Below, one piece after another: positions 1 through 64,000 of a stretch of 64,000 nt of DNA. Every line of letters starts with the position of its first letter. The first letter of the stretch is position 1. Both the position numbers and the translations under genes were made by a program. The stretch covers positions 685,001-749,000 of the forward strand of contig NZ_CP013630.1 in assembly GCF_001664485.1 (NCBI RefSeq), given 5' to 3'. Source of the DNA: Rhizobium sp. N324 (GTDB lineage Bacteria; Pseudomonadota; Alphaproteobacteria; Rhizobiales; Rhizobiaceae). The notes below the pieces were generated by a model. It did no database searches. It was not told where the DNA came from and saw only the letters and a list, made by a program, of their open reading frames with translations.

Positions 1-6
1 CATCGC

Positions 7-1602
7 TTAGTTTTGTTCCGCACAAAGAGCAAGCGAATCGCCGCGCTGCAGCAATTCCAAATGGTCGACATATTCGAGCGCCTCTTCGAGTTGCTGCAGG
101 GTCGGCGGCTTGACCATATAGGCGCGCGCACCGAGATTCCTGGCTCGCTGCCGGTCGGTCTCATCGCTTGACGTGCTGAGAATGCAGACGGGAATCTGCT
201 TGAGGCGGATATCGGCGGAAAGCGCACGCAGCACCTCGAAGCCGTCCATGATCGGCATGTTGATGTCGAGCAGCATCAGGTCGATCTGCGGCACATCGGC
301 AATACCGGCGCGCGTCTCCAGCAGCCGCATCGCCTCGCGCCCGTTGGTGGCTACATGCAGGTTGAAGTCCACCTTCTCCCGCCGCATCAGCTTGATCTTC
401 AAAAGCTGGATGTCGGCCGGGCTATCCTCCACCAGCAGCACTTCGGCAAGCCTGCCCGCCCCTTCGCCCGGCTGCTCCGCCCCTTTGCCGCTGTGCGGGA
501 CGGCCGCTGCGGCGGCCGGCTCCGGCCTCGTCACGGCGAGCGGCACGTCGAGAATGAAGGTGGCGCCCGGGCCATTTTCGGCTTCGCACCAGATCGCGCC
601 GCCATGCAGCTGCGCGATGCGGCGGCAGATGGCAAGGCCGAGCCCGGTGCCCTCGATGCCGCGGCCGACGAGGCGCTTGAACGGCTGGAAGATCAGTTCG
701 CGATGCTGGGGGTCGATGCCGGGCCCATTGTCACGCACGGTGAGCCGGCAGAAATCGCCCTGGGCTTCTCCCGAGATCGTCACCTCCGGAACCGTCTGCT
801 CGCAATAGCGGATGGCATTCGACACGAGGTTCTGCAACAGTTGGGTCAGCAGCGTCGCGTCGCCCATGACCTCCGGCAGCGCTCCGCGGATGATCACGGC
901 GCCGCGGCTTTCGGTCTGCTGGCGCAGATTGTCCTCCACCTGGTCGAGCACGGCAGAGAGCGAGACCGGCGTGAGTTCCGGCCCGCCGGAGGCCTCGAGG
1001 CGGGTGAAGCCGGAGACCTTGACGATCAGGTCTTCCATATGGTCGGCGGCGCTCAGCACATAGTCGAGCAGTTCCCGGTCGTCGGCCGGAAGCGCTGCAG
1101 AACCGGCCAGGATGCGGCTGAAGGATTTGATCGTCCTGAGCGGCTCCTTCAGATCATGGGCCATGGCGCGCGTGAAGATTTCGAGCGATTGCCGCTTCTG
1201 CTCCAGCTGCGCTTCCAGCATGCCGTGCATGATGGCATTCTGGATGCAGCGATGCAGTGTTTCGGGCGACAGCGAATCCTTGGTGAGATAGTCGCGCGCG
1301 CCGCTCTTCATCACCTCGACTGCGACGGTTTCACTACCCTGGCCGGTCAGCATGATGACGTTGGCGGCGGGATCGCTCTCCAGTATATCGGCAAGGACGC
1401 CGAGGCCGTTGCGGCCCGGCAGCGAATAGTCGAGCAGGATGCAGTTCGGCCGCTTGCGCCCGTTCAGCGCAAGACCCTCTTCGCCCGTTTCCGCCTCCAG
1501 AACGCTATAGGCGGTGCTGGAGACGCGGCTCAATATGCGGCGATAGACCTCGCGATCGTCGATATTGTCGTCGATGATGAGAATGCTGCAGACTTCTGCC
1601 AA
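7..1602 (-). CDS. Hybrid histidine kinase with receiver domains at both ends
   Basis: Predicted 531-residue soluble signalling protein. Domains in order: receiver (about 5-120, phospho-acceptor D58 in LLDYS, K108), HisKA dimerisation region with H149 in AMAHDLKEPLR, an HATPase_c domain (N box near 258-265, DNGPGI at 291-296, GTGLGL near 318-323), an alanine/proline-rich linker, and a second receiver (about 386-510, D446 in LLDIN, K498). There is no membrane segment, so input must come through phosphorylation of the first receiver or by protein contact. The start is TTG, with a GAGGA motif inside the end of the preceding receiver gene and only 4 bases between the genes. It is the last gene of a three-gene operon with the membrane PAS kinase and a single-domain receiver, which suggests a phosphorelay. 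The signal and output are unknown. Confidence 0.9.
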   Translation of the reverse strand: MAEVCSILIIDDNIDDREVYRRILSRVSSTAYSVLEAETGEEGLALNGRKRPNCILLDYSLPGRNGLGVLADILESDPAANVIMLTGQGSETVAVEVMKSGARDYLTKDSLSPETLHRCIQNAIMHGMLEAQLEQKRQSLEIFTRAMAHDLKEPLRTIKSFSRILAGSAALPADDRELLDYVLSAADHMEDLIVKVSGFTRLEASGGPELTPVSLSAVLDQVEDNLRQQTESRGAVIIRGALPEVMGDATLLTQLLQNLVSNAIRYCEQTVPEVTISGEAQGDFCRLTVRDNGPGIDPQHRELIFQPFKRLVGRGIEGTGLGLAICRRIAQLHGGAIWCEAENGPGATFILDVPLAVTRPEPAAAAAVPHSGKGAEQPGEGAGRLAEVLLVEDSPADIQLLKIKLMRREKVDFNLHVATNGREAMRLLETRAGIADVPQIDLMLLDINMPIMDGFEVLRALSADIRLKQIPVCILSTSSDETDRQRARNLGARAYMVKPPTLQQLEEALEYVDHLELLQRGDSLALCAEQN

Positions 1603-1606
1603 TCTG

Positions 1607-2032
1607 TCAGTCCTCGAGCGGCAGGATGGCGATTTCGAACCAGTATTCCTTCAGCCGCTGGATCGCAGCGAACAGCCCGTCGAGATCGACCGGCTTCTGC
1701 ACATAGGTATTGGCCCCGAGCGCATAGCAGCCTTCGATATCGCGCTCATCGTCCGAGGTGGTGAGGATCACCACCGGGATCTTGCGCCATCCGGCGTTCG
1801 ACTTGATCGCCTCCAGTGTCTTGCGGCCATCAAGGCCCGGCATGTTGAGATCGAGCAGGATCAGCCCCGGTTTCGGCACCATGGCGGTGAGCATGTCGAG
1901 CGCTTCCTGGCCGGAGGCGGCCCAGCGGATCGAATTGCGCAGGTTGGTGCGTTTGAAGGCGCGCATCGTTGCTTCGAAATCGTCTTCGCTGTCCTCGACG
2001 ATCAGGATCGGTTGCGTGTCACGCTGCTGCAT
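1607..2032 (-). CDS. Single-domain response regulator (Rcp1-like)
   Basis: A 141-residue protein consisting only of a receiver domain: acidic pair E13/D14, phospho-acceptor D61 in ILLDLNMPG, a T/S pair after VVILTT, and K113 in VQKPVD. The phrase ILIVEDSEDDFE and the isolated domain resemble the small regulators that partner phytochrome-like kinases of the HDLKEPLR type. The ATG is preceded by AGGGG and overlaps the end of the PAS kinase gene by 14 bases, so the two are probably translationally coupled. It likely takes phosphoryl groups from the upstream kinase and passes them to, or competes with, the downstream hybrid kinase. It has no DNA-binding or enzymatic output domain. Confidence 0.9.
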   Translation of the reverse strand: MQQRDTQPILIVEDSEDDFEATMRAFKRTNLRNSIRWAASGQEALDMLTAMVPKPGLILLDLNMPGLDGRKTLEAIKSNAGWRKIPVVILTTSDDERDIEGCYALGANTYVQKPVDLDGLFAAIQRLKEYWFEIAILPLED

Positions 2033-4160
2033 TCTGCCCCTCGCGCTTTTTTCCCAGGGTGAAATAGAATGTCGTGCCGGTGCCGACCTCGGATTCCAGC
2101 CAGATATCGCCATTGTGCCGCGCGATGATCTTGCGGACGAAGGTGAGGCCGGCTCCGGTGCCGTCGTCGGAATCCTGCGACTTTTCCAGCCGTTTGAAAA
2201 TGCGGAAAATGTCCTCATGGAATTCCTGGGGTATGCCCTTGCCGTTATCCCTGACGAAAAACACGTTGCGGGCAACCGTGCCGTCCTTGCCGACATACCG
2301 CTCAAGATAGCCGATCGACACCAGCGGCGCCGGTTTGTCGTTGTATTTGATCGCATTGGTGATGAGATTGCGGAACACTTCGGTCAGCCGCGGCGCGTCG
2401 CAGACGACATCCGGCAACTGGCCGTCGATGACGACCTTGGCATGCCGCTCTTCCAGCAGCAGCTCCATCGTCGCGACGACATCCTTGACGATCAGGCCGA
2501 TATCACTGCGTTTGACCGCCAGCTGCTGCCGCCCGAGCCGGGAGAAATAAAGCAGGTCGTTGACGAGTTTTTCCATGCGCTGGCTGAGGCGCACCAGCCG
2601 GTTCAACCGGCGCACGCCGTCGTCGTCGAGCTTGTCTTCATAGTCTTCGAGGAGAAAGCGAGAGTGGTTGTGCAGGCCGCGCAGCGGTTCCTTGAGATCA
2701 TGCGAGGCGATATAGGCGAATTCGTCGAGGTCGTGGTTGCTGCGCTCGAGCTCGGCCGTATAGGCCTCGAGCTGGGCAAGTGTCGTTTTCATCCGCTCTT
2801 CCTGCCGGGCACGCTCGCTGATGTCGCGCACGATGCCGACGAAGATCTTCGCGTCGCCGGTGGCGACGGCGCTGATCGAAACGTCGATCGGAAAGACGAT
2901 GCCGTTCTTGCGTCGTCCGGAGACCATGCGCGTCGTGCCGATGATACGCTCCTCGCCGGTCTTGCGGTAATGGGCGAGATAGCCGTCATGCTCGGAATGG
3001 TAGGGTTCGGGCATCAGCATCTTGATATTCCGGCCGATCGTCTCCTGCGGTGAGTACCCGAACATGCTTTCGGCGGCCGGGTTGTAGCTCCGGATCGTTC
3101 CCCCCTCGTCGATGACGATGACGGCATCGGGCGTGCCGCGCACCAGCGCGCCGAAGCGGACGCGCTCGGTTTCGAGGTTGTGGTTGTTGCGCATGAAATA
3201 AAAGACGAGGATGGCGATCAGCCAGAGCGTCGCCGCCGTAATCGTGCGATTGGCGATCTCCTGCCAGAATGCCGCCTCGTCGTGCCGGACGGCGAAGAAG
3301 CCGAGCATCAGCAGTACGGTGCAGGCAAAGGCGAAGAAAAGCGGTGCGTTCCGGTTGCCGAACCAGAGCGCCGTCAGCACCAGCGGCACATAGAGAATGC
3401 CGTTGGCGACACCGAGCGGCGTATAGAGATCGACGAGAAGCCCGGTGAAGCAGACCGCAGCCGGGATCCAGAGCGGAATCTGCGCCCGGTTTGCCGGCTG
3501 CATCCACCAGGAGCGCGCGAGAAGCCCCGAGCCGAAGATCACCATGCCGACCGCCGTATGCAGCGCCATCGCCGCATAAGATCCCCAGCGGTACCCCTGC
3601 TCGGCGTCGGTGACATAACTGGCGAGCGCGATCATGCCGAGGGTGATGACGACATAGCTCGTCAGTTCCTGCACGACCTGGCTTTTCCCCTCGATGTGGA
3701 GAGAGAGCAGCAGCGAGAGATTGGCGATCAGGAAGACCAGCGCCGTGTTCGGGCCCATGCCGCCTCCGATCTGTGCGATGAAATCCGGCGGAATGACGAA
3801 TCGGCTGATCAACAGGTCGATATTGTGGAACGTCCGGCCGATGGTGACGATTTCCACGAGCCTGGCCGCGGCGATCGCCGCCGCAAACCCCGACATGATC
3901 GTTGCGGCGATCAGAAAGCGACGGGCAGCCAGCGTCGAGGCGGCAAGCCCCAGGCCGGACAGCACGAAGCAGAGCGCGGTGTTGAAGGCCATCGACGGAA
4001 AGCCGGGAACCAGCGAAATGATCACCTCGATCTGCAGCAGCCAGCCGACAAGGGCGCTCATTCCGAGAAGGAACATCAGGCAGCCGACCGCGATCGCGAA
4101 GCCGCGGTAGCGCCGCCGCCGCCGCTGATCCTGCAGGTCCACGTTGCCCTTATCCTGCAC
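2019..4160 (-). CDS. Membrane-bound PAS-domain sensor histidine kinase
   Basis: Predicted 713-residue kinase that starts with GTG. The first 325 residues contain about eight hydrophobic segments (for example around 20-50, 55-80, 83-100, 138-155, 166-182, 197-215, 230-290 and 305-323). A PAS domain follows (about 333-450), then a coiled linker, HisKA with H487 in IASHDLKEPLR, and an HATPase_c domain with DNGKGI and GTGAGLTF. The PAS segment resembles FixL: H391 lies in a HDGYL motif at the position of the FixL haem histidine, and R411 matches FixL R220. Residues at the FixL R206 and H214 positions differ. Haem or redox sensing is therefore possible but not shown. It heads the operon with a receiver and a hybrid kinase. 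Confidence 0.88.
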   Translation of the reverse strand: MQDKGNVDLQDQRRRRRYRGFAIAVGCLMFLLGMSALVGWLLQIEVIISLVPGFPSMAFNTALCFVLSGLGLAASTLAARRFLIAATIMSGFAAAIAAARLVEIVTIGRTFHNIDLLISRFVIPPDFIAQIGGGMGPNTALVFLIANLSLLLSLHIEGKSQVVQELTSYVVITLGMIALASYVTDAEQGYRWGSYAAMALHTAVGMVIFGSGLLARSWWMQPANRAQIPLWIPAAVCFTGLLVDLYTPLGVANGILYVPLVLTALWFGNRNAPLFFAFACTVLLMLGFFAVRHDEAAFWQEIANRTITAATLWLIAILVFYFMRNNHNLETERVRFGALVRGTPDAVIVIDEGGTIRSYNPAAESMFGYSPQETIGRNIKMLMPEPYHSEHDGYLAHYRKTGEERIIGTTRMVSGRRKNGIVFPIDVSISAVATGDAKIFVGIVRDISERARQEERMKTTLAQLEAYTAELERSNHDLDEFAYIASHDLKEPLRGLHNHSRFLLEDYEDKLDDDGVRRLNRLVRLSQRMEKLVNDLLYFSRLGRQQLAVKRSDIGLIVKDVVATMELLLEERHAKVVIDGQLPDVVCDAPRLTEVFRNLITNAIKYNDKPAPLVSIGYLERYVGKDGTVARNVFFVRDNGKGIPQEFHEDIFRIFKRLEKSQDSDDGTGAGLTFVRKIIARHNGDIWLESEVGTGTTFYFTLGKKREGQNAAA

Positions 4161-4353
4161 CCGTCATGTCCTCCTCGGTTCGCGCGGCCATTTTTTCCGA
4201 AATCGAGGAATACTCAATAGGCAGGCGAGGGCGGTGCCGCGCTTTTTGCGAAATGATTTTTCGATAAGATGGATCGAATTTTCGCGAAATCGCGATATCG
4301 TGAGGTCGAAGGACAACGAGGTTCATTCGAACAATATCCAATCACGGTGCTGA
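4161..4353. promoter_or_regulatory. Divergent intergenic region between PAS-kinase operon and receiver gene
   Basis: This 193-base spacer must hold promoters for both directions. It is AT-richer than the flanks and contains two short perfect palindromes close together: TTTCGCGAAA at 4280-4289 and CGATATCG at 4293-4300. They lie about 55-75 bases before the rightward receiver gene and could be operator sites. No promoter hexamers could be assigned with confidence. Confidence 0.35.
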
Positions 4354-4731
4354 ATGCCTACCATAATTTACGTCGACGACAGCAGGGATGATCTCTTCTA
4401 TCTCGACTATATCCGCAGGAAGCAGCATATCGATGTCGATCTATTCTGTTTTTCGACCGCCGAGACGGCGCTGGCGGCGCTGGAGCAGCGTGCGGCGGAA
4501 GGCTGGGCGCTGCCGGAACTGCTGGTCGCCGATCTCTACATGCCGCTCGACAGCGGCATCGCACTGGTGAGCAGGCTGCGCCTAGACGATCGGTTCAAGG
4601 CAATGCGGCTTGCCATCTGCAGCGGCTCGGATGCTGCCGAGGACCGCGCGCGCTCGCTTGAGGCCGGCGCCGATGCCTATCTGGAAAAGCCGCTTGACCT
4701 CGCCAGGATCATTCTCAATCTTGAGATGTAG
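4354..4731 (+). CDS. Single-domain response regulator
   Basis: A 125-residue isolated receiver domain: D8/D9 in IYVDDS, phospho-acceptor D60 in LLVADLYMP, S/G after LAICS, and K112 in LEKPLDL. It is divergently transcribed from the PAS-kinase operon, so it may be another target of that kinase. No output domain is present. The ATG has only a weak ribosome-binding site (GGTGCTGA just upstream). The family assignment is secure; the partner and role are not known. Confidence 0.85.
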   Translation: MPTIIYVDDSRDDLFYLDYIRRKQHIDVDLFCFSTAETALAALEQRAAEGWALPELLVADLYMPLDSGIALVSRLRLDDRFKAMRLAICSGSDAAEDRARSLEAGADAYLEKPLDLARIILNLEM

Positions 4732-5206
4732 GAAGTGGCGAAAGCCCGCCGGCCTGTTCCCCGTCCCATGTCCCAACCATATGACAAACCGCAATTGACA
4801 AGGTCGAGGACGCATCACAAGATGCAACCGAAGCGAAGGAAATGATACGCGAAATAAGCGCTGAGAGAACCGATCGACCCGCGTTCGCCGCCACGAACAT
4901 CAGCCAACCCCTTAGCTGAATGGGTCTGTCGGCTCTCTCGCGCTTACGTCTAGCACTACCTTCCTGCATTCATGGATGTTGAATTCAGGAAGAATACGAT
5001 ACTCAGGTAAGAACTACTGCCCCTCAGTAAAGTCTGCCCGTGCATCACCTGTCGTCGAGATAATTGATGATTTCCGCCTTTGACTATCGAAAGTCCCCGT
5101 TTCGATATTCGTCATCAACCGTCTCGCAATTTTTGTAGCTCTTCGCGTTTAAGACGTATATCCCAAGATTTCGGGATCGGAGGCATCGAGGAGAGGACGA
5201 GTGGGA
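4732..5206. other. Intergenic region with two inverted repeats, no gene seen
   Basis: About 475 bases without a convincing reading frame. It holds the pair of IS66-like ends at 4854-4947 (listed separately) and a smaller hairpin with arms 4961-4971 and 4981-4991 (TTCCTGCATTC against GAATTCAGGAA, one mismatch). The segment 5040-5190 is AT-rich and probably carries the promoter of the LuxR-type gene. The codon pattern in all frames is unlike the neighbouring genes. Confidence 0.5.
4854..4947. repeat. Facing pair of IS66-like terminal inverted repeats (remnant or MITE-like)
   Basis: Two imperfect 25-26-base arms face each other: left 4855-4880 beginning TAAGCGCTGAGAGA, right 4922-4946 whose complement begins TAAGCGCGAGAGAG. 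About 41 bases lie between them. The outermost bases give GTAAGCG on the right end and ATAAGCG on the left. IS66-family elements characteristically end in GTAAGCG. There is no transposase between the arms and no 8-base target duplication outside them (TACGCGAA against GTCTAGCA). It could be an internally deleted IS66 relative or simply a structured RNA. Confidence 0.45.
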
Positions 5207-5911
5207 ATGAACAACGCCCCGGCAATTCCCTTTCATGCCGGACCGGAGTTGAGCCGGGCGATCAATCGCACCGATTTTTTCCGGCTGCTGAAGTCGGCAG
5301 CACAGCACTACAACTTCGACAATTTCACGCTTGCCCGCATTTCCGAGGCTTCGGCCCCTTTCGGAGAACGTGATATCGTCATCACCAATGTCGCCGAGCG
5401 GCGTGTCGGCCTTTTCATCACGACGTTGAAGGAAGCGCTGGGGACCGTCCGGGCAAAGTCCGCCCAGTTTCTGGCAACGCCGGTTCATGGCCGGAGCGCA
5501 CGGCCGGAAGATCATCGTTCCGATTTGGTCTTCAACGAGTTCCTGAGCGGCGTCTTTCTGTTCATCCCGCTGTTCACCCCCGAAGGACGGCGCTATTGCC
5601 TCGTGCTCAGCGGCGAGCGTCAGGAGCCGGACCAGAGCGAGATCGCCGACATGCTTCTCGACACGATGCGGATTTTCGACAAGCTTTATGAGGAAATCCT
5701 GACGCCGGAAATGTCCGGACGGCTGACCCAGCGCGAGCAGGAAATCGTCAAATGGACGAGCGAAGGCAAGACGTCGGCTGAGATCGCCATCATCCTCGGA
5801 CTTTCCGAGCATACGGTGAATTCGCACATCACTGCGGCCGCGCGCAAACTTGACGCCGTCAACCGCGTTCATATGGTGGCGATCGCGTTGCGGAACGGCC
5901 TGGTCACGTGA
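5207..5911 (+). CDS. LuxR-type transcriptional regulator (orphan)
   Basis: A 234-residue protein with an N-terminal ligand-type domain (about 15-165) and a C-terminal LuxR helix-turn-helix (about 173-234; LTQREQEIVKW, EGKTSAEIA, LSEHTVNSHI). It has the same architecture as VisN and VisR farther right, and all three end in a similar helix (NRVHMVAIALRNGL here). I chose the ATG at 5207, 10 bases after a GAGAGG motif; a GTG at 5201 would add two residues but sits too close to that motif. No autoinducer synthase gene is visible nearby, so it is a solo regulator. It may act with the receiver just downstream. Its target genes are unknown. Confidence 0.8.
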   Translation: MNNAPAIPFHAGPELSRAINRTDFFRLLKSAAQHYNFDNFTLARISEASAPFGERDIVITNVAERRVGLFITTLKEALGTVRAKSAQFLATPVHGRSARPEDHRSDLVFNEFLSGVFLFIPLFTPEGRRYCLVLSGERQEPDQSEIADMLLDTMRIFDKLYEEILTPEMSGRLTQREQEIVKWTSEGKTSAEIAIILGLSEHTVNSHITAAARKLDAVNRVHMVAIALRNGLVT

Positions 5912-5942
5912 AGCCGGTTTCGGGATTGAGGAAATTAAGTCG

Positions 5943-6380
5943 ATGACCGCCGAAACTGTGCGAAAAAATGCCGTGAAGGTTCTCTTCGTCGACGACGAAT
6001 TCATCGAATTCCGTGCGCTCAAGAAGAAGATCGCCGACCTCTCCGAGCCGGCCGTCGAGGTTGAATATTCGCCGTCGATCGGTGACGCGCTGGAAAAGAT
6101 CCGCTTGGCGCGTTTCGATCTCATCCTGCTCGACAATCGCCTTCTGCCGAACGCCGATTTCCGCGAAACCGTGCCGGAACTGCGCGGCATCGGCTACACC
6201 GGCCCGATCGGCGTCGTCTCAACCGATATATCGGGCGGCTACTTTCAGGAATTCCCCGATTACGGCGTCGATTTCCGCATCGGCAAGGATGAGATTGACG
6301 CCCAGACGCTGCAGCACATCATCCGCGAATATGTCACCTATGACGTCCCGGATTTCTGGAAGGACGATTACAGCATCTGA
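5943..6380 (+). CDS. Single-domain response regulator, atypical
   Basis: A 145-residue receiver-only protein: D17/D18 in VLFVDDE, phospho-acceptor D64 in LILLDNRLLP, S/T near 93-94 in VVSTD, and K115 in RIGKDE. The C-terminal tail (VPDFWKDDYSI) extends past the usual last helix. The ATG at 5943 lies 31 bases after the LuxR-type gene, so the two are probably co-transcribed. The gene converges with the small histidine kinase at 6390, which is a plausible phosphodonor. No output domain is present; it may act by protein contact with the LuxR-type regulator. Confidence 0.8.
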   Translation: MTAETVRKNAVKVLFVDDEFIEFRALKKKIADLSEPAVEVEYSPSIGDALEKIRLARFDLILLDNRLLPNADFRETVPELRGIGYTGPIGVVSTDISGGYFQEFPDYGVDFRIGKDEIDAQTLQHIIREYVTYDVPDFWKDDYSI

Positions 6381-6389
6381 AAAGAACGC

Positions 6390-7100
6390 TTAGGCGACGG
6401 GAAGGCGGATGAGGAAGCGGCTGCCGCTTTGATCCGAATGCTCCAGGCTGAGATCGCCGCCAAGCGCTGTCAGAAACTCTCGCGCCGTCGTCAATCCGAG
6501 GCCGGCGCCCGGCACCGTTCCCGCCTTCGGCAATTTCCAGAACGGCTCGAAGATCCGCTCCCGGTAAGCAGGATCGATGCCCGTCCCATTGTCGGAAATC
6601 CGGATGAACCAATCCGCCCCCATTCGCTCCGCCGCGATAGCCACCTGCAGCGGCGCGTCGCCACGATAGGTGAGGGCATTGGCCAGCAGATGCCGCAGCA
6701 CCAGGCCGAGCAGGGCCGGGTCGGTCCGGATGGAGGGCAGGCCCCGGCTTTCCAGCGTCGCATCGTGCACCGCGCTTTCGTCTATCAACTCGCCCCAGAT
6801 ATTTTCGGCCAGCGCCTGCAGATCGACCTCTTCGGGCGTCACCTGAGGTGCTCCGCCGGCAAGGTTCATCAATGCCTTGGTGAGGCGCTGCGCGGTTTGC
6901 GCCTTTTCCATGATCATCCGCAGGCTCTGAAGCTGTTCGCCGTCGAGCGTTTCCTGGAGATCGTCGAGCAATAGCTCGGCATACATGGCGATATGGCGCA
7001 GCGGTGATTGCAGGTCGTGCGAGGCGGTGGCGAGAAAACGCTTGATGCGCTCCTCACTGCTATCGTTCTCTTCCGGTCGTCGCGTCGGGTTTGATGGCAT
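6390..7100 (-). CDS. Small soluble histidine kinase
   Basis: A 236-residue kinase core with no sensor domain and no membrane segment: HisKA with H28 in TASHDLQSPLR and HATPase_c with an N box (HLLANALTYRG), DNGTGIDP and GAGLGLTTARE. I chose the ATG at 7100, preceded by GGGGGA; an upstream in-frame extension is possible but reads unlike coding sequence. The FLATASHDLQSPLR core resembles the phytochrome/hybrid type of the operon at 1-4160. It faces the receiver at 5943-6380 across a 9-base gap, which suggests the two work together. Confidence 0.82.
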   Translation of the reverse strand: MPSNPTRRPEENDSSEERIKRFLATASHDLQSPLRHIAMYAELLLDDLQETLDGEQLQSLRMIMEKAQTAQRLTKALMNLAGGAPQVTPEEVDLQALAENIWGELIDESAVHDATLESRGLPSIRTDPALLGLVLRHLLANALTYRGDAPLQVAIAAERMGADWFIRISDNGTGIDPAYRERIFEPFWKLPKAGTVPGAGLGLTTAREFLTALGGDLSLEHSDQSGSRFLIRLPVA

Positions 7101-7210
7101 CTGGCGGTTCCCCCGATCTCTGCTACAGCGCCGCGCTTCTTTCTCAGATGCGCCAACGACGCTGTAATCCGTTGAATCGCTGCAGGATTTTATCTCTGCA
7201 GTCATCGACA

Positions 7211-7246
7211 ATAGAAAGAGGGCGCCGGCTCTGCAACCGGCGCCCT
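7211..7246 (-). terminator. Terminator of the secDF transcript
   Basis: Read on the minus strand, a perfect 10-base stem (AGGGCGCCGG against CCGGCGCCCT, arms 7237-7246 and 7219-7228, 8-base loop) is followed by CTTTCTATT. It lies 28 bases beyond the secDF stop codon. Confidence 0.8.
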
Positions 7247-7273
7247 GTTCAAGCATGCGTCAACACGCGGATT

Positions 7274-9823
7274 TTAGCTCGCCGACTTGCGCGGGCGACC
7301 CTGTTCCGGCGGGATGATTTCGACGGCGCCGTCGGTTGCCGATGCCGCCTTGGCGTGGCGGCGGCGCCAGTCGCCGAGGAAGAGCAGGATCGGGGCTGCG
7401 ATGAAGATCGACGAGGCGCCGGCCACCAGAATGCCGAAGACCATCGGGATCGCAAAGCTCGACACCGCGCTACCGCCCCAGATCGCCATCGGCACCAGAG
7501 CGAGGAAGGCCGTCGCATTGGTGTAGAGGCTTCGCGCCAGGGTCTCGTTGATCGACTTGTCGATGATTTCGCGCAGCGGCATCGACTTATAGAGCCGCAT
7601 GTTTTCGCGCATGCGGTCATAGACGACGACCTTGTCGTTCACCGAGTAACCGACGAGCGTCAGGATGGCGGCGATGGCCGTCAGGTTGAAGTCGAGGCCG
7701 GTGATCGCGAAGAAGCCGATTGCCTTGGTGACGTCAAGCACCAGCGTGACGATGGCGCCGACGGCAAACGGCCATTCGAACCGCACCCAGATATAGATCA
7801 GCATCGCCAGGCTGGCGATCACCACCGACAGAATGCCGGCCGAAGCAAGCTCGCCGCTGACCTTCGGGCCGATGACGTCGGTGCCTTCGACGGTAGCGGT
7901 CGGATCGATCTTGGCGACTTCGGCCTTCAGCTTGGTCACTGCCGCGGTCTGCGCCTCTTCGCCGCCTTCCTGCCGCTGGGCGCGAACGAGAATGCTGCTT
8001 TTGTCGCCGAAGGACTGCAGGGTGATTTCGCCGAGGCCGAGACTATCAAGACCTTCGCGGAACTTCGCTAGATCGGCCACCCCTTGGGTCTTGACGGACA
8101 TCTGGATGCCGCCGCGGAAATCGACGCCGTAGTTGAGACCGGGGTGAATGAAGAGCACGACGGAGGCGATCGAAAGCAGCGCCGAAACGGTGACGCCGAA
8201 GAAGCGCGCCTTCATGAACTCGATGTGCTTGTCATAAGGGCTGAACGGGATCAACGGCCGGATGTTCAGCACCTTGAACTTGCGGCGGCGGGTGATCTCG
8301 ATCATGGCAACGCGAACGAAGGCGACCGAGGTGAACATCGAGATGATCAGGCCGAGCGCCATGGTCACGGCAAAGCCGCGAACCGGCCCGGAGCCGAAGA
8401 AGAACAGGATGGCCGCAGCGATCAGGGCGGTCATGTTGCCGTCGATGATGGTCGAATAGGCACGATTGAAGCCCGTATCGATGGCGGCAAAGGCGCCCTT
8501 GCCCTTGCGGGTCTCTTCACGAATACGCTCGTTGATGAGGACGTTCGCATCGACCGCAAGGCCGATGCCGAGAACGACACCGGCAATACCCGGCAACGTC
8601 AGCGTCGCACCGACCAGCGTCAGGGCCGAGAAGGTCAGGATCGTGTGGATCAGCAGCGCCACATTCGCCAGGATGCCCCAGGTGCCGTAGAGCACGAAGA
8701 TGAAAAGCGCGACGAGAGCAAAGCCGACGACGCCGGAATAAATGCCCATCTTGATGGCGTCGGCGCCAAGGTCGGCGCCGACAGTGCGTTCCTCGATAAC
8801 GGTCAGCTTGGCAGGCAGGGCGCCGGCGCGCAGCATGGCGGCAAGCGTCGTGGCGCTGTCGGCCGAGAAGCTGCCGGAGATCTGGCCGGAGCCGCCGGTG
8901 ATCGGCTCGCGGATATTGGGTGCGCTCAGCACCTTGTCGTCGAGGACGATGGCGAACGGATTGCCGACATTCTGGCGGGTGATTTCGGCAAAGCGGCTGG
9001 CGCCGGCGCTGTCGAAGCGGAAGCTCACGATCGGCTCATGCGTGTTCTGATCGAAGCTGACGCGGGCATCCGAAAGCCGGTCGCCGGAGAGTTCGACACG
9101 GTCGAGAACCGCATAGGACCGGCCTTCATCGTCCTGCATCATGGTGATGCCCGGGCCGGGCTGGTTGTTCGGCGCCACCATGTGGAACGACATCTTGGCC
9201 GTGGAGCCGAGAAGTTGGCGCAGCCGCGTCGGATCCTGTGCGCCGGGCAACTGGACGAGCACGCGGTTGGCGCCGATGCGCTGGATCGTTGGCTCGGAGA
9301 CGCCGACCTGGTCGACGCGCTGGCGGATGACTTCCAGGCTCTGCTGAACGGCATTGTCGACATTGGCGGAGATGCCGGCCTTGGAGAAGCCGACGGTGAT
9401 GGTCGCTCCGTTCGCCGTGACATCAAGATCCGCCTGGCCGGCGCTGAGGCCGGTGCTGATCGGGTTGGCGAGCGTCTTGAGGTCGGTGACGGCTGCATCG
9501 CTCTGCGTGGCATCGGCGAGCGTCACGACGATCTGGTTCTGGCTGCGGACGACGGCCTTCGGCTGGATGCCCTTTTCGCGCAGCACGCGGCGCGCGTCCT
9601 GAAGCAGCGACTGCAGCCGCTCCTTGGTCAGATCGGCTTCGTCGACTTCCAGAACGAGATGCGAGCCGCCGCGAAGGTCGAGGCCGAGCGACACCTGTTC
9701 ATGCGGCAGCCATGCCGGCACGCGCTGAAGGACGGATTGCGGCAGGGCGTTCGGCAGAGCGATCAATAGGCCGAGTACGATGATCACCGAATAGGTGAAC
9801 ACCAGCCATGGTGAAGTACGCAT
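7274..9823 (-). CDS. secDF: Protein translocase SecD-SecF fusion
   Basis: An 849-residue inner-membrane protein that uses the proton-motive force to assist Sec-dependent export. The SecD half spans about 1-525: first membrane helix 8-27, the LGLDLRGG motif at 47-54, a large periplasmic region, and a membrane bundle from about 360 with GLAVDANVLINERIREE near 421-437. The SecF half follows from about 535, with NYGVDFRGG, a second periplasmic region, and GYSVNDKVVVYDRMREN near the end. Many bacteria encode SecD and SecF separately; the single-gene fusion is common in rhizobia. The start ATG has GGAAT just upstream. A terminator follows at 7211-7246. Confidence 0.96.
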   Translation of the reverse strand: MRTSPWLVFTYSVIIVLGLLIALPNALPQSVLQRVPAWLPHEQVSLGLDLRGGSHLVLEVDEADLTKERLQSLLQDARRVLREKGIQPKAVVRSQNQIVVTLADATQSDAAVTDLKTLANPISTGLSAGQADLDVTANGATITVGFSKAGISANVDNAVQQSLEVIRQRVDQVGVSEPTIQRIGANRVLVQLPGAQDPTRLRQLLGSTAKMSFHMVAPNNQPGPGITMMQDDEGRSYAVLDRVELSGDRLSDARVSFDQNTHEPIVSFRFDSAGASRFAEITRQNVGNPFAIVLDDKVLSAPNIREPITGGSGQISGSFSADSATTLAAMLRAGALPAKLTVIEERTVGADLGADAIKMGIYSGVVGFALVALFIFVLYGTWGILANVALLIHTILTFSALTLVGATLTLPGIAGVVLGIGLAVDANVLINERIREETRKGKGAFAAIDTGFNRAYSTIIDGNMTALIAAAILFFFGSGPVRGFAVTMALGLIISMFTSVAFVRVAMIEITRRRKFKVLNIRPLIPFSPYDKHIEFMKARFFGVTVSALLSIASVVLFIHPGLNYGVDFRGGIQMSVKTQGVADLAKFREGLDSLGLGEITLQSFGDKSSILVRAQRQEGGEEAQTAAVTKLKAEVAKIDPTATVEGTDVIGPKVSGELASAGILSVVIASLAMLIYIWVRFEWPFAVGAIVTLVLDVTKAIGFFAITGLDFNLTAIAAILTLVGYSVNDKVVVYDRMRENMRLYKSMPLREIIDKSINETLARSLYTNATAFLALVPMAIWGGSAVSSFAIPMVFGILVAGASSIFIAAPILLFLGDWRRRHAKAASATDGAVEIIPPEQGRPRKSAS

Positions 9824-9906
9824 GTTGTATTCCTTAGATAATCGGGGGCCGGCGCGCTGGCGCTGGCGGCATGTCGTCAGATGTCGGAAGCGCCTTGGCG
9901 CAAACG

Positions 9907-10287
9907 TCAGGCAGCAGCCGGCGGTGCGCGCGGCTGATGGGTCCTGGAGACCGCGGCATGAAACGGCGCTTCAAATGCCGGAAAAGCGGCTGAAATGGTC
10001 CAGCCGGCGAAATCGAGGGTCGGGGCAGTGGCAAGAGCCGGCGATCCGCCGTCATAGGCTGCCTGCTTCGGCGCAAGCCTGCGCTCGCTGGAAAGCACGC
10101 CGCGCACGGCATCGCGCGCGGTCAGCTGCGGCGGTTGCGGATCCCGGCCGGAAGAGGAAAGCGTATTGACGGCAGCGGTCGGCGAAATGACCAGATTGCC
10201 GCCGAACAGCAGGCCGAGATAGGCAAGGATAGCGACGAGGAGGGAGGCGGCGACACGGTTCGTCAGACGGTGCTGCTCCAGCTCCAT
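9907..10287 (-). CDS. Hypothetical protein with one membrane helix
   Basis: A 126-residue protein that I do not recognise. A polar start (MELEQHRLTNR) is followed by one hydrophobic segment at about 13-34 and then a low-complexity proline- and alanine-rich region. This suggests a single-pass membrane protein with an extracytoplasmic tail. I chose the ATG at 10287 because GGAG lies 5-8 bases upstream; a farther in-frame start at 10326 has no ribosome-binding site. It lies between the antiporter gene and secDF on the same strand and may share their transcript. The biased composition makes the exact extent less certain. Confidence 0.55.
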   Translation of the reverse strand: MELEQHRLTNRVAASLLVAILAYLGLLFGGNLVISPTAAVNTLSSSGRDPQPPQLTARDAVRGVLSSERRLAPKQAAYDGGSPALATAPTLDFAGWTISAAFPAFEAPFHAAVSRTHQPRAPPAAA

Positions 10288-10341
10288 CTTCTCCGTCCCG
10301 GCGATGTCACTCCCGTATCGGCTCAAAAGCGCGCCAATCTC

Positions 10342-12162
10342 TCATTGTCTTTGCGGCGGAGGCTCATCCGTCGAAATAAGTGTATCAGGCCCATGCCCGT
10401 CTTCATAGGGCACACCCTCATGATGCACTTGGGCGAGCCGGTCAACCATACCCAGCGCAATTTCACGCTCGCCCATGATGACGGTGTCGGCGCCATACTG
10501 CTTCAATTCATCGACTTCGGCATCGGAATGGGCGCGGGCGACGATGAGGATCGACGGATTGACGCTGCGCGCCTGCTCGGCGATGCTGCAGGCCTCGAAG
10601 GCGTTCGGGATGGCGATGGCAAGGCTGCGGGCGCCGGAGAGATTGGCAAGATCGAGCGTTTCCCTCGCCACCGCATTGCCCATGAATGTCTCGATGCCCA
10701 GCGCCTTCAGCTCGCCGATACGCTTGTCGGAATCCTCGATGACCAGGAACGGCGTGCCTGATGATTTGAGGTTCTGCCCGACGATCCGGCCGACCCGGCC
10801 GTAACCGATGAGAATGGCATGGCCGCTGAGGGCGGTCGGATGCACGTCGTCATCCTCAGGCGCCGCCGTCTCCTGGGCGATGGTCGCATCTGCGGAGGGC
10901 GCAGCGGGCTCGGCTGCGCTTTCCTCGCGCTTGCTTTCGAAAAACGGCCGCATGCGGTCGCAGAGGAAAAACAGCAGCGGATTGAGGATGATCGAGATGA
11001 TGGCGCCGGCAAGGATCAGATCGCGGCCTTCCTCCGGCAGCAGTCCGAGTTCGACCCCGAGGGCGGCGAGGATGAAGGAGAATTCACCGATCTGGCCGAG
11101 GCTGGCCGAAATCGTCAGCGCCGTGCCGAGCGGCTTCTTGAAGGCGAGCACGATCAGCAGGGCGGCGACGGATTTGCCGATGACGATGATGAAGATGGTG
11201 GCGAGGATCAGCAGCGGCTTGTCGATCAGGATGTTCGGATCGAACAGCATGCCGACCGAGACGAAGAACAGCACGGCGAAGGCGTCGCGCAGCGGCAGGC
11301 TTTCCTGGGCGGCGCGATGGCTGAGCTCGCTTTCGGCAAGCACCATGCCGGCAAAGAAGGCGCCGAGCGCCAGCGACACGCCGAAGAGCTTGGCCGCGCC
11401 GAAGGCGACGCCGAGCGCGATCGCCAACACGCCGAGCCGGAAGAGTTCGCGCGATCCGGTATGGGCGATGCGGTGCATCGTCCAGGGAATGAGCTTGCGG
11501 CCGAAGACCAGCATCAGCGCCACGAACAGCGCTACCTTCACCAGCGTCATGGCGATCATGCCGCCGATGCCGAGATCGAGGCCGAACAGCCGGTTCAACC
11601 CGGCCGAGAGCGGCTCGACAGGCGCGTGTCCCTCACCGCCGATGCTGGCTGCGGCCGGGATCAGCACCAGCGCCAGCACCATGGCGAGATCCTCGACGAT
11701 CAGCCAGCCGACGGCGATGCGGCCACGCTCCGTCTCGACAAGGCGCCGCTCCTGCAGCGCCTTCAACAGCACCACGGTCGAAGCGACCGAAAGCGCCAGG
11801 CCGAACACCAAGCTGCCACCGGTCGGCCAGCCCAGGAAGGCGCCGAGCCCCCAGCCGAGCAGGGTCGCAAAGGCGATCTGGGCGATCGCGCCGGGCACGG
11901 CGATGCCGCGCACCGACAGCAGGTCTTTGAGCGAGAAGTGCAGCCCGACGCCGAACATCAGCAGGATGACGCCGATTTCGGCAAGTTCCGGCGCCAGGCT
12001 CTGATCCGCTACATAACCCGGCGTATGCGGTCCCACCAGCACGCCGGCAATTAGATAGCCCACCAGCGGCGGCATGCGCAGCCGATGGGCAAAAGCGCCG
12101 AAGATGAAAGCCAGCACGAGGCCGCCGACGATTGTCGAAATCAAGGGCGTATCGTGCGGCAT
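10342..12162 (-). CDS. KefB/YbaL-type monovalent cation:proton antiporter (CPA2 family)
   Basis: A 606-residue inner-membrane transporter. About 12 membrane helices fill residues 8-390, with the CPA2 signatures MPPLVGYLIAGVLVGPHTPG near 30-50 and VGWLIVEDLAMVLALVLIPA near 150-170. A charged linker (about 390-430) leads to a TrkA-N nucleotide-binding domain from about 435 (HAILIGYGRVGRIVG, a Rossmann glycine motif). The whole resembles YbaL and the KefB/KefC potassium efflux systems. Likely role: K+ or Na+ efflux coupled to proton entry, controlled by NAD(H) binding. It is divergent from a short XRE regulator across only 79 bases. Confidence 0.9.
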   Translation of the reverse strand: MPHDTPLISTIVGGLVLAFIFGAFAHRLRMPPLVGYLIAGVLVGPHTPGYVADQSLAPELAEIGVILLMFGVGLHFSLKDLLSVRGIAVPGAIAQIAFATLLGWGLGAFLGWPTGGSLVFGLALSVASTVVLLKALQERRLVETERGRIAVGWLIVEDLAMVLALVLIPAAASIGGEGHAPVEPLSAGLNRLFGLDLGIGGMIAMTLVKVALFVALMLVFGRKLIPWTMHRIAHTGSRELFRLGVLAIALGVAFGAAKLFGVSLALGAFFAGMVLAESELSHRAAQESLPLRDAFAVLFFVSVGMLFDPNILIDKPLLILATIFIIVIGKSVAALLIVLAFKKPLGTALTISASLGQIGEFSFILAALGVELGLLPEEGRDLILAGAIISIILNPLLFFLCDRMRPFFESKREESAAEPAAPSADATIAQETAAPEDDDVHPTALSGHAILIGYGRVGRIVGQNLKSSGTPFLVIEDSDKRIGELKALGIETFMGNAVARETLDLANLSGARSLAIAIPNAFEACSIAEQARSVNPSILIVARAHSDAEVDELKQYGADTVIMGEREIALGMVDRLAQVHHEGVPYEDGHGPDTLISTDEPPPQRQ

Positions 12163-12198
12163 TGCTGTCTCCCGATCTGGAAATCCTGTTTGTAATGT

Positions 12199-12217
12199 GA
12201 CATATATGGTCTATGTC
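12199..12217. promoter_or_regulatory. Inverted repeat between antiporter and XRE regulator (candidate operator)
   Basis: GACATA (12199-12204) and TATGTC (12212-12217) are separated by 7 bases and lie between the divergent antiporter and XRE genes. The size and position suit an operator for the neighbouring regulator. Function is inferred only from position. Confidence 0.4.
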
Positions 12218-12241
12218 GACCAATATGGGCAAGTTGTAATC

Positions 12242-12496
12242 ATGGGTCAAGGCGCAAGGGAAACAATTCTGACACCGGCTCTCTGCCGGGCGGCGCGCGG
12301 CCTGCTCGACTGGACCCAGACCGATCTTGCCGAAAGGGCCGCCGTCTCGCGCAGCACCATCCGCGATTATGAGGGACGTCACCACGACATCCACCGCGCG
12401 ACCGAGGCGCAGCTGCGCCTCGCCTTCGAGGACGGCGGCGTCAGATTCGTCGAGATCGAAGGGGCAGGCACCGGCCTCTACCTGCCCACGGCATAA
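12242..12496 (+). CDS. Short XRE/Cro-type helix-turn-helix regulator
   Basis: An 84-residue protein that is almost entirely one helix-turn-helix domain: PALCRAARGLLDWTQTDLAE, then the recognition helix AAVSRSTIRDYE, then a short C-terminal strand pair (VRFVEIEGAGTGLYL). This form is common in rhizobial genomes. I chose ATG 12242; an in-frame ATG at 12206 would add 12 residues but would place the start inside the inverted repeat at 12199-12217. It is divergent from the antiporter gene and may control it or itself. Confidence 0.75.
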   Translation: MGQGARETILTPALCRAARGLLDWTQTDLAERAAVSRSTIRDYEGRHHDIHRATEAQLRLAFEDGGVRFVEIEGAGTGLYLPTA

Positions 12497-12520
12497 TTCC
12501 TTAGATCGGAATCGATTTGC

Positions 12521-13942
12521 TCAAGGCGCCAGGCAGGCGGCGGAGACCCGGTAGACCGACAGCGACTTGCCCCGGTAATAGCCTTCCGTCGGCTGCCAGG
12601 TCTTCAGCACCTCGGGCGTCTCGGCGGCGCAGGTGAGGGACCCGTCCGTCAGGAAAAGCACCTTGCCGGTGATGTCGGCGGGCAGGGCGAATTCCTGTTC
12701 GTAATAGCTCTCGGGAAGGCCGGCGGGCGCCCGCGCATAGATCCTGTAGGATGCATCGCGCAGCGTATAGAAAAGATCGGCGACCATGTCGCGATTGTTG
12801 GTGACGATGATGTCGGTGCCGGCTTGAGCGGCGAGTGCGGCGGCCTCGCGGCTGACCTCGGCGCGGCCGAGATAGCGTTTCATCAACGTGTCCCCGTTCG
12901 GCAGCAGCAATTGCTGCGGAAAGATCGTCGCCAGCGGAAAGAGCAGGCTGGCGATGCCATTGATGGCGAGCGACAGTCTCAGGCCCTTCGGCCACATCCG
13001 ATAAAGCAGCCAGACGGCCAGGATGGTGCCGGCGACATAGGCGGTCACGGCCCAGTTGGCATAGGCCTTGGCGACCGTTGCCTGCAGCGTGATCAGCACC
13101 ACCACCGGCATCGACAGCCAGACCAGCAACTTTTCCCGATCGTCGCTCCTGCCGCTGATCATGCGATAGACCGCCCAGAGCATGGCAAAGAAGATGATCG
13201 GCCCGACGACGCCGAATTGGGCGGAGAAGAATTCAAGTCCGCGACGGAGATTGATGCCGAGGTCGCTCCAATGGGCGATGTCCTGCGTATGCCGCACCGT
13301 CGTATTATTGTGCTGCAGGTTCCACCAGAGGTTCGGCAGGGCGACGACCGCCGCGACCGCAACCGCGATGATGAAATCCCGGATGGCGATGCGCGCCGCC
13401 GGAATGAGGAGGAGGGCAAGCGCGCCGCCGGGAACCACGAACAGCACGGCATATTTCGTCAGGAAGGCGAGGCCGACGCCGAGGCCCATGACCAGCGCCA
13501 GCCCGACCGAGCGCCGCTGCGTCAGGCCGAAATAGGCAAGCAAGGTGATGGCGATGAAAAACAGCAGGATCACGTCGGTCGAGAAAAACACCGAGGAAAG
13601 CGCGACACCCGGGAGGGTAATATAGGTGGCGCCCGTCCAGCCTTCGATCTCCGGCCCGGCGAAGCGCTTTGCGACCTTCATCAAAACCAGTGCCGCCGCC
13701 ATGTGGATCAGCGGTCCGGAGAGCCTGATCCAGTAGATGGCGTTGGAGCCGGAAAGCCCGGTCACTCCACGGATCACCCAGGCGATCATCGGCGGCTTGG
13801 AATAATAGCCGAGATCGAGATTCTGCGCCCAGAACCAGTACTGCGCCTCATCGACGAAAAGGTCCGTCCGATCGAAAGCTAGCGTGACGACGCGCCAGAG
13901 CGTGAAGCCGAGAACGATGAGGAGACCAGATCTGGGGGACAT
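12521..13942 (-). CDS. Glycosyltransferase family 39-like (ArnT/PMT-2) membrane protein
   Basis: A 473-residue polytopic membrane protein of the polyprenyl-phosphate sugar transferase type. The characteristic acidic pair follows the first helix (D31-E32 in FVDEAQYWFW), then DLGYYSKPPMIAW and at least nine further hydrophobic helices up to about 350. The C-terminal 110 residues form a soluble extracytoplasmic domain. Such enzymes transfer a sugar from a lipid carrier to lipid A, lipopolysaccharide core or protein. The substrate cannot be read from sequence. It is probably a single-gene unit. Confidence 0.82.
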   Translation of the reverse strand: MSPRSGLLIVLGFTLWRVVTLAFDRTDLFVDEAQYWFWAQNLDLGYYSKPPMIAWVIRGVTGLSGSNAIYWIRLSGPLIHMAAALVLMKVAKRFAGPEIEGWTGATYITLPGVALSSVFFSTDVILLFFIAITLLAYFGLTQRRSVGLALVMGLGVGLAFLTKYAVLFVVPGGALALLLIPAARIAIRDFIIAVAVAAVVALPNLWWNLQHNNTTVRHTQDIAHWSDLGINLRRGLEFFSAQFGVVGPIIFFAMLWAVYRMISGRSDDREKLLVWLSMPVVVLITLQATVAKAYANWAVTAYVAGTILAVWLLYRMWPKGLRLSLAINGIASLLFPLATIFPQQLLLPNGDTLMKRYLGRAEVSREAAALAAQAGTDIIVTNNRDMVADLFYTLRDASYRIYARAPAGLPESYYEQEFALPADITGKVLFLTDGSLTCAAETPEVLKTWQPTEGYYRGKSLSVYRVSAACLAP

Positions 13943-14022
13943 GAACCAAGTGTTCCGCTGACATGAAAGGCGCCAGTGCGATACACCATAGGTGCCGGAC
14001 TGCCAACGGGCAGGGACGGGTT

Positions 14023-14136
14023 TTAGAAAACCCGCAGCGCGCGGATATCGCGGTTTGCAGCAAGAAAATCGAGGCGGGCGACGGCGGCAAGCAGCGTCAT
14101 TGCAATCAAGCAGGCACCCAATCCGAGAACAATCAT
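14023..14136 (-). CDS. Possible small single-helix membrane protein (37 aa)
   Basis: A 37-codon reading frame: MIVLGLGACLIAMTLLAAVA forms one hydrophobic helix, followed by a short tail with several charged residues (RLDFLAANRDIRALRVF). The ATG has AAGGA 7 bases upstream. It lies upstream of, and on the same strand as, the family-39 glycosyltransferase gene, with an 80-base gap, and could be co-transcribed. The good ribosome-binding site and membrane-helix pattern support it; the short length means it could be chance. Confidence 0.42.
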   Translation of the reverse strand: MIVLGLGACLIAMTLLAAVARLDFLAANRDIRALRVF

Positions 14137-14567
14137 TGCTCTGTCCTTGTCGACGTCATGTCTTGGTTATCGACCGGCCTATAACACGGAGCTTGCGTGT
14201 GCCTTGTAGCAGCCGTGCAACTCCGCCGCAGTATTTGCTGCGAACGGCCTTGAATTGCGTCAAAAGCCGGCACTGCGAAGGGCTTATTAACCTTCAAGCA
14301 AGGAATTAACCATAAACATTGGTTTACACGTCGGAATGGGAAGATGCACTCGTTCCCACCAGGCATGACGCCGTCCCGCCGTACCGGGTTGATCCGGTAT
14401 CCATCTCTTCAGACAGCTCCGAGATATAGCTGATCAGGGGGCTTCGACCCGCCGGTTGTCACCGGTGGCGAGGACCGTCTCCAGGCTTGCGTTCACCGGA
14501 TGCTGCAAAAGTTTTTAACCAGGCATTCGCCTGGGCAGTGGGTCGGGGACAGGCGTTGAGGCAGGAC
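14137..14567. promoter_or_regulatory. Upstream region of the chemotaxis operon
   Basis: About 430 bases without a convincing gene. It should carry the promoter of the icpA-cheT operon. Two inverted repeats are visible: TACCGG-N6-CCGGTA at 14382-14399, and CCGCCGGT-N4-ACCGGTGG at 14449-14468 (one mismatch). The AT-richer part at 14280-14330 (TTAACC repeated, AAGGAATTAACC) resembles the AT-rich promoter regions before the flagellin genes. No promoter hexamers are assigned. Confidence 0.4.
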
Positions 14568-16196
14568 ATGCCATCAGATCAGGATCGTGGAGCGCAGGCA
14601 GGCAGCTTGCGCGACCGCCTGCGCTTTGCCGGTCTCGATGCCGACCAGTGCGAGCTGGTGCGCCGCAACCGGCCGGCCCTCGAAGCGCATCTGAAGGCAG
14701 GTCTGCGCGATCTCTTCCACAGGTTCCAGTCATTCCCGGACGCGGCGCGCAATTTCGACAGCGAGCGCCAGGTCGAGCGCCTGCATGATCTGCAGTCCTC
14801 GCATTGGGACGTGCTGACGGATGCGCGGTTCGACAGCCTCTATGCCGAACGCGTCAAGGTTTTGTCCGACACCGAAAGCAAGATCGGCCTCGACCCGCGC
14901 TGGCATGTGGCCGGCCATGGCGTCATGCTGGAGCATGTCGTTTCCGGTCTCGCCGAGGAAATTGCCGGCCGTCCCCTGCTGCCGTCGGCCAAGCGCCGGA
15001 CCCGCGAAATCTCCGATCTGATGACCGCGATCATCCGCATCGTCATGGTTGATGTGGAAATCGCCGTCTCGCTGCGCTTCAACGCCCAGCGCGCCGCTCA
15101 GAGCCGCGCGCTTGCCGAACAGCGCGCCGACAACGAGGCCGATATCGCCCGGATCTTCGGCGATGTCGTCGAAGGCCTTTCCGCCCGCGACCTGACGCGG
15201 CGCGCGCCCGTCGATGGCGCCCATGCCGAGATCGCCGCCGCGCTGAACGGCGCACTGGATGGCCTCCAGGCCGAATTCACCGCCATTACCGACCGCACGC
15301 TGAAGGCCGAAGCGGCGACGGGTTCGCTTGCCGGCCTGTCGCGGCAGTTCGCCGGCACCGCCTCCGGCCAGGCCGACCGGCTGCAGCTTTCCGCAGCCGC
15401 CCTTGCCGGCATCGCCGGCAGTGTGCGCGACGGCGCCGCCGACAGCCGCGCCGCCGAACAGGCCGCCGCCTCGACGCGCGCCGCCGTCGAGGAAAGCGGC
15501 GAGGTCGTCGGCCGCGCGATCAGCGCCATGGCCGATATCGAGCAGTCGGCCGAAAAGATCGGCCAGATCATCGGCGCGATCGACGAGATCGCCTTCCAGA
15601 CCAATCTCCTGGCGCTGAACGCCGGCATCGAGGCCGCCCGCGCCGGCGACTCCGGCCGCGGTTTTGCCGTCGTCGCCCAGGAGGTCCGCGCGCTGGCCCA
15701 GCGTTCGGCGGAAGCCGCCCGCGAAATCAAGACGCTGGTGACGACGACCAAGGCGCAGGTCGATGCCGGCGTGCAGATGGTCGGCCGCACACAGGATTCG
15801 ATCGGCAGCATCGTGCGCCAGGTCACCGACATCAATGCCGCCATTTCAGGCATCGCCACCCGGACCGGCGAACATGCCGCCAGCCTCGACAACGTGACGT
15901 CGGACGTCAGGGGCCTGGGCGGCGAGGTGGCGGATAGCGCCAGCCTTGCGGAGCGCTCGGCCGAAGGCGCCGACCACCTCCAAACCGTCATTCTCGAGCT
16001 CGGCCAGACGATACGCGAATTCCGCATCGCCCGGGAAAATGCCAATGCCGGGCGCCCGGCACCGGTTCGCGCGACGCCGCCGCGCGCCATCGAAGCCGCC
16101 GCCCGACCGGCTGTCGTTGAAGACGAATATGAAAATGATGATTTTAGCCTTCCGCGGCCCTTCGCAAGCGTCGGAGGTGGGCGGAATGTTTACTAA
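14568..16196 (+). CDS. icpA: Soluble globin-domain chemoreceptor IcpA
   Basis: A 542-residue methyl-accepting-type receptor without membrane segments. An N-terminal sensor-globin fold (about 15-180) is recognised by [10 protein letters not shown] at 105-114. A helical linker follows, then a signalling domain whose tip ([20 protein letters not shown]) is the conserved CheA/CheW contact hairpin. It corresponds to IcpA, first gene of the rhizobial che operon. In haem-binding globin-coupled sensors the residue five before the L of the KIGL block is the proximal histidine; here it is E103, so haem binding is doubtful. I chose ATG 14568, preceded by GAGG/CAGGA; an upstream TTG is less likely. No CheR/CheB-tethering pentapeptide is present at the C-terminus. 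Confidence 0.93.
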
Positions 16197-16259
16197 CCTA
16201 TCGGATGATTGCCGCAGCTCGTCTTCTCGAGCCGGGGACAAGGGGACAAGGAAAAGCTG

Positions 16260-16556
16260 ATGGTAGCAAAGAAGAGTGGCAAGACGCTGGATCTGACAGC
16301 GGTGCTCGACCTCAACGAGGCTTCCGCCTTGCGCGATAAACTCCTCTCCCTCAGGGGCAGCGGTCTGTCGATCGACGCTTCCGGTGTCGAACGGATCGGT
16401 GCTCTTTGCGCCCAGGTTCTGATGTCCGCCGAGAAGACCTGGGAACAGGACAAGCAGCCATTCACCTTTTCCAAGGTGTCCGACGCATTTCAGAAAACCA
16501 TGCAGCTCGTGGGCGTCAATATTGATCACCTGCTTGCCAAGGAGATTCGGCAATGA
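16260..16556 (+). CDS. cheS: CheS, STAS-domain partner of CheA
   Basis: A 98-residue STAS-like protein: LDLTAVLDLNEASALRDKLL, then the conserved-helix region LSIDASGVERIGALCAQVL. It is the second gene of the operon, where S. meliloti has CheS, known to bind CheA and speed dephosphorylation of the sink regulator CheY1. The usual STAS phosphorylatable serine after the DASG strand appears as G or A here, which suits a binding role rather than anti-sigma switching. The ATG at 16260 follows AAGGAAA. The stop codon overlaps the start of cheY1 by 4 bases. Confidence 0.85.
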   Translation: MVAKKSGKTLDLTAVLDLNEASALRDKLLSLRGSGLSIDASGVERIGALCAQVLMSAEKTWEQDKQPFTFSKVSDAFQKTMQLVGVNIDHLLAKEIRQ

Positions 16557-16918
16557 AGAAAAAAGTTCTTACCGTGGATGATTCCCGCACCATCCGAAAC
16601 ATGCTTCTCGTGACGCTCAACAATGCCGGCTTCGAGACGATCCAGGCGGAAGACGGCGTCGAGGGTCTGGAAGTTCTCGAAGAGTCCAATCCTGACGTCA
16701 TCGTGACCGACATCAACATGCCGCGCCTCGACGGTTTCGGCTTTATCGAAGGTGTCCGCCGCAACGAGAAATATCGGGCGATCCCGATCCTGGTCCTGAC
16801 CACCGAAAGCGACGCGGAAAAGAAGAACCGCGCCCGCCAGGCCGGCGCCACCGGCTGGATCGTCAAGCCTTTCGACCCGGCCAAGCTGATCGATGCCATT
16901 GAGCGTGTAACCGCTTAA
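16553..16918 (+). CDS. cheY1: Chemotaxis response regulator CheY1 (phosphate sink)
   Basis: A 121-residue receiver domain: D9/D10 in VLTVDDS, phospho-acceptor D53 in VIVTDINMP, T83/T84 and K105 in IVKPFDP. In rhizobia CheY1 is the regulator that drains phosphate from CheY2 back through CheA rather than acting on the motor. The gene overlaps cheS by 4 bases (ATGA-type junction) and cheA starts 17 bases later, consistent with one operon. Confidence 0.93.
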   Translation: MKKKVLTVDDSRTIRNMLLVTLNNAGFETIQAEDGVEGLEVLEESNPDVIVTDINMPRLDGFGFIEGVRRNEKYRAIPILVLTTESDAEKKNRARQAGATGWIVKPFDPAKLIDAIERVTA

Positions 16919-16934
16919 ACCAGGATTTTCTCCT

Positions 16935-19238
16935 ATGGATATGAACGAAATCAAAGAGATCTTTTTCCAGGAGTGCGAGGAACAGCTCGCCGAGCTGGAA
17001 TCCGGTCTTTTGAAAATGAATGATGGCGATCGCGATCCGGAAACCGTCAATGCGGTGTTCCGTGCCGTGCACTCGATCAAGGGTGGCGCCGGCGCCTTCG
17101 GCCTTGATGATCTGGTCGCCTTCGCCCATGTTTTCGAGACCACTCTCGATTGCGTTCGATCCAACAAGCTTGAGCCGACCCAGGACGTCCTGAAGGTGAT
17201 GCTGAAGTCGGCCGACGTGCTCGCCGACCTGACCAATGCTGCGCGCGACGGCGGCAGCGTCGATGAAAGCCGCAGCCGCGGCCTGGTCAAGGAACTCGAG
17301 GCTTTGGCCAACGGCGAACTGCCGTCTCCCTCGGCATTGGCCGAGGCGCCGGCGCCGAAGGCCGCCGCAAAGCCTGTAGCCAAGGCCGCCCCGGCCGCTG
17401 CCGCACCCGCCCCCAAGCCGACCGACGACAGCGGCTTCCAGCCGGTGCCCTTTTCCTTCGACGATTTTGGCGGCGAGAGCGATGCGGGCTCGGCCATGCC
17501 GGCCTATGAAGTCATCTTCAAGCCGCGCTACGAACTCTATTCCAAGGGCAATGACGCCACGCTGTTGCTGCGCGATCTCTCGCGCCTCGGCGAAATGACC
17601 ATCTATTGCAACAGCGATGCTCTGCCGGGCCTCGATGAACTCGATCCGGAAGGCGCGTATTTCTTCTGGAACGTCACGATCAAGACGGACAAGGGCGAGG
17701 ACGCCATTCGCACCGTCTTCGAATTCGCCGAATGGGACTGCGAACTGACGGTGAAGCCGGTCGAGGACGCACGGGCTGAGGCGACCAGCAACGACGAACT
17801 GCCGATGGTGCCGGTTCCCTTCGATCTGTCGATCCTGGATGAAGCCGGCGCAGCCGAAGACGTTTCCGGCGCTGCTGCCGCCGATACGGCAGCCGCCGTT
17901 GCCGCTGCCGAGACTGCCTCCAATGTCACGCAGATGGCTGCAGCCGCCGCCCGCGTCGAGAAGAAGGAATCGGCAGCCGCCGCAGCGGCCGCTGCCAGTG
18001 CCGCCGCCGCCCAGAACAATGCCGCCGGCGCCGGCCAGACGATCCGCGTCGATCTCGACCGTGTCGACCGCCTCATCAACCTCGTCGGCGAACTGGTCAT
18101 CAACCAGGCGATGCTGTCGCAGAGCGTCATCGAGAATGACACGACCGGCACCTCCTCGATCAATATGGGCCTCGAGGAGCTGCAGCAGCTCACCCGCGAG
18201 ATCCAGGACTCGGTCATGGCGATCCGCGCGCAGCCGGTGAAGCCCGTCTTCCAGCGCATGTCGCGTATCGTCCGCGAAATCGCCGACATGACCGGTAAGT
18301 CGATCCGCCTGATCACCGAAGGTGAGAACACCGAAGTCGACAAGACGGTTATCGACAAGCTGGCCGAGCCGCTGACCCACATGATCCGCAATGCCGTCGA
18401 CCATGGCATCGAAACGCCGGAAAAGCGCGCCGCCGCCGGCAAGAATACCGAAGGCACGGTCCGCCTGACTGCCAAGCATCGTTCGGGACGCATCCTGATC
18501 GAGCTCGCCGACGACGGCGCCGGCATCAACCGTGAGAAGGTCCGCCAGAAGGCGATCGACAACGACCTCATCCCGGCCGATTCCAATCTGTCGGACGAGG
18601 AAATCGACAACCTGATCTTCCTGCCGGGCTTCTCCACCGCCGACAAGATCTCCGACATTTCCGGCCGCGGCGTCGGCATGGACGTCGTCAAGCGTTCGAT
18701 CCAGGCGCTCGGCGGCCGCATCAACATCACGTCGAAGCCGGGCCACGGCTCGGTCTTCACCATGAGCCTGCCGCTGACGCTCGCCGTCCTCGACGGCATG
18801 GTGGTCACCGTCGCCGGCCAGACGCTGGTCGTGCCGCTGACGGCGATCGTCGAAACCCTGCAGCCGGAAGCCTCCGCGATCCACTCCTTCGGTGCGAACC
18901 ACCGGCTGATCTCGATTCGCAACTCGTTCTGCCCGCTGGTCGATGTCGGCCGCATCCTGAACTTCCGTGCGACCCAGGCCAATCCGGTCGAGGGCGTGGC
19001 GCTTCTGGTGGAATCCGAAGGCGGCGGCCAGCGCGCCCTGATGGTAGACGCCATCCAGGGCCAGCGCCAGGTGGTCATCAAGAGCCTGGAAGCCAACTAC
19101 ACCCATGTGCCGGGCATTGCCGCCGCCACCATTCTCGGTGACGGACGCGTCGCTCTCATTCTCGATGTCGACGCGGTTGTCGGCGCCTCGCGCGGCCAGT
19201 CGCTCAAAGCAGAAATGTCGTTAGCAGCGGTAGGGTAA
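16935..19238 (+). CDS. cheA: Chemotaxis histidine kinase CheA
   Basis: A 767-residue kinase. P1 phosphotransfer domain with H46 in [11 protein letters not shown]; alanine/proline-rich linker (about 130-165); regulator-binding P2-like region (about 180-285); a second alanine-rich linker with a run of alanines near 310-365; dimerisation domain P3 from about 368; HATPase P4 with [24 protein letters not shown] and GRGVGMDVV; CheW-like P5 from about 620. It passes phosphate to CheY1, CheY2 and CheB and is bound by CheS. The long alanine-rich linkers are typical of rhizobial CheA. cheW follows 4 bases after the stop codon. Confidence 0.97.
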
Positions 19239-19242
19239 GGGA

Positions 19243-19710
19243 ATGTCGTACGCCGTGAAAAATCTGAACGAGGGGGATCGCGAGCTGATCGCGTTCCGCA
19301 TCGGGGATCAGGAATTTTGCGTGAACATCATGTCGGTTCGCGAGATCCGGGGCTGGACCCCGGCGACCGCGATGCCGCACTCACCTGGCTATATGCTCGG
19401 CGTCATCAACCTGCGCGGCGCGGTGCTGCCGATCATCGACCTTGCCGCCCGGCTCGGCATGAAGCCGGCCGATCCGACCGCCCGTCATGTCATCATCGTC
19501 GCCCAGGTGCGGCGCAAGGTCGTCGGCCTGCTGGTCGACGCCGTGTCCGATATCCTGACGGTGACCGACGAAACCATCCAGCCGCCGCCCGAGATCTCCT
19601 CCGAGCTCGAGCGTCAATTTGCCCGCGGCATTCTCGCCATCGAGAAGCGCATGATCTGCCTGATCGAACTCGAATCCCTCTTTCCCGAGACCGAAAGCGA
19701 AGCCGCATGA
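19243..19710 (+). CDS. cheW: Chemotaxis coupling protein CheW
   Basis: A 155-residue CheW-fold protein linking receptors to CheA. Motifs: [18 protein letters not shown], the [18 protein letters not shown] core, and [15 protein letters not shown]. The stop codon overlaps the cheR start as ATGA at 19707-19710, so translation is coupled. A short C-terminal acidic tail (FPETESEAA) follows the fold. Confidence 0.96.
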
Positions 19711-20615
19711 ACGCAATGGGCGCAAAAGATCAGAGGCAGGGAGCCGACGAGGTTCTGGCAAGCGGAGAATATCCGCTGACGCGCCGCGATCTCACCGAGA
19801 TCGCCGCGATGATCTATTCGGATGCCGGCATCTTCCTCAACGAGACGAAGGCCTCGCTGGTCTATTCGCGCCTGTCGAAGCATATCCGCAATCTCGGCCT
19901 GTCCGGCTTCCGGGAATATTGCGAGCTTGTCGCTTCGCCGGCCGGTGCTGCGCCGCGCCGCGAGATGCTGTCGCATCTGACGACCAATTTTACCCGCTTC
20001 TTTCGCGAAAACCATCATTTCGACCACCTGCGCGACCATGTCCTGCCGGAGCTTCTGCAGCGGGCGAAATCGGGCGGCAGGGTGCGCATCTGGTCGGCCG
20101 CCTCCTCCGACGGGCAGGAGCCTTATTCGATCGCGCTCACCGTGCTGTCGCTGATGCCGAATGTCGCCGATTACGACTTCAAGATCCTGGCAACCGACAT
20201 CGACCCGAAGATCCTGGCGATCGCCCGGGCCGGCGCCTATGACGAAAATGCGCTCGAAACCGTTTCGCCCGCCATGCGCAAGCAATGGTTCAGCGAAGTC
20301 GAGGTGCAGGGCCGCAGGAAGTTCCAGGTCGACGACCGCGTCAAGCGGCTGATCACCTACAACGAGCTGAACCTGATGGCGCAATGGCCGTTCAAGGGCA
20401 AGTTCGACGTCATCTTCTGCCGCAACGTCGTCATCTATTTCGACGAGCCGACGCAGATGAAGATCTGGCAGCGTTTCGCAGGCCTGCTGCCGGAGGGCGG
20501 TCATCTCTATATCGGCCATTCCGAGCGTGTGTCCGGCGAGGCGAAACACGTCTTCGACAATATCGGCATCACCACCTATCGCTACACCGCCAAAGGTCAC
20601 GGGAGGAAGGCATGA
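19707..20615 (+). CDS. cheR: Chemoreceptor methyltransferase CheR
   Basis: A 302-residue S-adenosylmethionine-dependent glutamate methyltransferase. The N-terminal helical domain contains [14 protein letters not shown]; the SAM-binding region has [18 protein letters not shown] (the usual family form is SAxxxxGxEPYS); the C-terminal part has [14 protein letters not shown]. It methylates receptors for adaptation, opposed by CheB. The ATG overlaps the cheW stop by 4 bases, and the gene end overlaps cheB by 4 bases. Confidence 0.96.
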
Positions 20616-21652
20616 GCGCTCCGGCAAGGGTTCTCGTCGTTGACGACTCCCCGACGATGCGGGGGCTGATCACCGCCGTTCTGAGTTCCGATCCCGAGGT
20701 CAACGTCATCGGCCAGGCCGGCGATGCGCTGGAAGCGCGCGAGGCGATCAAGCGGCTGAACCCCGACGTCGTGACGCTCGACATCGAGATGCCGAACATG
20801 AACGGCCTCGATTTCCTCGAAAAGATCATGACGCTGCGTCCGATGCCTGTGATCATGGTATCGACAATGACCCATCGCGGCGCCGAGGCGTCGTTGGCCG
20901 CGCTCGAGATCGGCGCGTTCGACTGCGTCGGCAAGCCGGCGCCGGGCGAACCTCGGCCCTTCGGCGACCTCGCCGAGAAGGTCAAGGCTGCCGCGCGCAC
21001 GCAGCGCCAGTTTTCCCAGCCGGTTGCTGCTCCAACGCCGCCCTCCGTCGCCGATTTCCGCGTCGGTCGCAAGATCGTCGCCATCGGCTCGTCCACAGGC
21101 GGCGTCGAGGCGCTGATCACCGTGCTGCAGAAGTTTCCGGCCAATTGCCCGCCGACCGTCATCACCCAGCATATGCCGCCGACCTTCACCAAGAGCTTCG
21201 CCGAACGCCTGAACCGTCTCTGTGCGCCGGTGGTGCAGGAAGCGACGGACGGCGCGCGTCTCGAAATCGGCAAGATCTATCTGGCGCCGGGCGGCGAGCG
21301 TCATCTCCAGGTCAGCAACGCCTCGGCGCCCTGCTGCCGCCTCGTCGACCGGGCGCCGGTCAACGGCCACCGCCCATCGGTCGACGTGCTGTTCGATTCG
21401 GTCGCCGAGCTGGCGGGCCGCAACGCCGTCGGCGTGATCTTGACCGGAATGGGCCGCGATGGCGCCGCCGGATTGTTGAAAATGCGCCACGCCGGCGCCA
21501 GAACACTCGGCCAGAACGAAAAAACCTGTGTCGTTTACGGAATGCCAAGGGTTGCTCATGAACTTGGCGCCGTTGAGCAGCAGTTGCCCCTGTCTGCCAT
21601 CGGTGAGGAAATATTGAAAATGACAGCCGCCCGAAAGGAAGGGACCGAATAA
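20612..21652 (+). CDS. cheB: Chemoreceptor methylesterase/deamidase CheB
   Basis: A 346-residue protein with an N-terminal receiver (D11/D12 in VVDDSP, phospho-acceptor D57 in [12 protein letters not shown]) and a C-terminal methylesterase domain: catalytic serine in [10 protein letters not shown], histidine in ITQHMPPTF, and aspartate in [10 protein letters not shown]. CheA-dependent phosphorylation activates demethylation of receptors. GGGAGGAAGG directly before ATG 20612 is a strong ribosome-binding site. cheY2 starts immediately after the stop codon. Confidence 0.96.
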
Positions 21653-22042
21653 ATGTCGATCGCGGAGAAAATCAAAGTTCTGATCGTCGATGATCAGGTA
21701 ACGAGCCGGTTGCTGCTCAGCGACGCGCTGACCCAGCTCGGATTCAAGCAGATCACGTCCGCAGGCGACGGCGAACAGGGCATGAAGATCATGGCCGAGC
21801 AGCCGCACCACCTGGTGATCTCGGACTTCAACATGCCGAAGATGGATGGCATCGGCTTCCTTCAGGCCGTGCGCACCAACCCGAACACCAAGAAGGCGGC
21901 CTTCATCATCCTCACCGCCCAGGGCGACCGCGCATTGGTGCAGAAAGCAGCCCAACTCGGCGCCAACAACGTGCTCGCCAAGCCGTTCACGATCGAGAAG
22001 ATGAAAGCGGCCATCGAAGCCGTGTTTGGAGCCCTGAAATGA
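21653..22042 (+). CDS. cheY2: Chemotaxis response regulator CheY2 (motor regulator)
   Basis: A 129-residue receiver: D13/D14 in IVDDQ, phospho-acceptor D58 in [13 protein letters not shown]88 and K110 in VLAKPFT. In rhizobia CheY2 is the main motor-binding regulator, which slows rather than reverses the unidirectional motor, while CheY1 acts as the sink. It starts directly after cheB and ends overlapping cheD by 4 bases. Confidence 0.95.
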
Positions 22043-22593
22043 TCACTGAGGGGGCAGCCCGCCGCGTGCACATCATTCAGGGCGAGTACAAGGTTCTGAA
22101 CGATCCGAATGCGGTCCTCTCGACCATTCTCGGTTCCTGCGTGGCTGCGTGCCTCAGAGACCCTGTCGCCGGCATCGGCGGCATGAACCACTTCTTGCTG
22201 CCCGGTTCGGCGACGTCGCCGACCTCAGGCGGCGATGCCACGCGTTACGGCGTGCATCTGATGGAACTGCTGATCAACGGTCTCCTGAAGCAGGGCGCCC
22301 GGCGCGACCGGCTGGAGGCCAAGATCTTCGGCGGCGCGAAGACGATCTCGACATTCTCCAATGTCGGTGAGCAGAACGCGGCCTTCGCCATGCAGTTCCT
22401 CAGGGATGAAGGCATTCCGGTGGTCGGCTCCTCCACAGGCGGCGACCACGGACGCAAGCTTGAATTTTGGCCGGTCTCCGGTCGTGCCCGGCAATATCCG
22501 CTGACCGGCGCCGAAACGCAGAGAACCGTCGCTCTCGAGCAACGCCCCGCCGCTCCGCCGAAGCCCGTCGAAACCAGTATCGAATTTTTTTGA
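22039..22593 (+). CDS. cheD: Chemoreceptor glutamine deamidase CheD
   Basis: A 184-residue CheD: catalytic C34 in [11 protein letters not shown]51 in [12 protein letters not shown] and the following [15 protein letters not shown] region. It deamidates receptor glutamines before methylation. The C-terminus extends past the core and ends in SIEFF. The next gene product, CheT, also ends in an acidic-FF peptide (DFDFF). The ATG overlaps the cheY2 stop codon. Confidence 0.94.
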
Positions 22594-22609
22594 TGGCGAG
22601 GATTTTCAT

Positions 22610-22999
22610 ATGACATTTAACCCGGTGATGGAGCCGCCTGCGCCTGTTGAAGCGTTGAGCGACATCCTGATGCGCATCGTTTCGGAACTGCACGATGTCG
22701 CCTATCTCATCGAGCGCATCGAGCCGCAGCTTCTCGATCTCGGCGGCGCTGAAATCCTCAATTCGCCGGATGCCATGAAGGTCATGCAGGGCATTGATCT
22801 CGCCGTGCAGAAATCGCGCGGCCTCGCCGAGTTCATCGACACCATCACCGGCGAAATCCCGCACGGCTGGGCAGTCGACGTCGCGACCGCGCTCAGCCTC
22901 GTCAAGCTGGCGGAAATGCAGAAGGCGCTGGGCGGCGCCACACGCCACGGCCATTCCCAGCCCCTGAGCAAGGCAGCCGGCGACTTCGATTTCTTCTGA
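22610..22999 (+). CDS. cheT: Chemotaxis protein CheT
   Basis: A 129-residue protein, predicted largely helical, last gene of the rhizobial che operon. Residues 63-67 (DLAVQ) fit the DxxxQ signature of CheZ-type phosphatases, within a helix MKVMQGIDLAVQKSRGLAEF. The C-terminus is DFDFF after a flexible histidine/glycine segment, recalling the arrangement of CheZ (four-helix body plus CheY-binding tail), although overall length and sequence differ. A role in signal termination or adaptation is likely; the exact partner cannot be read from the sequence. Confidence 0.88.
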   Translation: MTFNPVMEPPAPVEALSDILMRIVSELHDVAYLIERIEPQLLDLGGAEILNSPDAMKVMQGIDLAVQKSRGLAEFIDTITGEIPHGWAVDVATALSLVKLAEMQKALGGATRHGHSQPLSKAAGDFDFF

Positions 23000-23005
23000 C
23001 CCTCC

Positions 23006-23024
23006 AGGGGCGGCGCCCCCTTTA
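23006..23024 (+). terminator. Weak hairpin after cheT
   Basis: A GC-rich hairpin (AGGGG-CGGCG-CCCCCT) followed by only TTTA lies 7 bases after the cheT stop. It may end part of the che transcript before fliF, but the T-run is poor. Confidence 0.3.
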
Positions 23025-23109
23025 CGAAACGCTCGCGCAAGTTTCGCCGATTATTCGTCAGATGAGGCAATAAGCCTGCTTTGTCTTTGACGAATCGTGC
23101 GAGAACAGA

Positions 23110-24801
23110 ATGAATCTGTTAAATCAATTAGTTCAGATCTTTAAGAACTTCGGCTCGCTTGGCCGAACACGCCTGATGATTCTCGGAGGCGTTGGTGCCG
23201 TCTCCATCGCAATCGTCCTTGCGGCCGCCCTTTTCGTCAACAAACCGGCACAGGAAACGCTCTACGTCGGCCTGGATTCGCCCGATCTCAACCAGATCAG
23301 CATGGCGCTCGCCGAAGCCAACATCAATTTTCAGGTCGGCACGGACGGTTCCAGCATCAGTGTCCCCGCGGGGATGACGGGCAAGGCCCGCCTGATGCTT
23401 GCCGAGCGCGGCCTGCCGAACAGCGCCAATGCCGGTTACGAACTCTTCGACAATGTCGGCTCGCTCGGCCTGACCTCCTTCATGCAGGAAGTGACGCGGG
23501 TTCGCGCGCTGGAAGGCGAAATCGCCCGCACCATCCAGTCGATCTCGGGTATCACGGCCGCGCGCGTACATATCGTCATGCCGGAGGTCGGAAACTTCCG
23601 CAAGCAGGAGCAGAAGCCGACCGCTTCCGTCATGATTCGCGCGAGTGCGGCCACCGGACGAAGTGCTGCGACTTCGATCCGCCATCTCGTCGCCTCGGCC
23701 GTGCCGGGGCTTGACGTCGATGACGTGACGATCCTCGATTCCGCCGGTCAGCTGCTCGCCTCCGGCGACGAAGCCAGCAACAGCTCGCTGAACCGCTCGC
23801 TCAACATCGTCCAGAATGTCCAGCAGGAAGTCGAATCCAACGTCGACAAGGCGCTCGCACCCTTCCTCGGCATGGACAACTTTCGCTCCAGCGTCACCGC
23901 CGACCTCAATACCGACGCCCAGCAGATCCAGGAAACGACCTACGATCCCGAATCTAAGGTCGAACGCTCGGTCCGCTCGACCAAGGAAGCCCAGCAGTCG
24001 CAGCAGAAGCAGTCCGACAGCGCGACGACGGTCGAGCAGAACATTCCGCAGGCGGCCCCCGAGGCCGGTGGTTCGGCGGGGCCTGAATCGCAGGACAAGT
24101 CCGACAAGCGCGAAGAGCAGACCAACTACGAAATCAACAGCCGGACGACGGCGACGACCCGCAACAGCTACAAGGTCGAGAAGCTTTCGATCGCCGTGGT
24201 GGTCAACAAGGGCCGCATCGCCAAGATGGTCGGCGAGCCTGCCGATCAGGCCAAGATCGATGCCTATCTTGCCGAAATGAAGACGATCGTCGCTTCGGCG
24301 GCCGGCATCGACGCCAAGCGCGGCGACGTCGTCACCGTCACGGCCATGGACTTCCTCGAGAACCAACTGCTCGAAGACGCCACCGGCGGTGTCCGCGTCA
24401 TGGACATGCTGAGCCGCAACCTTGCCGGCATCATCAACTCGCTCGCCTTCGTCGCCGTCGCCTTCGTGGTGGTCTGGATGGGCCTGCGGCCTCTGGTGCG
24501 CAGCGTCAGCGGCAATGGCAGTTCGTCGGTTCTCGGCGACGCCACGCCGGAGGCGGCCGGCCTCGAGCTACCGGACTTTGCGCCGGCAGCCGGCGTCCCC
24601 GGAGGTGCCCTCATGGACGGCTTCGGATCCGACTTCGGCTTCGACAGCACCGAGGATCTGCTCAGCCTCGGCGACGACGACGGGAACTTCAACCGCCGCG
24701 TCAAGGAAGGCCCGGAACGCAAGCTCTCCCGCATGGTCGAGATCAACGAGGAACGCGCCGCGAAAATCCTCCGGAAATGGGCGATCGACGAGGCAGCGTA
24801 A
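23110..24801 (+). CDS. fliF: Flagellar MS-ring protein FliF
   Basis: A 563-residue inner-membrane ring protein, the base on which motor and export gate assemble. First membrane helix at about 20-45 (LMILGGVGAVSIAIVLAAALF), two ring-building motif domains in the periplasmic part (LMLAERGLPNSANAGYELFD near 96-116), a low-complexity Q/E/S-rich stretch (about 285-340), a second membrane helix near 438-460, and a cytoplasmic FliG-binding tail. The gene lies 110 bases after cheT. A terminator follows at 24805-24829. Confidence 0.97.
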   Translation: MNLLNQLVQIFKNFGSLGRTRLMILGGVGAVSIAIVLAAALFVNKPAQETLYVGLDSPDLNQISMALAEANINFQVGTDGSSISVPAGMTGKARLMLAERGLPNSANAGYELFDNVGSLGLTSFMQEVTRVRALEGEIARTIQSISGITAARVHIVMPEVGNFRKQEQKPTASVMIRASAATGRSAATSIRHLVASAVPGLDVDDVTILDSAGQLLASGDEASNSSLNRSLNIVQNVQQEVESNVDKALAPFLGMDNFRSSVTADLNTDAQQIQETTYDPESKVERSVRSTKEAQQSQQKQSDSATTVEQNIPQAAPEAGGSAGPESQDKSDKREEQTNYEINSRTTATTRNSYKVEKLSIAVVVNKGRIAKMVGEPADQAKIDAYLAEMKTIVASAAGIDAKRGDVVTVTAMDFLENQLLEDATGGVRVMDMLSRNLAGIINSLAFVAVAFVVVWMGLRPLVRSVSGNGSSSVLGDATPEAAGLELPDFAPAAGVPGGALMDGFGSDFGFDSTEDLLSLGDDDGNFNRRVKEGPERKLSRMVEINEERAAKILRKWAIDEAA

Positions 24802-24804
24802 GAC

Positions 24805-24829
24805 AAAAGGTCGGGCAACCGGCCTTTTT
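24805..24829 (+). terminator. Rho-independent terminator after fliF
   Basis: GGTCGG-GCAA-CCGGCC stem (one G-T pair) with AAAA before and TTTTT after, 4 bases beyond the fliF stop codon. It separates the che-fliF unit from visN. Confidence 0.85.
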
Positions 24830-25145
24830 CATATTGGTGCCCCGCGTCATTTCCTCCAACAGGATAGATGTCGGCTCCCGGACTCGCGTAAAACGCGAAT
24901 GAAGTTGCGATGCAGCCAGAATCACCGTAGCCTTCCCAATAGCTTGAGGGCTGGAAATGATCGTCGAATCAGTGCATGGGCGGCAGCGTAAGTAAATCCC
25001 TAGAAGTCGGAGATGGTGATTTGCATCGGCTGGCTTACCCTTGGGTGATTCGAAATGGGATTCGAGCGGGACTTGAATTGAATCCCTTGCAGAAAAATTG
25101 CTGTTGCACCGAGTTTGATCGTTTCTCAGCCGCAGGACATTGCCA
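24830..25145. promoter_or_regulatory. visN upstream region
   Basis: About 315 bases with no convincing gene. It should carry the visNR promoter and control sites. Two inverted repeats are visible: TCGCGT-AAA-ACGCGA at 24884-24898, and GGGATTC (25057-25063) against GAATCCC (25080-25086). AGGA 8 bases before ATG 25146 is the ribosome-binding site. Confidence 0.45.
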
Positions 25146-25892
25146 ATGGATATGGATGTAATTCAGGCGAGCAAAGGCGAGAGGCAAATGGCGAATTTCG
25201 CGAGCGCGGTAGTGCCGGATTTGTTGCCGCGTGATCAACTGCTCCAGCGCCTGCACGGCGTCGCCAACACTGGCAGGTTGCAATCCGGTCTGCGCGCACT
25301 GACGGAGTATGTCGGCGCTTCGCACTACCTTCTGGCGCGCTGCGATCTCATCCAGGAAAGCGGTCTCGATTTCATTGTTTCGTCGGATTGGCCTTTCGAC
25401 CTGGTGAGGGATATCGCCAATGACCTGGTTCGCGGCTATGCCCGTTCGACGGAGCTGGAAAAATGCATGCAGGTGTTCCAGCCGAATTTTGCTCTTATGC
25501 CTGACAATGCCGACGTGCCGGACGGCGCCAGCCGCCAGTATTGTTCTGTCACCTTCAATGTCGGCCGGTCGCGGCTGGCCCTGATGTTCCTGTTCGGCGA
25601 GGGGTTCATCCTGTCGCCGGAGCGTCTGCGGGATGTGGGCCTGCTTGCAGGTTATGTCGCGAGTTTCCTGCGCTGCGGCGGGACGAAGGTCGATCGCGAT
25701 TTCGATTTGACCGACCGCGAGCTGGAATGCCTGTTCTGGATCGCCGAGGGCAAGACCAGCGACGAGATCGCGATGATCCTCGGCATCTCCCGCAATACCA
25801 TCAACAATTACATTACCAGCGTGATGCGCAAGACGGCGACAAAGACCCGGTCCGAGGCCATTGCCTTCGCCGTCCGCAATAATCTCGTATAG
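25146..25892 (+). CDS. visN: LuxR-type motility regulator VisN
   Basis: A 248-residue protein with an N-terminal ligand-type domain (about 25-175) and a C-terminal LuxR helix-turn-helix (about 186-248; FDLTDRELECLFWIAEGKTS, GISRNTINNYI). Its position between fliF and visR identifies it as VisN, which with VisR forms the top-level activator of rhizobial flagellar and chemotaxis genes, acting through rem. ATG 25146 follows AGGA; an in-frame ATG two codons later is possible. visR starts 9 bases downstream, so the subunits are co-expressed. Confidence 0.92.
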   Translation: MDMDVIQASKGERQMANFASAVVPDLLPRDQLLQRLHGVANTGRLQSGLRALTEYVGASHYLLARCDLIQESGLDFIVSSDWPFDLVRDIANDLVRGYARSTELEKCMQVFQPNFALMPDNADVPDGASRQYCSVTFNVGRSRLALMFLFGEGFILSPERLRDVGLLAGYVASFLRCGGTKVDRDFDLTDRELECLFWIAEGKTSDEIAMILGISRNTINNYITSVMRKTATKTRSEAIAFAVRNNLV

Positions 25893-25901
25893 GGGGAATC
25901 C

Positions 25902-26648
25902 ATGGCGCATCCATCAGCCAGAACGATGAGCAGCGCCGATCAGCTGCGCATGGTGCGTGTGAACAGGATTTCCAGCCGGTCCGATCTTTTTCCGCGGCTG
26001 ATTGCGATGCAGAAGCTCGCCGATGCTCAAGGCTTCGCGATCTTCCGCGTCAGCGGCGCAGGCCTTCCGGCAAAACAGCGCCTTGTCTGCGAGCTCGAGA
26101 ATTGGGGGTCTTCCAATGCCGGTTTCGGCAAGGCCTTCACCGACGCCTACGGCGATATCCTTCTCGACCACATCGAAAAGTCGTTGCTGCCGCTCTCATG
26201 GGCCGGCGGATACGACCGTGCCGCACCCGGTCCTGCCGACTTCGCGCCGTTCATTACGCGGCTGCAGGACGGTATCGTGCCTTTTTCCGGCCTTGCCTTC
26301 CCGGTGCGGCTCGGCGCAGTCGGCAACGGTTTCATCGTTTTCACCGGCGATGAGCTCGATCCGTCGAGCGATACGATCGTCGAGCTGCACGGTCGCTGCT
26401 GTCATATCATGATGGATCTGCTCTCGCTCGACGAACGCCGCACGGCGGCCGCCGAAGCGCTCAGCGAACGCGAGATCGCCTGTCTCCAGCTTGCCGGCGA
26501 CGGCCGCATCAGCGAAGAGATTGCCGACAAGCTCGGCCTCTCCGTGCACACCGTGAACGCCTATCTCGGCTCGGCGACCATCAAGCTCGATTCCGTCAAC
26601 CGTATCCAGGCGATCGCCAAGGCGATCCGGCTCGGCTATATCAGCTGA
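25902..26648 (+). CDS. visR: LuxR-type motility regulator VisR
   Basis: A 248-residue partner of VisN with the same plan: N-terminal domain (about 20-175) and C-terminal helix-turn-helix (about 187-248; LSEREIACLQLAGDGR, LSVHTVNAYLGSA). A GGGGGA motif precedes the ATG. The last codons and the stop lie inside the first unit of a short tandem repeat (26638-26739), so the C-terminal residues (YIS) are repeat-encoded. Confidence 0.92.
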   Translation: MAHPSARTMSSADQLRMVRVNRISSRSDLFPRLIAMQKLADAQGFAIFRVSGAGLPAKQRLVCELENWGSSNAGFGKAFTDAYGDILLDHIEKSLLPLSWAGGYDRAAPGPADFAPFITRLQDGIVPFSGLAFPVRLGAVGNGFIVFTGDELDPSSDTIVELHGRCCHIMMDLLSLDERRTAAAEALSEREIACLQLAGDGRISEEIADKLGLSVHTVNAYLGSATIKLDSVNRIQAIAKAIRLGYIS

Positions 26649-26739
26649 GCCTACTCAGCCATATCAGCTGAGCTCTGCTCTGCTATTTCAGCTGAGCCCA
26701 CTCGGCCATTTCAGTTGAGCCCCGCTGAGCTCAGCTGAA
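26638..26739 (+). repeat. Tandem repeat of about 23 bases overlapping the visR stop
   Basis: Four degenerate copies at 26638, 26661, 26685 and 26708, each built on AT(A/T)TCAG(C/T)TGAGC followed by a variable C/T-rich half. Each copy contains the palindrome CAGCTG or a close variant. The visR TGA is in the first copy. No further similar copies were noticed in the window. Confidence 0.7.
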
Positions 26740-26796
26740 GCGGATGGATCTGCTCTCGAAAGACCGGATGAAAGCTCTTATGTCCTGATGAGAGTG

Positions 26797-27240
26797 TCAA
26801 CCCGCCAGCGCCCGCGGCGCCTGATTGACGTTGTAGCGCGATTCCCGAAGGCTCTTTTCGAGGAAGCGGGTGTTCTCATCGGGATCGGCCGAGGGATCCT
26901 GGAACGCGATATGGTTGATCTCGATGCCGGCGTGATCTTCGGCCAGCGTCAGCTGCGCATAGACGGTGACGCCGCGCGGCTTGATTTCCAGATCGAGAAC
27001 GACTTCGGGCTTGCCGCCCCACTCCAGCGTATAATTGCCGCCCAGGCCGAAATTCACCGTGCCCGGATGAAAGAAAAGCTCTGCCGCCGAAGCGACGAGA
27101 TCGGAAAGATTGCCGTAATACTCGAAGCGCAGCAGCGAAATAAGGTCAGAAGCATCCAGAAGGCGCAGTTCCGTGGCGACCGGGCTGATCGCAACTGCGA
27201 GGATTTTTTCACGCTGGGTAGAGTGGGGGCATTTTTTCAT
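26797..27240 (-). CDS. Conserved hypothetical gene downstream of flhB
   Basis: A 147-residue soluble protein. Its position, between visR and flhB as last gene of the motA-fliM-fliN-fliG-flhB operon, matches an unnamed gene in other rhizobia. Visible features: predicted beta-rich middle (ELFFHPGTVNFGLGGNYTLEW, VVLDLEIKPRGVTVYAQLTL), no signal peptide and no membrane helix. The start lies 5 bases after the flhB stop. A role tied to motility is inferred only from the operon. Confidence 0.72.
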   Translation of the reverse strand: MKKCPHSTQREKILAVAISPVATELRLLDASDLISLLRFEYYGNLSDLVASAAELFFHPGTVNFGLGGNYTLEWGGKPEVVLDLEIKPRGVTVYAQLTLAEDHAGIEINHIAFQDPSADPDENTRFLEKSLRESRYNVNQAPRALAG

Positions 27241-27245
27241 TCGGC

Positions 27246-28325
27246 TTATCTTACCCGTTTGTTCTTGGCGTCTGCGGCGTAGACCCGGTGGATCAGCTCC
27301 GCAACGGCCTTATAGAAGACTGACGGTATGACACTATCGATCGAGACTTGCGCAAACATGGAGCGCGCAAGCGGCGGATCCTCGAACACCGGGATGCCGT
27401 TTTTCTCGGCAATCTCCCTGATTTTGAGCGCAATCAGGTCCTGGCCCTTGGCCAGCACCACCGGCGCGTCGTTTTCTTCGCGCGCGTAGCGCAGCGCCAC
27501 CGCATAGTGCGTCGGGTTGGCGATGACGAGCGTCGCCCGGTGCACGTTGGCGATCATGCGCCGGCGCGCGCGGTCGCGCATCAGCGAGCGCTGCCGGCCC
27601 TTGACGAAGGGGTCGCCCTGCGCCTGCTTGTTTTCTTCCTTGATTTCGTGCCGCGTCATCTTCAGCTCGGTGAACCAGTGATGGCGCGTCCAGAAGACAT
27701 CGGCGATCGCCACGATCGCGGTGGCGATCAGCACGACGATGATGATCTTGCGCATCGCCGTCGAGATCCGCACCAGGATCGTCTGGGGGTCGGAAAACAT
27801 CGCGTCGATCGAGCTGAAATATTCGCTCCTCAGCACGAAAAACAGGATGACCCCGACGACGACGACTTTGAACAGGGATTTGCCGAACTCGACGAGGCCC
27901 GGCAGGCTGAACAGCCGTTCCCAGCCTTTGGCGGGAGAGATGCGCGAGGCCTGCGGCCGGATGCGTTCGAGCACCGGCGTCGGCAGGTTCTGGAAGACGG
28001 AGGAGGCGATGCCGAACACCATGAACAGGATGAGGGCAGGGGCCAGCAGCGCCGCAGTGGCCCAGCCGAGCCTGACGAACAGCGAAAGGACATCCGGCCC
28101 CGTTTCGATCTTCCACTGGTCGGGCTGCTCGAAGATGTCGCGCAGCGTTTCAGTCATGCGCCCGACGCCGTCGGGGAGGAAGAAGACCAGATAGATATAG
28201 GTGGCAAGGATGGTCGCGAAGATCGACAGCTCGCGCGAAAACGGCACGTTGCCTTTCTCAGCCGCGTCGGATTGCTTTTTCGCGGTCGGGGCTTCTGTTT
28301 TGCTGTCCTTGTCATCGTCTGCCAA
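27246..28325 (-). CDS. flhB: Flagellar export-gate protein FlhB
   Basis: A 359-residue inner-membrane component of the type III export apparatus, the substrate-specificity switch. Four membrane helices (about 32-52, 90-115, 150-168 and 190-212) and a cytoplasmic domain with the autocleavage motif NPTH at 270-273. I chose a TTG start at 28325 (giving [13 protein letters not shown], the usual FlhB N-terminus) because GGAGGG lies 7-12 bases upstream; an upstream ATG adds 13 residues without homology or a good ribosome-binding site. About 290 bases of palindromic repeat separate it from fliG. Confidence 0.94.
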
Positions 28326-28373
28326 GACGCGGCCCTCCGTCAATGAAATTGGCCGCAGCATCAAAACAATGAG

Positions 28374-28619
28374 CTAAAGCGCGTCGCCGGAACCGAGGTT
28401 CTCCGCGACGCGCTTTAAAGCGCAGCCAGTCACTTGAAGGGTAGTCGCCTGCGACACGGCGATCAACGGCCGCTTTGCCGCACGCCGGATTTGTCAACAG
28501 TCTCGGAGTTTCAATGCATGTCGCCCGGAAGTGTGCAGCGGTTCCGGGATAACGACATGCATAAGACGAGGAGCTAAAGCGGGTCGCATGAACGAAGTTC
28601 GATGCGCGACGCGCTTTAG
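28374..28619. repeat. RIME-like palindromic mosaic element between fliG and flhB
   Basis: Three palindromic blocks in 246 bases. The first (28374-28418) pairs CTAAAGCGCGTCGC with GCGACGCGCTTTA. The middle (28514-28562) has ATGCATGTCGCCCGGAA paired with TTCCGGG and CGACATGCAT. The third (28574-28619) pairs CTAAAGCGGGTCGC with GCGACGCGCTTTAG. The outer blocks share the CTAAAGCG/CGCTTTA ends in inverted orientation. The middle block recurs at 33147-33196. The fliG TAA stop (28616-28618) lies inside the third block. Such composites are known in Rhizobiaceae as intergenic mosaic elements. Confidence 0.8.
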
Positions 28620-29656
28620 GCGGCCGCCGAAGCGTCGCCTTCCTTCTCCTTGAGCTCGATCTGGCCGGAGTTGGCCAGGCGAATCGCTTCCTGCGCCACG
28701 GCGCGCCGGGCAATGGCGATCTCGCGCGGATTGACGCCGCCCATGCCGCTCTGCAGATCCGATTCGATCATGCGGCGCTGGCGCGGGCTGATGGCGGAGA
28801 GAACCGATTCGCGGATTTCGGCCGGCGAACCGCGCAGCGAGACGGTGAGTACATCCGTCGAGATGTCGTTGAGCAGCAGGACGCGGCTGCGCTGCGGCAT
28901 GTACATGAGGTCCTCGAACAGGAAGATCTTCGGGCGGACCTTGTTGACGGATTCGCGGCTGATCGATTCGAGCGAGGTGAGCAGCGTGTCGACCTGCGGC
29001 TTGTCGAGCTCGTTCATGAGATCGGCGACCTTCGTCGAGCCGGCCGCATTGCGCTCTGCCTCGACCTCGGCAAGCAGCGTCATCACCTGGTTCTCGATGA
29101 TCTGCGCAGCCTTCGGGCTGACGGTCTTCATGTTGACGGTTCTGTTCATGATGTCGGCGCGGCGGTTGTCGGGAAGCTGCAGCAGCACCTTGGCGCCGAA
29201 ATTGGACGGCATCATCGAAAGAATATAGGCAACGGTCTGCGGATGTTCGCGCAGCAGGAACTGGGCGACGAATGTCGGCTCCGCCTCGCTGAGGCGATCC
29301 CAGATCGAAGTTTCGTAGGCCTGGAACGCCGTGCGGCGGCCGAGCAGGCTGTCGACCTCGTCGGGCGTCAGGCCCTCTTCCAGAATGGCTTCGATCGCCT
29401 TGGCATTGTCCATCAGTCCGGCGCCCTCGGTGAAGAGGTCTTCGAATTCGCCGACGAGCATCAGGAGCTCGTCCGGCGGAATGGCGCGCAGCGACTGGGC
29501 GGATGCGATAATGGTCTGCAGTTCAGCCTGGGTGAAATATTTCAACAGCCGGCCGGCGACGCCCTTTCCCATAGCGAGAAGAACAGCCGCCGCCTTTTCA
29601 GCCTGGGTCAACGGTTTCCCGGCTAGCGCGCCGCCGAAATCGTCAAAGTCCATCAT
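28616..29656 (-). CDS. fliG: Flagellar motor switch protein FliG
   Basis: A 346-residue C-ring protein joining FliF to the rotor and contacting MotA. Recognisable blocks: PLTQAEKAAAVLLAMGKG near the N-terminus, LLREHPQTVAYILSMM (about 172-187), PQRSRVLLLNDISTDV (about 254-269) and the C-terminal torque domain with RQRRMIESDL. It starts ATG-ATG; the usual start is uncertain by one codon. The stop codon is supplied by the palindromic repeat downstream. Confidence 0.96.
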   Translation of the reverse strand: MMDFDDFGGALAGKPLTQAEKAAAVLLAMGKGVAGRLLKYFTQAELQTIIASAQSLRAIPPDELLMLVGEFEDLFTEGAGLMDNAKAIEAILEEGLTPDEVDSLLGRRTAFQAYETSIWDRLSEAEPTFVAQFLLREHPQTVAYILSMMPSNFGAKVLLQLPDNRRADIMNRTVNMKTVSPKAAQIIENQVMTLLAEVEAERNAAGSTKVADLMNELDKPQVDTLLTSLESISRESVNKVRPKIFLFEDLMYMPQRSRVLLLNDISTDVLTVSLRGSPAEIRESVLSAISPRQRRMIESDLQSGMGGVNPREIAIARRAVAQEAIRLANSGQIELKEKEGDASAAA

Positions 29657-29684
29657 GGTCTAACCTCTCCGTCCCACACAGGGA

Positions 29685-30269
29685 TCAGGCTTTTTTCGTA
29701 CTCAAAACTTCTATCAGTTTCACACCGAATCGGGTGTCATCGTTATCAAGCACCGTAATTTCACCGCGGGCAATCCTGCGGCCGTTCACCATGATCTCGA
29801 CTGGCTCGCCGATTTTCTTGTCGAGGGCGATCGTCGCCCCTTCATTGAGGTTCATCAGGCCGGAGACCTGCATGCGGCTGGTGCCGAGCATGATCTGGAC
29901 ATCGATCGGAATGTCCATGATCAGTTCGAAATTGGAATTCAAAGCGCTGCCGAGCGGAGCCGGCGACGCCTCGAAGGAAGCGCCGCTGCCGAAATCCATG
30001 CCGGCTGCCGAATCGGCATTGCCAGCACCGAAATCGCCGCCGAAATCGTCGCCGCCGAACGGGCTGTCCGAAATTTCGCCGCCGAAGGCCGCCAGATCGG
30101 TTCCGGCTGCGAAGGCGCCGCTCTGCAGGTCGTCGCCAAACTGCGGCAGGTCGCCGTCGGCGTCCTGCTTCAGCACGCCGCGCAGATCGTCGATCGCCTG
30201 GTCGAGATCCGCTTCGCTGCCCGGCATATCCAGGGAGAGGTCGTTCTGCTGTGTTTTCTTCGTAGCCAT
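29685..30269 (-). CDS. fliN: Flagellar motor switch protein FliN
   Basis: A 194-residue C-ring protein. The C-terminal SpoA domain (about 110-194; [40 protein letters not shown]) is typical. The N-terminal 110 residues are an acidic, glycine/aspartate/phenylalanine-rich low-complexity extension, longer than the 137-residue E. coli protein. It lies between fliM and fliG in the motA-led operon. Confidence 0.94.
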
Positions 30270-30334
30270 GAAATCACTATTCCAGTTGAAACTTGCCTCA
30301 AACTGCCTTTGCAGCCCAAGAGCCAGAGAACCGA

Positions 30335-31285
30335 TTAATTCATTAAATGACGGATGAGTTCGTCATCCGAGTTCATCGTGTCCTTGACGCGGACCATGTA
30401 GTTTTCGCCTGAACGCCCGAACTCGCACACATACAATTCCTTGCTGTTGGCGCTCACCTCGACGCGTACGTCGCCGTGATCGCGGAAGGGGATGACATCG
30501 CCGACCATCAGCTTCGAGATGGTGCGCAATGTCAGGTCCTGCAGCCTGATTTTGGCCTCGAGCGTGACATGCGAACGGCGAACCTGGTCGCCGAGCTGTT
30601 CGGTCCATTCCGCCGAGCTGCCGCCGGACTGGCGCTTCGGCTTCGGTGGCGTTACCTTGGTCTTGAGCAGCGCCGTCTGCGGAACCATCAACGAAAATTC
30701 CGAAACGATGCCGGCAAGGGTAATCGACATATTGATGGCGGCTGCGAATTCGTCCGGGCGGTCCTCCGGCGGCCGGGCGCGCATCTCAAGGGCGTGCGGG
30801 ACCGAAAGGCTCGGTTCGAAACCGCCAGGCGCATTGACGGCCGAGCGCAGCACCTTGGCGATCTTGTCGAAAACCATCACCGCCAGGTCCATTTCGATGA
30901 TCGACAGCAGCCGGTCGGCCGGCTCCTCGATCGTATCGGCGGTGGCGCCGAGCAGGTGCTCCATCAGCGTGATGACGAAACCGTTGCCGCAGGCAAGCGT
31001 GATGTTCTGCGACCAGTTGCGCAGCGTCACGTCGGCGAGCGTGACGTTCGAGTTCAGGTCGTCGATCAGATGGTTCTTATAGCCGATCTCGCAGCCGAGA
31101 TAATTGACCGTCACGTCGAGGCCGGTCTCGCTCTTGATGACGTCTGGAAAGAATTCGCTGTAGATTGCCCCGAAGGAGCTGCAGATCTTGGCGACCCTGC
31201 CTCGGTCGCCGAGTCCGCCCGTCAGTTTGGCGAGAAGGGCAGGATCCATTGCCGGTTTGTCTTGCGAAGCATTGCTCGTGGTCAT
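30335..31285 (-). CDS. fliM: Flagellar motor switch protein FliM (divergent)
   Basis: A 316-residue C-ring protein. The C-terminal SpoA domain is clear ([39 protein letters not shown]); the middle CheC-like domain is weakly conserved. The N-terminus lacks the enteric CheY-binding LSQAEIDALL form and has [12 protein letters not shown] instead, which fits divergence of alphaproteobacterial switch proteins and of CheY2. Its ATG directly abuts the motA stop. Confidence 0.9.
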
Positions 31286-32158
31286 TTAAGCCGCCTTGTT
31301 CTCGCCGCCTGGATTCATCATTTCCTGTTCGACCGCATCGATGGACGGACGCTCGTAAGCCGAGATCGTCTTGCGGCCGTATTCGAGAGCGACCTGCGGC
31401 ACCGAGCCGTTCATGTAGGCAAGCAGCGTCTGCTTGACGATGACGTAGAGGCGGTGCTGCTTGTTGCGGACGATCTTGATCTGGGAGACCAGCGGCGAGC
31501 AGACGCAGTAGGACAGGAGAATGCCGAGGAAGGTGCCGACCAGCGCCGAGCCGATCAGATGGCCGAGCACTTCGGGCGAATCGTTGATGTGGGCCATCGC
31601 CTTGATGACGCCGAGAACCGCCGCGACGATACCGATCGCCGGGAAGGAATCGCCCATGATCTGGATCGCGTGGTAGGGCTTCATCTTGTCGTGCATGATG
31701 GTGTTGAGTTCTTCGTCCATCAGCGCTTCGATCTCGTGGCTGCGGGCATTGCCGATGATGATCAGGCGCACGTAGTCGCAGATGAACGCCGTCAGTTCCT
31801 TGTTCTTCAGAACCGTCGGGGCCGACTGGAAAATCGTCGATTCTGCCGGATTGTCGATATGGGCTTCGATTTCGTTTCGCGACTTGGTGCGCAGGTCGCG
31901 CATCAAGGAATAGAGCACGCCGAGCGTATCGAGATAATTGCGTTCCTTCGGCACGGCGTGCTTGAAGGCTTCGCCGAGCGCCTTGCCGGAATCCTTCACC
32001 ACCTTCATCGGGTTCGCCATGATGAAGCTGCCGAGGCCGGCGCCGCCGATGATCACGAATTCGAAGGGCTGGAACAGCGCGTCCACGTGGCCGCCCATTG
32101 CCATGAAGCTGCCGATGACACAGCCGCAAGTCACTATAAATCCGATAATGATATTCAT
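31286..32158 (-). CDS. motA: Flagellar stator protein MotA
   Basis: A 290-residue inner-membrane stator subunit with four hydrophobic helices (about 2-22, 33-50, 170-190 and 203-225). The motif [23 protein letters not shown] and the cytoplasmic loop with [12 protein letters not shown] are characteristic. I chose ATG 32158 ([10 protein letters not shown]); upstream in-frame codons are outside the family. It heads the leftward class II operon and is divergent from flgF. Its partner MotB is encoded 17 kb away. Confidence 0.95.
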
Positions 32159-32412
32159 CGTCAGCCCAATCTGAACGTTACTTTTCTCTAAGAGGGTTAG
32201 GGTTTCTGCCTTGCGTGAGGCTGATGAACGGGCCGCGCGCAAGGCATTTCCGCGTGCCAGCTTCGCGCAAGCATCTGCCGTCAATCTAAAGGAGACGAAT
32301 GGGTACCCGTACCCGTTTCTGAGATGCCGCCTCAGCGAAATCCCGGCCGAACCCCTTAAGACGACGCCCGGCTTTTCGTTCCGTTCATCGCCAATGCTTG
32401 GAGCCTACCGAC
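32159..32412. promoter_or_regulatory. Divergent motA/flgF promoter region
   Basis: A 254-base spacer between two class II operons, presumably carrying back-to-back Rem-dependent promoters. Visible: an AT-richer stretch with CTCTAAGAGGGTTAGGG just upstream of motA, a GGGTACCC palindrome (32301-32308), and a seven-codon frame with a strong ribosome-binding site at 32299-32322. No Rem site consensus can be derived by eye. Confidence 0.4.
32299..32322 (+). other. Seven-codon mini-ORF upstream of flgF
   Basis: ATG-GGT-ACC-CGT-ACC-CGT-TTC-TGA (MGTRTRF) preceded by AAAGGAG at ideal spacing, 90 bases before flgF. It overlaps a GGGTACCC palindrome. It could be a leader peptide affecting flgF expression, or chance. 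Confidence 0.25.
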
Positions 32413-33147
32413 ATGCAATCCGGTCTTTATGTTTCTCTGTCGTCGCAGATGGCCCTCGAAAAGCGCCTGAACACTATTGCGGACAACATGGCGAACGTGA
32501 ACACGACCGGTTTTCGCGCCACCGAGGTGAAGTTCGACGAGATGGTGGCGGCGACCAAGAACAAGCTGAACACCAAGGTCGCTTTCGTTTCGCAGGGCAA
32601 CGACTATCTGAACGAGTCGAACGGCGAGCTGCAGCACACCGGCAACATGCTCGATTTCGCCATCAAGGGCGACGCCTGGTTCTCGCTCGATACGCCCGCC
32701 GGCCGCGTGCTGACGAGGGACGGCCGCTTCACGCTCAAGGACACAGGCGAACTGGTCTCGATCCGCGGATACCCCGTTCTCGACGCCGGCGGGGCGCCGA
32801 TCCAGCTCAACTCCAAGGGCGGCGAGCCGGCCGTCGGCACCGACGGCATCATCTATCAGGGCGACCGCCAGGTCGGTTCGCTCGGCCTGTTCGAGGCCGA
32901 TATCAGCAAGGGTTATCTGCGCTACGAAAACAGCGGCATCATGACCACCGACCAGCCGCGGGCCGTCGTCGACCGCTTCAATGTCGGTGTCGAGCAGGGT
33001 TATCTCGAAAACTCCAACGTCAACGCCATGCGCGAGATCACCCAGCTGATCGAAGTCAACCGCGCCTTCGAAAGCGTCTCGTCGCTGATGCGTGACAGCG
33101 AAGATTCCTTCAAGGAAGCCGTTCAGACGCTTGGGGGCAGCCGCTAA
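32413..33147 (+). CDS. flgF: Flagellar proximal rod protein FlgF
   Basis: A 244-residue rod protein. The N-terminal rod/hook motif is MALEKRLNTIADNMANVNTTGF (about 12-33) and the C-terminal one is EQGYLENSNVNAMREITQLI (about 195-214). There is no cleaved signal, as expected for type III export. ATG 32413 is used; an in-frame ATG five codons upstream has no advantage. It leads the rightward class II operon and is followed by a palindromic repeat and fliI. Confidence 0.94.
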   Translation: MQSGLYVSLSSQMALEKRLNTIADNMANVNTTGFRATEVKFDEMVAATKNKLNTKVAFVSQGNDYLNESNGELQHTGNMLDFAIKGDAWFSLDTPAGRVLTRDGRFTLKDTGELVSIRGYPVLDAGGAPIQLNSKGGEPAVGTDGIIYQGDRQVGSLGLFEADISKGYLRYENSGIMTTDQPRAVVDRFNVGVEQGYLENSNVNAMREITQLIEVNRAFESVSSLMRDSEDSFKEAVQTLGGSR

Positions 33148-33227
33148 TGCCTGTCGCCCAAAAGTGTGCAGCGGTTTTGGGAGGACGGCATGCATAAGAA
33201 CAAAGACCGAAAATGCGTCGCATTTTC
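33147..33227. repeat. RIME-like palindromic element between flgF and fliI
   Basis: The block 33147-33196 (ATGCCTGTCGCCCAAAA paired with TTTTGGGAGGACGGCATGCAT) is a diverged copy of 28514-28562: arms differ but the central GTGTGCAGCGG is identical and pairing is kept (CCCAAAA/TTTTGGG here, CCCGGAA/TTCCGGG there). A perfect 9-base inverted repeat GAAAATGCG-T-CGCATTTTC follows at 33209-33227, ending 15 bases before the fliI ATG. Confidence 0.75.
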
Positions 33228-33242
33228 AGGTGGGATTGAAGC

Positions 33243-34640
33243 ATGAGCACGACGCTACTGTCCGACGACGCCCTTTCCCCGAAGCTGGCGCATCTGGCGG
33301 GCCTCGTCGACCGATACGCATCACCGGAGTTCTCGGTTGCCCATGGCGGTCGCGTGCAGACCATCGCCGCCGGCCACTACACGGTTCGCGGTCTCTCCCG
33401 CCATGTTCGCCTGGGCGAGTTCGTCGCCCATAAATCGGCGACCGGCATCCATCTCGGCGAGGTCGTTCGCGTCGAGCCTGATCTGATCTATGTCTGCCCG
33501 ATCGAGCCGGGCGAGCCGATCGGCATCCACGATACGGTGATCCGCAAGGGTGCTTTCCGGATCTCGCCGTCGGACAGCTGGTGCGGGCGCACTCTCAACT
33601 CGCTCTGCGAACCGATCGACGGGCTGGGGCCGATCGCCGAGGGCCTCGACCGCCGCTCGATTTCCAATACCGCCCCGCCCTCGATGACTCGCAAGCGCGT
33701 CGAGGCCGGCTTCAAGACCGGCGTGCGCGCCATCGACATCTTCTCGCCGCTCTGCCTTGGGCAGCGCCTCGGCATCTTCGCCGGCTCCGGCGTCGGCAAG
33801 TCGACGCTTCTGTCGATGCTCGCCCGTGCCGATGCCTTCGACAAGGTCGTCATAGCGCTTGTCGGCGAACGCGGCCGCGAGGTGCGCGAATTCATCGAGG
33901 ATACGCTCGGCAGCAATATGAAGAAGGCGATCGCCGTCGTCGCCACCAGCGACGAGAGCCCGATGCTGCGCAAAATGGCGCCGCTGACGGCGGTCACCAT
34001 CGCCGAGCATTTCCGCGACAAGGGCGAGAACGTCCTGTTCATCGTCGACAGCGTCACGCGTTTCGCCCATGCGATTCGCGAAGTGGCGACCGCCTCCGGC
34101 GAACCGCCGATCGCCCGCGGCTATCCGGCTTCCGTCTTCACCGAGCTGCCGCGCCTGTTGGAGCGCGCCGGTCCCGGCCCCGAGGGCGCCGGCACCATCA
34201 CGGCGATCATCTCGATCCTCGTCGATGGCGACAATCACAACGATCCGATCGCCGATTCGACGCGCGGCATCCTCGACGGCCATATCGTCCTGCAGCGCAG
34301 CCTCGCCGAGGAAGGGCGGTATCCGCCGATCGATCCGCTCGCCTCGATCTCGCGCCTGGCCCGCAAGGCCTGGACGCCGGACCAGGAAAAGCTGGTGTCG
34401 CGGCTGAAAGTGCTGATCCACCGCTTCGAGGAAACGCGCGACCTGCGCCTGATCGGCGGTTACCGCCAGGGCGCCGATCCCGATCTCGATATGGCGGTCA
34501 AGCAGGTGCCGATCATTTACGACGTCCTGAAACAGTCGCCGGGCGATCGCGACTCGCCCGATGCCTTTGCCGATCTCGCCGGCGCCCTCAAGGCTGCAGC
34601 CGGTATCGGCAATCAGGGCGGAGCCATCCAGAGGAGATAG
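33243..34640 (+). CDS. fliI: Flagellar export ATPase FliI
   Basis: A 465-residue cytoplasmic ATPase of the type III export machinery, related to the F1 beta subunit. Walker A in FAGSGVGKSTLLSML (about 179-193), GERGREVREFIED, Walker B in NVLFIVDSVTRFAHA, and GYPASVFTELPRLLERAG. ATP hydrolysis helps unfold and release export substrates. Partners FliH and FliJ are not encoded next to it; candidates are at 48599 and 63291. The stop TAG lies inside the ribosome-binding site of the next gene. Confidence 0.97.
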   Translation: MSTTLLSDDALSPKLAHLAGLVDRYASPEFSVAHGGRVQTIAAGHYTVRGLSRHVRLGEFVAHKSATGIHLGEVVRVEPDLIYVCPIEPGEPIGIHDTVIRKGAFRISPSDSWCGRTLNSLCEPIDGLGPIAEGLDRRSISNTAPPSMTRKRVEAGFKTGVRAIDIFSPLCLGQRLGIFAGSGVGKSTLLSMLARADAFDKVVIALVGERGREVREFIEDTLGSNMKKAIAVVATSDESPMLRKMAPLTAVTIAEHFRDKGENVLFIVDSVTRFAHAIREVATASGEPPIARGYPASVFTELPRLLERAGPGPEGAGTITAIISILVDGDNHNDPIADSTRGILDGHIVLQRSLAEEGRYPPIDPLASISRLARKAWTPDQEKLVSRLKVLIHRFEETRDLRLIGGYRQGADPDLDMAVKQVPIIYDVLKQSPGDRDSPDAFADLAGALKAAAGIGNQGGAIQRR

Positions 34641-34642
34641 AC

Positions 34643-35185
34643 GTGGCTGAATTCGACGACGAACGCATCGCTGCCCCGAAGCAGCGCAGGAAGGCTGCCG
34701 GCCTGGATCGGTTTCTGACCTTTGCCGGCCTAGCGCTCGCCGGCGCCTCCGCCTTTTTCCCCTGGTACGTGTTCTTCAACGAAGACAAATTCGGCATCAA
34801 CGTCGCCGCCAGCGACAATTCGCGCGAACTGCCGGACTGGCCGGCCCGCAACGTCTTCAGCGTCTCGCCGCTGGCCATGGTCAACAAGAACGAGCCGGAC
34901 AAGAAAGCGCCGCCGATCGATCCGCTGACGACGGCGACGGTCTCCGACCTCGGCAAGGAGCGCGACGGCCGCCCCATCCTGGAAGATCAGCCCTTCCCCG
35001 GCAAGTCGCCCTTCCGCCTGCTGCACGTTTCCAACGGCCGGGCGCTGATCGAGGATACCTCCGGCATGTATGTGGTGCGCGTCGGCTCGATCCTTCCGGA
35101 CCAGAGCCGCCTTGCGACGATCGAACAGCGCGAGGGCAAGTGGATGATCGTTACCTCGAAGGGTGAAACCTACCAGAACAACTGA
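34643..35185 (+). CDS. Conserved hypothetical membrane-anchored protein in flagellar operon
   Basis: A 180-residue protein starting GTG after GAGGAGATAGAC, 2 bases beyond fliI. One hydrophobic helix (about 23-45, LTFAGLALAGASAFFPWYVF) follows a basic N-terminus, leaving a periplasmic domain of about 130 residues that ends in a small beta-rich module (RLLHVSNGRALIEDTSGMYV, VGSILPDQSRLATIEQREGKW). An unnamed gene occupies this place in other rhizobial flagellar regions. A role in assembly or export is inferred from position only. Confidence 0.75.
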   Translation: MAEFDDERIAAPKQRRKAAGLDRFLTFAGLALAGASAFFPWYVFFNEDKFGINVAASDNSRELPDWPARNVFSVSPLAMVNKNEPDKKAPPIDPLTTATVSDLGKERDGRPILEDQPFPGKSPFRLLHVSNGRALIEDTSGMYVVRVGSILPDQSRLATIEQREGKWMIVTSKGETYQNN

Positions 35186-35211
35186 ACCTGTCGGCCAAAT
35201 CAGAAGGCAAC

Positions 35212-35249
35212 AGGGGCTCCGCCGCAAACCGGCAGGAGCCCCGTTTTTT
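35212..35249 (+). terminator. Terminator before flgB
   Basis: GGGGCTCC (35213-35220) pairs with GGAGCCCC (35235-35242), with GCCG/CGGC extending the stem inward; GTTTTTTG follows. It separates flgF-fliI-orf from the flgB operon, so flgB probably has its own promoter at 35250-35351. Confidence 0.88.
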
Positions 35250-35351
35250 GCGCGCGCGGCGCTCCCCGAAAGGCGGCTTGAAACCTGAATTCCCGTAAGT
35301 CCCACGCAAGATTACCGCACTAGGTTCGGGACAGTAAAAACGGAGAGTTTC

Positions 35352-35744
35352 ATGCAACCGATCCAACTTTTCGACTTGGCTTCGCGACAGGCGGAATGGC
35401 TGACGATCCGTCAGCAGGTTGTTGCCGGCAACATCGCGAATGCCAATACCCCGAAGTTCCGCGCCAAGGACGTCACGCCTTTCGACGCCGTGCTCGACAA
35501 ATCAGACATCACCATGACGCGCACCAATCCGGCCCATCTCAGCGGCAATGATTTCAGCGCCAGCGGCGATATCGACGTCAAGGACGCCGCACTCGACCAG
35601 GAAATCGGCATCCAGGAATCGGGCAACACGGTCGGTCTGGCCGAGGAGCTCTCCAAGTCTGGCGATATCAAGCGCCAGTACGATCTGAACACCTCGCTGG
35701 TCAGTTCCTTCAACCGCATGATGCTGATGACCGTCAGGAAGTAA
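35352..35744 (+). CDS. flgB: Flagellar proximal rod protein FlgB
   Basis: A 130-residue rod protein with the N-terminal motif [20 protein letters not shown] and a C-terminal amphipathic helix ([21 protein letters not shown]). The length is typical. CGGAGAG lies 6-12 bases before the ATG. It is the first gene of the flgB-fliP operon, and flgC follows after 5 bases. Confidence 0.94.
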
Positions 35745-35749
35745 AAGTC

Positions 35750-36166
35750 ATGGATCCGCTTTCAGCAGCAATGAAAATCGCCGGTTCCGGGCTCGAGGCG
35801 CAGTCGACGCGCCTGCGCATCGTTTCGGAAAACATCGCCAACGCCCGCTCGACCGGGGACACGCCCGGTGCCGACCCCTATCGCCGCAAGACGATCACCT
35901 TCGGCCAGCAGATGGACCGCGTCACCGGCGTCGAGACGGTCGACGTCAAGAAGGTCGGCGTCGACGAAGGCGACTTCAGCACCGAATTCGACCCGAGCAA
36001 TCCGGCTGCGGACCAGAAGGGCGTCGTCAAGCTGCCGAACGTCAACATCCTGGTCGAGATGGCCGACATGCGCGAAGCCAACCGCTCCTATGACGCCAAT
36101 CTGCAGACCATCAAGCAGACCCGCGATCTCATCTCCTCCACGATCGATCTCCTGAAGAGCCAATAA
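35750..36166 (+). CDS. flgC: Flagellar proximal rod protein FlgC
   Basis: A 138-residue rod protein: [26 protein letters not shown] near the N-terminus and the C-terminal [20 protein letters not shown] motif. It forms the rod with FlgB, FlgF, FlgG and FliE. It lies 5 bases after flgB and 2 before fliE. Confidence 0.95.
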
Positions 36167-36168
36167 TA

Positions 36169-36513
36169 ATGATCAGCAGCGTCCAGAATGTCAGCAACCT
36201 TTCGATGACGCGCGCGCTCGGCGCCGTCGACACCGAAAATTCCGCCTCGTCGTCTGCCGCCACCATGCCAGGCACCGCTGGTGCGGCTGCCAATAATATG
36301 AGCTTCGCCTCCGTCATGGGCAACATGGCAACCGACGCGGTCACCAGCCTGAAGGGTGCGGAAAGCATGTCCTTTGCCGGAATCAAGGGCACGGCGACGA
36401 CGCGTGAAGTCGTCGATTCCATGCTCCAGGCCGAGCAGACGCTGCAGACGGCGATCGCCATCCGCGACAAGGTCGTCTCGGCCTTTCTCGAAGTCACCAA
36501 GATGCAGATGTAA
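36169..36513 (+). CDS. fliE: MS ring-rod junction protein FliE
   Basis: A 114-residue protein; the C-terminal half carries the FliE signature (SMLQAEQTLQTAIAIRDKVVSAFLEVTKMQM). The N-terminal half is flexible and rich in S, A and N. It joins the rod to the MS ring. Its place between flgC and flgG is usual in rhizobia. Confidence 0.92.
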   Translation: MISSVQNVSNLSMTRALGAVDTENSASSSAATMPGTAGAAANNMSFASVMGNMATDAVTSLKGAESMSFAGIKGTATTREVVDSMLQAEQTLQTAIAIRDKVVSAFLEVTKMQM

Positions 36514-36532
36514 CTGATTTGAGGACGAACAC

Positions 36533-37321
36533 ATGAGAGCGCTCGCCATTGCAGCAACGGGCATGGATGCCCAGCAGACCAATCTGGAAGTTATCGCGAA
36601 TAATATCGCCAACATCAATACAACCGGTTTCAAGCGCGCGCGCGCCGAATTCTCCGATCTTCTCTACCAGACCGAACGCGCCAAGGGTGTCGCCAACCGC
36701 GCCAATCAGGCCGTCGTTCCCGAAGGCGCCAATATCGGCCTCGGCGTCCAGACCTCGGCGGTCCGCAATCTGCATCTGCAGGGCGAACTGACCCAGACCG
36801 GCAACGATCTCGACGTGGCGCTGATCGGCAAAGGCTTCTTCCAGATCCAGTCGACCGACGGGACGACGCTTTACACCCGCGCCGGCGCCTTCAACAAGAA
36901 CGACCAGGGCCAGCTCGTTACCATCGACGGCTACGAGGTCCTGCCGGGCATCACCATTCCGACGGGCTCGACCGAGCTGACGATCAGCCGCTCCGGCCAG
37001 GTTTCGGCCAAATTGCCGGGTGCGGCCGATGCGACCGTGCTCGGCCAGCTGACCCTTGCCGACTTCGTCAACGAGGCGGGCCTCCAGCCGCTCGGCGACA
37101 ATCTCTTCCAGGAAACGGCGGCCTCCGGCGAAGCCGTCGTCGGCAATCCCGACGAGGAAGGTTTCGCCTACATGAAGCAGGGTTATCTGGAATCGTCGAA
37201 CGTCGACCCGGTGAAGGAAATCACCGAGCTGATCTCGGCCCAGCGCGCTTACGAAATGAATTCCAAGGTGATCACCACCGCTGATGAAATGGCCTCCATC
37301 GTCAGCAAGAACCTGAAGTAA
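36533..37321 (+). CDS. flgG: Flagellar distal rod protein FlgG
   Basis: A 262-residue rod protein: [35 protein letters not shown] at the start, the middle LIGKGFFQI motif, and the C-terminal [29 protein letters not shown]. Length and motifs match FlgG closely. A GAGGACG motif precedes the ATG. Confidence 0.97.
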
Positions 37322-37337
37322 AGGGAAGGGCCGAAAC

Positions 37338-37820
37338 ATGATGTTTTGCCGGGCAGGACACATCTCAGGATGGGTGGCGGCAGCCACGATCGCAATCGCG
37401 GGCATTTTCGCGCCCGCGGACGTGGATGCCGGCATGGGTTATGCCGTCGTCCCGACGACGATCATCTACCCCGGCGACACATTGTCGGCCAGCCAGCTTC
37501 AGGAGGTCGAGGTCACCAACCCCAACCTCGCCGGCGATTTCGCCAAATCCATTTCCCAGGTCGAAGGCCTGGTCTCCAAGCGCACATTGCTGCCGGGCCG
37601 CACGATTTCGGTTGCAGGCCTGCGTGAGCCCTATACGGTGACACGCGGCTCCTCGATCCGCCTCGTCTTCTCGCTCGGCGCGATGACCATCTCAGCCGCC
37701 GGCTCGCCGCTCGAAGACGGCGCCACCGGGCAGCTGATCCGCGCGCGCAATATGGATTCCGGCGTCATCGTCAGCGGCACGGTGCTTGCGGACGGCACGG
37801 TCCATGTGAGGGCAAAATGA
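37338..37820 (+). CDS. flgA: P-ring assembly chaperone FlgA
   Basis: A 160-residue periplasmic protein with a signal peptide (about 1-32, cleavage after VDAG) and a SAF-like domain (VEGLVSKRTLLPGRTISVAGLREPYTV, then the C-terminal IRARNMDSGVIVSGTVLADG). It helps FlgI polymerise around the rod. The end overlaps the flgI start by 4 bases. Confidence 0.93.
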   Translation: MMFCRAGHISGWVAAATIAIAGIFAPADVDAGMGYAVVPTTIIYPGDTLSASQLQEVEVTNPNLAGDFAKSISQVEGLVSKRTLLPGRTISVAGLREPYTVTRGSSIRLVFSLGAMTISAAGSPLEDGATGQLIRARNMDSGVIVSGTVLADGTVHVRAK

Positions 37821-38938
37821 AATTGTTCTTCCGGTTTTTGACCCTTGTCGCGGTTCTCGCCATGAGCCTGGCCGACGTCGCGCCCGCCTTCGCGCTGACT
37901 TCCCGCATCAAGGATATCGCCTCGCTTCAGGCCGGCCGCGACAACCAGCTGATCGGCTATGGTCTGATCGTCGGCCTGCAGGGGACCGGCGACGGTTTCC
38001 GTGCCTCGCCGTTTACCGAGCAGTCGATGCGGGCGATGCTGCAGAACCTCGGCATCTCGACGCAGGGCGGCCAGTCCAACGCCAAGAATACGGCGGCCGT
38101 CATGGTCACCGCCAACCTGCCGCCCTTCGCAAGCCCCGGCAGCCGCATCGACGTGACGGTGAGCTCGCTCGGCGACGCAACGTCGCTGCGCGGCGGCACG
38201 CTCGTCATGACCTCGCTTTCCGGCGCCGACGGCCAGATCTACGCCGTCGCGCAGGGCGCGGCGATCGTCACCGGCTTCCAGGCCCAGGGCCAGGCCGCGA
38301 CCGTGACCGAAGGTGTAACCACCGCCGGCCGCGTGCCCGGCGGCGCCATTATCGAACGCGAACTGCCGTCCCGCTTCAAGGACTCGGTCAATCTCGTCCT
38401 GCAGCTGCGCAATCCCGATTTCTCGACGGCGATCCGCATCGCCGACATCGTCAACGGTTATGCCTCGGCGCGTTTCGGCGGCCCGGTGGCGGAAGCCAAG
38501 GATTCGCAGGAAGTGGTGATCCAGAAGCCGCGCCAGGCCGATCTCACCCGGCTGATGGCCGACATCGAAAATCTCATCGTCGAAACCGATACACCGGCGA
38601 AGGTCGTCATCAACGAGCGCACCGGAACGATCGTCATCGGCTCCGACGTCCGCGTCTCGCCGGTTGCCGTCAGCTACGGTACCTTGACGGTGCAGGTCAC
38701 CGAGACGCCGCAGATCATCCAGCCCGAGCCCTTTTCGCGCGGCCGGACCGCGGTCCAGCCGCAGACCGATATCGCGGCTGAGCAGACCGGCGGGCGCGTC
38801 GCCATCATCGACGGTCCCGACCTCAGGACCCTCGTTGCCGGCCTCAACAATATCGGCGTGAAACCGGATGGCATCATCGCCATTCTCCAGGGCATCAAAT
38901 CGGCGGGCGCCCTGCAGGCGGAGCTTGTGCTGCAATGA
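37817..38938 (+). CDS. flgI: Flagellar P-ring protein FlgI
   Basis: A 373-residue periplasmic ring protein with a cleavable signal (about 1-26, ending APAFA). Signature blocks: RIKDIASLQAGRDNQLIGYGLIVGLQGTGDG, NVAAVMVTANLPPFA-like region (TAAVMVTANLPPFASPG), and the C-terminal LVAGLNNIGVKPDGIIAILQGIKSAGALQAEL. It starts inside the flgA stop (ATGA) and its stop overlaps motE the same way. Confidence 0.97.
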   Translation: MKLFFRFLTLVAVLAMSLADVAPAFALTSRIKDIASLQAGRDNQLIGYGLIVGLQGTGDGFRASPFTEQSMRAMLQNLGISTQGGQSNAKNTAAVMVTANLPPFASPGSRIDVTVSSLGDATSLRGGTLVMTSLSGADGQIYAVAQGAAIVTGFQAQGQAATVTEGVTTAGRVPGGAIIERELPSRFKDSVNLVLQLRNPDFSTAIRIADIVNGYASARFGGPVAEAKDSQEVVIQKPRQADLTRLMADIENLIVETDTPAKVVINERTGTIVIGSDVRVSPVAVSYGTLTVQVTETPQIIQPEPFSRGRTAVQPQTDIAAEQTGGRVAIIDGPDLRTLVAGLNNIGVKPDGIIAILQGIKSAGALQAELVLQ

Positions 38939-39474
38939 TAAAGATCATCAAAGACATGACGGTCCTGCAATTGCTGCGTCGGCTGGCGCTGCCGGCAGCA
39001 GGCCTCGTCCTTCTGTCGATCCCGGGCGCCTTCGCGCAGGAGCATGCGCCGGCGGGCGACATCACTTCCCAGGACGAGGTCAAGCAGTTCTGCACCAACA
39101 TCGCCGACCCCGCTCGCGACCAGCGTTACCTGCTGCAGAAGCAGGAACTGGAAAAGCTTCGCGCCGACATCGACGCCCGCATGGCCGAGATGGACAAGCG
39201 CAAGGCCGAATACCAGGACTGGCTGAAACGGCGCGACGATTTCCTGAAGCAGGCGGAAGCCGGCTTGACCGACATCTACAAGAAGATGAAGCCGGATGCG
39301 GCCGCACAGCAGCTGCAGGATATGAATATCGAGGTGGCCTCCGCCGTGATCATGCGGCTCGGACCGCGCCAGTCGAGCCTCATCCTCAACGAGATGGACG
39401 CGAAGAAGGCCGCGGCCATCGCCAGCGTCATCGCCAGTGCGTCCGATCCCAATACGTCGAAGGATCCTTCATGA
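38935..39474 (+). CDS. motE: MotE, periplasmic chaperone for MotC
   Basis: A 179-residue secreted protein: signal peptide about 1-33 (ending FAQE), then a coiled-coil segment (RYLLQKQELEKLRADIDARMAEMDKRKAEYQDWLKRRDDF) and a C-terminal MgtE-N-like helical region (AAQQLQDMNIEVASAVIMRLGPRQSSLILNEM). The position between flgI and flgH matches rhizobial MotE, known to stabilise MotC. C27/C52-type cysteines are sparse: one cysteine (FCTNIAD) remains in the mature part, which may allow a disulfide-linked dimer. Confidence 0.88.
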   Translation: MIKIIKDMTVLQLLRRLALPAAGLVLLSIPGAFAQEHAPAGDITSQDEVKQFCTNIADPARDQRYLLQKQELEKLRADIDARMAEMDKRKAEYQDWLKRRDDFLKQAEAGLTDIYKKMKPDAAAQQLQDMNIEVASAVIMRLGPRQSSLILNEMDAKKAAAIASVIASASDPNTSKDPS

Positions 39475-40187
39475 ATATGCGTTTTTCGGCCGCGATCGCC
39501 GCCCTCGCACTCCTTGCAGGTTGCCAGTCTCCGACGGCAGTCAGCGAGATCGGCCGCGCGCCCGCCATGAGCCCGATCGGCAGCGGCCTGGCCTATGGCC
39601 AGACGCCGCAGATGGCGCTTTATCCGAAGCAGCCGCGCGCCGTGGCGCAGGGTTATTCGCTGTGGAGCGATTCGCAGGCAGCGCTCTTCAAGGATGCGCG
39701 CGCGCTCAACGTCGGCGACATCCTGACGGTCGACATCCAGATCAACGACAAGGCCTCCTTCGACAACGAGACCAATCGAAGCCGCACGAATTCGAGCGGC
39801 ATGAACTGGGACGTCAACGCCCAGATCTTCGGCTGGACGCCTGAGTCCAAGACCGACCTGACTTACGGCTCAGACACCAGCACCGACGGCAAGGGCAAGA
39901 TCGAGCGCACCGACAAGATCACCCTTCTGGTCGCCGCCGTTGTCACCGGCATTCTCGAAAACGGCAACCTCGTCATCTCGGGCTCGCAGGAAGTCCGGCT
40001 GAACCAGGAGCTGCGCATCCTGAACGTCGCCGGTATCGTTCGTCCGCAGGACGTCAATGCCGACAACCAGATCTCCTACGACAAGATCGCCGAAGCCCGC
40101 ATCTCCTACGGTGGCCGCGGTCGCCTGATGGAAGTGCAGCAGCCTCCGCGCGGCCAGCAGGCCGTCGATCTTTTCTCGCCGCTTTGA
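39471..40187 (+). CDS. flgH: Flagellar L-ring lipoprotein FlgH
   Basis: A 238-residue outer-membrane ring lipoprotein. The lipobox is LLAGC with the lipidated cysteine at residue 18. Conserved blocks: SLWSDSQAALFKDARALNVGDILTV, NEFERHEL-equivalent RTNSSGMNWD, and GILENGNLVISGSQEVRLNQE. The ATG overlaps the motE stop by 4 bases. Confidence 0.95.
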   Translation: MNMRFSAAIAALALLAGCQSPTAVSEIGRAPAMSPIGSGLAYGQTPQMALYPKQPRAVAQGYSLWSDSQAALFKDARALNVGDILTVDIQINDKASFDNETNRSRTNSSGMNWDVNAQIFGWTPESKTDLTYGSDTSTDGKGKIERTDKITLLVAAVVTGILENGNLVISGSQEVRLNQELRILNVAGIVRPQDVNADNQISYDKIAEARISYGGRGRLMEVQQPPRGQQAVDLFSPL

Positions 40188-40199
40188 GGCTGAACGACG

Positions 40200-40706
40200 A
40201 TGGCAGAGCCAGACGTAAGCGCAGGTCAACCGAAGAAGAAATCCGCCACGCTGATGACGATCATCGGCATCGCCGTCCTGACGCTGCTCGGCGCCGGCGG
40301 CGGCTGGGCGGTCGGCACGATCGTCGCGCCCAACATCAAGGGCGCCAAGGAGGCCGAGCAGGCCAAGGACGCCGAGGCCAAGAAAAAGGCCGAGGAAGGC
40401 CTGGCCCACATTTCGACCGAGGCCAACAACGTCGTCCAGCTCGAGCCGATCACCTCGAACCTCGCTTACCCCTCGGAAAACTGGGTTCGACTCGAGGTCG
40501 CGCTGCTGTTCAACGGGCCGCCGGATGTCAAGGTTTCCGAGGATATTCACCAGGATATCCTCGCTTATATCAGGACCGTTTCCCTTCAGCAGATCGAGGG
40601 GCCGCGGGGCTTTCAATATCTCAAGGATGACATACAGGAACGTGTTGACCTTCGCTCGCAAGGGCGGGTATCGAAGGTCATGTTCAGGACATTTGTCATC
40701 GAATGA
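40200..40706 (+). CDS. fliL: Flagellar basal-body-associated protein FliL
   Basis: A 168-residue single-pass inner-membrane protein that rings the stator. N-terminal cytoplasmic segment, membrane helix at about 19-42 (LMTIIGIAVLTLLGAGGGWAVG), a charged stalk and a periplasmic domain with VRLEVALLFNGPPDV and the C-terminal VSKVMFRTFVIE. The stop overlaps the fliP ATG by 4 bases. Confidence 0.93.
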   Translation: MAEPDVSAGQPKKKSATLMTIIGIAVLTLLGAGGGWAVGTIVAPNIKGAKEAEQAKDAEAKKKAEEGLAHISTEANNVVQLEPITSNLAYPSENWVRLEVALLFNGPPDVKVSEDIHQDILAYIRTVSLQQIEGPRGFQYLKDDIQERVDLRSQGRVSKVMFRTFVIE

Positions 40707-41440
40707 TTCGTCTCATAGTTTTCCTTGCCGCCATGATGGCGGTACCGGAACTGGCGGTGGCACAGCAGCTGCCGACTGACTTGTTGAACGTGCCGGTCGA
40801 TGGCTCCGTCGCCGCCTGGATCATCCGCACATTCGGCCTGCTGACCGTTCTTTCGGTCGCGCCGGGCATCCTGATCATGGTGACGAGCTTCCCGCGCTTC
40901 GTCATCGCCTTCTCGATCCTGCGCTCGGGCATGGGCCTCTCCTCGACGCCCTCCAACATGATCCTGCTGTCGCTGTCGCTGTTCATGACCTTCTACGTCA
41001 TGTCGCCGACCTTCGATCAGGCCTGGCAGAACGGTGTGCAGCCGCTGCTTGCCAATCAGATCAACGAGACCGAGGCTGTCCAGCGCATCGCCGAACCCTT
41101 CCGCACCTTCATGGCGGCCAATACCCGCGACAAGGATCTGGCGCTTTTCGTCGATCTGGCGCGCGAGCGCGGGCAGAATATCCAGACATCAGGTCCGATC
41201 GACTATCGCGTGCTGATCCCGGCCTTCATGATTTCCGAAATCCGCCGCGGCTTCGAGATCGGCTTCCTCGTCGTGCTGCCGTTCCTCGTCATCGACCTCA
41301 TCGTCGCCACCATCACCATGGCGATGGGCATGATGATGCTGCCGCCGACGTCGATCTCGCTGCCGTTCAAGATTCTCTTCTTCGTGCTGATCGACGGCTG
41401 GAACCTGCTCGTCGGCAGTCTGGTGCGCTCGTTCAACTGA
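40703..41440 (+). CDS. fliP: Flagellar export-gate protein FliP
   Basis: A 245-residue membrane protein of the type III export gate. Cleavable signal peptide (about 1-20), helices at about 42-65, 80-100, 185-205 and 210-232, with FLPFLVIDLIVATITMAMGMMMLPP near the end and LRSGMGLSSTPSNMILLSLSLFMT in the middle. It is the last gene of the flgB operon and is followed by a very strong terminator. Confidence 0.97.
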   Translation: MIRLIVFLAAMMAVPELAVAQQLPTDLLNVPVDGSVAAWIIRTFGLLTVLSVAPGILIMVTSFPRFVIAFSILRSGMGLSSTPSNMILLSLSLFMTFYVMSPTFDQAWQNGVQPLLANQINETEAVQRIAEPFRTFMAANTRDKDLALFVDLARERGQNIQTSGPIDYRVLIPAFMISEIRRGFEIGFLVVLPFLVIDLIVATITMAMGMMMLPPTSISLPFKILFFVLIDGWNLLVGSLVRSFN

Positions 41441-41474
41441 TCGGCCACCGTTCATTTATTCGCTCCTATCGTCG

Positions 41475-41522
41475 TCAACGAGAAAACCCCGCCGGATCGT
41501 TCCGGCGGGGTTTTCTCGTTGA
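41475..41522. terminator. Strong bidirectional terminator between fliP and the GT41-like gene
   Basis: A perfect 22-base stem with a TCGT loop. The arms contain GAAAACCCCGCCGG and its complement, so each strand ends in TTTTCTC after a GC-rich core. It serves the fliP operon from the left and the leftward glycosyltransferase gene from the right, whose stop codon lies 12 bases beyond. Confidence 0.95.
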
Positions 41523-41533
41523 TGATTGAAAGC

Positions 41534-43450
41534 TTACTCGGTGGCGAACGGCGCCGTGCGCGGCGGCAGCGCCGCAATGTCCATGTGCTCGGGTTCGAGG
41601 CGCTGTTTGGCGCGCTCGGCCATGATTTCGTAAGCCTGCTCCAGATGGTCGCAGAAACGTTCGGCGTCGAAGAGCGGCGCAATATAGCGCTTCTCTTTCA
41701 GATGCGCCTTGTACTCGGCGATCCGTCCGGGATTCTGCGCCAGTTCGACGGCGAGATCCTCGTAGGCCTGCAGGTCGGTTGCAACGAGCTCGGGCAGGTC
41801 GATGGCCCGCAGCAGGCTCTCGCTGACGCGTGAGGCGAAGTTGGTGCCCTTGACGGTCAGCACCGGCAGGCCGCCCCAGAGCTGCTCCGAGGTGGTCGTG
41901 TGGCCGTTGACCGGGAAGGTGTCGATGCCGAGATCGGCCGCCTGCTGGCGGTCGATATGCTGTTCGTAGGGGGCGCGCGGGCAGAAAATGATGCGCTTAG
42001 GCGAAATGCCCGCCGTCTGGAACTGCTTCAAAAGGTTCGCCTGGTTGCGCGGCGTGTTCGCCATCAGCCAAAGCACGCTGTTCGGCGCCCGCTTGAGAAT
42101 GCGGCACCAGCTGTCGATCGTCTCCGGCGTGATCTTGCGGTTGCCGTTGAACGAGGCGAAGATGAAGGCCTCTTCCGGCAGACCCAGCTGCTCGCGGGTG
42201 ACCGGGCGCGGCTTCGGGCGGTGCATCGGGTCGTTCGGCTGATAGCTTTCCGGCAGCCGGCAGAATTTCTCATGGTAGAAGGGCTTGGCCACCTCGGGCA
42301 ATACCGAATGGTCGCCGATGACATAGTCGAGATCGATATTGACCGTGCTGCCGGGGAAACCGAGCCAGCCGACGTGGACCGGTGCCAGCGGCAGGTTGAA
42401 GACTGTCGCGCGGCTGCCAGAGGTATGGCCCTTCAGGTCGACCATGATGTCGATATTGTGCTCGCGCACGACCGCCAGCACCGCCTGGTCGGAGAAGCCG
42501 TGAACGTCGACGATCCGGCCCCAGCGGCTGCGGTCGGTCACATTGTGCTTCAGGTATTCCGGACCCGTATGGCAAAACAGCGTCACCTCGAACCGGTCCT
42601 TGTCGTGCAGTTCGAGGATGCGCTGCAACAGCTTCATCGTCGCATGGCGATCCCAGAAGTCCGACGACATGTAGCCGATCCGGATCTTGTTCGACCATGT
42701 ATGCGGCTGGTTGCGGCGGAGGGCTACCCGTTCCGGGTTGAGGGGGGTGGTGCCGATCGTCGCATGCCGGTTGAAATCCTCGTTGCCGCACCAGTGCAGA
42801 TGATAGAACGGGTTGTCCTTGCGCAGGATCTCGATATCGCCCTCCGCCAGGGCCGCGTCGATCACCGCCTGATGTTTGCTGGCCTCTTCGAAATCGTTGA
42901 ATTCGCGCGCGAAAACCAGATGCAGGAAGCGGAATGCGTGATTGCCGGGAAACCGCTTGAAGAGGTTGCGCGAGAGGCTCTGGTTGGTTGCGTCGTTCAG
43001 ATCGTCGCTCAGGAGCAGGGCAGCCAGGCGCATATGATCGGGATTGGCACTCTGTGACAGCACCGTCTTGAACGGGCGAATGATATCCCGCTGCTGCCGC
43101 TTCAGATAGATTGCGGTGATGATGAAGGCGAGTTCCGCGTCATCCTGCGCCTTGGCGAGGTTTCGCATGGCAATCAGCAGGGCATCATCCTCGTTGCCGA
43201 TCTCATAATGCAGCTTGGCAGCTTGTTTCTGGTATTCGTAGGCATTCGGCCCTTCGCAGTTGCCGGCCAGGCCATAGGCTTTCGCGGCATCGGCCTTGAA
43301 GCCGAGCTGCACGAGGTTCTTGGCCAGCAGCGCGTAGGTCTTGGCGTCCTGCTGGATATCCATGAGCTGGTTGAGCGTCGCCAAGGACTGTGTGTAGCGG
43401 CCGGCCTGGTAATCTCTGGATGCCGCAGAGAACGAAACTTTGCTGTTCAA
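41534..43450 (-). CDS. SPINDLY/GT41-like O-GlcNAc-transferase family protein
   Basis: A 638-residue cytoplasmic protein. TPR-like helical repeats fill about 1-200 (ASRDYQAGRYTQSLATLNQL, ALLAKNLVQLGFKADAAKAYGLAG). The catalytic GT41 region follows: IRIGYMSSDFWDRHATMKLL, VDLKGHTSGSR, PVHVGWLGFPGST and FASFNGNRKITPETIDSWCRIL, then NGHTTTSEQLWGGLPVLTVKG. I chose a TTG start at 43450 because GGAG lies about 9 bases upstream; the next upstream ATG lacks support. The gene lies between the flagellar export genes and the flagellin cluster, so flagellins are the obvious candidate substrate. That is inference. Confidence 0.85.
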   Translation of the reverse strand: MNSKVSFSAASRDYQAGRYTQSLATLNQLMDIQQDAKTYALLAKNLVQLGFKADAAKAYGLAGNCEGPNAYEYQKQAAKLHYEIGNEDDALLIAMRNLAKAQDDAELAFIITAIYLKRQQRDIIRPFKTVLSQSANPDHMRLAALLLSDDLNDATNQSLSRNLFKRFPGNHAFRFLHLVFAREFNDFEEASKHQAVIDAALAEGDIEILRKDNPFYHLHWCGNEDFNRHATIGTTPLNPERVALRRNQPHTWSNKIRIGYMSSDFWDRHATMKLLQRILELHDKDRFEVTLFCHTGPEYLKHNVTDRSRWGRIVDVHGFSDQAVLAVVREHNIDIMVDLKGHTSGSRATVFNLPLAPVHVGWLGFPGSTVNIDLDYVIGDHSVLPEVAKPFYHEKFCRLPESYQPNDPMHRPKPRPVTREQLGLPEEAFIFASFNGNRKITPETIDSWCRILKRAPNSVLWLMANTPRNQANLLKQFQTAGISPKRIIFCPRAPYEQHIDRQQAADLGIDTFPVNGHTTTSEQLWGGLPVLTVKGTNFASRVSESLLRAIDLPELVATDLQAYEDLAVELAQNPGRIAEYKAHLKEKRYIAPLFDAERFCDHLEQAYEIMAERAKQRLEPEHMDIAALPPRTAPFATE

Positions 43451-43801
43451 AACCCAACTCCGTGAAGGAAATGTTCTGGCATGGCTGTCGATTGCCGACA
43501 CGCACGAGCCGTCCTCCCCGAAAACGGGTGGGTCGATCCGATGATGCTATCCCGGCGCCTGCCACATTGTCATGTGAAGCTTGCTTGAAACCGGTGCGCC
43601 TCATGAAGACGCTTCCTTTCATGAGAGAAAACGGTTTCTTTCCCCGTATGTTAGCATGCGAAGGAATTGATTCAGCCGGCATTAACTATGCGATGTAAGG
43701 AGCCTGCACGGGGCCTCTATTTTTAAGAAGTTGGCAAGCATTGGCTGCGAGATTGCCCTGGACATGACGGGTTTGGGCCAAACAAAAAAAGGCGCCGAGT
43801 A
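43451..43801. promoter_or_regulatory. Region between glycosyltransferase and flaA
   Basis: No convincing gene. It should contain divergent promoters for the glycosyltransferase and flaA. Features seen: a perfect inverted repeat at 43601-43626, a small AACGGTT palindrome near 43631-43637, and an AT-rich segment with CTATTTTTAAG near 43714-43728 upstream of flaA. Confidence 0.4.
43601..43626. promoter_or_regulatory. Perfect inverted repeat upstream of the glycosyltransferase (candidate operator)
   Basis: CTCATGAA (43601-43608) and TTCATGAG (43619-43626) are perfect complements around a 10-base centre. It lies about 150 bases upstream of the glycosyltransferase start and 255 upstream of flaA. 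The overall length matches the 26-base palindrome before rem, though the sequence differs. Confidence 0.4.
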
Positions 43802-43815
43802 GCATGAAGCTGGTC
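43802..43815 (+). promoter_or_regulatory. Conserved flagellin upstream element, flaA copy
   Basis: GCATGAAGCTGGTC, 79 bases before the flaA ATG. Matching elements lie 80 bases before flaB and 78 before flaC. The fixed spacing suggests a core-promoter or activator site. Confidence 0.55.
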
Positions 43816-43823
43816 CGTCATCG

Positions 43824-43875
43824 CCGGTACTTAGTCCGGTATGTCCTCCTTTTTGTATCTAGTTTCCAGGGGACA
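43824..43875 (+). promoter_or_regulatory. flaA leader: tandem hairpins, second masks the ribosome-binding site
   Basis: First hairpin CCGG (43824-43827), 8-base loop, CCGG (43836-43839). Second hairpin TGTCCTC (43842-43848) pairs with GGGGACA (43869-43875), all seven positions paired (one T-G). The GGGG is the Shine-Dalgarno, 8 bases before ATG 43881. The same layout occurs before flaB and flaC, with a C-G to T-A exchange at one stem position. Confidence 0.7.
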
Positions 43876-43880
43876 GATTT

Positions 43881-44786
43881 ATGACAAGCATTAACACCAA
43901 CACTTCCGCACAGGCCGCTCTCCAGACGCTGCGCGACGTCAACCAGGGTCTCCAGTCAACCCAGGCTCACGTTTCGTCCGGCTATCGTGTCGGCAAGGCA
44001 TCTGACAACGCGGCATATTGGTCGATCGCAACGACCATGCGCTCGGACAACAAGGCACTTTCCGCCGTTTCCGACGCTCTCGGCATGGGTGCTGCCAAGG
44101 TCGACACCGCTTACACCGCCATGGACAGCGCCATCGACGTCGTCGGCGACATCAAGGCCAAGCTGGTTGCCGCCACTGAAAACGGCGTCGACAAGGCCAA
44201 GGTCCAGGAAGAAATCGGCCAGCTGCAGGAGCAGTTGAAGAGCATCGCTCAGTCGGCTTCCTTCAACGGCGAAAACTGGGTTGCCGGCGCTGACGGCACC
44301 AAGAGCGTCGTTTCGTCCTTCGTCCGTGACGGCTCCAACGCCGTTTCGGTCACCACGACCGACTACGTTCTCGACGACGGCTCCGCAGGCAACGTTCTGT
44401 TCGGCATGAGCAACGGCTCGGTCGAAACCTCCACGGGTATCCTCGGCACGTCGAATGGTGCGACCGGTTCTGTCTACTCGATGGACATCACCAACTTCAC
44501 CGCCGGCCAGATCCAGACGGCCCTGACCAACGTCGAAGCCGCTCTGAAGTCCATGACCAGCGCCGGTGCTGCTCTCGGCTCGCTCTCCAAGCGGATCGAC
44601 AGCCAGGACGAATTCGTGTCCGCTCTCAGCGACTCGATCGACTCCGGTGTCGGCCGTCTCGTCGACGCCAACATGGAAGAAGAATCTTCCAAGCTCAGCG
44701 CCCTGCAGACCCAGCAGCAGCTGGCGATCCAGTCGCTGTCGATCGCGAATTCCTCTTCGCAGAACATCCTGTCGCTCTTCCGCTAA
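43881..44786 (+). CDS. flaA: Flagellin FlaA
   Basis: A 301-residue short rhizobial flagellin consisting of the D0/D1 core with a reduced central part. N-terminal core: QAALQTLRDVNQGLQSTQAHVSSGYRVGKASDNAAYWSIA; C-terminal core: EEESSKLSALQTQQQLAIQSLSIANSSSQNILSLFR. In rhizobia FlaA is the principal subunit and is needed for a functional filament. It has its own promoter region and a structured leader, and a terminator follows at 44811. It is highly similar to FlaB and FlaC, indicating local duplication. Confidence 0.96.
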   Translation: MTSINTNTSAQAALQTLRDVNQGLQSTQAHVSSGYRVGKASDNAAYWSIATTMRSDNKALSAVSDALGMGAAKVDTAYTAMDSAIDVVGDIKAKLVAATENGVDKAKVQEEIGQLQEQLKSIAQSASFNGENWVAGADGTKSVVSSFVRDGSNAVSVTTTDYVLDDGSAGNVLFGMSNGSVETSTGILGTSNGATGSVYSMDITNFTAGQIQTALTNVEAALKSMTSAGAALGSLSKRIDSQDEFVSALSDSIDSGVGRLVDANMEEESSKLSALQTQQQLAIQSLSIANSSSQNILSLFR

Positions 44787-44810
44787 GAGCGGTCGGCAAA
44801 GGCCTTCTAG

Positions 44811-44848
44811 TTTCGCGGCCGGGTCATCCCCGGCCGCGAAATGTTTTA
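44811..44848 (+). terminator. Terminator after flaA
   Basis: TTTCGCGGCCGGG pairs with CCCGGCCGCGAAA around a short TCATC-type loop, followed by TGTTTT. It lies 25 bases after the flaA stop codon. Confidence 0.88.
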
Positions 44849-44987
44849 ACATAAGGTTAATGAAAATTCTCCTAAGTGTCAGATATTTTTACGCTATTTC
44901 CATTTTGAATTTAGCTTTCCTTAACCATCTTGCTGTTTTCTAGGCCCATCGAAACGGCGAGTTAACCTTAACGAGAATGGTTAACAG

Positions 44988-45001
44988 GCATGATGCTGAT
45001 C
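44988..45001 (+). promoter_or_regulatory. Conserved flagellin upstream element, flaB copy
   Basis: GCATGATGCTGATC, 80 bases before the flaB ATG. Farther upstream flaB and flaC also share TTAACCAT exactly 147 bases before each ATG, followed by TGCTGTTTTCT and then GGTTAACA, so most of the upstream region is duplicated. Confidence 0.55.
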
Positions 45002-45009
45002 GCTGTGGG

Positions 45010-45059
45010 CCGGCCGAAAATCCGGAATGTCCCTTTTTAAAATCTGCCAACAAGGGGCA
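45010..45059 (+). promoter_or_regulatory. flaB leader: tandem hairpins, second masks the ribosome-binding site
   Basis: First hairpin CCGG (45010-45013), 8-base loop, CCGG (45022-45025). Second hairpin TGTCCCTT (45028-45035) pairs with AAGGGGCA (45052-45059), eight positions with one T-G pair. The GGGG Shine-Dalgarno lies 10 bases before ATG 45068. Confidence 0.7.
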
Positions 45060-45067
45060 AACAAACT

Positions 45068-45976
45068 ATGACGAGCATCAACACCAATAACGCTGCAATG
45101 GCAGCCCTCCAGACTCTCCGTGGCATCAACCAGGGTCTCCAGACAACCCAGGCTCACGTTTCCTCAGGCTATCGCGTCGGCCAGGCTTCCGACAATGCTG
45201 CTTACTGGTCGATCGCAACGACCATGCGTTCGGACAACAAGGCACTTTCGGCCGTTTCCGACGCGCTCGGTCTTGGCGCCGCCAAGGTCGACACCGCTTA
45301 CTCCGCCATGGACAGCGCCATCGACGTCGTCGGCGACATCAAGGCCAAGCTGGTTGCCGCCACTGAAAACGGCGTCGACAAGGCCAAGGTCCAGGAAGAA
45401 ATCAGCCAGCTGCAGCAGCAGCTCCTGAGCGTCGCACAGTCGGCTTCCTTCTCCGGTGAAAACTGGGTTGCCGGTGCTGACGGCACCAAGAACGTCGTTG
45501 CCTCCTTCGTCCGTGACGGCTCCAACGCCGTATCGGTCGTGATGACCGACTACGTTCTCGACGACAGCTCGGCAGGCAACGTTCTGTTCGGCATGAGCGG
45601 CGGCGCGGTCGAAACCTCCACGGGTATCCTCGGTACTTCGAATGGTGCGACCGGTTCTGTCTATGGGATGGACATCACTAACTTCACCCTGGGCCAGATC
45701 CAGTCGGCTCTGACCAACGTCGAAGCGGCTCTGAAGTCCATGACCAGCGCCGGCGCTGCTCTCGGCTCGATCTCCAAGCGTATCGAACTGCAGGAAAACT
45801 TCGTGTCGGCTCTCAGCGACTCGATCGACTCCGGTGTCGGCCGTCTCGTTGATGCCAACATGGAAGAAGAATCCTCCAAGCTCAGCGCCCTGCAGACCCA
45901 GCAGCAGCTGGCCGTCCAGTCGCTGTCGATCGCGAACTCTTCTTCGCAGACCATCCTCACGCTGTTCCGAGGCTAA
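45068..45976 (+). CDS. flaB: Flagellin FlaB
   Basis: A 302-residue flagellin, nearly identical in the conserved ends to FlaA (AALQTLRGINQGLQTTQAHVSSGYRVGQASDNAAYWSIA; LQTQQQLAVQSLSIANSSSQTILTLFRG). Differences gather in the centre and near residue 240. It is a secondary filament subunit. It has its own leader and is followed by two hairpins, the second a clear terminator. Confidence 0.96.
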   Translation: MTSINTNNAAMAALQTLRGINQGLQTTQAHVSSGYRVGQASDNAAYWSIATTMRSDNKALSAVSDALGLGAAKVDTAYSAMDSAIDVVGDIKAKLVAATENGVDKAKVQEEISQLQQQLLSVAQSASFSGENWVAGADGTKNVVASFVRDGSNAVSVVMTDYVLDDSSAGNVLFGMSGGAVETSTGILGTSNGATGSVYGMDITNFTLGQIQSALTNVEAALKSMTSAGAALGSISKRIELQENFVSALSDSIDSGVGRLVDANMEEESSKLSALQTQQQLAVQSLSIANSSSQTILTLFRG

Positions 45977-45995
45977 TAACCCTTGGAAACATTGG

Positions 45996-46057
45996 CCCGC
46001 CGGTCTCCGGCGGGCACATCGGAAACGAGCCGCGCTTCAATGGAGCGCGGCTTTTTT
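45996..46057 (+). terminator. Two consecutive hairpins after flaB
   Basis: The first is CCCGCCGG-TCT-CCGGCGGG at 45996-46014. The second is AGCCGCGCT (46028-46036) with AGCGCGGCT (46044-46052), followed by TTTTTT (46052-46057). The second is a classical terminator; the first may stabilise the mRNA end. Confidence 0.88.
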
Positions 46058-46145
46058 AATGTCTGTTAACGGTTGATTAACCATAATGCTGTTTTCTCGG
46101 GTCAACGAGACGGCGGGTTAACCAAATTTAAGAACCGGTTAACAG

Positions 46146-46159
46146 GCATGAGGCTGGTC
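46146..46159 (+). promoter_or_regulatory. Conserved flagellin upstream element, flaC copy
   Basis: GCATGAGGCTGGTC, 78 bases before the flaC ATG. Across the three genes the consensus is GCATGA-N-GCTG(A/G)TC. TTAACCAT at 46077 again lies 147 bases before the ATG, as for flaB. Confidence 0.55.
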
Positions 46160-46166
46160 CCCGTTC

Positions 46167-46215
46167 CCGGTAGCTTTCCGGAATGTCCCTTTTTATCAAC
46201 TGCCGACAAGGGGCA
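46167..46215 (+). promoter_or_regulatory. flaC leader: tandem hairpins, second masks the ribosome-binding site
   Basis: First hairpin CCGG (46067 + 100, i.e. 46167-46170), 7-base loop, CCGG (46178-46181). Second hairpin TGTCCCTT (46184-46191) pairs with AAGGGGCA (46208-46215). The GGGG Shine-Dalgarno lies 10 bases before ATG 46224. Loop sequences differ from flaB while both stems are kept. Confidence 0.7.
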
Positions 46216-46223
46216 ATCATTTC

Positions 46224-47135
46224 ATGACCAGCATTTTGACCAACGTTGCGGCGATGGCCGCTCTTCAGACACTCCGCGGAATTAATGACGGCCTCGAAGC
46301 TACGCAGAACCGCGTATCATCGGGCTACCGCGTCGAAAAGGCAGCCGACAACGCCGCCTACTGGTCGATCGCAACGACCATGCGTTCTGATAACAAGGCA
46401 CTCTCCGCCGTCTCCGACGCTCTCGGTCTCGGCGCTGCTAAAGTCGATACCGCCTACTCCGCCATGGACAGCGCCATCGACATCATCAGCGAAATTAAGG
46501 CGAAGATCGTTGCCGCGACCGAAAAGGGCGTCGACAAGACCAAGGTCCAGGAAGAAATCGGCCAGCTGCAGCAGCAGCTGCTCAGCATCGCGCAATCGGC
46601 TTCCTTCTCCGGTGAAAACTGGGTTGCCGGCGCCGACGGCACCAAGAGCGTGGTTTCCACCTTCGTTCGTGATGGCAACGGCAATGTCTCGGTCAAGACG
46701 ACGGACTACATCCTGGACACAAGCTCCGCGGGCAACGTTCTCTTCGGCATGACCTCGACTGGCACGATCGACACGGCCGCCGGCATTATCGGCACATCAT
46801 ACGGCACGATCGGCTCGATCTATTCGATGGACATCAGCACCTTCGGCTCGGTTGAGATCTCCATGGCCTTGACGTCGATCGAGGCCGGCCTGGAAGCAAT
46901 GACCAAGGCAGCATCGCAGCTCGGCTCGATTTCTACGCGCATCGACCTGCAGGAAAATTTCGTCGGCGCGCTCAGCGACTCGATCGACTCGGGTGTCGGC
47001 CGCCTCGTCGATGCCGACATGGAGGAAGAATCGAGTAAGCTGACGGCGTTGCAAACGCAGCAACAGCTGGCGATCCAGTCGCTGTCGATCGCCAACTCCA
47101 GCGCGCAGAACATCCTGACGCTGTTCCGCAGCTAA
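46224..47135 (+). CDS. flaC: Flagellin FlaC
   Basis: A 303-residue flagellin, somewhat more diverged than FlaA and FlaB: NDGLEATQNRVSSGYRVEKAADNAAYWS at the N-terminal core and LTALQTQQQLAIQSLSIANSSAQNILTLFRS at the C-terminal one. The central part differs (TGTIDTAAGIIGTSYGTIGS). It keeps the conserved promoter element and structured leader. A terminator follows. Confidence 0.96.
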   Translation: MTSILTNVAAMAALQTLRGINDGLEATQNRVSSGYRVEKAADNAAYWSIATTMRSDNKALSAVSDALGLGAAKVDTAYSAMDSAIDIISEIKAKIVAATEKGVDKTKVQEEIGQLQQQLLSIAQSASFSGENWVAGADGTKSVVSTFVRDGNGNVSVKTTDYILDTSSAGNVLFGMTSTGTIDTAAGIIGTSYGTIGSIYSMDISTFGSVEISMALTSIEAGLEAMTKAASQLGSISTRIDLQENFVGALSDSIDSGVGRLVDADMEEESSKLTALQTQQQLAIQSLSIANSSAQNILTLFRS

Positions 47136-47197
47136 ACCAGGCGCTGAAGCTGGACCGAATCTTGCGCCTTCGTCCGGCAACAAACAAAAAGCCTCCG

Positions 47198-47230
47198 AAC
47201 CGCGTCCGAAACGGCGCGGTTCTTTCTTTT
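47198..47230 (+). terminator. Terminator after flaC
   Basis: AACCGCG (47198-47204) pairs with CGCGGTT (47215-47221), followed by CTTTCTTTT. An AAAAA run precedes it. Confidence 0.82.
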
Positions 47231-47368
47231 ATATCAAAGGCTTGACTTGCATTGCGATCGAGGCGGCGCGTTCCGTGCCGCGCTCTTGCCCAATAGGTTG
47301 ATATCGAGTTACCTTCGCTTTCAGTTGATTTGCTTTTGCGACACGCCGGTGGAAACTCTGCCGGAGGC

Positions 47369-47413
47369 ATGACGCCACTTCAGTCGCCGCCGGTATTCCG
47401 GCCTGCCCCTTGA
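47369..47413 (+). other. Possible upstream mini-ORF of flaD
   Basis: ATG at 47369 has GGAGG at good spacing and opens a 14-codon frame (MTPLQSPPVFRPAP) ending TGA at 47411-47413, 21 bases before and in the same frame as the flaD ATG. flaD itself has almost no Shine-Dalgarno, so re-initiation or read-through could matter. It may be chance. Confidence 0.3.
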
Positions 47414-47434
47414 CCTTATTCCGAGACCCTGTCG

Positions 47435-48397
47435 ATGACCGTTAAGATTACCAGCGCGGCCGCGGTGAATGCGCTTGCGGTGCTGCGCAGCATCAACAAA
47501 GAAGCCAGCCAGACCCAGCAGCAAGTGTCCTCGGGATACCGTATCGAGACGGCCGCCGACGATGCGTCCTACTGGTCGGTCGCGACCGTCATGCGCTCGG
47601 ACAGCACCAATCTCGGGACGATCGGGGATGCGCTCGGTCTCGGAGCTGCCAAGGTGGACGCGACCTATACGGCGATGAACTCGGCCATCGATCTTATGGG
47701 CCAGATTCGCGCCAAGCTGGTCGCGGCGAGAGAGCCGGGCACAGACAAGGACAAGATCAACGCCGAGATCGGCGAATATAAAGAACAGCTGCAGACGATC
47801 GTCGAATCGACATCGTTTGCGGGTGAGAACTGGCTGCTGAACGGCAATACCACCGCGCCTCCGACATGGTCTGTGATCTCAAGCTTCGTGCGCGCCCCGA
47901 CCGGCGAATATCAGGCCCGGACCATCGATTTCCCGTCGTCGCAGACCATCCTCGTCGACAAGAACAATGCGAGCGGCGGCCTGTTGACCAAGGCGGTCGA
48001 TGCCAATGCGATCAACAACAGCGGCGCGACGGCGCGCAACTACTACCTACTCAACGCCAACTCGACCACGCCGGCGACCGGGACGGAAATTGCGATCAGC
48101 AATACCACGACGGATGCGCAACTTACCGACATGCTTGATGTGACCGACTCGCTGCTCGCCACGCTGACGACGACAGCCGCATCCATTGGCGTGATGAAGA
48201 CGCGCATCGACGATCAGATAGACTATACGGCCGATCTCTCCGATTCGATCGACAAGAGCGTCGGTGCGCTTGTCGATACCGACATGGACGAGGCCTCGAT
48301 CCGGCAGAAGGCGATCGAAACCCAGAAGCAGATGGCCGTCGAGGCGATTTCGATCCTCAATACGGCGTCGAGCAAGATTCTGATCCTGCTGGAATAA
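47435..48397 (+). CDS. flaD: Divergent flagellin FlaD
   Basis: A 320-residue flagellin clearly related at both ends (NALAVLRSINKEASQTQQQVSSGYRIETAADDASYWSVA; IETQKQMAVEAISILNTASSKILILLE) but with a longer, unrelated middle. It lacks the GCATGA element and the structured leader of flaA-flaC, and the sequence before ATG 47435 (GAGACCCTGTCG) has only a weak ribosome-binding site. A minor filament subunit with separate control is likely. Confidence 0.93.
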   Translation: MTVKITSAAAVNALAVLRSINKEASQTQQQVSSGYRIETAADDASYWSVATVMRSDSTNLGTIGDALGLGAAKVDATYTAMNSAIDLMGQIRAKLVAAREPGTDKDKINAEIGEYKEQLQTIVESTSFAGENWLLNGNTTAPPTWSVISSFVRAPTGEYQARTIDFPSSQTILVDKNNASGGLLTKAVDANAINNSGATARNYYLLNANSTTPATGTEIAISNTTTDAQLTDMLDVTDSLLATLTTTAASIGVMKTRIDDQIDYTADLSDSIDKSVGALVDTDMDEASIRQKAIETQKQMAVEAISILNTASSKILILLE

Positions 48398-48598
48398 AGG
48401 TGGGCGCGATCGCGGATGGCGGCGCCATTCATCCTCGCGCAAGTTTGACTTCCTAGTTTCCGGCATGAAGGCATCGTCCGAATTCGTGCCGGCGCAAGGC
48501 GAAGCCCTTGCCCGTTTCGAAGCGGCATGCCGGCGCGCTAGGTCGTTTTGAGCGGGGGTGGCTATGCTGCATGCCTCCCGAATACTGGATGGTTTTTT

Positions 48599-49228
48599 AT
48601 GAGCATTACGCTTTCCCGGTATTTGAAGGATTTCGGTGAACCGGAACCGTCAGCGCCGATCATCGAGATGGACGATTTCGGCGGCGACGGTTTTTCCGAA
48701 ATGCCGAGCGAACCGGCAATCGACGTCGAGCAGGAGCGCCGGGATGCCTATGCACAAGGTCATGCCGCAGCGACGGCTGATCTGACCGAGAAATACGAAG
48801 CCGAGGCGCAGACACTGGCCGAGGTCCATGCGCGTGAGCTCGAGGAGCTGAAGCTTCGCTACGAAGTCGAGGCGGCGGCGGTCATTGCCTCCCGCATCCG
48901 CGATATCGCCGAAGAGGTCGCGCAGCTGGTCAGTGCCGGCGCCGCCGCAGCAATCGCGCCCGTGATGGCCGAAGCGCTTGCTGCCAGGGCCACCGAGAGC
49001 CTCGCCGTGCTGCTGCGCGACGCGATCCTCGAGGGGGCTGCCGGACCGATCGTCGTCCGCGGGCCGCCCCGGCTTTTCGAATTATTGACGGCCGAACTCG
49101 GCGAACATGCCGGGGCGGTTCGACACATTGAGACTGACGATATCGATCTTGCCGTTGAAATCGGCGAATCCGTCATCGTCACCCGCATGTCCGCCTGGGC
49201 AGCCAGCTTGAAGAAAGTTCTCGAATGA
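48599..49228 (+). CDS. FliH-like protein, candidate export-ATPase regulator
   Basis: A 209-residue cytoplasmic protein. An acidic N-terminus (about 1-45) leads into a long charged helix with glutamate-rich coiled coil (about 47-105; [24 protein letters not shown]), then a helical/beta C-terminal domain ending [29 protein letters not shown], which has the layout and closing motif of FliH. No other fliH candidate is in this window, although fliI is. Its stop overlaps the motB ATG by 4 bases. The ribosome-binding site before ATG 48599 is weak. Confidence 0.7.
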
Positions 49229-50577
49229 GCGAAGGCGAAAACCACCACCACGGCAAGAACGAGATCATCATCGTCAAAAGACATGGCGGCGGTGATCACG
49301 ATGGCTCCCATGGCGGTGCGTGGAAAATTGCCTATGCCGACTTCATGACGGCGATGATGGCGTTCTTCCTGGTCATGTGGCTGGTCAATGCCGCCAACGA
49401 GGAGACCAAGGCCTCGGTCGCGACCTATTTCAATCCGATCAAGCTCTCCGACGAAAAGCCGACCGAAAAGGGTCTGAAGAAGCCCGTCGACAACGCCGAG
49501 GGCGAGGAGAAGCAGGAAAAGTCGAAACAGAAGGAAGAAAATCCGAACGACGGCAAGGCTTCGGCGGATGGTGACGACCAGACATCGACATCGGGCGACC
49601 AGACCAACTATTCCGAGGCCGACTTCTTCGAAAATCCATATTCGGTTCTGGCAGAGATCGCCCAGGAAGTCGGCCAGCAGGCGAATGTCAGCGCCAAGGG
49701 CGACGGGGGAGCTGCCGATTCCGGCCCGGCCACCGGTGCCGATGGCGGCGAGGCCTATCGCGATCCCTTCGATCCGGATTTCTGGACGAAACAGGTCGAG
49801 GTCACGACAGCCGGCAAGTCGGCGCCTCCCGGCAAGAGCGACGAGCAGGCGGCCGAGAGCGGGGCAACCGAGGTCGCCAAGGTCGAGGATATGAAGCCGA
49901 TACCGCTGACCACGGACCAGAAGGCGGTCGCCCCGGAAGCCAAGGAAACCAAGGGCGCCGCCGAGGCCAAGGACGGCAAGGCGCCTGATGACAAGAAGTC
50001 CGGCGACAAGAGGGCGGATGACAAGAAGGTTGGCGACAAGAACGCCGAAGCGCAGAAGGACGCCGATCATCAGAAGGATGCGGACAAGAACGCCGACGAG
50101 ACCGAGCAGCAGCAGAAGCAAGCCGATCAGTTGCAGCAGCAGATCGCCCAGCAGATCGGCGGCGTTGCCGGCAAGCTTGCCGAAGGCTTGACCGTGACGG
50201 CATCCGAAGGCGGATTGCTGGTCAGCATCTCCGACCAGAGCGACGATTCGATGTTCAATATCGGTTCCGCGGTTCCGCGCCAGGAAATGGTGCTCGCCAT
50301 GGAAAAGATCGGCGCCATTCTGAAGGAGCGGGGTGGCGCGGTCGCGATCCGCGGCCACACGGACGGGCGCCAGTATAAGGGCACGCAGAACGAGAACTGG
50401 CGGCTTTCGATGGATCGCGCCCAGAGCGCCTACTACATGCTCGTGCGCGGCGGGCTCGACGAGAAGCGCATCTCCCAGGTCTCGGGCTTTGCCGACCGTC
50501 GGCTGAAGCTGCCGGCCGACCCGTTCAACGCGACCAACCGCCGGATCGAGATTCTGGTGCAGGCGGATCGAGGATAA
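49225..50577 (+). CDS. motB: Flagellar stator protein MotB
   Basis: A 450-residue stator subunit. A histidine-rich N-terminus (about 7-30), one membrane helix at about 38-58 with the proton-carrying D39 in [17 protein letters not shown], a very long charged linker of about 250 residues with repeated DDKK/GDK/KDAD blocks (about 245-300), and a C-terminal OmpA-type peptidoglycan-binding domain ([28 protein letters not shown]). E. coli MotB has about 308 residues; the extended periplasmic linker suits the rhizobial MotC interaction. Confidence 0.96.
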
Positions 50578-50581
50578 CAGG

Positions 50582-51868
50582 ATGGCGCGTCGGCAGCATC
50601 GTTATGTCGGATTTGTGGCCCTCGGCCTGGCGATACTGTCGCCAGCCGTAGGCAAGGCGCAGGATCCGGACGATCTCGCGCCGTACAAGATGCTGCGGTC
50701 GCTGCAGTTCGTGCAGGATTCCGTCGTCTCCGGCGATCATTCGGCCGGTGAGATGCAGCGCTTCATGCTGGGCACGATCGACGAGCGGCTGCGCACCGTC
50801 GACACGTCGGTCTTCGATGACGACCGCAATGTCGATGCCGCGCTGATCTACGCGATGAGCGGCGGCAATCCGCAGACGCTCGAATATCTGATCGCCCACG
50901 ACGTCAACGGCTATTTCGACAATCGTGTCACCGATGTGCTCAGAAAATATCTGAGCGGCAAGGGACTGCTCGTCGCCAAGACGCTGGAAGAGACGGCCAG
51001 GGAATACCGCGACAAGAAGATCGGCCCTTACCTTGCCTTGATCGGCGGCAACGTGCTGATCGCGACGAAACCGACGGACGCGCTGGATCTCTACGACCAG
51101 GCGCGCCTTGCAGCACCCGGCACGATCGTCGAGGAGGCAGCGTTACGCCGCTCCGTCGCCATCTGCGTCGACAAGGGCATGCTCGACAAGGGCATGGCCT
51201 ATTCGCAGCGTTATGTCAGGCGTTTCCTGCATTCGCCCTATGCCAGCCAGTTCGCCGATCTTTTCGTGACGCTCGTCGTCGGCCATGATCACGCCGTGAA
51301 GCCGCAGGATGTCGTCGACATCCTGTCCTTCATGGACGCGCCGCGCCAGCGCGAGGTCTATCTGCGCATCGCCCGTGCTGCCGCGATTGCGGGTAAGTCG
51401 GAACTGACGCATATGGCGGTCGAGCGTGTGCAGTCGCTCGGCGCCGGCACCGACAATGCCTTCGGCCCGCTGGCGGATTTCTATGGCGGCATGGCCGGCC
51501 TTACAACGGAGGATGTCGACCGGGCGGCGAAGAATGTCAGCGGCATCGCCGGCGACACGCTTTCACCGCGGGATCAGGCGCTGCAGGAGGCGGCGCGATC
51601 GGTCGCCGAGCAGATCCTGCGCGCTCCCGACCCGGCAAGCCTGACGCAAGCCTCGAACCCTAACACTTCTGATCAAGAAATCACTTCTGAAAAGGCTGCG
51701 GCGACAGATCCGCAACCGGGAGCGCTTCCCGAGCCTGTTCCGGGAGGTGTGGCATCGACTGGCCAGAGCCAGGGTACCGACCCCTCATTCAACGCATTTG
51801 TGACGACCAATCGGTCCAAGCTCGACGAGATCGACGGTCTTCTGGCGCAGGAAGGCAACGAACAATGA
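50582..51868 (+). CDS. motC: Periplasmic motor protein MotC
   Basis: A 428-residue secreted protein with a signal peptide (about 1-27, ending GKAQ). The mature part is helical (TPR-like: AVAICVDKGMLDKGMAYSQRYVRRF, REVYLRIARAAAIAGKSELTHM), with a low-complexity C-terminus. In rhizobia MotC binds the periplasmic part of MotB to control rotary speed and is stabilised by MotE. GGATAACAGG precedes the ATG; the stop overlaps motD by 4 bases. Confidence 0.93.
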   Translation: MARRQHRYVGFVALGLAILSPAVGKAQDPDDLAPYKMLRSLQFVQDSVVSGDHSAGEMQRFMLGTIDERLRTVDTSVFDDDRNVDAALIYAMSGGNPQTLEYLIAHDVNGYFDNRVTDVLRKYLSGKGLLVAKTLEETAREYRDKKIGPYLALIGGNVLIATKPTDALDLYDQARLAAPGTIVEEAALRRSVAICVDKGMLDKGMAYSQRYVRRFLHSPYASQFADLFVTLVVGHDHAVKPQDVVDILSFMDAPRQREVYLRIARAAAIAGKSELTHMAVERVQSLGAGTDNAFGPLADFYGGMAGLTTEDVDRAAKNVSGIAGDTLSPRDQALQEAARSVAEQILRAPDPASLTQASNPNTSDQEITSEKAAATDPQPGALPEPVPGGVASTGQSQGTDPSFNAFVTTNRSKLDEIDGLLAQEGNEQ

Positions 51869-53286
51869 TGGATATGAGCGTCTTGGGCGGCGCCGCCGGT
51901 GCGGATGCCGCGGCGGCTGCGAAATCTGCGCGGCCGATTGGTAAAGACGATGCTGCCGGCCAAAAGAACGGCTTCTCCGATGCGCTTGCCAAGGCAAGCG
52001 GCGGTACTGCCAATGACGACGCCGACGATGCGCAGCCGGATCAGGGCGCGGTTGCCAATGCCGGCGCCGAGACCATGGCGCGGACGATCCGCAGCCGCAC
52101 CAAGCCGTTGATCGATCTCAGCGACGCCGCGTTGAAGGCGCAGGCTGAAGCGCAGCCGGAAACCATCGCCAATACAGAAAAAGCCGCGGCAAAGCCTGTC
52201 AAAATGCCGGCGGATCTTGCCTTGAAGCTCGATGCGAAAGACCGCTCGGCCGAGGAGGTCGTTCAGGCAGCCAAAGGCGGCAAGCACGCCAAGGCCGAGG
52301 CGTTGGAAACCGATACGGACAAGGACAGCGGCGATGAGGACGGGGCCATTTCCGATGTCCTCGGCCTGCTGAAGCAGGATCCCGCCGACGGCGCGGTCGC
52401 TTTGTCAGCGGCAGCAGGCATCCATCCGTCCGCCAAAGCCGATGAGGTCAAGCCGGCCGACAAGAAGATCGAGGGCATCGAAGCCAAGGCAGCCGGACAT
52501 GCATCCGACGCCCTGGCGGCCGTCACCGGCGTCGAGAGTGGCAAGACCGACGACGTCAAGGTTCCCGGATCGGAGAATGCCGAAGCCACTGAGGGCAGGA
52601 CATTCAGGCTCAGCCGCGCCGATGGCCGTGGCGTGTCGATGGATGTTCATCTCGGCACCGAAGAGGCCGGGGCTAAGGACGGCGGGAAGAAGGCCAATGT
52701 CGAAAACATCTCGGTGCTCGAATCACGCCGTTATATCGGCCTGGCGCAGAATTCGAATTCGGCCGCCGTCACTGCCGCGCTCTCGGGCGATTCCGAATGG
52801 GCGCGCGCCATGGAGCCGAGCTCGGCTCTCTCCAACGCGGCGGAATGGACGAGCACCGGCAAGGTGGTCAATACGCTGAAGATCCAGATGAACCCGCTCC
52901 ATCTCGGCATGGTGACGGCGACCATGCGCCTGTCCGGCGACGCCCTGAACGTCGACCTCAAGGTCGAAACCGGCGCGGCTTATCGTCAGATGAAGGAAGA
53001 TCACGGCAAGATTCTCGAAGCTCTGCGCAGCCAGGGCTACGCCGTCGACAATGTCACCATCAGCATGGCGCCGGTCGAGCGCAGCGACGCCGGCAACCAG
53101 GCAGGCAGCCAAAGCCAGGCCTCCCAGCAGCAGTCGCTGCCCCAGCAGGGGCAGGGCGGCGAGGCGCGCGAGCGCCATAATCAGACGGCACAGCGGGCGG
53201 ATGGAGGCTTCAATGGCGCAGGCGAGACCGGTATTGAAGACGTTTCTGCTGGCCGCAGCGGCGGCACTGGCGGCGTTTACCTCTGA
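51865..53286 (+). CDS. motD: Hook-length control protein MotD/FliK
   Basis: A 473-residue export substrate. The first 320 residues are low-complexity (A, K, E, D-rich) as in molecular-ruler proteins. The C-terminal domain is FliK-type: LKIQMNPLHLGMVTATMRLSGDALNVDLKVETG (about 335-367) and LRSQGYAVDNVTISMAP. Called motD in rhizobia because mutants are non-motile, it is the FliK equivalent. A Q/S-rich tail follows. Its 3' end overlaps the lytic transglycosylase gene by 74 bases in another frame. Confidence 0.92.
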   Translation: MMDMSVLGGAAGADAAAAAKSARPIGKDDAAGQKNGFSDALAKASGGTANDDADDAQPDQGAVANAGAETMARTIRSRTKPLIDLSDAALKAQAEAQPETIANTEKAAAKPVKMPADLALKLDAKDRSAEEVVQAAKGGKHAKAEALETDTDKDSGDEDGAISDVLGLLKQDPADGAVALSAAAGIHPSAKADEVKPADKKIEGIEAKAAGHASDALAAVTGVESGKTDDVKVPGSENAEATEGRTFRLSRADGRGVSMDVHLGTEEAGAKDGGKKANVENISVLESRRYIGLAQNSNSAAVTAALSGDSEWARAMEPSSALSNAAEWTSTGKVVNTLKIQMNPLHLGMVTATMRLSGDALNVDLKVETGAAYRQMKEDHGKILEALRSQGYAVDNVTISMAPVERSDAGNQAGSQSQASQQQSLPQQGQGGEARERHNQTAQRADGGFNGAGETGIEDVSAGRSGGTGGVYL

Positions 53287-53791
53287 GGCGAAAGCCTCCA
53301 CCGGTGCCTGCGAACGCGAAATCCAGTCGGCCGCTGCCAAATACGGCATCCCGGAAGGCATCCTCTATTCGGTCGGCCTGACGGAAACCGGCCGCAAGGG
53401 CTCGCTCTATCCCTATGCCATGAACGTCGAAGGCAAGGCGATCTTTCCGCCCTCGGAGCAGGACGCCATGAGGCAGTTCGATGTTGCCCGCAGCAGCGGC
53501 GCCAAGCTCATCGACATCGGCTGCATGCAGATCAACCACTATTATCATGGCGAAAATTTCGGCTCGGCCGAGGATATGTTCGACCCCCATCGCAACGTCG
53601 AGTATGCGGCAAAATTCCTCCGCAACCTGCATGACCGTCACGAGACATGGACAATGGCGGTAGCCAGATACCATGCCGGCCCAAACAATGATCCCGCGCA
53701 GAAGCAATATGTCTGCCGCGTCATCGCCAATCTGGTCGCCACCGGTTACGGCAAATGGACTCCTAATGCGAGTAACTTTTGCCGAAATTAA
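53213..53791 (+). CDS. Lytic transglycosylase of the flagellar region
   Basis: A 192-residue secreted protein: signal peptide about 1-28 (ending SEAKA), then an SLT-type lytic domain with the catalytic glutamate E58 in YSVGLTETG, IGCMQINHYYHG, and TMAVARYHAGPNN. It probably opens peptidoglycan for the rod, since enteric FlgJ's muramidase domain is absent from the rod-binding gene at 63736. GGAGG lies 5 bases before ATG 53213. It overlaps motD by 74 bases, an unusually long overlap. Confidence 0.85.
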   Translation: MAQARPVLKTFLLAAAAALAAFTSEAKASTGACEREIQSAAAKYGIPEGILYSVGLTETGRKGSLYPYAMNVEGKAIFPPSEQDAMRQFDVARSSGAKLIDIGCMQINHYYHGENFGSAEDMFDPHRNVEYAAKFLRNLHDRHETWTMAVARYHAGPNNDPAQKQYVCRVIANLVATGYGKWTPNASNFCRN

Positions 53792-54071
53792 TTCAACCAA
53801 AGATGGAGAAGGCCTATTGTGACGAAACTGTGTCACAATATGGCAAGAATCCGGCGTGAATCCCTCGTGCAAGTCATAATTAAGGGACTGTTAACTTTTC
53901 CACGAAATTTTGGTGTGCATAAATCACCGTACCCACTAGATATAGATCAAATCGCTACCCAGATCTTAATCAATTATTAGTTTCTGCCATTAACTTTAAC
54001 GAGTTGTCGCCGATTCGTGCGATTCGTACCCATAGATCATCGAAGTGCCACACTGATTCGGAGGCGGACGA
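53792..54071. promoter_or_regulatory. rem upstream region
   Basis: An AT-rich 280-base region without a gene, expected to receive VisN/VisR and other regulators. It holds the perfect 9-base-arm palindrome at 53815-53840. The stretch 53875-53990 is strongly AT-rich (TTAACTTTTCC, GATATAGATC, TTATTAG). GGAGG precedes the rem ATG by 6 bases or so. Confidence 0.55.
53815..53840. promoter_or_regulatory. Perfect inverted repeat upstream of rem (candidate operator)
   Basis: TATTGTGAC (53815-53823) and GTCACAATA (53832-53840) are perfect complements around an 8-base centre, 231 bases before the rem ATG. There is no T-run, so it is not a standard terminator of the preceding gene. A dimeric LuxR-type or other regulator site is likely. 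Confidence 0.55.
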
Positions 54072-54743
54072 ATGATCGTCGTGGTTGATGAGCGTGAGCT
54101 CGTGAAAGATGGATACACATCTCTGTTTGGCCGTGAGGGCATTCCCTCCACCGGCTTTGATCCGACGGAATTCGGTGAGTGGGTGCAGACCGCTGCCGAT
54201 TCCGATATTGCGGCAGTCGAGGCCTTCCTGATCGGTCAGGGCCAGCGCAGCCTCGAACTCCCCCGGGCGATTCGGGATCGGTCGATGGCGCCGGTGATTG
54301 CGGTCAGCGACCAGCCCTCGCTCGAAAACACCCTTGCACTGTTCGATTGCGGCGTCGACGACGTGGTGCGCAAGCCAGTGCATCCGCGCGAAATCCTCGC
54401 AAGGGCGGCCGCGATCCGGCGCCGGCTGAAGGCGATCGCCAACTACACCGAGATCGGCGGCATCCGCGTTTTCTCGGATGGTCGCGACCCCGAGATCAAC
54501 GGCGAAGTCTTCGCGCTTCCCCGGCGCGAGCGCCGCATCCTCGAATATCTGATCGCCAATCGCGGTCGCCGGGTCACCAAGACCCAGATCTTCAACGCCA
54601 TCTACGGCATCTTCGACGAAGAGGTCGAGGAGAACGTCGTCGAAAGCCATATCTCGAAGCTGCGCAAGAAGCTGCGCAAAAAGCTCGGCGTCGATCCGGT
54701 CGATTCCAAGCGCTTCCTCGGCTACTGCATCGATTGGGCCTGA
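54072..54743 (+). CDS. rem: OmpR-type master motility regulator Rem
   Basis: A 223-residue regulator. The N-terminal receiver (about 1-115) keeps D6/E7 and K101-type lysine (VVRKPVHP) but has E50 (AAVEAF) where the phospho-acceptor aspartate belongs, so it probably works without phosphorylation. The C-terminal winged helix (about 125-223) has [20 protein letters not shown] and [16 protein letters not shown]. Rem is the class IB activator, itself activated by VisN/VisR, that switches on the hook-basal-body and motor operons during growth. It sits before flgE and has its own promoter region. Confidence 0.94.
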
Positions 54744-54751
54744 TTTTTCCG

Positions 54752-54771
54752 GCCGGGCCGCGGCGCCCGGC
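54752..54771 (+). terminator. GC-rich hairpin after rem
   Basis: GCCGGGC (54752-54758) pairs with GCCCGGC (54765-54771), 9 bases after the rem stop. No T-run follows, so it may only partly separate rem from flgE. Confidence 0.4.
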
Positions 54772-54869
54772 TGAACCTCGATATTGGCCTTGCAGCGCGC
54801 CATGACAGACAGCTTCACGCAAGGCCCGACAAATACTCTCGAGTTTAACAGGTAAAACGAGGTTTTCAG

Positions 54870-56180
54870 ATGAGCATTTTCGGCAGCATGAAGACGGCGG
54901 TATCGGGGATGAACGCGCAGGCGAACCGCCTCAGCACGGTCTCCGACAACATCGCCAACGTCAACACGACCGGCTACAAGGCTGTGTCGACGAGCTTCTC
55001 GTCGCTGGTCCTGCCTTCCTCGGGCGGCAACTACAATTCCGGCGGCGTTCAGACCTCCGTCCGCCAGGCCGTCTCCGATCAGGGCGACATCTCCTACACC
55101 ACCTCGACCACCGACCTCGCGATCTCGGGCGACGGCTTCTTCATCGTTCAGGGTCCTGACGGCACGCCGGTGCTGACCCGTGCCGGCGACTTCACCAAGG
55201 ACGACGAAGGCAACCTCGTCAACGCCGCCGGCTTTGGCCTTATGGGCTATTCCTACGACTCCGGCGCTCCCGCCGTCGTCGTTAACGGCTTCGACGGCCT
55301 CGTGCCTATCAACGTCAATCAGGAAGGGCTGACCGCCATCGCCTCGACATCGGGTGTCTTCAAGGGCAACCTCGATTCCGGCGCCAATATCGCTCCGGTC
55401 GCGCCCGCGACGGCGCCGAGCGCGAACGCCGCCACCACAACGGCCGATACCAAGAAGTTCTCGATGGTCGCCTACGACCATCTCGGCAACAAGGTGATGT
55501 ATGACTTCTACTTCACGAAGAGCTCGGTCGTAACGCCGGTGCCGGCCGCCGGCGGTGTTACTGCCAGCACCTGGGAGGTTGCGGTGTTCCGCAACGCCGA
55601 TGCGGCAACGGGCGGCACGACTTCCTTCCCCTACACCGGTGGCGCCGGTGCCGTTGTCTCCTCCGGAAACCTTACATTCGACCGCAACGGCAAGATGCTG
55701 ACGGGCGGCGCCCTCACGATCGCCGATACAAGGAACGCGCTGTCGATCAGCATGGATCTTTCCGGCTTCACGCAGCTTGGCGCCGCCTTTGCCGGCACCG
55801 GTACGCCGAACGGCCAGGCAGCGAGCCCGGTCAAGGATGTCACCATCGATGGCGATGGCATCGTCTACGCTAAATACGAAGACGGCAGCACGAAGCCGCT
55901 CTATCGCATTCCGCTCGCCAACGTCGCAAGCCCCGACAAGCTGACGCTGATGAGCGGCAACGTTTATAGCGCCAACGGCCAGTCGGGCGTCACGGTCACC
56001 GGCTTCCCGCAGACCAACGGCCTCGGCACGATCAAATCGGGCGCACTCGAAGGTTCGAACGTCGATCTCGCCGGCGAGCTGACCGAGATGATCGAATCAC
56101 AGCGCAGCTATACCGCCAATTCCAAGGTCTTCCAGACGGGGTCCGACATCATGGACGTCCTCGTCAACCTCAAGAGATAA
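54870..56180 (+). CDS. flgE: Flagellar hook protein FlgE
   Basis: A 436-residue hook subunit. N-terminal motif MKTAVSGMNAQANRLSTVSDNIANVNTTGYKAV (about 6-38), the middle LAISGDGFFIVQGPDG, and the C-terminal ALEGSNVDLAGELTEMIESQRSYTANSKVFQT. Length and motifs are typical. It is preceded by a 126-base spacer and leads a run of hook-filament and export genes to the right edge. Confidence 0.97.
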   Translation: MSIFGSMKTAVSGMNAQANRLSTVSDNIANVNTTGYKAVSTSFSSLVLPSSGGNYNSGGVQTSVRQAVSDQGDISYTTSTTDLAISGDGFFIVQGPDGTPVLTRAGDFTKDDEGNLVNAAGFGLMGYSYDSGAPAVVVNGFDGLVPINVNQEGLTAIASTSGVFKGNLDSGANIAPVAPATAPSANAATTTADTKKFSMVAYDHLGNKVMYDFYFTKSSVVTPVPAAGGVTASTWEVAVFRNADAATGGTTSFPYTGGAGAVVSSGNLTFDRNGKMLTGGALTIADTRNALSISMDLSGFTQLGAAFAGTGTPNGQAASPVKDVTIDGDGIVYAKYEDGSTKPLYRIPLANVASPDKLTLMSGNVYSANGQSGVTVTGFPQTNGLGTIKSGALEGSNVDLAGELTEMIESQRSYTANSKVFQTGSDIMDVLVNLKR

Positions 56181-56199
56181 GCAGGGTAACGGGTAAGCT

Positions 56200-57687
56200 A
56201 TGTCGCTCACATCCGCACTTAATACCGCGCAGGGAATATTCAACAATACCGGCACGCAGAGCAGTGTCGTATCGAACAATATCTCCAATGCGGGCAATAA
56301 AGATTACGTGCGCCGGCAGGCGATGCTCACCACGTCCTTGAACGGCGCGCAGGTCGTCAAGATCGACCGGGCACAGGAAGATGCCCTGCTGCGCCAGTAC
56401 CTGAAGACCTCCTCGCAAGACAGCGCCCAACAGGCATTGCTGGGCGGTCTCGAAGATCTCAAGTCGATTATGGGTGGCAACGACTACGAAACGTCGCCAT
56501 CCACCTATCTCAGTGTTTTTCAGCAGAAGCTTCAGGCCTTCCGCACGACGCCGGGCAGTACCGTCGCCGCCCAGGGCGCCATCACCGCCGCCCAGGACGT
56601 CGCCAATTCGCTGAACAATGCCTCGCAGTCCGTTCAGGATGTCCGCGCCACCGCCGATAAGCAGATCGCCACTGATGTCGATACGCTGAACACGCTGCTC
56701 AGCCAGTTCGAGAAGGCCAACAACGCGGTAAAGACCGCCACGTCCTCGGGTGCGGATGCCTCAGGCGCTCTCGACGAACGCGAGAAGGCTCTGAAGCAGA
56801 TTTCGCAGATCGTCGGCGTCAACGCGACGACGCGTGACAACAACGACATGGTGCTGAGCACCTCCGACGGAACGATCCTTTTCGAGACCGTTCCGCGCAA
56901 GGTGACGTTCAAGTCTCAGGATGTTTACAACGCGACGGTCACCGGCAATTCCGTCTATATCGACGGTGTGGCGCTGCCACGCGGCAGCGGGTCGACGACG
57001 ACGGCACAGGGAAGCCTTCAGTCGCTCCTGCAGGTCCGTGACGAGATCGCTCCCAACTTCCAGAAGCAGCTCGACGAAATCGCCCGCGGCCTGGTCTCGC
57101 TCTTCAAGGAGCAGAGCACGTCGGGCACCCCGGCCTATGTGCCCGGTCTCTTCACCTGGAGCGGCGGCACGGTCGATACCGGCACCACCGCGGTTGCCGG
57201 CATGGCCTCGACCATCACCGTCAGCAGCCGCGTGATCACCGCGCAGGGTGGCGATCCGATGCGCCTGCGCGATGGCGGCGTCAACGCCGGTGGCGTGGTC
57301 AACAATCCTACCCACCTCAGCGGCTATACGACCGACCTCGATCGTCTTTACACTGCCTTGGGCTCCGACATCGATTTCGATCCGGCGGCGGGACCGGCCG
57401 TCGGTTTCGACGCCACGACAGGCATCGATTCCAACGTCAGCATCATGGAATACGCCACCAATTCCCTCGGCTGGCTCGAGCAGTACCGCAGCAATGCCAC
57501 GACCGCGGCGGAAAACAGCTCGGCGGCGCTGTCGCGCTCCGACGAAGCCTATTCCAATGAGACCGGCGTCAACCTCGACGAGGAACTGACGCTGCTCCTC
57601 GACATAGAGCAGTCCTACAAGGCGGCGACCAAGATCCTGAATGCCGTCGATGAAATGCTGAAGTCACTGCTGGATATTGCGAGTTAA
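56200..57687 (+). CDS. flgK: Hook-filament junction protein FlgK (HAP1)
   Basis: A 495-residue junction protein. N-terminal: LTSALNTAQGIFNNTGTQSSVVSNNISNAGNKDYVRRQ; C-terminal: NETGVNLDEELTLLLDIEQSYKAATKILNAVDEMLKSLLDI, with the usual axial-protein helix. It forms the first junction layer between hook and filament. It lies 19 bases after flgE and 3 before flgL. Confidence 0.96.
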   Translation: MSLTSALNTAQGIFNNTGTQSSVVSNNISNAGNKDYVRRQAMLTTSLNGAQVVKIDRAQEDALLRQYLKTSSQDSAQQALLGGLEDLKSIMGGNDYETSPSTYLSVFQQKLQAFRTTPGSTVAAQGAITAAQDVANSLNNASQSVQDVRATADKQIATDVDTLNTLLSQFEKANNAVKTATSSGADASGALDEREKALKQISQIVGVNATTRDNNDMVLSTSDGTILFETVPRKVTFKSQDVYNATVTGNSVYIDGVALPRGSGSTTTAQGSLQSLLQVRDEIAPNFQKQLDEIARGLVSLFKEQSTSGTPAYVPGLFTWSGGTVDTGTTAVAGMASTITVSSRVITAQGGDPMRLRDGGVNAGGVVNNPTHLSGYTTDLDRLYTALGSDIDFDPAAGPAVGFDATTGIDSNVSIMEYATNSLGWLEQYRSNATTAAENSSAALSRSDEAYSNETGVNLDEELTLLLDIEQSYKAATKILNAVDEMLKSLLDIAS

Positions 57688-57690
57688 GCC

Positions 57691-58737
57691 ATGAAGAGCT
57701 CATTTATTTCAAGTTCGGCCATTCAGAATGCGATGCGACTGACGATCCGTCAGGGGCAGAATCAGATGACCAAGGCAACGATGGAAGCAACGACGGGAGT
57801 CTATGCGGATATCGGCGTCTCCCTCGGCGGCAATGCCGCAAGAAGCGTCGACTTCACCCGCGAGACCGACCGGATCGACTCGATCAAGGCAAGCAATTCG
57901 CTCGTCACCGCCCGCATGGAATCCTCCCAGCTCGGCCTCTCCAAGATGAAGGACGTCGGCGACGGCCTGGTTTCGAAACTGACGGCGCTCCAGGGCAGCC
58001 ACGATCCCGGCAGCGTCACCGTCGCCATCCAGTCGGCGACCAGCGCTCTGTCCACCATGATGGACACCGCCAATACCATGGTGAACGGCGAATATCTGTT
58101 CTCCGGCATCAACACCGATGTGCAGCCGCTGACCGACAAGACGACGGCGACGAGTGCCGCCATCGTCACGGCACTGAACGCCTACGCCGCTGGTATCCCG
58201 AAGGCCGTCAGCGCTCTTACCGGCGCCGAAATGCAGACCTTCATCACGGGGACGGTGGAGCCGATGTTCAGCCAGGCAAACTGGACCAATGCGACGACCG
58301 GCTGGTCGCAGGCATCGAGCCAGAACATGACGAGCCGCATCAGCAATTCCGAAGTGATCGAATCCTCGACCAACGCCAATTCCGAAGGCATGCGTTACAT
58401 GGCGCTGGCCTCGGTGATGACCTCGGCTCTGCTCGGTCAGAACCTCAGCAGCGATGCAATGACCACGGTGTCCAAGCAGGCCATCACCTATACGACCAAG
58501 GCGACCAGCGGCCTCGTGACCCAGGCAAGCCAGCTCGGCCTTTCCCAGGAGCGCGTCAAGAAGTCCAACGACGCCCTCGACGCCCAGTCGAACATCATCA
58601 AGAACAAGCTCGTCGATCTCCAGGGCGTCGATCCCTACGAGGCTTCGACCCTCGTCAAGACTTTGGAAACGCAGCTTGAAACGGCTTACACGATCGTCTC
58701 GAAGATCCAGCAGTTGAGTCTCGTAAACTACCTTTGA
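57691..58737 (+). CDS. flgL: Hook-filament junction protein FlgL (HAP3)
   Basis: A 348-residue flagellin-like junction protein. N-terminal: IQNAMRLTIRQGQNQMTKATMEATTGVYADIG; C-terminal: LDAQSNIIKNKLVDLQGVDPYEASTLVKTLETQLETAYTIVSKIQQLSLVNYL. It starts 3 bases after flgK. flaF follows after 36 bases. Confidence 0.95.
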   Translation: MKSSFISSSAIQNAMRLTIRQGQNQMTKATMEATTGVYADIGVSLGGNAARSVDFTRETDRIDSIKASNSLVTARMESSQLGLSKMKDVGDGLVSKLTALQGSHDPGSVTVAIQSATSALSTMMDTANTMVNGEYLFSGINTDVQPLTDKTTATSAAIVTALNAYAAGIPKAVSALTGAEMQTFITGTVEPMFSQANWTNATTGWSQASSQNMTSRISNSEVIESSTNANSEGMRYMALASVMTSALLGQNLSSDAMTTVSKQAITYTTKATSGLVTQASQLGLSQERVKKSNDALDAQSNIIKNKLVDLQGVDPYEASTLVKTLETQLETAYTIVSKIQQLSLVNYL

Positions 58738-58773
58738 TGAGCAAAGGCGCGCAAGATTAAGAAGGATGCATGA

Positions 58774-59121
58774 ATGTATCAGTTCTCTTATGCCGAAGTC
58801 ATGCAGGACTCGGTGGCCGACGCGAAAGAGCGGGAATGGCAGGTTCTTGACCGGTCCATAGATCTGCTGTCGTTGGCGCGCGACAAGGAAAAATACGGCC
58901 GGGAAGCCATCGAAGCCCTGTTTTATACGCGCCGGGTGTGGATCAGCTTCATCGAGGATCTGAAACATCCCGACAACCAGCTGGAGATCGAGCTCAGGGC
59001 CAACCTCATCTCGATCGCGATCTGGATATTGAAGGAATGCGACAGGATCCGAAAACGTCTGTCGAATAACTATCAGGGCATCATCGACGTTACCACCATC
59101 ATCAGGGATGGACTTAAATGA
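58774..59121 (+). CDS. flaF: Flagellin biosynthesis regulator FlaF
   Basis: A 115-residue helical cytoplasmic protein: [27 protein letters not shown] and [24 protein letters not shown] helix ([20 protein letters not shown]). In alphaproteobacteria FlaF promotes flagellin synthesis or secretion and works with FlbT. The stop codon overlaps the flbT ATG by 4 bases, so the pair is translationally coupled. Its likely target in this window is the leader of flaA-flaC. Confidence 0.93.
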
Positions 59122-59567
59122 AAAGTACACTTCGCATTTCTCTGAAAGCCGGAGAAAGAATCTTCATCAACGGCGCCGTCCTGCGTGTCGACCGCAAGGT
59201 CGCGCTGGAATTCCTGAATGATGTGACTTTCCTTCTCGAAAACCACGTCCTCCAGCCGGAAGGCGCCACCACGCCGCTGCGCCAGCTCTATTTCATCGCG
59301 CAGATGATCCTCATCAATCCCGAGGGCAAGGACCACTCGACGGCGATGTTCCGCAAGTCGATCACCATGCTGCTCACCTGCTTCAAGAACGAGGAAATCC
59401 TCGCCGAACTGAAGCGCATCGATGCACTCGTCTCGACCGGCCGCGCCTTCGACGCGCTGAAGGCGATCCGCGGCCTCTACGCGATCGAAGACAATATCCT
59501 CAACAACCACGAAATGCCGCCGACCATGGTCGAGCAGATTCGCAGGGAGATTGCACCATGGCGGTAG
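59118..59567 (+). CDS. flbT: Flagellin mRNA regulator FlbT
   Basis: A 149-residue protein: [65 protein letters not shown]. In Caulobacter FlbT binds the 5' leader of flagellin mRNA and promotes its turnover when assembly is incomplete; FlaF counteracts it. The start overlaps flaF and the end overlaps flgD by 10 bases. Confidence 0.95.
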
Positions 59568-60007
59568 ATGCAACATCGAGCGTGACCTCGGCGGGCACCA
59601 CGAGCACGACAAATTCCGCCCAGCAGAAAGCGACGCTGAACTACGACAATTTCCTTCAGCTGCTCATCGCGCAGATGAAGAACCAGGATCCGACCGATCC
59701 GGTCGACGCCAGTGAGCAGATGTCGCAGCTGGCGAGCTTCTCGCAGGTGGAGCAGACGATCCAGACGAACACCAAGCTGGATACGCTTCTCTCAAGCTCG
59801 AGCCTCACCCAGGCCAGCAGCTACGTCGGCAAATACATGGAAAGCGCCGACGGCACCGTCAAAGGCACCATCGAATCCGTCAAGGTTTATTCCGACGGCA
59901 TCATTGCGACGACCACGGATGGCGGTAAGATACTCGTGCAGGCGGGAATCACCGTTGCTGACAAGGCGCCGACCACGACCACGACCAGCGGCAGCAGCGA
60001 TACCTGA
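59558..60007 (+). CDS. flgD: Hook-capping protein FlgD
   Basis: A 149-residue hook scaffold. The N-terminal signature is [43 protein letters not shown] (about 28-70). Only a short domain follows ([27 protein letters not shown]), so the protein is shorter than the 231-residue enteric FlgD, as usual in rhizobia. It overlaps flbT by 10 bases. Confidence 0.93.
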
Positions 60008-60042
60008 TAGCACGGCGCCGACGCGCCGGTGACACCAATCAT

Positions 60043-60068
60043 AGCAGCCCGGCCTCGGCGGGGCTGCT
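60043..60068 (+). other. Inverted repeat between flgD and fliQ
   Basis: AGCAGCCC (60043-60050) pairs with GGGCTGCT (60061-60068) around a GC-rich loop. No T-run follows, so it may modulate rather than end transcription before fliQ. Confidence 0.4.
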
Positions 60069-60094
60069 TCAAGGCGATATGAGGTTGCCTTCAG

Positions 60095-60361
60095 ATGAAT
60101 GAAGCTGATGCATTGGATCTGTTCCAGGCCGCGATCTGGACCGTCCTGATTGCCTCCGGTCCGGCGGTCCTCGCCGCAATGGTGGTGGGTCTCATCATCG
60201 CCCTGATCCAGGCGCTGACCCAAGTGCAGGAAGCGACGCTGACCTTTGTGCCGAAGATCGTTGCGGTGCTGATCACCGTCGGCGTCACCGCACCTTTCGT
60301 TGGCTCGCAGGTCTCGATTTTCACCAATCTGGTCTTCTCGCGCATCCAGTCCGGATTCTGA
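60095..60361 (+). CDS. fliQ: Flagellar export-gate protein FliQ
   Basis: An 88-residue membrane protein with two helices (about 17-40 and 50-72). Motif VLAAMVVGLIIALIQALTQVQEATLTFVPKIVAV is diagnostic. It forms the export gate with FliP and FliR. flhA follows after 88 bases. Confidence 0.96.
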   Translation: MNEADALDLFQAAIWTVLIASGPAVLAAMVVGLIIALIQALTQVQEATLTFVPKIVAVLITVGVTAPFVGSQVSIFTNLVFSRIQSGF

Positions 60362-60449
60362 GCCACCTTCGCGCAAGCTTCGCCATTTAACTCTCGATCC
60401 GAATTGGGCGGACCGAGTCCGCCTCCTCTCATGAAGAGACGGAATTGTT

Positions 60450-62537
60450 ATGGCGCAACCACCTGCATTACCCCTTCCGAAGGTCGCCCCGAGCCTGCGC
60501 GATGTCGGTTTTGCCCTCGGCATCATCGGCATCATCTGCATTCTCTTCCTGCCGATCCCGCCATTCCTGATCGACATGGGTCTGGCCTTTTCGATCGCCT
60601 TCTCGGTGCTGATCCTGATGGTCGCGCTGTGGATCCAGAAACCACTCGATTTCTCGTCCTTCCCGACCATTCTGCTGATCGCGACGATGACCCGGCTGGC
60701 GCTGAACATCGCGACGACGCGTGTCATCCTGTCCCACGGCAATGAAGGTCACGACGCGGCCGGCGGCGTCATCGCCGGTTTCGCAAGCCTGGTGATGTCG
60801 GGCGACTTCGTCATCGGTCTGATCGTCTTCCTGATTCTCATCACCATCAACTTCATCGTCATCACCAAGGGCGCCACGCGTATCGCCGAAGTTGGCGCGC
60901 GTTTCACCCTCGATGCCATCCCCGGCAAGCAGATGTCGATCGACGCCGATCTTTCGGCCGGCATCATCGATGAAAGGGAAGCCCAGCGCCGGCGCAGGGA
61001 GCTCGAAGAGGAAAGCTCCTTCTTCGGTGCGATGGACGGTGCCTCGAAGTTCGTGCGCGGCGATGCCGTCGCCGGCCTGATCATCACCGCCATCAACGTC
61101 TTCGGCGGCATCATCATCGGCTATTTCCGCCACGGCATGCCGATCGGCGAGGCAGCCGACGTCTTCGTCAAGCTCTCCGTCGGCGACGGCCTCGTCTCGC
61201 AGATGCCGGCCCTTATCGTCTCGCTCGCCGCCGGCCTTCTCGTCTCGCGCGGCGGCACCACCGGCTCCACCGACCAGGCTGTCGTCAACCAGTTGAGCGG
61301 TTATCCCCGCGCGCTCTCGGTCTCGGCCGTGCTGATGTTTGTCCTGGCGCTGATGCCGGGCCTGCCATTCGTCCCTTTCGTGATCCTCGGCAGTCTTCTC
61401 GCCTTCGGCGCCTGGTTCATCCCGCGTCAGGTCGAGGCTGAAAACAAGCTTCGCCGCGAGCAGGAGGAAAAGAAGGTCGTCCAGAACAAGGAGCTGGAAA
61501 AGGATTCGGTCAAGTCGGTGCTGCGCACCTCGGAGATCGAGCTCGCACTCGGCAAGATGGTCTCGACCCGCCTGCTCGGCGCCCACCAGGAACTCGCCTT
61601 CCGAGTCGGCAAGATGCGCAAGAAGTTCGCGACGCAATACGGTTTCGTCGTGCCGGAGATCAAGGTCACCGACGATATCGCCATCGCCGAGAAGTCCTAC
61701 CAGATCCGCATCCACGGCACGACGGTCGCCTCCAACTTGCTGCGCGTCGGCGAAGTCCTCGTCGTGACCGGCGCCGGCCGCCGGCCGAGCATCCCCGGCG
61801 ACGAAATCCGCGAACCCGCCTTTGGCATGCCGGCCGTCTCGATCCTCGAAAACTTCGCCGACGATCTGAAGCGTGAAGGCTTCCAGCCGATCGACAACGT
61901 CTCCGTCGTGCTGACCCATATGAGCGAGGTCATCCGCAACAACCTGCCGCAGCTTCTGTCCTATAAGGACGTCAAGGTGCTGATCGATCGCCTCGACCCC
62001 GAATACAAGAAGCTCGCCGACGAGATCTGCTCGTCGCATATGTCCTATTCGGGTCTGCAGGCGGTGCTCAAGCTGCTGTTGGCCGAACGCGTCTCGATCC
62101 GCAACCTGCACCTCATTCTCGAAGCGGTGGCCGAACTCGCCCCGCATGTCAGAAAGACCGAGCAGATCGTCGAGCATGTCCGCATCCGCATGGCCCAGCA
62201 GCTTTGCGGCGACCTCGCCGACAACGGCGTGCTGCGCGTGCTGAGGTTGGGCAGCAAATGGGATCTTGCTTTCCACCAGGCGCTGAAGCGCGACGCCAAG
62301 GGCGAGGTGATCGAATTCGACATCGATCCGCGCAGCCTCGAGGAATTCAGCGAGCAGGCCACCAAAGTTATCCGTGAGTTCATGGATCGCGGCCTGCCAT
62401 TCGCACTTGTCACCTCGCCGGAAACACGCTCCTATGTGCGCATGATCATCGAACGGCTGTTCGCCACGCTGCCGGTCCTGTCGCATGTCGAACTGGCCAA
62501 GGGCATCGAGATAAAGATTTTGGGCTCTATTTCATGA
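60450..62537 (+). CDS. flhA: Flagellar export-gate protein FlhA
   Basis: A 695-residue membrane protein. Eight helices fill about 22-315; the family signature is [29 protein letters not shown] (143-171). The cytoplasmic C-terminal domain (about 340-695) builds the nonameric docking ring and contains [15 protein letters not shown] and [19 protein letters not shown]. It overlaps the fliR start by 4 bases. Confidence 0.97.
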
Positions 62538-63286
62538 TAACAGACCCGCAAGGGACCGTTCTCGCGCTGTTTCTGGTCTTCTGCCGGATCGGCGGCTGTG
62601 TGCTTTCTCTTCCGGGTTTTTCCTCGGCGCGTGTGCCTGAACAGTTGCGCGTCTTCATCGCCGTCGCGCTCTCGATCGCCGTCGTGCCGTTGCTCTGGGA
62701 TACCGTCTATCCGGCCGTTCACACCGGTTCCGGAACCTATATCGGCCTGATTTTCAGCGAATCGCTGATCGGCGTGATGTACGGCATGCTGGCGAGGATC
62801 TACACGCTCGGCATGCAGTTCGCCGCCTCGATCCTTGCCACGATGGTCGGCTATACCCAGCCGGGCTCCGCCGACATCGTCGAAGATACGCCGGAGACCA
62901 GCCTTTCCGCCTTTATCACCTTTGCCGGCATCATGATCCTCTTCATCATGGATTTTCATCACATCGTCTTCCGCGCGCTGATCGATTCTTACACGACCAT
63001 GCCCTTCGGCGGCCTGATGCAGATGCGCGCGACGCTGATCTCCTTTACCGACACGCTGGAGCAGACGACCTACATCATGCTGCGCCTGTCGAGCCCGTTT
63101 TTGATCTACGCCATGATCTTCAACGTCTCGATCGGTTTCATCAACAAGCTGGCGCCGCAGATCCCGGTCTACTTCATCTCCACCCCTTATCTGCTGATGG
63201 GCGGGCTTTTCCTGATCTATTTCTCGATTGCGGCTTTGGTCAGCCAGTTCGGCCAGTCCTTCGGCTCGATCTATATCGGGCGGTGA
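62534..63286 (+). CDS. fliR: Flagellar export-gate protein FliR
   Basis: A 250-residue polytopic membrane protein: [41 protein letters not shown] at the N-terminus and [36 protein letters not shown] in the middle are characteristic. It completes the FliP-FliQ-FliR gate. A small coiled-coil gene follows after 4 bases. Confidence 0.95.
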
Positions 63287-63290
63287 GACG

Positions 63291-63704
63291 ATGGTCGAAA
63301 AGAACCGTTCCCAGAAGCTCAAGCGACTGCTCTCGGTGCAGCGGCATATCGAAAGGATGGCCGAGAACGATCTGGCCGAGACCAGCCGCCAGCGCGTCGA
63401 AGTCAATGCGGCGATGGACGACGTCATCGTCGCGCTCGGCTCGATGGACCCGGTCCACCACGCCTTCTCGCAGAATTACGCCGACCGGTTCGGCAGGCTC
63501 TCCATCAAGGACCAGCAACTGACCGGCATGCAGCAGGTCCACGAAATGCGGCTGGCGCGCGAGCGCGCCAAGGGGGACCGTTTCGAAGAAGGCATGAAGG
63601 AGGCGCTCGAGGCCGAGCGCCGCGAGGCCGACGACAATGCCGTCTACGATGTCATCGACCAGCAATTCGCAACGCCAGCCTCCAGCAAGCTTCAAAATCC
63701 ATAA
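63291..63704 (+). CDS. FliJ-like coiled-coil protein
   Basis: A 137-residue highly charged helical protein: KLKRLLSVQRHIERMAENDLAETSRQRVEVNAAM and QQVHEMRLARERAKGDRFEEGMKEALEAERREADDN form two long helices, the antiparallel coiled coil expected of FliJ, the chaperone-escort that links FliI and FlhA. The length is close to E. coli FliJ (147). It follows fliR by 4 bases. No other fliJ candidate is visible in the window. Assignment is by shape and context. Confidence 0.68.
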   Translation: MVEKNRSQKLKRLLSVQRHIERMAENDLAETSRQRVEVNAAMDDVIVALGSMDPVHHAFSQNYADRFGRLSIKDQQLTGMQQVHEMRLARERAKGDRFEEGMKEALEAERREADDNAVYDVIDQQFATPASSKLQNP

Positions 63705-63735
63705 TCGTTGCAATCTTAAATTAGAGGATTGTAAC

Positions 63736-64000
63736 GTGGCTATTTCGCCCCCCAGTGATCTGGTCCTGGACGTTGTCAAAGCTGCCGACCCCATGGAGGT
63801 TCAGGCGGCCCAGGAAAAACTGAAGGCAAATCGTGCGGCCTTTGCCGCAACGAGCCTCGCCGAGAACGGCAAGGGTTTCTCCAATACGGTCGATGTTCTC
63901 GACCATATCGGCCAGAAGAGCGGCCTCAACAGCATCCAGAACCGCACCAAGGCCGAGGAGGTCCCGGAAAGCTACCGGAAGTTCGAAGCCATGGTTCTGC
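63736..64000 (+). CDS. flgJ: Rod-binding FlgJ-like protein (partial, runs off the window)
   Basis: A GTG start at 63736 with AGAGGA upstream opens a frame of 88 codons to the window edge: AISPPSDLVLDVVKAADPMEVQ near the start and VPESYRKFEAMVL at the end, the onset of the rod-binding FlgJ motif (FEAMxLQ). Rhizobial FlgJ proteins lack the muramidase domain, which fits the separate lytic transglycosylase gene at 53213. Confidence 0.75.
   Translation, partial: MAISPPSDLVLDVVKAADPMEVQAAQEKLKANRAAFAATSLAENGKGFSNTVDVLDHIGQKSGLNSIQNRTKAEEVPESYRKFEAMVL

Follow-up and report, generated by a model that had tools for sequence, protein, structure and literature searches.

A conserved five-helix RNA fold in rhizobial flagellin leaders: a probable switch for flagellum production that appears to conceal the ribosome-binding site

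In Caulobacter crescentus, the FlbT protein controls the leaders of flagellin mRNAs (Anderson and Gober 2000, cited in PMC4347634 and PMC3930126). FlbT has been proposed as an activator in Brucella (PMC4347634), translation of the lateral flagellins LafA1 and LafA2 of Bradyrhizobium is described as being induced by FlbT (PMC8429497), and a motility screen in A. fabrum recovered both flbT and flaF (PMC9812332). Structured RNA in the leaders of flagellar genes has also been reported from the order to which rhizobia belong (the flg-Rhizobiales RNA motif, RF01736; PMC2864571, PMC3765529).

The DNA analyzed here (the window) is a 64 kb stretch of the genome of Rhizobium sp. N324, in which all features discussed below lie on the + strand. 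It contains the flagellin genes flaA (43881..44786; ORF with Flagellin_N/C domains), flaB (45068..45976; ORF), flaC (46224..47135; ORF) and flaD (47435..48397; ORF, Pfam), together with flaF (58774..59121; PF07309, E 3.5e-33) and flbT (59118..59567; PF07378, E 7.9e-42), whose presence had been stated correctly in the original prediction. The control proposed here would resemble that of C. crescentus, as described in the sources cited above, in being post-transcriptional, with FlbT acting via the flagellin mRNA 5′ UTR and FlaF linked to it. However, the C. crescentus protein is described as repressing or destabilizing, whereas here the default fold is predicted to cover the Shine-Dalgarno sequence and FlbT is of a type that we designate type I. 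The activating direction is that reported for Brucella and Bradyrhizobium; unlike in the present case, no RNA structure is described in the cited portions of those accounts (PMC4347634, PMC8429497). The CsrA/FliW system of Campylobacter (PMC4894983), as summarized there, likewise places flagellin translation under a protein that binds the leader and a second protein that antagonizes it, although the proteins differ.

The leaders of flaA, flaB and flaC each contain a five-helix element of approx. 120 nt (P1–P5). P1 closes a three-way junction, the other two arms of which are P2 and the mini-hairpin P3 (GGC-AUGAN-GCC); these are followed by P4, a pair of CCGG tetramers, and by P5, the 3′ arm of which is the Shine-Dalgarno sequence. 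P5 begins 2 nt after the CCGG pair in all three leaders, and the spacer within that pair is N8 in flaA and flaB, and N7 in flaC. In the flaA leader (model R2 match 43760-43883, E 4.3e-18), the P1 pairing test joins ATGACGG (43764..43770) to CCGTCAT (43815..43821), and P2 (43771..43800) consists of GTTTGG (43771-43776) and CCGAGT (43795-43800), a weak helix with G-U pairs, whose score of 9.5 lies under the thresholds used. These are accompanied by P3 (AGC-AUGAA-GCU, 43801..43811; supported by the fold and by its core in alignment A1), by P4 (43824..43839; CCGG at 43824-43827 and 43836-43839, recognized, as in the other two leaders, from the sequence and its relatives) and by P5 (43842..43875), formed by TGTCCTC (43842-43848) and GGGGACA (43869-43875), which includes the Shine-Dalgarno sequence.

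The P1 and P2 pairing tests also support the junctions of flaB (44954..45006) and flaC (46109..46165). In flaB (R2 match 44950-45070, E 2.4e-27, this leader being an R2 training row), P1 is ACGGCGA/TCGCTGT (44954-44960/45000-45006), P2 is GTTAACC/GGTTAAC (44961-44967/44979-44985), P3 lies at 44987-44997, P4 (45010..45025) pairs CCGG at 45010-45013 with CCGG at 45022-45025, and P5 (45028..45059) pairs TGTCCCTT (45028-45035) with AAGGGGCA (45052-45059), again with the Shine-Dalgarno sequence. In flaC (R2 match 46106-46226, E 1e-28, also a training row), P1 (46109-46115/46159-46165) has one C-C mismatch and is followed by P2 (GTTAACC/GGTTAAC, 46117-46123/46137-46143), P3 (46145-46155), P4 (46167..46181; CCGG at 46167-46170 and 46178-46181) and P5 (46184..46215), in which TGTCCCTT (46184-46191) pairs with AAGGGGCA (46208-46215) and the Shine-Dalgarno sequence is again included. 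Every arm of the paired CCGG and the second stem named in the original prediction was found in the sequence, and the covariation that it described between flaA and flaB/flaC (one double change and two G-U swaps) was read correctly. Its structure corresponds to the 3′ half of the element (P4 and P5), which stands; three further helices sit upstream of it.

Of 301 flagellin leaders, 287 are distinct, and the pattern CCGG-N3-25-CCGG-N1-3-TGNCC is present in 226 of these; among 200,000 95-mers drawn at random from these loci its frequency is 1.2%. Removal of near-copies and of L083/L084 copies left 136 of 273 candidate leaders, all preselected by the P3 core GCAT[GC]A.GC. Among those with enough upstream sequence, a P2 score of ≥14 was reached by 63% of 134 leaders versus 13% of shuffles, and a P1 score of ≥16 by 61% of 135 leaders versus 10% when shuffled and 21% when partners were swapped; the sequence of both helices varies freely and the pairing is retained. 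GGG occurs within the final 27 nt of 117 of the 136 leaders, in 113 of them 6-11 nt ahead of the ATG.

P3–P5 are largely conserved in sequence, with compensatory changes appearing in distant relatives. Genomes G159 and G123, in which P1 pairing is indistinct, carry such changes in P4 (GCCG/CGGC) and P5 (GUCUUUC/GAAAGAC), and P3 occurs as GGU/ACC and GAC/GUC in single leaders (L269 and L279, respectively). In alignment A2 (45 leaders) P4 is near-invariant, and the P3 loop has A, U and A in 45/45 rows and G in 91%, the rows being preselected by the P3 core; the P3 core is invariant in A1, whose rows were selected by that same core. A2 contains 76 double-change cells versus 23.8 in shuffles, and its helix cells are paired in 92.1% of cases versus 30-48% when slid, the former percentage being inflated by the choice of rows for P1 and P2. 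Five of the top 8 covarying column pairs (out of 6,328), including ranks 1 and 2, are P1 or P2 pairs.

Covariation in a wide alignment had been named beforehand as the check on the original prediction. In a set combining family-wide and order-wide leaders (39 rows, two of the 41 being left out), P1, P2, P4 and P5 scored above all 100 swaps. A tree-based null on A1, which was heavy-tailed, gave no significant pair (a predicted P4 flank pair ranked first, E 0.23), and RNAalifold recovered P3 alone from A1. With the exception of this tree-based null, the covariation is that of a structured cis-regulatory RNA when column make-up and relatedness are allowed for. The wide set of leaders backs the claim that selection maintains an RNA structure covering the Shine-Dalgarno sequence, and we regard the leader structure as highly probable; the fold appears to conceal the ribosome-binding site.

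The minimum-energy folds of the short flaA, flaB and flaC leaders include both P4 and P5. Their energies are ordinary compared with shuffles (z −0.61, 0.20 and −0.90, respectively); the argument against a chance origin leans on the relatives. For the 136 extended leaders the mean folding z is −0.86, with 12% under −2. In the full-length minimum-energy folds P5 is replaced in flaA, and P1 and P3 are absent in flaB and flaC. The full-length flaA fold suggested pairing of the 5′ end with the P5 5′ arm; such a helix was rejected as a general feature after a comparison of 98 leaders (5% versus 7% in swapped pairs).

The five-helix fold is conserved ahead of flagellin genes in rhizobia and related bacteria. 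When the model was applied to 19 flagellin leaders on which it had not been trained, 15 were matched (a twentieth, L286, identical to an A2 row, was excluded), the other matches being 56-83% identical to the closest row. With model R1 at E≤1e-3, 36 of 41 matches end at a flagellin start, as read by eye. A search of 190 genomes across the class yielded matches at E≤0.01 in three genomes besides the one studied, and both of those inspected look false. The fold is unmatched in Rfam 15, which gave no gathering-score match in the 64 kb; sub-cut-off matches fall off the leaders. RF01736 differs from the element in sequence and position. Membership of that family, for which a covariance-model match above 55 bits was the threshold, was rejected: the surroundings of the leaders gave no match at E≤5 and the window none at E≤1, and the best match in the whole genome (E 5.7) lies away from the leaders. 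In genome G094, RF01736 lies upstream of an flgF-like rod gene (named by eye), at a locus separate from the element matches. Among the matches listed in a search of open-licence papers, by titles and abstract openings, no description of a folded flagellin leader in rhizobia was found.

P1–P4 also occur without P5. According to the original prediction flaD lacks the structure and escapes the control; in fact, its leader (47338..47401; fold, R2 E 3.1e-4 within the window) retains P1 (GCGAC/GTCGC, 47338-47342/47383-47387), P2 (47346-47352/47358-47364), P3 (47366-47376) and P4 (CCGG/CCGG, 47390-47393/47398-47401) and is missing only the Shine-Dalgarno stem, so that an escape can apply to P5 only and not to P1–P4. 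The same four helices, P1 having one mismatch, are found in the leader (14328..14398; R2 E 3.2e-6 within the window) of a che operon whose first gene encodes an MCP with a Protoglobin domain (P1 14328-14334/14376-14382, P2 14337-14342/14353-14358, P3 14362-14372, P4 14383-14387/14394-14398).

FlbT sequences split deeply into two types, FlbT-I and FlbT-II, 11 of the 41 sequences having trained the two profiles used for typing. In the genome studied, flbT (PF07378) is part of the flagellar cluster and is of type I; the Caulobacter FlbT presumably resembles type II. FlbT-I is present in 18/18 typed genomes carrying the element, which adjoins 0 of 21 typed FlbT-II copies. In two genomes with both types (G094 and G178) 12-13 kb separate the element from the gene for FlbT-I, and in the former (8.0 Mb) both flagellins found near FlbT-I carry it. 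One genome (G172, 86% complete) has the element with no FlbT found, and another (G179) has FlbT-I with no element found, its flagellins likewise not being found. This link could be explained by inheritance of the whole flagellar cluster. A search of PDB with the FlbT sequence gave no match.

A CtrA-like box lies 41-45 nt ahead of P1 (63 sites in the 118 leaders with a P1+P2 score ≥24); those of flaB (TTTA-N7-TTAA, 44910..44924) and flaC (TTAA-N7-TTAA, 46066..46080) agree at 7/8 and 8/8 positions, respectively. This spacing suggests that transcription begins at P1, and a start site inside the P5 stem is unlikely, since P1–P3 covary upstream of it; both observations point to a position of the element inside the transcript. 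The portions of the S. meliloti and Agrobacterium literature consulted give no flaA start sites. An upstream reading frame from the P3 AUG was rejected, since all three frames relative to the gene are represented (54, 41 and 40 of 135) and the CCGG gap also takes lengths other than multiples of three.

The best reading, to which we give somewhat more credence than doubt, is a translational control leader opened by FlbT-I. With their 5′ ends at P1 or immediately upstream of it, flagellin mRNAs would open with the five-helix leader. P5 can pair the Shine-Dalgarno sequence with a conserved UGUCC arm, and with the Shine-Dalgarno sequence so paired translation would be low by default. The junction (P1-P2-P3) and P4 would form a receptor module, as suggested by their reuse in the che leader, where P5 is missing. 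FlbT-I, whose gene belongs to the same cluster and is inherited along with the element, may bind the leader and open P5 or otherwise admit ribosomes, linking flagellin synthesis to the assembly state of the flagellum, with FlaF perhaps as its antagonist. FlbT/FlaF is plausible as the effector because both genes lie in the window, the element tracks FlbT-I, and FlbT is described as an activator elsewhere; the putative receptor part of the che leader argues against FlbT, which is known chiefly for flagellin, and on sequence evidence its role as effector of the leader might equally well prove right or wrong. A broader and less probable reading is that of a new class of sensor leaders, in which P4 and the junction, including its AUGA loop, would serve as the receptor, for a second messenger or FlbT-I, and would govern both flagellin and chemotaxis mRNAs throughout the Hyphomicrobiales, one of two FlbT families being tied to the RNA and the other not.

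The presence of P1–P4 without P5 in the che and flaD leaders means that the common part need not work on the ribosome-binding site. It may protect the abundant flagellin and che mRNAs from decay or bind a general RNA-binding protein, with P5 merely setting low basal initiation, and the degeneration of P5 in some of the 41 order-wide leaders (at least four, namely L237, L238, L271 and L272) is consistent with this. We nevertheless consider a role in stability or timing rather doubtful, as a role purely in stability would not require the compensatory P5 change in G159 and G123, in which the Shine-Dalgarno region and its pairing partner change in step. Three-way junctions are frequent among riboswitches, and a junction with a near-invariant P3 loop and P4 (in rows preselected by the P3 core), common to flagellin and chemotaxis transcripts, could bind a small molecule, e.g. 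a motility second messenger, that decides P5 formation, FlbT acting elsewhere. This is unlikely: no Rfam family was matched at cut-off, no metabolic gene was recognized in the 12 matched regions inspected, and protein-binding leaders may look alike.

A reading of CCGG-CCGG and GCATGANGC as DNA sites for a promoter or an activator, with incidental pairing, is very improbable. GCATGANGC begins 21-23 nt ahead of the first CCGG in 201/207 leaders, a promoter-like spacing, and GTTAAC in P2 of flaB and flaC is similar to CtrA half-sites; however, the P1 3′ arm accounts for the fixed spacing, the arms of P1 and P2 vary in concert, the CCGG-CCGG gap is not constant (3 to 22), and separate CtrA-like boxes lie upstream at a nearly fixed distance. 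A sigma-54 or sigma-28 reading of GCATGANGC, based on consensus sequences only, was abandoned after the discovery of P1. The thermosensor-like switch of the original prediction, in which P5 melts as the temperature rises, is disfavored by prediction and very improbable, for although the Shine-Dalgarno sequence is covered by a stem with G-U pairs, its predicted unpaired probability in the short leaders is nearly flat from 15 to 42 °C (flaA 0.17 to 0.05, flaB 0.01 to 0.08, flaC 0.16-0.23 throughout), and no Rfam family, thermometers included, reaches the cut-off in the window.

The five-helix fold is probably a switch for flagellum production and would constitute a further RNA family, one that went unrecognized in the Rfam 15 search. 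With its exact helices, conserved loop and matching FlbT subfamily, the RNA is open to direct test by point mutations. The element bears on the post-transcriptional timing of class III flagellar genes, and rhizobial, agrobacterial and lateral-flagella systems are models for symbiosis and plant infection. The effects reported for FlbT in different alphaproteobacteria are opposite; if the leaders do form a sensor class tied to one FlbT family, the split between the two families would explain activation in some of these bacteria and repression in others.

The original prediction placed two stems, a CCGG pair (P4) followed by a stem (P5) whose 3′ arm contains the Shine-Dalgarno sequence, in the leaders of flaA, flaB and flaC, and both are present there. 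When the short leaders were folded singly, the two stems formed the minimum-energy structure in each case, with fold energies no better than those of shuffled sequence (z −0.61, 0.20 and −0.90); evidence from one genome is therefore weak, which made a comparison with relatives necessary. In the fold of the full-length flaA leader, a 5′ GGACA binds the 5′ arm of P5 (UGUCC; pairing within window 43760-43848) and displaces P5, and the Shine-Dalgarno region is paired otherwise than in P5. This alternative pairing is not general among relatives. The gene adjoining flaA (window 41534-43501, minus strand) encodes a glycosyltransferase family 41 protein, possibly a flagellin glycosyltransferase.

From 80 loci anchored on fliP and 30 loci from family genomes we extracted 301 flagellin leaders with a minimum length of 95 nt, of which 287 are distinct. 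The arrangement CCGG-N3-25-CCGG-N1-3-TGNCC was found in 226 of the 287 distinct leaders, compared with 1.2% of 95-mers drawn at random from these loci, and the gap between the CCGG motifs ranged from 3 to 22. A third element, GCATGANGC (fifth base G or C), occurs in 261/287 leaders (vs 2.3%); of the 207 leaders with all parts, 201 have it starting 21-23 nt 5′ of the first CCGG.

Covariation of P4 and P5 was examined in an alignment (A1) of a reduced set of 136 leaders, all chosen beforehand for carrying GCATGANGC. The two stems exceeded the controls: 90 cells were changed on both sides (34.5 in shuffles), the covariation score was 0.214 (0.149 in shuffles) and 83% of cells were paired (37-53% with one side slid). 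RNAalifold did not recover them, and a custom tree-based null gave no significant pair, the best of the whole alignment (E 0.23) being the flank pair predicted for the CCGG stem.

The comparison revealed that the element extends beyond these stems, upstream of GCATGANGC. An inverted repeat 5′ of this motif (P2), whose arms vary between leaders yet remain complementary, scored at least 14 in 63% of 134 leaders (13% of shuffles), and its 3′ arm lies two bases from GCATGA in 56 of the 134. The stretch of 12-14 nt that separates GCATGANGC from CCGG pairs with the sequence just 5′ of P2, forming an outer helix (P1), as exemplified by the arm pairs AACGATGG/CCATCGTT, AACGAAGG/CCTTCGTT, AACGCTGG/CCAGCGTT, GAAACAGCGG/CTGCTGTTTC and TAGCGACGG/TCGTTGCTA. 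P1 scored at least 16 in 61% of 135 leaders, whereas with swapped partners the share was 21% and in shuffles 10%; a permissive search, run without its own null, returned geometrically consistent P1 and P2 pairs in 133 of 135. GCATGANGC itself can fold as a mini-hairpin (P3), and the near-fixed spacing to CCGG arises because P3 and the P1 3′ arm fill that stretch.

In 45 leaders selected for the presence of P1 and P2 (A2), the five helices jointly had 92.1% of cells paired, 76 double-change cells (23.8 in shuffles); their covariation score was 0.257, compared with 0.161 for shuffles and 0.051-0.099 for slides. The top two covarying pairs among 6,328 column pairs belong to P1, and five of the top eight to P1 or P2; P4, P5 and the inner pairs of P3 are nearly invariant in A2. 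Distant relatives carry variant stems: P4 GCCG/CGGC and P5 GUCUUUC/GAAAGAC in G159 and G123, both with an unclear P1, and P3 GGU/ACC at locus L269 and GAC/GUC at L279. In the 39 usable rows, out of 41, of a set that mixes leaders from the family and from the wider order, P1, P2, P4 and P5 each scored above 100/100 partner swaps, a control that leaves relatedness in; the margins were small for P4 (13.3 vs 12.4) and P5 (14.2 vs 12.8).

CtrA-like boxes (TTAA-N7-TTAA, 7 of 8 or better), sought in 118 leaders, start 41-45 nt 5′ of P1 at 63 sites; by 15-nt bins, −45 to −31 holds 65 sites, and other bins 0-20. CtrA boxes have a usual position relative to the transcription start, and this spacing places the expected start near P1. 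Given the box position and the helix covariation 5′ of P4 and P5, the element is best read as a transcribed leader of approximately 120 nt. In Sinorhizobium meliloti, CtrA is described in passages of PMC4433202 as binding the flaA promoter, with flaA, flaB and flaC under direct CtrA control.

With a search model built on P4 and P5 from A1 (R1), and a limit of E ≤ 0.01, 25 of 121 genomes from the order had a match. At E ≤ 1e-3 there were 41 matches in 19 genomes: for 36 the end lies no more than a few nt from a flagellin start, one stops 37 nt 5′ of such a start, two are of the che (chemotaxis) operon type (that of G029 assigned by position only), and, as judged by eye, one lies upstream of an MCP gene and one upstream of a gene with a flagellin-like stretch. 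None of the 11 further matches (E 0.001 to 0.01) is at a flagellin gene.

The model of all five helices (R2) matched 16 of 20 further family flagellin leaders at E ≤ 7.6e-9 (the match at L283 ends ~60 nt 5′ of the start); since the L286 leader among these duplicates a training row, the fair recovery is 15/19, at 56-83% identity to the closest training row. In the genome that holds the window R2 found flaC, flaB, flaA, che (E 3.5e-4) and flaD (E 0.035), the next match being at E 0.06. Class-wide, 4 of 190 genomes matched at E ≤ 0.01, namely this genome and three others; two of these three look false on inspection, one at E 9.4e-6, and E-values near this level are therefore no proof.

A full element lies directly 5′ of a gene judged by eye to encode an MCP (L257 115-236; G149:C1:2229114-2229235), with a wholly different P1, GCATGGCAGA/TCTGCCATGC. 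The leader (in L148) of a further flagellin gene, G000:C1:4622941-4623870 (minus strand), has GCATGACGC and the first CCGG, after which an insertion of ~110 bases precedes AGTCCGGATGCCCC; it lacks a clear P5. The 24-mer GCATGAGGCCGCGATCGGAGCCGG, present in ten copies in G000 (on contigs C1, C4, C5 and C6), probably sits inside a repeated element. In some lineages (L237, L238, L271, L272) P5 is degenerate and P1-P4 are retained.

GGG occurs in the last 27 nt of 117 of 136 leaders, in 113 of them 6-11 nt 5′ of ATG, and the Shine-Dalgarno sequence falls within the P5 3′ arm. Its predicted openness in the short leaders is low throughout 15 to 42 °C. The flaD leader, predicted to lack the structure, indeed has no P5 but retains P1-P4, as does the leader of the che operon, whose first gene encodes a globin-MCP. 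Because of these two leaders, P1-P4 look like a module that several transcripts of class III have in common, with P5 as an expression platform added to it.

In a tree of 21 sequences FlbT divides into groups of 14 and 7, separated by long branches with full support. Profile scores typed 41 sequences (11 of them training sequences), part of the FlbT sequences of 80 FlbT-bearing genomes: type I comprises all 18 from genomes with the element, plus those of G159 and G179, and type II the other 21. G159 gave no model match, yet a P3-P4-P5 part with compensated stems is visible by eye; in G179 neither the element nor a flagellin was found. G172 has the element, and no FlbT was found in that 86% complete genome. 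None of the 18 type-II-only genomes had an R1 match at E ≤ 1e-3, and the same held for R2 in 17 of them; the weaker R2 matches inspected there lacked the element or were coding-like. G094 and G178 carry one FlbT of each type, and the gene of type I lies 12-13 kb from the element. FlbT-I may merely travel together with its flagellar cluster.

The element could possibly also act in mRNA stability or as a riboswitch. No match in the window attained the cut-off of any Rfam 15 family; that to the Brucella sRNA BASRCI27 (28504-28645, plus strand; 33.2 bits, cut-off 59.8; E 0.002) stayed below it. The flg-Rhizobiales motif (RF01736) was rejected as being this element, since it is a different RNA upstream of a flgF-like gene; G094 carries both at separate loci, the former at L210 1501-1643 (G094:C1:6507829; 103.5 bits). 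Among the papers listed in searches of the open-licence literature, none described a rhizobial flagellin leader that folds.

As described in passages of reviews, FlbT promotes decay or repression of the flagellin mRNA of Caulobacter (PMC4347634, PMC3930126), is a proposed activator in Brucella (PMC4347634) and induces LafA1/LafA2 translation in Bradyrhizobium (PMC8429497). We propose that the leader would be closed by default and that FlbT-I would open it, a reading that would agree with the activator cases of Brucella and Bradyrhizobium.
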